In this document: positions 1 through 64,000 of the stretch, piece by piece | Layout of the letters: each line of letters begins with the position of its first letter | Numbering within the stretch: the first letter of the stretch is position 1 | Program-made: the position numbers and the translations under genes | The notes under the pieces: generated by a model | What the model was told of the DNA's origin: nothing | Database searches by the model: none | Seen by the model: the letters and a program-made list of their open reading frames with translations, nothing else | Source of the DNA: Eublepharis macularius | Lineage: Eukaryota; Chordata; Lepidosauria; Squamata; Eublepharidae | DNA length: 64,000 nt | NCBI RefSeq assembly: GCF_028583425.1 | Contig: NC_072798.1 | Coordinates: forward strand, 8,372,501 to 8,436,500 | Reading direction: 5' to 3'

Positions 1-689
1 GTGGAGTCTACACATAAGCATCTGGAAAAAGTCTCTAAATATCTAAAAATAAGCCCCCCCCCCAACAACTATCGTCTATATGCCATACATTCAAATATTA
101 ATAACTTCATCAAATTATGGAAGTTGGGCATTGTTCTCCCCAGCGTTGTCATAGGAGTTTTTTAGCTACAGTTAAGGGCCTGGAGGACCCATTTTCATTG
201 ACCATCAGTTATACTCCAAGAGAGAGACGAAAAGTACATAAACATTCTCAAAAATCAATGACTATTCTAATACAAAAGTTCTGAGTATTAAGTTCCTCCC
301 CCAAACCCTGAATAACTGGAGATGCCCAAAGCACGTACTTAAGAGACACGTCTGATAAGTTACAGCACCAAAAATTAGACACTACACATTCCCTTGTTTA
401 AAAAGGTAATGTGGTGTCCAATGTACTCTGACCAGTTTTTGGCTAAATTAATTGTAGCTCACCGATTTGCTGAATAAATCACAGCTCATTTTTAGGCGTT
501 ATCAAAACTGGATGATCTAGCGCCTTATTCTATTCATTCTTGAGACTCTGAATATCATGTTTGATAACAAACATCATATATTTAAAAACAAATACTGTAG
601 GTTCCATTTTCTGTATTGATTCAATGAGGGTTTCTGGAAGTGAGGGAGATTTTGAAACAGTGCTGCAGAACTATTTCTGTGTGTTGCTT

Positions 690-805
690 ATGTTTTTAAA
701 TATTTATTGTGTTTTTAAATTGTGAAATGTAAATTTTAAACTTATTAATGTAATCCACCCTGAGCCTGCTGAGGGCAGAATAGAAATTGAAAGTAAATAA
801 ATAAA
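690..805 (+). repeat. L2-like LINE/SINE 3' tail
   Basis: Contains the phrase ATCCACCCTGAGCCTGCTGA followed by GGGCAGAATAGAAATTG and a run of AAATAAATAAA. The same tail occurs near 54450-54510 (+) and reversed at 13840, 43680 and 58390. The family label is from memory of squamate repeats. Confidence 0.55.
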
Positions 806-1394
806 ACCATATTTAGATACCAACGGAGGTTGTAGTTGTAAATATTTTCATTCAGCAAATCATATCTGGACCTTGACTGAGAAAATGACAAAAACTTTTC
901 AAAGCCTAGCAGTGGATCCAGACCAAAAATCCTCCTATCTGCCCAAGCATTCCATAGTGGGAAAGATTTCCTCCCAAATTTTAGATCTGGATTGGCCTGT
1001 AATATTAATTTAGCATGTGAAAATAGGTCAAATTGATATTATCGTGACGTTTTGCGCCACAGTTCTCTGACTACAAGAATTGCAGGAGCAACAGGATCCA
1101 TTTTAGCATGAATATACCCAATAGATAGTACTGACCTTGACTGACCAAGGGTCTGATTCACTATAAAGCAGTTTCCTGTGTTTATTGATCACTTCTGTTG
1201 GTTATAAGCTACCCTGAACCTGAGGCAAGGTGGAGGATACATCTTTAAATACATTGTGACATCAGCTCTCCCAAGGCCTTGGGCAGAGATCTTTTCCCAG
1301 TCTCTGCTCTCCATGGTCCTTCTGATAGGAATGCCAGTGACTGACACTATGCAGACCAAATATATGCTCTGCCGTGGCTGCTATCTATGTGACC

Positions 1395-1740
1395 TGCACC
1401 CAAGGCCGGCGCGCCCGTAGAGGCCAAGTAGGCAGTGGCCTCAGGCGCGAGGACCCTGGAGAGGCGCCGGAGGGGGTGTCGGGGTGGAGGCGCACGCCGT
1501 GGAGCTAGCGTGGCTGGCCCGCAGCTGCTGCAGCCAGCCAGCCCTGTGCCACCGCCACTGCTGCCACACGCCCCCAGACGGGCGCAGCAGCCACAATCCG
1601 CTGCTGGGGCGGTGTCCGGAGCCCGGAGCAGCCTCCTCTCACTGCCCCAGCCATCTGCAGGCAGCTTGCGCTGCACAGTGCGTGCAATGATGTCATCGCG
1701 CGATGACGACTGATGTCATTGCGTGTGTGTCAGGGATTCG
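1395..1740. other. CpG-rich block inside the PSEN2 intron
   Basis: Roughly 350 bp of high GC and CpG in an otherwise AT-rich intron. It starts with GGCCGGCGCGCCCGT and ends with a palindromic cluster at about 1686-1722 in which TGATGTCA-like half sites flank CGCGCGATGACG. It could be the body of a DNA transposon, a young insertion that still keeps its CpGs, or an internal CpG island. No splice-flanked conserved ORF is visible. Confidence 0.4.
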
Positions 1741-2869
1741 CTGTGGGCACCAGAAACCCTGGCGTTGGCAGTGCCTGCACCAGCTATTCATACCTTATTC
1801 CTGAAGGAGATCTGATTTGGAATGAATCGGCAACTTATGTATTTGTATCCTGTGGTGTTTGTCTACTGTAATGACCATTGATGATGATAAACTAAGAGAT
1901 TTCTGATGTAAACGTTGCCCATGGAACTTGTAACGAAAACAAGGTCCAATCCAGCGCATGGCAATATTCCTAGGGATTATTGTATTGGTTTGCGTGGAAA
2001 TTGAATGTGTTAAATTATGTGTTTGGATCAGTATCTCCAACTTCTCCAAATTGAGGCACACTTTTCTGAATTAAAATTAGGACACATACTTCAGTCTTAT
2101 GTCCTAGAAGATTTAATTTTACTGCATCTGAGACAACTGTTTCAGGAAGCCCACACAACTGTTACAGGCATGCTTGTCCTGAAAACAGGTGATTCTGCTG
2201 CCTTTTGGCAATGAGAGTAAATGGATCCCAATCACACCTGATGCAGGGATGTGGCCGGACACTCTGCTGCCTGTGGAGGATGATTGAAGGGAGGCAAGAG
2301 CAGAGCAGTCATGCAGAGTCACAGCAGGCTTCTTCCTCTGTGGCTGGGTATTTCAAACCCAAAGGGGCCTTTAATTATTTAACGTGTTTATCTCCAACTC
2401 CCACAGAATGCAAAGGTACAGTTGTCAGTATAGCTTGGTTAAATCTTGAGTATTTGAAGATGGAATTGGAAATAGGTTCTGTGCACTTAAAAGTAACTTT
2501 GGGCAAGACCTAGCTCTTTGCTTCATAAGCGTAATGGGGATATAAATGCATATTGATGGCAGTTTTCAAAGGAGTCTGCCTTCCAATAAACCCATTTTCT
2601 CCAAAGAACTGTCTCTATAGCAGTTCTGGGGGAGATCCAGGCCTCACCTGGAGCTTGACAACCCTAAGTCAATGAAGCATTCTTAACAATTTGGCGCTAA
2701 ATATACGAATCTGGGGCTTTTCGTGTTATTTTTCCTCATATGCTTTTAACCCACCCTTACCCCCAAGGAGTGGTTCTGCTTTGCATCCAGACAGTGTATC
2801 CCCTGTCAGCCAAGAAGCTCACAAAGCAATCTGCGCCTGGCCTTCTCTTTCAGTCACATCTTGCTTTTC

Positions 2870-2906
2870 TGTGTGTGTGTGTGTGTGCGTGCGCGCGCGT
2901 GCGCGT
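2870..2906. repeat. Alternating purine-pyrimidine tract (GT then GC)
   Basis: A run of GT dinucleotides passes into GCGCGCGC-type alternation and back to GT. This composition is prone to left-handed DNA and slippage. Confidence 0.8.
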
Positions 2907-3323
2907 TTATGAATTTTGGCTTTTTATCCACTTTTCTCATTCAGACTTAGGGCAGTCTACAAATACAGCGATTTATCAATTAACAATTTAAAAAATAAAA
3001 TAAAAAACCCAGTCATGGTGGTGAATGGCTTCCGCAGGGGAGTAGGGCAGGGAAAATGTTAGAGGGGCTAGGAAAGCTCTGGACTTTCTGTCCACTCAGC
3101 AGCCACCCTGGCTTTGCTGTATTTCCAAAAAGATCATAATAAAGCAGGTTTTGGAGAGATCACAGAAAAGCCACGAAAAGGGCTGGAACGTGGCATGTAG
3201 AAGCTAAACTGCAAAGGCAAAGCCCCTCCAGCACTCCCTGCTGAGCGACTGGTTTGTTGATCTGGCCTGCCTCATCTGGTATGAATCCTCCCTCCTATTT
3301 TTTTTTAAATGGAGGGGCTATGA

Positions 3324-6219
<2,896 letters not shown>

Positions 6220-6480
6220 AAAAAGGAGGGGAGGAGGAAGAGATGCTGATAGGATCCTGTACTTTCTTTGGGGTAGATCTTTCTTTTAATCTTCCCCTTA
6301 CACCCTTCTGGGTAGTTTGCTGCCACCAGGAATATATTATTCCAAAATATTTTATTCAAATTTCCCCTTTGGTAACGTGTTTAAGCGTCAGGCTCCTTCA
6401 TGGTTCTATGTGGCCCTGAGGATATGAATGGGATATAGCAATGACAGCTACACTGGGATATAACAAAACAAAATAAATGT
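6220..6480 (+). other. PSEN2 3' UTR, with a repeat-derived poly(A) signal
   Basis: The first AATAAA after the PSEN2 stop is at 6472-6477. It lies inside a dispersed repeat that also occurs in reverse at 28660-29440. If used, the 3' UTR would be about 270 nt and partly repeat-derived. The true transcript end cannot be seen. Confidence 0.4.
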
Positions 6481-6644
6481 TTATTTTTCAAGAAGCGTAT
6501 TGGTTTCATAAAAGTAGTTCTTAGTTCTTAAAGTTACTTCCTTTACTCTCATTCACACAGATCTCTTCTAAGGCTTCACACACAGTTAGCCTCTTTCTCT
6601 AACTCAATATTTGTCTCACAGAAATGCTTAAAACTCCTCAGGCA

Positions 6645-7340
6645 GCACACAGCTAGCCTCTCTTTCTCTGACTCTCATTCACAGAAATATGAAACCTGCT
6701 CAGGCAGCCCACAGCTCGCCTCTCTTTCCCTGACTGAGTGTCCTTTCACAAACATGCTCAGTTCAGGTTTCACACAGGTCATATTTCTCTCATAAACACT
6801 TCAACATATTCAGGCAGCACACAGCTAGCCTCTCTTTCTCTGACTCTCATTCACAGAAATATTAAACCTGCTCAGGCAGCACACAGCTGGCCTCTCTTTC
6901 CCTGACTGAGTAATTTCACAAACATGCTCAGTTCAGGTTCCACACAGGTTATATTTCATAAATACTTCAACATACTCAGGCAGCACACAGCTAGCCTCTC
7001 TTTCTCTGACTCTCATTCACAGAAATATTAAACCTGCTCAGGCAGCACACAGCTGGCCTCTCTTTCCCTGACTGAGTAATTTCACAAACATGCTCAGTTC
7101 AGGTTCCACACAGGTTATATTTCATAAATACTTCAACATACTCAGGCAGCACACAGCTAGCCTCTCTTTCTCTGACTCTCATTCACAGAAATATTAAACC
7201 TGCTCAGGCAGCACACAGCTGGCCTCTCTTTCCCTGACTGAGTAATTTCACAAACATGCTCAGATCAGGTTCCACACAGGTTATATTTCATAAATACTTC
7301 AACATACTCAGGCAGCACACAGCTAGCCTGCTTTCTTCTG
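6645..7340. repeat. 166-bp tandem repeat (minisatellite)
   Basis: The word CAGGCAGCACACAGCTAGCC recurs at 6811, 6977, 7143 and 7309, an exact 166-bp period. A looser copy lies upstream from about 6645. Each unit is itself two related halves (CACAGCTAGCCTCTCTTT and CACAGCTGGCCTCTCTTT). The three full units are nearly identical, so the amplification is recent. Confidence 0.9.
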
Positions 7341-7365
7341 TCTGAAACCTTTCTCCTTGCATTGA

Positions 7366-7595
7366 TCCAGAGGAGTTAGCCATGTTAGTCTGTAGTAGCA
7401 AAATCAAAAAGTCCAGTAGCACCTTTAAGGCTAACCAATTTTATTGTAGCATAAGCTTTCGAGAATCAAGTTCTCTTCGTCAGATGCATAGTACAGAAAC
7501 GGTTCTATGCATCTGACGAAGAGAACTTGATTCTCAAAAGCTTATGCTACAATAAAATTGGTTAGTCTTAAAGGTGCTACTGGACTCTTGGATCT
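7366..7595. repeat. Hammerhead-like short repeat, head-to-head pair
   Basis: A left arm on the minus strand and a right arm on the plus strand meet at a central ATGCAT...ATGCAT. The minus-strand arm at 7447-7489 keeps CTGACGA, stem GAGAA with TTCTC, GAAA, GC TTAT GC and T. The plus arm at about 7510-7560 has AAAA in place of GAAA. The flanks carry the family phrases GAGGAGTTAGCC and GTCCAGTAGCACCTTTAAG. Confidence 0.75.
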
Positions 7596-7953
7596 TTCTC
7601 CTTGCACTGTCAGTCTAAACTGCATTCACTCCACCCACACTCTCAGTCATCAACCAATCACATCACTCACTCTTCCCTCTCTCACCCCCCACTCTTCACC
7701 TAGCTCAAACCAAGCATTTAAAGACACATGCACACATTTACTTGGAATCTTTACAATCTTCCTCAGGAGCCTTGCTGGGCAATGGGACAATCTTAAATGG
7801 ATGAAATTCCTGTGGGTTTTATACTTAGTGCCATATATTTTTCTGGGAAACTTGTAAGAGCAAGTATATGAACCTCCCTGAAACTTGACAGCCAGGCCTT
7901 TCAGATGCCGGTGCTAGAACTTGCTGCAGCCTCATCCTAGAGCTGTTTACTGA

Positions 7954-8157
7954 GAGCCAAGCTACAAGCGACGCCTGACACAGGTTGGACACTTGTCAGC
8001 TTCCCTCAAGTTTTGATGGGAAATGTAGGCGTCCTGGTCTTGCAGCTGTAATGAAGAGCCAAGCTGTAAAACCAGGACGCCTACATTTCCCATCAAAACT
8101 TGAGGCAAGCTGACAAGTGTCCAACCTGTGTAAGACGCCCCTTGTAGCTTGGCTCTC
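7954..8157. mobile_element. Foldback MITE, relative of 5121-5238
   Basis: Ends GAGCCAAGCTACAAG and CTTGTAGCTTGGCTC. Two arms of about 90 bp (sharing CATTTCCCATCAAAACTTGA in opposite directions) surround a short centre, so the whole element is one long hairpin. No clean target duplication is seen, unlike the 118-bp relative. Confidence 0.7.
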
Positions 8158-8394
8158 AGAATGGAGCCCCCCTCCCCTGCTGAGGTCAGTAGGGCTTGCT
8201 CCCAGGGTTGCAGACTGATTGCCATGAGCTCCTTGGGTGGTACCTAGCCTTTTAAGTTGGTGTCTGAGTCAAGCAGGAAAAGGTTTTGAGGAGGGTGTCT
8301 CTTGCAGCATGCAGATAGTGTGCCACGGAGAGAGGAAGGAATTTGCGATTTTAAAACGGTCGGAAGTTGTTTGTAGCTGTCCCACCCCAAAATC

Positions 8395-8525
8395 AAAATC
8401 CAAAACCAAACCGCAATCCACGTAATACCTTTATTTGGACCAGCTATGATGGCACAAGTGTGCAAGCTTTTGCATTCGCCAGATCTATTCCTCAGGCGAG
8501 ATCTTACAATATAAGAATTTTAAAA
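8395..8525. repeat. Diverged relative of the hammerhead-like repeat
   Basis: Order of phrases TAATACCTTTATTTGGACCA, GTGTGCAAGCTTTTGCATTC, CCTCAGGCGA parallels the standard family (ACCTTTAAGACTAACCAA, GCATAAGCTTTCGAGA, CGTCAGATG). It reads as an older or different subfamily. Confidence 0.45.
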
Positions 8526-9540
8526 GGTGGTGGGGAAACAAATATTTTTTAGATGTTGCAACAGAAACACCTATTGACAGCCCAGAGGAAGACGCCCTTT
8601 GTTTTGAGGAAGAGGCACCCACAAGCGGTGCAAATTGTGGAAACAAGGGGTGAGGGGTGTTCAGTTTTAGAACATCCGTTAATTGCAAGATGATGTAGAA
8701 TGTGCACGCTCCTGTTGGTGGGAAGCACCCTGAAAAATCGCAGCAACATCACAGCGACATCATTGATTTGGAGCTGGATGTGCAAGGGTGGAGGGCACCT
8801 TCCTTGGAGGGGGGGGGCGGGGGGAATGACAGGTCTCTCTTACCTCCCTATCTATGAGGTTACAGTTTGTGTGAGTGTGGGGGAAAGGCGGTGTCACGGT
8901 CATAGGATCATTGATGGGCTGTGATTCTTCAAGAATCTTTCATCGTTCTCTTGTTCTCAGGAAAGGTTGAAACCGCATTATCTAATTGGTTGGACCCAAA
9001 GGAACACATATTTGCATAGAGCCAGGCTCCATTCACGGTGGCCATTATTGTCCCTTTTTCCAAAAAAAAAAATCACTAAATTCTAACCAGGTTTAGATGA
9101 GAACAGAATAGTTCTCTCGAACAGCTCACATTAACAGTATCCTTAATTTAAATGATTCTGTCAATCTGTGCTAATCTCTTCCTTGAAATGTGCACATCCT
9201 TTGGTGGTGGCGGAGCATGGGTTTTCACAATCAATATTGTGATCGAAATCCGGCAAAACCGCGCTTCCGAGTATCCGTAGAGGAGATTCTGGGAGTTTTT
9301 ACCCACTATGAGTGTAGGTAGTCGTGAGGACTCTTCTAAGTCTCATAGAGGGAGGGGAGGATGGGAGCTGCACCAGAGGGATGGGCATAGGGCAAAGGCT
9401 GAGGAGAAACTTGTGAATGGCTCCAGAGTGGAGCAGAAAGGCAGCCAACGAAATAAGTGCCAGTGCCTTTAATAAGCAAATTAGACCACCACCTTGCCTC
9501 CAAATGTGTAGGGGCAAGCTGTCTTTGGTTAGGAGGAAAG
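8526..9540. other. Intergenic stretch, no gene seen
   Basis: Mostly unassigned sequence upstream of the TRAM1-side tandem array. A G-rich run (G9CG6) lies near 8808-8824. Open frames here have no recognisable family features. Confidence 0.5.
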
Positions 9541-25013
<15,473 letters not shown>

Positions 25014-25140
25014 AACAGAACTTTATTAAGTTAATTGACTAATATCCCCAAAGAGAACTGCTTTTTATGTTGGAAAGTCCTTCAGCACCTGAGTTCTTAC
25101 TGTTGACAAACAAATAAAAATCAATGGTTTTCGATTATTG
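25014..25140 (+). other. TRAM1 3' UTR with poly(A) signal
   Basis: The first AATAAA after the TRAM1 stop is at 25113-25118. Longer 3' UTR forms are possible; the AT-rich sequence to about 25500 would allow them. Confidence 0.5.
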
Positions 25141-25839
25141 CTACCATAATGGTTTTTGTGCAACTTTTTAAAACATTTTAACTGAAAAAGGGGCCACCTT
25201 TTACTATCTTTAAAAAAATGAGTATTAATCAAAATTCACTTGCCAAAAATAGTAATAGTCTGCCATTCCTTCCAGCTTTACAATTGTGATGTAGCCCATT
25301 CCAAAACTGTTACGAAGTTTGTTTGAGAATTTGACGTTTAAAGTAATACCATATCTGTTTTTATATATTCTCTGATGCTTAAGTGTATGTTATGATTTTA
25401 CAGCTCAGAACAGAATTTGTAAAGCGCCAAAATAATCATTACTTTGTAGGTGATTCCTACGGTGGTTCAAGAAATTCCCTTATTAAAACACAGTTAGACT
25501 GACTGAAATGTTCCAGAGTATATATGTGTGCGTGTGTGTGTTGTCAAGGAATCCGTTGTGTATATTGTGGGTATTGTTGGGATCAAAGTTTTTGTGGTAT
25601 AGGGCATCCTACCATAAGAACCGGCCACAAAATAAGTTTATATCTTAAAAACATACTGAGTTGCTCCTACAGCCGTTTTTAATTTGGCATGGTAACTTCT
25701 TGGTTTTCTTCAACCTGATTTTGCTGACTCTCAGCTCTCTTGATGCAGCCAGTGAGATCTGGATTCCTTGAACCCTGATGTCTTCAGTACAATTAGGAGC
25801 AGCACATAAAACACCCAAGTATGTGTTGCAAGCGCTGAC

Positions 25840-26045
25840 CTGCATGGCCCAGACTAGCGCTCTCTCATCAGATCACAGAAGCTAAGTATGGTTGGCCCTG
25901 GTCAGTATTTGGATGGGGGGTCCACCAAGGAAGGCCGGGGTTGCTATGCGGGCAATGGCAAACCACTTCTGAACGTCTTCGGCCTTGAAAACCCTACAGG
26001 GTTGCCTTGAGTCAGCTGTGACTTGATGGTGCTTTCCACCACCAT
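25840..26045 (+). repeat. 5S-rRNA-derived SINE (5S-Sauria type)
   Basis: ATCAGATCACAGAAGCTAAG, GGCCCTGGTCAGTATTTGGA and TGGGGGGTCCACCAAGGAAG reproduce the 5S rRNA internal control region with changes. The tail GGCAATGGCAAACCACTTCT, AAAACCCTACAGGGTTGCC and GACTTGATGGTGCTTTCCAC is Sauria/BovB-like. Reverse copies lie at 21184 and 52264. It is not a functional 5S gene, because the 5' and 3' stem sequences are replaced. Confidence 0.82.
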
Positions 26046-28246
26046 GTGTTACAAGAGGTAGTTGCGAACGAGTTGATGGTACTAAAAATAACAGTGCTGC
26101 TTGATAAAGATCCCCCAGTGCAAGGAAAGTTATGTCAACCGCCATCTCCCATTTATTCCCCAGTCCAATAGCAGGTAGCATTGCCAAGGGTTTATCTCAA
26201 TGTTGATATTTCTGTGGTGGGTAGGGAATTGCCTGACTACAAAAAAGCATCTGACTACAAGGAGCATAAAGAGTATGGTATGAAAACAATAAGTTGGAAC
26301 GACTGATTGTGAAATATATATTGTTTTTTCACCGTCAAAATATTAGTGGGATAAACCTCAGTAAGAATCTCACTTGAGGATTATCTTGCTTTAATTACAC
26401 TATATGTGAATATGTATCAGGTAGAATTCTTAACAGATGAAAGCTGTTATAGAGCACCAGATGATCAATGCTGAGGAGTAACAAATGGCTTGGCCTGACT
26501 ATATCCTTTCACTAGATTTTAGCCGGCTCCAGATAATTGCTTCCGCGTGGAAGTTAAGCGTAGTGCTTCCACAGGACATTGCCATGTATAGGAGGGAAGC
26601 GTTCTCTGAAGGGCTGCTAAAGTTCCCCAGCTTAGCTAATTTACTTTATTCACACAGTTAGATAGCCTTTAATTGGAGCAGGGACAAGTAATGGTACTAT
26701 AATGGGGGTTTCGTAGCGAGCCTTGACAATCTGACCCAGATCTCTGGGTATTGCTGCGTTAGGGAGGAGAGAAGGTCAGAGCAGTTTCCACCTCTGATCT
26801 TTGAGCAGGGAACAAATCCCAGACTTTTCCATGCGTCCTTTACTTGGTTTTAAAAATAATACAACAATAAGAGTCGGGGCATTTAATAGCACCACCCCCA
26901 TACCGTCGAAACAAGATCTTATATACTCAGTTAAAAGTAAGTCATTTTTCTTAGCGATATGGTGTCTTGTTGTATGGTTTATTTGTGCAGAAGGGTCCAG
27001 CATCAGCCATGCCAAAGAAGCCACATAGTCCATATAAGGGATTGGAATGTGAATGACTTACAAAATTACTATTATCTTCTATTCCTTTCTAACCTTCCCC
27101 CCTGCGATAGATTTGGCAAATTAACGTTCTGTCCCTATGAAGTGACGGACAGTGCCACTATCTTGAGCATACATTCCAAACACTCAATAATCCCAGTATA
27201 TGGACTCCATGCCTTCAGGTTTCTCACAACCACCCTGTCAGCGTCCTTTGGCGCTAGTATGTTCATATCTGCAGGTTCTCAAGACAATACTTTATTGCAC
27301 TCTGGACTAAGAGTGTGGTGTTTGAATGTTTTCCTAGCTGGAACAACTGGATTACTTTGTTCAGTTGTGTTTCGTGTAAAGCTTTTGTTAATTTTAGCTT
27401 CTTTTTTCAGCCTAAAGCGGAGTTTTATGAAATTCAAACCTCACGAAATGGTTCCAATAAAATGTAATGGTAAATGTATACGTTTTCTTTCTACAAATGA
27501 GACCGTGCCTGATTTACATTCCTGGAAGGATTTTTTCGAGATGTATTGGGATTAACGAGTTTGATAGACTATTGTTCCTTTAATGTACATTTCTAATAAA
27601 TTCTTAATAAAACAATGACAATGTGTCTCCTTTATGTTTTGCCTAAGAATGGAGAGCTCTAATATGATCACCAGAACATAGCTGTTTAATTGCGGGGGTG
27701 GGGGGGGCTGTAAAAGGCAAATGAAACTTTAATTTGTTACTATTGTACAATTTGTAACCTATATTACGTTCAGATAGTAAATACTTGTTTTACAAGGTAT
27801 TTAGAACTGGAATTAACAACTGCTACTTCCTTTTGAATGATCATCTGATTAGTCGTGTCTTAAGTGTCTTGCTTCTCTGGGAAGACTTTAGTGTTTTCTA
27901 TAATGCCAAATCTGACTCTAGATTCCGAAAGTGCCAAAACACAGATTTGAAGTTCCACTTGCGATAATTTCCCCCTCCTTTTGTCATTTTGTATTGTGAG
28001 CTCTGTAAGTAGTTGAGTGCAAATGAGTGTTGACACTGCCTTAGCGTCTAAGGAACATACCTTGGCATGTATATTTTGAGAACTGGAATTAGGCATGAGG
28101 GCCTAACAATGTGAAAAGTAGCCATGTAAAGCAAAGGCTTTGCCTGCTGAGAATTCTGAAGGTTCCCCAAAACCTGAGGGAAAGAACTTGAGGGCTTGAC
28201 ACAAACAAAGGTCTTCGCTGCCTGTATTTTTGCTTAGCAATGAATG
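26046..28246. other. Intergenic stretch; one unassigned 198-codon frame
   Basis: A plus-strand open frame at 26959-27555 encodes 198 residues with hydrophobic segments and no family motif I recognise. AATAAA follows at 27595-27600. Codon usage and context give no clear sign of a gene. It may be chance or a decayed element. The rest of the stretch shows nothing. Confidence 0.35.
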
Positions 28247-28254
28247 GTCTGGAG

Positions 28255-28579
28255 CAGGGCTTTTTTTCAGAGGGAATGTGGTGGACTGGAGTTCCAGCAC
28301 CTCTTAAAGGTGGTCACATGGGTGGTGGCCCCACCCCCTGATCTCCAGACAGAGGGAAGTTTAGATTGCCCTCGGCGCTGCCAGCGTGGAGGGCAATCAA
28401 CTCCCTTCTGTCTGGAGATCAGGGGGCAGGGCCACTGCCCATGTGACCATTTTTGCAGAGGGCAATTTAAACTTTAAAAAACTCCCCCCTTGTTCCAGCT
28501 GACCCAAAGTGACGTCATTGTGCGGTCTTGAGTTCCGCCACTGAGTTCCACCACCTCATTCCCCAGAAAAAAAGCCCTG
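28255..28579. mobile_element. Non-autonomous hAT element (MITE) with perfect 8-bp duplication
   Basis: Ends CAGGGCTTTTTTTCAGAGGG and CAGGGCTTTTTTTCTGGGG (reversed), flanked by GTCTGGAG at 28247-28254 and 28580-28587, the 8-bp duplication made by hAT transposases. Sister of 22054-22360. Confidence 0.9.
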
Positions 28580-28659
28580 GTCTGGAGTAAATTACCCACT
28601 AACCAGTAGTAAACCATGGAGAAAGAAAGATGGACAATTTCCTGCTTCCTTATATTTTC

Positions 28660-29440
28660 ATAAGTGGCCCTCTGTAATGATTTTATGTCTGTCTTTAAAT
28701 GCTTGGTGTGATACAGATGAAGAGTGGGCGTCAAAGAGAGGGGTGAGGGTGAGAGATGATTGGCGGGTGAGGGAGGGAGATGATTGGCTGATGACTGAGA
28801 ATGTGGGCGGAGTGAAGGCAGTTCTCAGTTACTGAGTGGAGAGAAAAGAGTCAGTCAGGGCAAGAGAGGCAAGCTGTGTGCAGCCTGAGGGTGCCTGTGA
28901 ATTTCTAAAAGAAATTAACCCGTGTGGAAATATGAACTCTGTGTGTCAGAGAGAAACCTGTTCATTCTGTTTAAAGCAGCCAAACTCTCTGTGCGCCTGA
29001 GAGAAAATCTGTGTATTTGAGTGAGAAATTGATACCTGAAGCAGGCAAACTGTGTGCAGCCTGAGAAAGTTTATGAAGATCTGAGTGGTTGTGCCTATGA
29101 AAAGAAACTTTGGGAACAGATAACACCTTTTGAAACGATCAAGCTTAAAAAATAATATGAAACCAATGTGCTGCTTGTAAAAATAGAAGTTTATTTTGGT
29201 TTTATCTCAGAGTTATTCCTATATCCCATTCCTTTCCTCAGGGCCACATGGATCCACGAAGGAGCCTGACGCTTGGGCACATTATTAAAGAGGAAATTTA
29301 AGTTATTTTGGAATAGAATTCCTAGTGGCAGCATTCTACCCAGAGGGGGCAAGAAGAAAAGACTTAAAGGCAAAATCTAACAGAGGAAAGAAAGGGGTCA
29401 TATAACACCCTCTGTTAGTCATTGCCACAAGACTCCTGTG
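28660..29440 (-). repeat. Unclassified dispersed repeat, reverse copy of 6255-7870
   Basis: Read in reverse it shares with the first copy CAAGCATTTAAAGACA, the CTCAGTCATCAGCCAATCA stretch, GAAACCAATGTG at the middle junction, TGGCCCTGAGGA and GCGTCAGGCTCCTTC. Its central part (28840-29100) holds GTGTGCAGCCTGAG-type words but no expanded 166-bp array. Confidence 0.6.
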
Positions 29441-30600
29441 TCCTGCTGCCATAGACAATTTGTTTGCTTACAATCCATTGTGTTTGCCTACAACCCATAT
29501 TTCTCAGGAGAGCTTTCAAACTCCTCAAAAAGCTCAGTTTGGCTTTGTGTAGCTGCTTAGCACAATAGTGTACCATACATGCCATCAAGCACACCTATGA
29601 AGTAGATCAGGACTCAACAAAACTCAGGTTATCACAGTGCCTAGAAATTTAAGCAACAATTTTATCATACTGTCTTTGTGATTAATGCAAAACTGATTAA
29701 AATCCGAATGTTTTGTTGCATGAGATAAAAATGCATGTGCCTAAAGTTCTTGTTTATATATTTATGTTCAGTGGTGGTAGATGAATGCATTTCTTAACCA
29801 GTTGGCTTTTCTATACTGGCTTCAAAATTCAATTAAATATAACTTTCTAAAGCAATAATGAAGTTACAAGGAATCTGGGAGAAGTTATATTAAGATTAGG
29901 TTAGCTTTTTGTTGTGCTAACCAGGGTTATCCCACATTTATATAACACTTCTGTAATAGCTTTAATTAAATTATGAGAAACTGAGGAGCTGGGTTAGGAT
30001 TTTGGTAGTAGTAATAATTAAAAAATAAGGTCATTAAAATACAAACCCCTTAAGGCTGAAAAATGAGTCTAGCTCTGAATTTTTGTGCTAGCTCTTAAAA
30101 GCCAAAGGAAATTTTCAAGGTTTGGGTTAGGCCTAGGGGTGGGGGGAGATACCCACTTTTCAAATTCCCACTTTTATTGTTATGACTAGAACTCTCGCTG
30201 TGCCAACTTTTAATACCCATTTTTTTATTCATTGTTCTTCCCTTGTATCCAGTCTCAACTGTTTTTAAACTGATTTGCAAATGGTTTTATATGTACTGGT
30301 CACAGACTGTAATAAACCTGACTTGATACCCATTTTTCTCAAATATCAAACTACTTTTGCATTTCAGTTAGCAGGAAATCTTGATCCTTCATTTATTAAA
30401 CTATGTATAGTCAGTCTAGAGTAATGATTGTTCATTGACAGCTGGTTGCCACCTTCCAAATGCTTGAGGCAGAACAACACATGGACACCACCTCACAACC
30501 AAAATCGACAGCCAGCCAGAATAAATGAAAAAAAAGTAAAGTAAGCCCCTTATTGTTCCAGGTGGTTAGAATTTGTGACATTACGAATATACTGATGTTT
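29441..30600. other. Intergenic stretch, nothing recognised
   Basis: AT-rich sequence without an ORF, RNA gene or named repeat that I can support. Confidence 0.5.
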
Positions 30601-30614
30601 GTTTTTCTAATTTA

Positions 30615-30900
30615 AGACATCTTAAAATGAATCAATGCCACTGGAAGAACGCCTGTGTCCCTGTGGTGATGGGAAAATAGAATCACTAGAACATGTCATC
30701 TTTGACTGTAAAATACACATGCAACTACAAGAAGTTTACATAAGGCCTATACTTTCTGCCCATCCGGGAAGACATAGAGCTTTTCTACTTTCAAAAATGC
30801 TCTCGGATAGATATATAAGGTTGCCAAGTTTGGCTGGATGGCAATAAAGAACAGGAGATCGTTCATTACCAACTAAAGACAGTTCTGTTTTATGGTATCT
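30615..30900 (+). mobile_element. Non-LTR retrotransposon C-terminal remnant
   Basis: The open frame at 30635-30847 encodes LCPCGDGKIESLEHVIFDCK followed by IHMQ. This Cys-x-Cys ... His ... Cys arrangement is typical of the zinc-knuckle-like tail of LINE reverse transcriptases (xCxCGxxxETxxHxLxxC). The clade (R4/Dong, RTE or L1-like) cannot be decided from this piece. Confidence 0.5.
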
Positions 30901-31239
30901 GGTTTTTATGATAAACTCAAATTTAAATTTTAAACATTTTAAGGCAATGTAAGGCAATGTAATCTACTACGTTACTGAGGTATCTTTTAATCCGTATTCT
31001 CTAGTTTATTTCTGTAACACACTTCATTCCTGTAATTTTCTTGCTGCTGTAATAATAGATTTGATTTGATTTACCCAAGCTACAAAAAAAGAAAGGAGGA
31101 TGGGTTACAAAAAGAGGTAGGAAAGCCCAGTTTCCCAGAAGCCAATGTGTAACTTACTTCACACAGCACAGATGAAAACAAGATCTAATCAAAGAAGTAA
31201 ACAATCTACTCAAGTATGGGTTTTGGAGACCATTCCCAG

Positions 31240-31500
31240 CTGTTAGGATTTCCAGGGTGTGCGCTTTCAAGAGTCAAGTTCTCTTCGTCATATGCATGGT
31301 ACAGAAACTTGTCAAATATAGACCATGCATCTGTACCATGCATCTGACGAAGAGAACTTGATTCTCGAAAGCTTAAGCTACAATAAAATTGGTTAGTCTT
31401 AAAGGTGCTACTGGACTCTTTGATTTTGCTACCACAGACTAACACGGCTAACTCCTCTGCTTTCAAGAGTCAAGCTCTCTTCATCAGATACAATGGCTGA
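31240..31500. repeat. Hammerhead-like repeat, head-to-head pair
   Basis: The plus unit starting CTGACGA at 31343 keeps stem GAGAA/TTCTC, then GAAA and GC TTAA GC, followed by TTGGTTAGTCTTAAAGGTGC and ACTAACACGGCTAACTCCTC. A shorter minus-strand arm precedes it, with ATGCAT words at the junction. A trailing partial unit lies at about 31460-31495. Confidence 0.75.
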
Positions 31501-32035
31501 TAAATTAGCAAAGCAGGATGAATGTGAATAAATGTTCTTAAATCCCTTGGGGAAATAAATCCCTTGAAGAGCACCACCAGACACAGCACAGTAGCACCAC
31601 AGAAGAGACAGATATTGGAGCTATTTATTCATTTCTTTAGCAGAGAGGCACATGCATAAACATGCAAAACAAATCTATTAAAAAAAGAGAAAACTTACTT
31701 TTATTCAACTAGGTTAACGTCTATTGTAGGTAGAGGTAGATAAAAGCCCAATCTAAAGAATCCATTTCCCTGGCAGCATCATGGGGGAAGCAGGGCTAAC
31801 CCTTGTTCTCATGCTGGACCCACTAATTTGACACAAAAAGACACCAAGCATTTTTAAGAAAAAGAATCTCTCTTATTATCCTCACCTTTCAGAGAACTGA
31901 GCTGCAAAAGGGCTAGAAGATGCTACAGACAAATGCGGGACGGGGTGGGATTGGGTTGCTTCTTGTAAATCCCTTCTTCCCTGTGTTGCCTACTATCCAA
32001 GAGCACTATTTTGCACAGACGGTTTGTATTTTCAA
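31501..32035. other. Intergenic stretch, nothing recognised
   Basis: No gene, RNA or repeat that I can name. Confidence 0.4.
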
Positions 32036-32212
32036 AGATCCAGAGGAGTTAGCCGTGTTAGTCTGTAGTAGCAAAATCAAAAAGAGTCCAGTAGCACCTT
32101 TAAGACTAACCAATGCATGCATCTGACGAAGAGAACTTGATTCTCTAAAGCTTATGCTACAATAAAATGGGTTAGTCTTAAAGGTGCTACTGGACTCTTT
32201 TTGATTGTGTAT
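32036..32212. repeat. Hammerhead-like repeat, complete short form with both flanks
   Basis: GATCCAGAGGAGTTAGCCGT and AGTCCAGTAGCACCTTTAAG on the left, CTGACGAAGAGAACTTGATT in the middle, TTAGTCTTAAAGGTGCTACT on the right. The left and right flanks are inverted copies of each other, so the element as a whole folds back. Confidence 0.7.
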
Positions 32213-32399
32213 TTTCAGAGCTCCAAGGAGGAGCCAAATTCACTGTCTCCTTTACCTCCTGCTCACCTCCACTTTTTTTATTTGTAAAGGTAGAAATTGT
32301 GTGCCTAAACAAATTTCAGTCCATACTGCTGGGGAAGGTGGGAGTTTTTGAGAGGCAGAAAAACAGACTTGGTTGTTTCAGGCGGTCTGTAATTGGTCT

Positions 32400-32860
32400 G
32401 AAGGAGAAGAGCAAGATTTCGGGTCCAGCAGCACCTTAGAGACCCACTAGATTTTCAGAGTGTGGGCTTTCGAGAGTCAGAACTCCTCAATCAGAGGAGT
32501 TAGCAAAATAGTAAAGAGTCCAGTAGCACCTTTTAAGACTAACCAACTTTATTGTAGCATACGCTTTGGAGAACCACAGCTCTCTTGGTCAGATGCAACT
32601 TTATTGTAGCATACGCTTTGGAGAACCACAGCTCTCTTGGTCAGATGCAACTTTATTGTAGCATACGCTTTGGAGAACCACAGCTCTCTTGGTCAGATGC
32701 AACTTTATTGTAGCAGAACCTTTGGAGAACCACAGCTCTCTTGGTCAGATGCATCTGACCAAGAGAGCTGTGGTCCTCGAAAGCTTATGCTATAATAAAG
32801 TGTGTTAGTCTTAAAGGTGCTGCAGAGCTCCCGAAAGGTGCTGCTGGACCCGAATCTTGT
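32400..32860. repeat. Hammerhead-like repeats with a 52-bp tandem array
   Basis: A diverged copy (GAAGAGCAAGATTTCGGGTC ... GGGCTTTCGAGAGTCAG) is followed by four minus-strand units at 32558, 32610, 32662 and 32714, exactly 52 bp apart. A GATGCATC centre then leads to one plus-strand unit at 32755. The array units share CTGACCA and CAAA in place of CTGANGA and GAAA, so both core boxes are altered, while the plus unit keeps GAAA. Confidence 0.85.
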
Positions 32861-33355
32861 TCTTAGACTTGGTTGTGTTTCTGCAAAACGTCTTGCCTAG
32901 ATGGTGTTTCTTTCCCACCACACTGGTTAGTCCGAAGAGGGTGGACTTGGAACTTGGATTGCCTTCCTTCCTCTGCAGCCTCTGTTTCCCCTCCGCAGAC
33001 CCTTCCAGTAGCCCCCTCCCTCGTTCTCCTCTTCCTAGTATTCTCATCCTTGCACAGAGCTGCTTTCCCAGCTTCTCCCTCCCCTTTTTCCCTCTGGGTG
33101 GAAATCAAATGCCATTGGCCCGGGTTGGGCTCCGTCCCGCCCTCCTCGGCTGCCTGGCCCTGTGTGTGCACACGGCGAGGCGGGGAAGCGGCTTGCATCA
33201 ACGGCACGGAGCTTTCCCCAGCATCCACCTCCGCTGCTTCTTTCTTGTAGCCCCCAAGAATGAAATTTGGGACAAAGGCAGAGGAAAAGAGCGCTTAAAA
33301 GGCATCCTCTCGGGCTGAGCCCTTGATAAAGCGTTCGGGAGGAGTTGGTGTCAGG
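32861..33355. other. GC-moderate stretch before the tRNA gene
   Basis: Several overlapping open frames on both strands reflect base composition. None shows a family motif. Nothing else is seen. Confidence 0.4.
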
Positions 33356-33449
33356 GCTCCAGTGGCGCAATCGGTTAGCGCGCGGTACTTATACAGCAGT
33401 ACACAGCAGAGCAATGCCGAGGTTGTGAGTTCGAGCCTCACCTGGAGCA
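33356..33449 (+). tRNA. tRNA-Ile (anticodon UAU) with a 20-nt intron
   Basis: Acceptor stem GCTCCAG pairs with CTGGAGC and is followed by discriminator A at 33449. A box TGGCGCAATCGG and B box GAGTTCGAGCC are present. The anticodon stem CGGTA pairs with TGCCG (one G-U). The anticodon TAT is at 33390-33392, followed by A37 and a 20-nt intron (33394-33413) before the 3' half. It matches the vertebrate intron-containing tRNA-Ile-UAU, which decodes AUA. It reads as an intact, functional gene; its 3' CCA is not encoded, as expected for a nuclear eukaryotic tRNA. Confidence 0.95.
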
Positions 33450-33455
33450 CATGTC

Positions 33456-33459
33456 TTTT
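33456..33459 (+). terminator. RNA polymerase III terminator of tRNA-Ile(UAU)
   Basis: A TTTT run begins 7 nt after the discriminator base, the usual Pol III stop. Confidence 0.75.
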
Positions 33460-34064
33460 GGGACCCCTGGCTTTTGAGCGGCGTCCGTGGGGCGACATCT
33501 GTTCGCTTGCTGAGCTGCAAGAATGGCCCGGCCAACATATCACAAACATGGATGTGGCGAGACAGAAAGGCAAAAGCAGTCAATATAGGGATACAATAGG
33601 AAGATGCAGAGGCAATCCCTTCAATCGTGTTTATCCTATTGGAAGCTACTGTTGGATCACATCCTAGCATTAATACATTACAGCCAAGGTAAGCTTGTTA
33701 GTCAAGTAAAACAAGAAAAATGCCATATTAATATATTTTGCAAGAAGTATTTGTGATCTAGCCTTCTAAGACATCCGTTGTTGAGTGGTGTGGAAACTGT
33801 ACCATACAGTCCATATAAGCACTTCTTTTTTTCCTTTTTAAAATTTTATTAGCAGATTACAAAGTTAAAATGAAAAACTGAGTCAAGAAAACAGTATAAG
33901 CTATACCATAAGCAATGCAGCAAGTATTTAAAAGGCAAATTTTAAAACTGAGGTGGTACAAACAGGATAATATAAACAGCAAATGGAGCAACAGATGACA
34001 ACCCTATTCCTTACATGGAAATGCCGACCTGACCTGAGTTTACTATAACCTTATTCCCTTTATA
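33460..34064. other. Intergenic stretch, nothing recognised
   Basis: No supportable feature between the tRNA terminator and the hAT MITE at 34073. Confidence 0.4.
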
Positions 34065-34072
34065 GAAATGCC

Positions 34073-34239
34073 CAGGGTTTTTTTCCTGGGAAAAGAGGTG
34101 GCAGAACTCTCAAGAAGGAAATGAGGAAGAAACACATGGGATTCTTTGAAATCATATTATTTTCAAGCACTATTGCCGAGTATTTTCAAGAGGTGTTGGA
34201 ACTCCGTTCCCCTGCGTTCCCCCTGAAAAAAAAGCTCTG
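34073..34239. mobile_element. Short hAT MITE with perfect 8-bp duplication
   Basis: Ends CAGGGTTTTTTTCCTGGG and CAGAGCTTTTTTTTCAGGGG (reversed), related to the ends of 22054 and 28255. The GAAATGCC duplication is at 34065-34072 and 34240-34247. Its 167-bp body retains GAGGTGGCAGAACTC and GAGGTGTTGGAACTCCG near the ends but lacks the usual centre. Confidence 0.85.
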
Positions 34240-34247
34240 GAAATGCC

Positions 34248-34984
34248 CTTGTAATAATTTGAAAACAATGCAATACAAACAAGATAATGCATACAATAAA
34301 CTATAAGCCATGCAAACTGTGGCTCACACAGGCTATGTTTAATATATGGATAAGCTTTTGCCGCCCACTTGCAATATAGGTGAACACAGCTAACAATTTT
34401 CTTCTTTTAACTACTATTTTTCTATTTGAAGGGAAACGGGGCAGGGGGAGAGGAAAGAAAGAAGGATGTTTATTTGCAGCTGGTCCAAAAGCTCGTATGC
34501 TACTGCTGCGTTCCCTAATGAACAGCTTACTAAACTCTTTTAACATGATATATATGGAATATACAGCAATATCTATTAGTGCACATAGATTAGCGGAGAG
34601 ATTGGAACTGCATTATCAAAGGAAGACGCGTGTGATAAAATCACAGTCTGGGATAGACCGATTTGACATAGAATCTGAAGAAGTCAGAGGAATATTCAAC
34701 ATTTATAATTCTCAGGGTGTCCTGAGGTAGAGGCTGGCTGAAACTGACAGTGGAAATCTTAAGATCTCAGCGCTCTTTTACTGAAATCCATCTGCTCAAA
34801 GTTGAGAATCAGATTCACTATACAGGTAACAGTGTTGAATTCTATGCAATATAAGCACTTCTAAAAACCATTGAAATGAACAAAAAATCAAGCAGATGTT
34901 AAAGTTTATTTCTGCTTTTCTCGCTAAGACTCAAAGCAGATTAGGCAATGTAAGTTAACAAAATCAAAAGGACGTGACATCAAA
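34248..34984. other. Intergenic stretch with an unassigned open frame
   Basis: A plus frame at 34380-34730 (116 residues) shows no motif I recognise. Nothing else is seen. Confidence 0.35.
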
Positions 34985-35150
34985 ATCAAAAGAACGGTGG
35001 TTCTCAAAAACGTATGCTACAGTAAAGTTGGTTAGTCTTAAAGGTGCTACTGGACTCTTTTACTATTTACTCTTTTTACTATTTTACTATTTAATTTTAC
35101 TCTTTTACTATTTTGCTACTACAGACTAACACAGCTAACTCCTCTACATC
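34985..35150 (+). repeat. Hammerhead-like repeat, right half
   Basis: GGTGGTTCTCAAAAACGTAT, GTTGGTTAGTCTTAAAGGTG, then expanded TTTTACTATTT words and CTAACACAGCTAACTCCTCT. The left core box is missing. It abuts the 5' end of the CR1 element. Confidence 0.6.
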
Positions 35151-35594
35151 TAATAAGCAATGCAGAGCAGAGTCACCTGGGCTCAGGAGCACATGGTCTG
35201 CAGCTGCTAGAGGAGGTAAGGGCTTTTTGCCTTTCTTGGCTGTGGTGGGTTAAGCTGAGAAGCTAAGGGTGGTCCTCTCTAGCTTTGGGGCTTTTTGTGT
35301 GTACTTTTGTGTTGATTTGAGTGTAGTTTTGAGGCTGAGTGTGTTTGGGCTTGATTGTGTTTGAGGGTGAGTGTGTTTGTAAGGCTGCTGGGGGTTGCTG
35401 GAGTACAAGCCACACACCCCCTTTGTGCTCACCTCCTGTGCTTAGCAGGAAGTGACCTTTTGCATTGAAAAGGCAACTGCTGGGCAGGGGCGCGAGCCTT
35501 TGGCGCGAGCTAAAGGGCTCTTGGCCTGTGGCTCTTAGCCGGGGGATCATAGCCGTTTTCTTTCCTCTTAGTGTGTTATTCCTAAAACAGATTA

Positions 35595-36503
35595 ATGAAG
35601 TCAGAATGCCAGCAGGGGGTTGGGGGCTTTCCAGTGTATTGCACTGAGTGTCACATGTATGACTATCTGCCTTCTGGTCAGAAGTCCTGGATGTGTGCTC
35701 GCTGCAAGGAGCTCCTGGTTCTCAGGGAACGAGTACGTACCCTTGAGGCCAAGGTGGCTGACCTGGAGAAGCGGAGACAGTTAGATAGGCACGAGGACAA
35801 GATTCTCAGGGACAAGATAGATGTGTCCCACTCTAAAAATGGCAGCATTCTTGTTGTCAAGGAGAATGAGGATCTTGTGGAATCAGGGCACCGTACTGAG
35901 GATAAGGGGAACATGCCCTCAGAAGGGACCTCTTCTTCAGTTGGTGAGCAGGTTTCCCTTCGCATCAAGGAACCATCCCTGGGTGGGGCGGGAGGGAGGC
36001 TCTTGGTAGTTGGTGATTCGATCCTTAGACAAGTAGATAGCTGGGTGGCACAACCGCGTTCTGACCGTATGGTGACTTGCCTGCCTGGTGCGAAGGTAGC
36101 GGACATTACGCGTGTTATAGATAGGCTGGTGGATAGTGCTGGGGAAGAGTCAGCGGTCGTGGTCCATGTTGGAACCAACGATGTTGGGAAATGCAGTCGT
36201 GAGGTCTTGGAACAAAAATTTAGGCTGTTAGGCAGGAGACTCAAGGCCAGGACCTCCAAGGTAGCCTTCTCAGAAGTGCTACCTGTTCCACGCGCAGGGC
36301 CAGAGAGACAAACGCAGATCAGGAGTCTCAATGCGTGGATGAGACGATGGTGTAGGGAGGAAGGGTTCAAGTTTGTTAGGCACTGGGATTCTTTTTGGGA
36401 CAAGCGGGAGCTGTACAAGAGAGACGGTCTCCACTTGTCCCGAGAAGGAACCCGGCTGCTGGCACTTAAAATCAAAAAGGTGGCAGAGCAGTTTTTAAAC
36501 TAA
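35595..36503 (+). CDS. CR1 ORF1 protein (zinc finger, coiled coil, SGNH esterase)
   Basis: 302 residues, open throughout. The N-terminus has two Cys pairs (YCTECHMYDY and MCARCKELL), a PHD/zinc-ribbon-like finger, followed by a charged heptad-like coiled coil (RVRTLEAKVADLEKR). The C-terminal half is an SGNH-hydrolase (esterase) domain: LLVVGDSILR (nucleophile Ser), VVHVGTNDVGK (Asn), and YKRDGLHLSREG (Asp and His). CR1 ORF1 esterases are thought to act on lipids or membranes and to bind RNA during retrotransposition. All catalytic-type residues are present. The start at 35595 precedes the finger; no better in-frame ATG is evident. Confidence 0.88.
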   Translation: MKSECQQGVGGFPVYCTECHMYDYLPSGQKSWMCARCKELLVLRERVRTLEAKVADLEKRRQLDRHEDKILRDKIDVSHSKNGSILVVKENEDLVESGHRTEDKGNMPSEGTSSSVGEQVSLRIKEPSLGGAGGRLLVVGDSILRQVDSWVAQPRSDRMVTCLPGAKVADITRVIDRLVDSAGEESAVVVHVGTNDVGKCSREVLEQKFRLLGRRLKARTSKVAFSEVLPVPRAGPERQTQIRSLNAWMRRWCREEGFKFVRHWDSFWDKRELYKRDGLHLSREGTRLLALKIKKVAEQFLN

Positions 36504-36603
36504 ATGCTAGGGGAAAGCCGACAAGAGATAAAGTGTTCAGGATGGTTCATCTCAGAGAGATGAAGGGCTAGGTATAACACTTCTGCAGGGAGATAGATTA
36601 GAG

Positions 36604-39495
36604 TTGTCAACTGAGATGGAGACAAACAGTGCAGATGACCTAACTACGTCTCGAGGCAAAGTGTGTCGGGGAAGTTACAGGTGTTTATATACAAATGCTA
36701 GAAGTGTCCGAGGTAAAATTGGGGAGCTGGAATGTTTAGTGTTGGGCGAATCCATAGACATTGTGGGCATATCAGAAACTTGGTGGGATGAGGAAAATCA
36801 GTGGGACACGGTGATTCCTGGATATAAATTATATTGGAAGGATAGGGAGGGAAGGGTTGGTGGTGGGGTGGCTCTATATGTCAGAGAAGGTATACATTCC
36901 AGTAAGATTGAGAAGGTAACTGAATTAGATTCGCTTCTGGAAATGCTATGGGTTGAAATTACGGGCCCAAATGGAAACTTAACTGTGGGAGTTTGTTATC
37001 GCCCTCCAGATCAGAAAATAGAGGATTATAAAATGATGACAGGATTAAAGATGGCTGCTAAACAAAAAAACTGTGTTGTAATGGGTGATTTTAACTACCC
37101 ACACATTGACTGGGCCAATGGGTGTTCGAATCGGGGGAGAGAAAGTGAGTTTCTAGACTGTCTCAATGACTGTGCTATGGAACAGATGGTTACAGAACCT
37201 ACTAGGGGAGAGGTGATCCTGGATTTGGTCCTCAGTAATGCTGAAGACCTGGTGAGAGATGTAAATGTGATTGCACCACTTGGGAACAGTGACCATAATG
37301 TTATTGAGTACAACCTATGTATAAATAGGAAATTGCCAAATAAGACCAACACAGCCATGTTTAACTTCAAAAGGGGTAACTTTTCTGATATGAGGGGGTA
37401 CGTGAAGAAGAAACTGAAAGGGAAAGTAAAAAAGGTCAAAACACTTGGGGAATCTTGGAGACTATTTAAAACTACAATCCTGGAAGCTCAAATTAAATAT
37501 ATACCGCTGGTTAGGAAAGGCACAAATAGGTTTAGGAAAAGGCCAGCATGGTTAACAAGCAATGTAATAGAAGCTGTAAAAGGTAAAAAGGATTCTTTTA
37601 GGCAGTGGAAAACTAGTCGGAGTGAGGTTGATAAAAAGGAGCATAAGCTGTGGCAAAAAAAGTGCAAGTCTGTGATCAGACAGGCAAAAAGGGAATATGA
37701 GGAGCATATTGCAAAGAACATAAAGAAAAACAATAAACAATTCTTTAAATATATTAGAAGTAGGAAACCAGCTAGGGAGGCAGTGGGGCCCTTGGATGAC
37801 CAAGGCGTAAAAGGATTACTAAAGGGTGATAGGGAAATGGCCGAGAAGCTGAATGCGTTCCTTGCTTCTGTCTTCACTGTGGAAGATAAGAAGTGCATGC
37901 CCACTCCGGAAGCACTGACTTTGGGAGGGGTTTTGAAAGACCTGAGTCACATTGAGGTGACGAGAGAGGAGGTTATGCGACTGCTAGATAATTTAAAAAC
38001 TGATAAATCACCGGGCCCAGATGGCATACATCCAAGAGTTCTGAAAGAACTCAAGTGTGAACTTGTAGATCTCCTCACAAAAATATGTAATCTGTCATTA
38101 AACTCTGCATCTGTTCCTGAGGACTGGAAGGTAGCTAATGTTGTCCCCATCTTTAAAAAAGGTTCCAGGGGAGATCCGGGAAATTACAGGCCAGTCAGCC
38201 TGACGTCAATACCGGGTAAGTTGGTGGAAACTATTATCAAAAATAAAATTAGTGGGCACATTGATGACCAAAAGCTGATGAGGAAAACTCAGCATGGGTT
38301 CTGTAAGGGAAGATCTTGTCTCACCAATCTGTTAGAGTTCTTTGAGGGAGTGAACGAACAAGTGGACAAGGGAGACCCGATAGATATTGTTTATCTTGAC
38401 TTCCAGAAAGCTTTTGACAAAGTTCCTCATCAAAGGCTCCTAAGTAAGCTCAGTAGCTATGGGATAAAGGGCCAAGTCCTCTTGTGGATCGAAAACTGGC
38501 TAATTAATAGGAAACAGAGAGTGAGTATAAACGGGCACTTCTCACAGTGGAGGGTGGTGAGCAGTGGGGTGCCACAGGGGTCGGTATTGGGTCCAATGCT
38601 TTTTAACTTGTTTATTAATCTAAACTGTTTATTAATCTAAACTTATTAATGATTTGGAATTGGGATTAAGCAGTGAAGTGGCTAAATTTGCAGATGACAC
38701 GAAATTGTTCAGGGTAGTGAAAGCCAGAGAGGATTGTGAGGCACTCCAAAGGGATCTGTCGAGGCTAGAAGAGTGGGCATCCATGTGGCAAATGAGGTTC
38801 AATGTAGCCAAGTGCAAAGTAATGCACATTGGAACCAAAAATCCAAAATATAAATACAAGTTGATGGGGTCTGAACTGGCGGAGACTGACCAAGAGAGAG
38901 ATCTTGGAGTCATGATAACTCACTAAAAACGTCAGCACAGTGTGTGACTGCCATAAAAAAAGCTAATGCTATGCTAGGGGTTATTAGGAAAGGGATTGAA
39001 AACAAATCAGCCAGTATCATAATGCCTCTGTATAAATCGATGGTGAGGCCTCATTTGGAGTACTGTGTACAGTTCTGGTCGCCACACCTTAAAAAAGATA
39101 TCATAGCACTGGAAAAAGTACAGAGAAGGGCAACTAAAATGATTAAAGGGTTGGAACACTTTCCCTATGAGGAAAGATTGAGGCGCTTGGGGCTCTTTAG
39201 CCTGGAGAAAAGACGACTGAGGGGAGACATGATAGAGGTTTACAAGATAATGCACGGGTTAGAGAAGGTAGAGAAAGATGTGTTTTTCTCCCTTTCTCAC
39301 AATACAAGAACTCGTGGGCACTCTATGAAATTATTGAGCAGTCGGGTTAGAACAGATAGAAGAAAATACTTTACACAAAGGGTGATAAACACATGGAATT
39401 CGTTGCCACAGGAGGTGGTGGCAGCTACAAGCATTGCCAGCTTCAAGAGGGGACTGGACAAATATATGGAGCAGAGGTCCATTAATGGCTATTAG
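36604..39495 (+). pseudogene. CR1 ORF2 (endonuclease and reverse transcriptase), interrupted
   Basis: Open at 36604-38640 (678 residues), then 38654-38926 and 38944-39495. The APE-type endonuclease shows YTNARSVRGKIGEL, GISETWW, VMGDFNYPHIDW and GNSDHNVIEY. The reverse transcriptase shows KSPGPDGIHPRVLKEL, NYRPVSLTSIPGKL, YLDFQKAFDKVPH, GVPQGSVLGPMLFN and, after the first break, FADDTKLF. The C-terminus ends LDKYMEQRSINGY. The first break comes from a 17-bp local duplication (TTTATTAATCTAAACT-type unit at 38611 and 38628) placed between the LFNLFIN and NDLELG codons, just before the FADD box. The second, near 38924, is a small frame change after GVMITH. The element cannot now make a single ORF2 protein. 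Confidence 0.88.
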
Positions 39496-39969
39496 CCACA
39501 GGAGATAGATGGTATTCTCTTTGTGGGGAGGTGGTGCTCTGTTGTCTTGGTGCTGGAAGGAAGGCAGTGGGAGGGCTTCTGGTGTCCTGGCCTCACTGAC
39601 AGTCCTTTAGATGTCACTGGATTTCTAGCCACTGTGTGTGACAGAATGTTGGACTGGATGGGCCACTGGCCTGATCCAACATGGCTTTGCTTATGTTCTT
39701 AAGTAGCATTACAAAACTTTGAAACAAAGCAAAAAAAAAACCCTCCTAGACATCAAACCTTAGAATTTTAAATGGTGTTGAATACATCAAGATTGTGTTT
39801 TTTGTTTCTCTTATAATGATGATAGAAATCATTTGAGATGATAGAGATATTTTCATGCATCAATAGCTCTGTAGCAGCTGTTTGTTAGGTCATGTATTGA
39901 TCAAAAATCACTGCCACAACTAAATTTGTGAAGTTCTAGAGAAAGCTGTAGTTACTTGTAAGTAGTTTC

Positions 39970-40065
39970 AGGTAGGTAGCTGTGGGTAGAAGAGCAAGAT
40001 TCAAGTCTAGTAGCACCTTAAAGACCAACTAGATTTCAGGGTACGAGCTTTTGAGAGTCAAACCT
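39970..40065. repeat. Diverged hammerhead-family repeat
   Basis: TAGAAGAGCAAGATTCAAGT, CTAGTAGCACCTTAAAGACC and CTTTTGAGAGTCAAACCTCT follow the order of the family's second subfamily. Confidence 0.55.
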
Positions 40066-40089
40066 CTGAAAAAGGGATATAGGAATGAC

Positions 40090-40790
40090 ATTTTAAGCTG
40101 ATGATTGCATTGATTTAGGATTACAGCTGAACATCAAGAAGACAAAAAGAATTACACAATTTTAAAGTTGGCAATGAGGAAATGGAAATTCAAGATTTTC
40201 TGATCCTTGACTCAATCATCAACCAAAAGTGGGACTGCAACTAAGAAAACAGAAGAAGATTGAGACTTGGAAGTGCAGCTGTGAAGGAACTAGAAAAGAT
40301 CCTTATAGATAACGATTTATCTTTGGTGACCAAGATCAAAGTAATCTGAACTATGGTATTCCCCATTACTATTTATGGATATGAAAGTTGGACAATGAAG
40401 AAAGCTGACAGGAAGAACTTGATTCATTTGAAATGTGGTTCTGGAGGAGAGTTTTGCAGATACCATGGACCGCCAAAAAGACAAGTGGGTTCTCGGACTG
40501 GTCAAATCAAGCCTGAATCTCCCGAGAAGCTAAAATAACAAAACTGAGGGTATTGTACTTTGGTCATATCATGAGAAGACAAGATTCTCTGGAAAAGTCA
40601 ATAATGTTAGGAAAAGCAGAAGGCAGTAGGAAAAGAAGACCTAAAATGAGATAGCTGGACTCAGTAACAGAAGCCATGTCCTCCAGTTTGCAAGATCTGA
40701 GCAAGTCTGTTAATGATAGGACATTTTGGAGGTCCTTCATTCATAGGGTTGCAATAGGTCAGAGGCAATTTAACAGCACATAATAACACA
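40090..40790 (+). mobile_element. BovB (RTE) LINE 3' fragment
   Basis: Frame 40353-40538 encodes MVFPITIYGYESWTMKKADR, the BovB segment after the reverse-transcriptase core. Further on, TTTTGGAGGTCCTTCATTC and AGGGTTGCAATAGGTCAGAG are the 3' end. Several frame changes are present. Confidence 0.85.
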
Positions 40791-41097
40791 TGCTTGAATT
40801 TCAGTGAGAAAAGCAGATTATAAATGAATACGTTTGTTAGAAGACCCATTACGCTTCGGAGTAAGCATCCGTATGGGGAAGCCCTTTTACAATAAATATC
40901 AAACTACATTAAAATAACTGACTCTGTTTTAAAAGGTGTGTGTGTGTGTGGGGGGGGTAAAACCGGAAAGAACTGGATCAAATCTTTATTTTCTATTTCT
41001 GCCTGGAGATAGCCTTCCTCCCAATTGCTGAATGTTCCATATTGCAATTTTGCCGTACAAGGGAGTGTTTTTTTTTCTGATTTGCTTTTCACATAGC

Positions 41098-41210
41098 AAA
41101 ATAGTAAAAGAATCCAGTAGCACCTTTAAGACTAACCAACTTGATTGTAGCATAAGCTTTGGAGAGCCACAGCTCTCTTCCGTCAGATGCATGACGTCAG
41201 ATGCATTTCA
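41098..41210 (-). repeat. Hammerhead-like repeat, single unit
   Basis: TCCAGTAGCACCTTTAAGAC, TTGATTGTAGCATAAGCTTT, GGAGAGCCACAGCTCTCTTC and CGTCAGATGCATGACGTCAG. The unit has lost part of the GAAA box (GGAAAG context changed to CCAAAG on the minus strand). Confidence 0.65.
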
Positions 41211-41779
41211 CATAGCAGACATCCCAGGAGCAGGTGCTGTGTGCATGGAGACCCCATAGCTGTGAATAAAACTTCTTTGTATGATCAGTTATCATTAGTT
41301 TATTTTACCGGTACACACAGATTTAGTTGATAGACCCCTAGGAAGCAAAGCAGTTTATTACAGATCTTAAAACTGGTAAATTTTTCATGCCTAAATTTAG
41401 CTGCTTTGGGTCTCTGCATTTAAATTTCTGCCAGGTACCATGAAAAAAGATGTCAGTTCTTGCTAGGGAGAGAGGAGTAAAGGCCATTTATTATTATTTG
41501 TGTATTTGGTGGAATGTAACTGTTTTATGCCATCTTGCTCATAAAAAACCTGGGTGTCACTGCTTATCAGCATCACTTCTGCATCTAACATCTAAAGCGC
41601 TACCTAGAACTACACCAGGATTTTACATCCCACCCGAGGCTCCTTCCTGTTCCTGTTTTTTTTTTTAATTTGCAGAATCCAGCCCGAATAAGAGTTCTGC
41701 AGAACTTGGAAGCTTGCATACTGTTGTGTGTCATTCAGAGGCCACAAAGACCACAGCCTGAAGGAGAAAGATGTACTTT

Positions 41780-42005
41780 AAGAACTTAAGCAGAGCCCTG
41801 CTGGATCAGAACAATGGTCTATCTATCTAGTGCAACATCTGCTTTCACACTAGCTAACCAGTTTGCCCTGGAGGGCCAACAAACAGGGCATAGAGGCTAA
41901 GCCCCGCCCCCCAATATTGCCTCCTAGCACTGGTATTCAGAGATTGACTGCCTCTGAATATGGAGGCTTTCCTTTGGTCACTGTGGCTAGTAGCCATTGA
42001 TGGAC
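41780..42005 (-). repeat. CR1/L3-like LINE 3' fragment
   Basis: AGAGCCCTGCTGGATCAGAA and CAGTTTGCCCTGGAGGGCC followed by CTGCCTCTGAATATGGAGG is the reverse of a common reptile CR1-type 3' end. Confidence 0.55.
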
Positions 42006-42139
42006 CTAATTTATTCCCACGTGAGTTTTTTCCCTTCTTTTATGTATGACTCACCAGAACTCATGCAGGAATAAATGCGATTAGTCTTTTCACGTCTCCC
42101 CCACCCAAGCCTACTGTTTTCTTACCACAGTCTAATGTG

Positions 42140-42540
42140 GCTACAGGGGTTGCCAATCTCTAGGTAAGGTCTAGAGCATCCCAAAATAACAACTGATCTG
42201 GCCACAGAGATTGGTGCACCTTGAGGGGAAAAATGGCTCTTGGAGGTAGGCTTGCCAACCTCCAGGTGGTGGCTGAAGAGCTTACAGAATTACAAGTGTC
42301 CTTTTGCCCACCGAGATTAGTTCCCCTGGAAAAAAATGGCTGCCTTAAAAGATTGACTCTATGGCATTACACCCTCCCCTTCACAAACTCCACCCTCTTC
42401 AGGCTCCGCTCCCCAAATCTCCAAGAATTCCCCAACCAGGAGCTGGCAACCCTAGCTGAGCTTTCTCCAACAAATCCTGCCTCCCCCCGGCTCCATCCCC
42501 CAATCTCCAGGAATTTCCCAACCTACAGTTGGCAACCGTA
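42140..42540. repeat. GTTGCCAACCTCCAGG-type repeats, nested copies
   Basis: GGGTTGCCAATCTCTAGGT at 42147, GCTTGCCAACCTCCAGGTGG at 42248, and right ends GAGCTGGCAACCCT near 42443 and CAGTTGGCAACCGT near 42527. At least two partial copies are nested up to the edge of the TRIM24 CpG island. Confidence 0.6.
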
Positions 42541-42807
42541 AGCCTTTCCGCACAGGAAAGGCGGCTCAATACGGAGAAGGGAGAGGGGAAGAGCCAAGGG
42601 GCGGGGCCTGGGTGGAGGTTGGACACGCGCCTTCAACCAATCAGCGACGCCGGTGCCACTGAGGCGACGGCCGCGGCCGTTGCGAGGGAAGCGGGTTCTG
42701 CGGCCCGCGCAGAAGGGGCCGGTTGGTGGGCGGCCGTTGGGAGCGGCGGTTGGCGCCCGGCCGGCCTGTGTGTGTCTCCGGCGGCGCCGCTGCCGCCTCC
42801 CGCCGAA

Positions 42808-62416
<19,609 letters not shown>

Positions 62417-62903
62417 GTAAGCAGACTGTCTAGGAAAAGATGCTTGAAACAAATGTTATCTAATGAGTAAGTTTTCCATTATCAGTATTGAGATCTAACA
62501 GGTAATTTTGCTTTAAAGGGGGTGGGAAAGTCTGTGCCTTTGGGGTTTGCTATAAAAACCATCAGCAATTAAAAAGGCCAACTTTGTACTGCTTTTGGTT
62601 AGTCCGATAGTGATTTTATCAATAGATTAATCCTCCCATACTTTCCCTATGTATGTACTTAATCTTTTGGAATTTAGTTTTTATTGTGGTCCTTAATCTA
62701 TGGGTGCGTTATGCTGGAGGTAAAAATACTGGGATGGTGATGGTGTTATGTAGGCGTATCTTGAATGAAAAGAATTGGTGGTCAAGAAGCCTGATTCAGT
62801 GGATGCCTGCGGCATTTATTTATTTTATTCATTTTATCATATTTATATCCTGCCCTCCCCGTGAACCAGGTATAAATTTGCTATAGAAAATACAATGCTC
62901 TAG

Positions 62904-63810
62904 GCTACGAAAATTGCGCTTGGAAATGCAAATATGTCAGATAAATGCTGGAAATGTAAAAAGCATGAAGGATCATTGTATCATATGTGGTGGACGTGTG
63001 AAGTAGCTAGACAGTACTGGGGAGATATTTTAGAAGTAATAAATGAGATTTTGCAGACCCAAATAAAGAAGAACCCAGAGCTATTGCTACTGAATTTAAG
63101 TATGGAAGTTGTTCCTATGCAATACCGAACATTACTATTCTACCTGACGACGGCAGCAAGACTTCTATATGCGCAGAAATTGAAGGTGCAAGAAATACCA
63201 ACTATTGAAGACTGGATGTATAAATTGCTGTACATGGCAGAAATGGACAAAATGACAAGAAAGCTGAGAGATCAGAACCTGGCAGAATTCTTTACTGATT
63301 GGGGAAGACTGAAAACATATTTAGAAAAGAAGTGGGACGTGAAAGGGGAACTATGGCAATTCGAAAATTATTAGAATGTTTTTTTTTATTGGAAGAGATG
63401 GAATCTTTACCATATGGAGCGAAGTATTAGCTAATTGTTAGCTTAAATTTAAGTGGATTTGGAGTTAATAGATATTGATAAAATTAATAAAGTAGATATT
63501 TTATTTAATTGTTAGCTTAAATTTAAATATATCTGAAGTTAACAGATAGTAATAGATAACAGATTTTAAGTTAATAATAATAGATCTGAAGCTAACAGAT
63601 AGAGCTTAGCTTAACAAAGCAGAATGTAAACATGATATAATGAGTTATAGAAAAAGGGGATAGATTAGGAATAGATTAAGATATAGGGTTGGAAAGCTGT
63701 TGGAAGTCCTGAAAAAGGGGGGAGGGAAAGGGTGGGGTAAAATGATATTGAGATGTTATTTGAAAGTTGTATGTATTAATATTCTCACCTAATAATTTTT
63801 TTTAAAAAAA
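62904..63810 (+). mobile_element. L1 LINE, 5'-truncated, with 18-bp target duplication
   Basis: The frame 62934-63374 encodes the L1 ORF2 C-terminus: SDKCWKCKKHEGSLYHMWWT (Cys-x2-Cys ... His ... WW), then LEVINEIL and TIEDWMYKLLYMAEMDK, ending FENY. An AT-rich 3' UTR ends in TTTTTTTTTAAAAAAA. GAAAATACAATGCTCTAG occurs at 62886-62903 and again at 63811-63828, an 18-bp target-site duplication. It lies in the TRIM24 intron after exon 13. Confidence 0.93.
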
Positions 63811-64000
63811 GAAAATACAATGCTCTAGTAATAGAAAAAGTTATTCAGGGCCATGTTTGTGAAGATAATTAGTAAGAAAATTTTGTGCAGACCAGTAAGA
63901 AGAAATTACATACATTTTGATGAAAGCTAAGCTTTCTTCTGAGAAAGCCTAGAGGTGTTTCACCAGGCCACCAATCTCATAACAGTTTATAAAAATACTA

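Follow-up and report, generated by a model that had tools for sequence, protein, structure and literature searches.

In the 64-kb window (the whole stretch of 64,000 nt of Eublepharis macularius DNA that was analyzed), a frequent repeat, found as 34 core copies or part copies by iterated nhmmer, very probably represents short non-coding terminal pieces of Penelope-like elements (PLEs), each a pseudo-LTR (pLTR) with an optional tail, which carry, near their start, a minimal type I hammerhead lacking its own stem III. The core boxes, stems I and II, the head-to-head arms, the one tailed arm per insertion and the target-site duplications were all seen in the sequence. A minimal hammerhead of this stem-III-less kind has already been described for PLEs, and the repeat is another, mostly decayed, member. 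A common short repeat of this genome is hereby placed in the PLE hammerhead class, and the secondary structure and predicted cut given in a preliminary description of the window are corrected.

The copy singled out in that description reads, from 7487 to 7445 on the minus strand, GCAT CTGACGA A GAGAA CTTGA TTCTC GAAA GC TT ATGC TACA. The conserved boxes lie where they had been placed, which supports the hammerhead-type core. The parts of this copy (the named copy), and a second unit, are as follows, all on the minus strand.

7445..7495: minimal hammerhead, named copy, recognized by sequence, fold, pair probabilities, descriptor and intact core
7495-7492 (TGTA) with 7448-7445 (TACA): outer stem I
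7491-7488: bulge in stem I, CTAT (4 nt)
7487-7484 (GCAT) with 7452-7449 (ATGC): inner stem I
7483-7477: core box CTGACGA, C3 at 7483
7476: extra A
7475-7471 (GAGAA) with 7465-7461 (TTCTC): stem II, loop CTTGA
7460-7457: second box GAAA, then GC at 7456-7455
7454 and 7453: U16.1 and U17, with the predicted cut between 7453 and 7452
10042..10091: second unit, core intact and inner stem I perfect, at one end of the 52-bp array

The GCAT directly before CTGACGA pairs with the ATGC after GAAAGCTT to form a perfect 4-bp stem I adjoining C3, and TGTA:TACA extends it beyond the bulge, which lifts the earlier caveat that stem I pairs unconvincingly in single copies. The upstream stem I letters of the named copy recur at 31340. 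Stem III consists only of the A15.1-(GC)-U16.1 pair, and the order of elements is stem I, CTGACGA, A, stem II, GAAA, GC, U, H, stem I. The unconstrained fold of the named copy was identical to this revised hammerhead, with stem I pair probabilities of 0.94–0.98; in this model the cut is predicted between GCUU and AUGC on the minus strand, at 7453/7452. Stems I and II beside the core were perfect in the 7487 minus and 10091 minus copies, the latter of which (10042-10091) reads GCAT CTGAGGA A GAGAGC TGTG GCTCTC GAAA GC TA ATGC. A descriptor composed of a 4-bp stem I, CTGANGA, 0–1 extra base, a stem II of 4–6 bp, GAAA, 1–4 nt and TH, which was devised after inspecting the named copy and is therefore not blind, detected two loci in the whole window, with C3 at 7483 and 10087, both on the minus strand, and gave 1 match when the whole window was dinucleotide-shuffled 300 times. 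The 14-base core pattern CTGACGAAGAGARC, with up to 2 mismatches, gave 27 matches, as compared with 0.52 expected in shuffles. Fold energies were unremarkable relative to shuffles (the named copy had a z of −1.37 and 10044-10095 one of −1.83, and the remaining six of the eight folded copies lay between −1.11 and +0.75). The covariance-model search of the window that had been suggested as a check matched no Rfam hammerhead family (types I, II, III, HH9 and HH10), even with E up to 10.

Alignment of the 34 matches, with 8 partial or deleted ones left out, gave 26 rows (24 distinct). All core bases (CUGANGA ... GAAA ... UH) were kept in 5 of the 26 rows, the named copy included, and two of these five also had four stem I pairs; the core was broken in the other 21, mainly at G8 (15 rows) or G12 (10 rows). 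Classical hammerheads are not known to have an extra A after A9. Here stem II does not follow A9 directly, because nearly all rows have one extra base: the extra A noted in the preliminary description is real, being A in 25 of 26 rows and G in the other, and it is also present in a copy of an older family, family B, at 31491. This A is kept even in most of the rows with dead cores, and its conservation is therefore no proof of function.

The insertions and other copies are listed below, with the strand where one was assigned.

7365..7589, both arms: insertion I1, whole; minus arm with tail, 3′ end near 7365
I1 plus arm (+): tail-less, ends CTGGACTCTT at 7589
I1 head-to-head junction: GATGCATAG...CTATGCATC
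7349..7364 (+): I1 left target-site duplication, CTTTCTCCTTGCATTG, 15/16 identical to the right copy
7594..7609 (+): I1 right target-site duplication, CTTTCTCCTTGCACTG
13242..13439: I2, head-to-head pair, tail on plus arm
13229-13239 and 13444-13454: I2 target-site duplication, ACCAAAGCGTT / ACCAAAGCATT
31279..31458: I3, head-to-head pair, inserted within the hammerhead of an older family B copy
31263-31278 and 31459-31474: I3 duplication, 16 bp exact, GCTTTCAAGAGTCAAG
32038..32206: I4; minus arm tailed but lacking a hammerhead, plus arm tail-less with a G12>T hammerhead; duplication TGTATTTTCAAAG / TGTATTTTCAGAG
41098..41205 (−): I5, single arm, G12>C and one inserted core base, without tail motif; duplication TTTCACATAGCA
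34957..35150: I6; plus arm with tail and degraded hammerhead, short minus partner (by eye)
10924..11254: I7; copies 11049 and 11117 (minus) stand head to head with 11128, 11180 and the truncated 11232 (plus)
9542-10161: I8, includes a 52-bp tandem array
9539..10088 (−): tandem array belonging to I8, about 10.7 copies of a 52-bp unit
32544..32753 (−): second tandem array, four 52-bp units; G8>C and G12>C in all 4 rows, U16.1>G in 3 of them as well
32376..32864: I9B, family B arms enclosing a family A copy cluster (about 32498-32830); plus B arm and tail of minus B arm read by eye
32365-32376 and 32865-32876: I9B duplication, AGACTTGGTTGT
54909..54996 (+): family B copy, stem I GTGT:GCAC, core lost at G8 and A9
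39968..40081 (−): family B copy, degraded core

Minus and plus copies were paired head to head in seven clusters in the window, and ATGCAT was present at the junction in six of these seven pairs, the exception being I2. A 30-base tail motif, the pattern of which matched the window 14 times when as many as 3 mismatches were allowed, as compared with an expectation of 0.04, occurred exactly once per insertion in 7 of the 9 insertions. The presence of the tail on one arm is informative in I1, I2 and I4, in which the partner arm reaches a tail-less 3′ end; in I3, I6, I7 and I8 the arm opposite the tailed one is truncated. Target-site duplications, defined as at least 10 matched bases with up to 1 mismatch, were detected in 6 of the 9 insertions, with 10 to 20 matched bases, and by this definition I6, I7 and I8 had none; in the controls, none of the 72 crossed flank pairs exceeded 9 matched bases, and among 3000 random pairs 17 had at least 10. 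The 20 matched flank bases of I3 include neighbouring element sequence, the exact duplication being 16, and removal of I3 followed by joining of its flanks gave one continuous family B copy. The inverted pairs, the junction ATGCAT, the one-arm tail and the target-site duplications support the Penelope-like terminal piece proposed in the preliminary description.

Besides these insertions, 44520-44667 holds a relative of the repeat that is older and more degraded and seems to form a further inverted pair. Family A sequence lies inside older family B sequence at 31263-31474 and at about 32376-32864, which might reflect a preference for the element's own sequence. A 166-bp tandem repeat of 4.2 copies (6637-7336) stands directly before I1.

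The same arrangement is known from other PLEs. In the available part of PMC3846280, Penelope inserts are described as pLTRs inverted head to head, with palindromes where the two meet; their target-site duplications measure 8-10 bp, and one of the arms bears a 31-bp tail. As far as that part describes them, the Penelope families of Adineta vaga are like the present repeat in their head-to-head inverted pLTRs, junction palindrome, one-arm tail, target-site duplications and solo pLTRs, and differ in the length of the arms (180-218 bp, versus about 75 to 130 nt here) and of the duplications (8-10 bp, versus about 11-16 bp here). For Poseidon of Anolis carolinensis (PAc), the accessible text of PMC11167929 places the hammerhead, which has stems I and II, where pLTR and ORF meet, with the ORF start coinciding with stem II, the cut 26 bp after the ORF start, the start of reverse transcription 111-118 bp into the ORF, a tail of 30-40 bp, and cleavage and extension on both DNA strands. 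Distances were here measured from the start of stem II, chosen because the PAc ORF begins there, with no PAc sequence in the alignment: the predicted cut lies at 23-24 nt, the tailed 3′ ends at 107-114 nt (4 arms), and the tail-less ends at 69-80 nt in three arms and at 52 in a fourth with an internal deletion. Compared by description rather than by alignment, the repeat and PAc are alike in the hammerhead near the stem II/ORF start, the spacings from stem II to the cut and to the reverse transcription starts, the optional 30-40 bp tail and both-strand insertion; unlike PAc, the repeat consists of short arms only, without an ORF. The genomic footprint of inverted pair, one-arm tail and target-site duplication agrees with the priming on both strands that PAc shows in vitro. 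By analogy with PAc, the element protein would nick both DNA strands, reverse transcription would start at internal RNA sites on both strands, and the two cDNAs would grow toward each other until they met close to the stem I palindrome ATGCAT; the product would be an inverted pair.

Inverted arms flanked by target-site duplications would also be expected of a Foldback/MITE-like DNA transposon, in which the arms would be terminal inverted repeats and the likeness to a hammerhead incidental. We regard this explanation as very improbable, because the duplications vary in length (about 11 to 16 bases as read), the arms of one insertion end differently, one tailed and one tail-less, one-armed and tandem forms occur, and strict hammerhead matches are rare in shuffles. 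Several observations count against the assignment to PLEs: the single arm of I5, the I2 junction without ATGCAT, the 3 of 9 insertions without a duplication, the absence of an Rfam hammerhead match, the extra A after A9, the unremarkable fold z-scores and the thin covariation within the window. No ORF for a PLE reverse transcriptase or GIY-YIG domain was found with Pfam in the 15 scanned of 40 ORFs of at least 120 aa, and the reverse transcriptase at 36532-38640 is that of a LINE, because it is accompanied by an APE-type endonuclease. Solo terminal pieces need not carry an ORF. The hammerhead pattern matched 12 loci in viral contigs, which by their look are coding sequence and none of which has the flanks of the repeat, and the tail pattern matched 0 loci in viral contigs and 1 (L013, Arthrobacter) in genome contigs. 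In the literature searched, the core letters were found only in primer lists that are unrelated by title, and no report of a Penelope hammerhead in squamates was found in this limited literature.

The direct tandem arrays of 52-bp units, of which there are two, could suggest instead a retrozyme-like or satellite family, in which the ribozyme would produce small circular RNAs that a PLE mobilizes, and the arrays would be copies of these; the consulted portion of PMC7761336 does link type I hammerheads, circular RNAs and PLE mobilization in animals. The animal units described there are, however, about 150-300 bp rather than 52 bp, and most of the insertions found here are not tandem. In addition, dead cores were found in 11 of the 12 aligned rows from the two arrays, with 10091 as the exception (the seven other aligned units of the I8 array had G8>A in six cases and lacked G8 and A9 in one), and the arrays may therefore be plain DNA duplications. 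Taken with these points, a retrozyme-like origin is very unlikely.

As PLE ribozymes, the copies belong with hammerheads that PMC7761336 and PMC6155905, in the parts available, describe as lacking helix III; the former describes the role of minimal ribozymes as unknown. Core boxes and stems I and II are common to the repeat and to the minimal PLE type I hammerheads (Cervera and de la Pena 2014; Lunse, Weinberg and Breaker 2017), and both have a short palindrome in place of an own stem III and a link to PLE termini, whereas the extra A between A9 and stem II may distinguish the repeat from these published variants, which are known here by second-hand description. Two ribozyme copies in one RNA may pair via the palindrome AGCU, giving a shared 4-bp stem III; copies so paired would cut after GCUU, and the monomer should be slow or inactive unaided. 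A nested dimer with both stems in trans was scored at −13.5 kcal/mol and the best co-fold, a different duplex, at −22.3; if stem I instead forms in cis and stem III in trans, the helices of the dimer cross and lie beyond fold scoring, so that fold programs are neutral on the active dimer. The 225-nt inverted pair of I1 folds into one long hairpin (−145.8 kcal/mol). Since nearly the full length of the ribozyme should be paired with the inverse arm upstream of it, the named copy is probably a fossil at this inverted-pair locus, silent as a ribozyme although its core is intact.

Covariation in the stems was weaker than the preliminary description had stated. The units it named at 10053, 11132 and 31343 exist with the quoted stem II letters (GAGAGC/GCTCTC in 10042-10091 minus, GAGAGC/GTTCTC in 11128-11178 plus, and a stem II identical to that of the named unit in 31340-31387 plus), but the change of stem II on both sides comes down mainly to one pair. 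This pair, at columns 18-25, was G-C in 12, G-U in 8 and A-U in 4 of the 24 distinct rows and varies between subfamilies. Over these rows, pairing was retained in 92.4% of cells in stem II and 72.9% in stem I, and the double changes in stem I, at two pairs, both came from the older copy at 54913. The covariation score was equalled in 3 of 500 shuffles, the number of double-change pairs in 40 of 500 and the number of pair types in 92 of 500, with few independent events; the signal within the window is thin. In 3 of the 4 older family B copies, both sides of stem I pair 2 have changed, from the C-G of family A to U-A, and the fourth, copy 32498, has not kept stem I (1 of 4 pairs formed). The family B changes favour the revised stem I pairing, on few events. 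The hammerhead as first drawn, with a stem III formed by GC-TTAT-GC, the cut after UA and stem I supplied from elsewhere, is extremely unlikely: across the 24 distinct rows, 87.5% of cells retain its two stem III pairs, against 72.9% for stem I, a high retention explained by the position of GC..GC inside one well-kept stretch, but neither pair shows a double change in any of these rows, the second is broken (C-A) in all 4 family B copies, stem I is left unpaired, and the ensemble probability is 0.011, against the values given above for the revised stem I.

G12, the general base according to the accessible part of PMC6155905, was altered in one or more copies in 8 of the 9 family A insertions (to A in 5, C in 2 and T in 1) and was the most changed of 51 columns, while the next three, A13-A15.1, were unchanged; column 24, a subfamily marker, was changed in 7 insertions. 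The G>A changes at G12 are explained by CpG decay, and the excess of changes at G12 over its CpG partner C11.1 was not significant (8/10, p 0.11; 8/11, p 0.23). In five insertions (I1, I2, I7, I8 and I9A) the copies are not all alike at G12, which fits decay after insertion. CpG decay may thus suffice for the G12 losses. If it did not, the inserted copies would derive from uncut, ribozyme-dead RNA. Because only uncut RNA can be a full template, insertions spanning the cut site could be biased to already-dead ribozymes, the element's own hammerhead selecting against active copies and the loss of G12 driving the non-coding arms to high copy number; we consider this proposal unlikely.

Several other features were observed in the window. 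A reading frame near 10.6 kb, which we take to be TRAM1-like, gave no match in a PDB search. Rfam microRNA matches at the inverted pairs (e.g. 31275-31360 and 32710-32793) were weak and below gathering scores, and are explained by the long hairpins. Two further long hairpins on the plus strand, at 8016-8093 (mir-30 match, 43.7 of 50.2 bits) and 53325-53414 (mir-1467 match, 49.3 of 90 bits), likewise scored below the gathering scores and are perhaps inverted-repeat transposons. A LINE remnant at 35586-39495 (+) comprises a GDSL-type ORF followed by an endonuclease/reverse-transcriptase ORF (Pfam), and a further endonuclease piece lies at 49589-50437. A tRNA-Ile gene with anticodon TAT and an apparent intron is located at 33356-33450 (+) (Rfam, 55.3 bits; ARAGORN).
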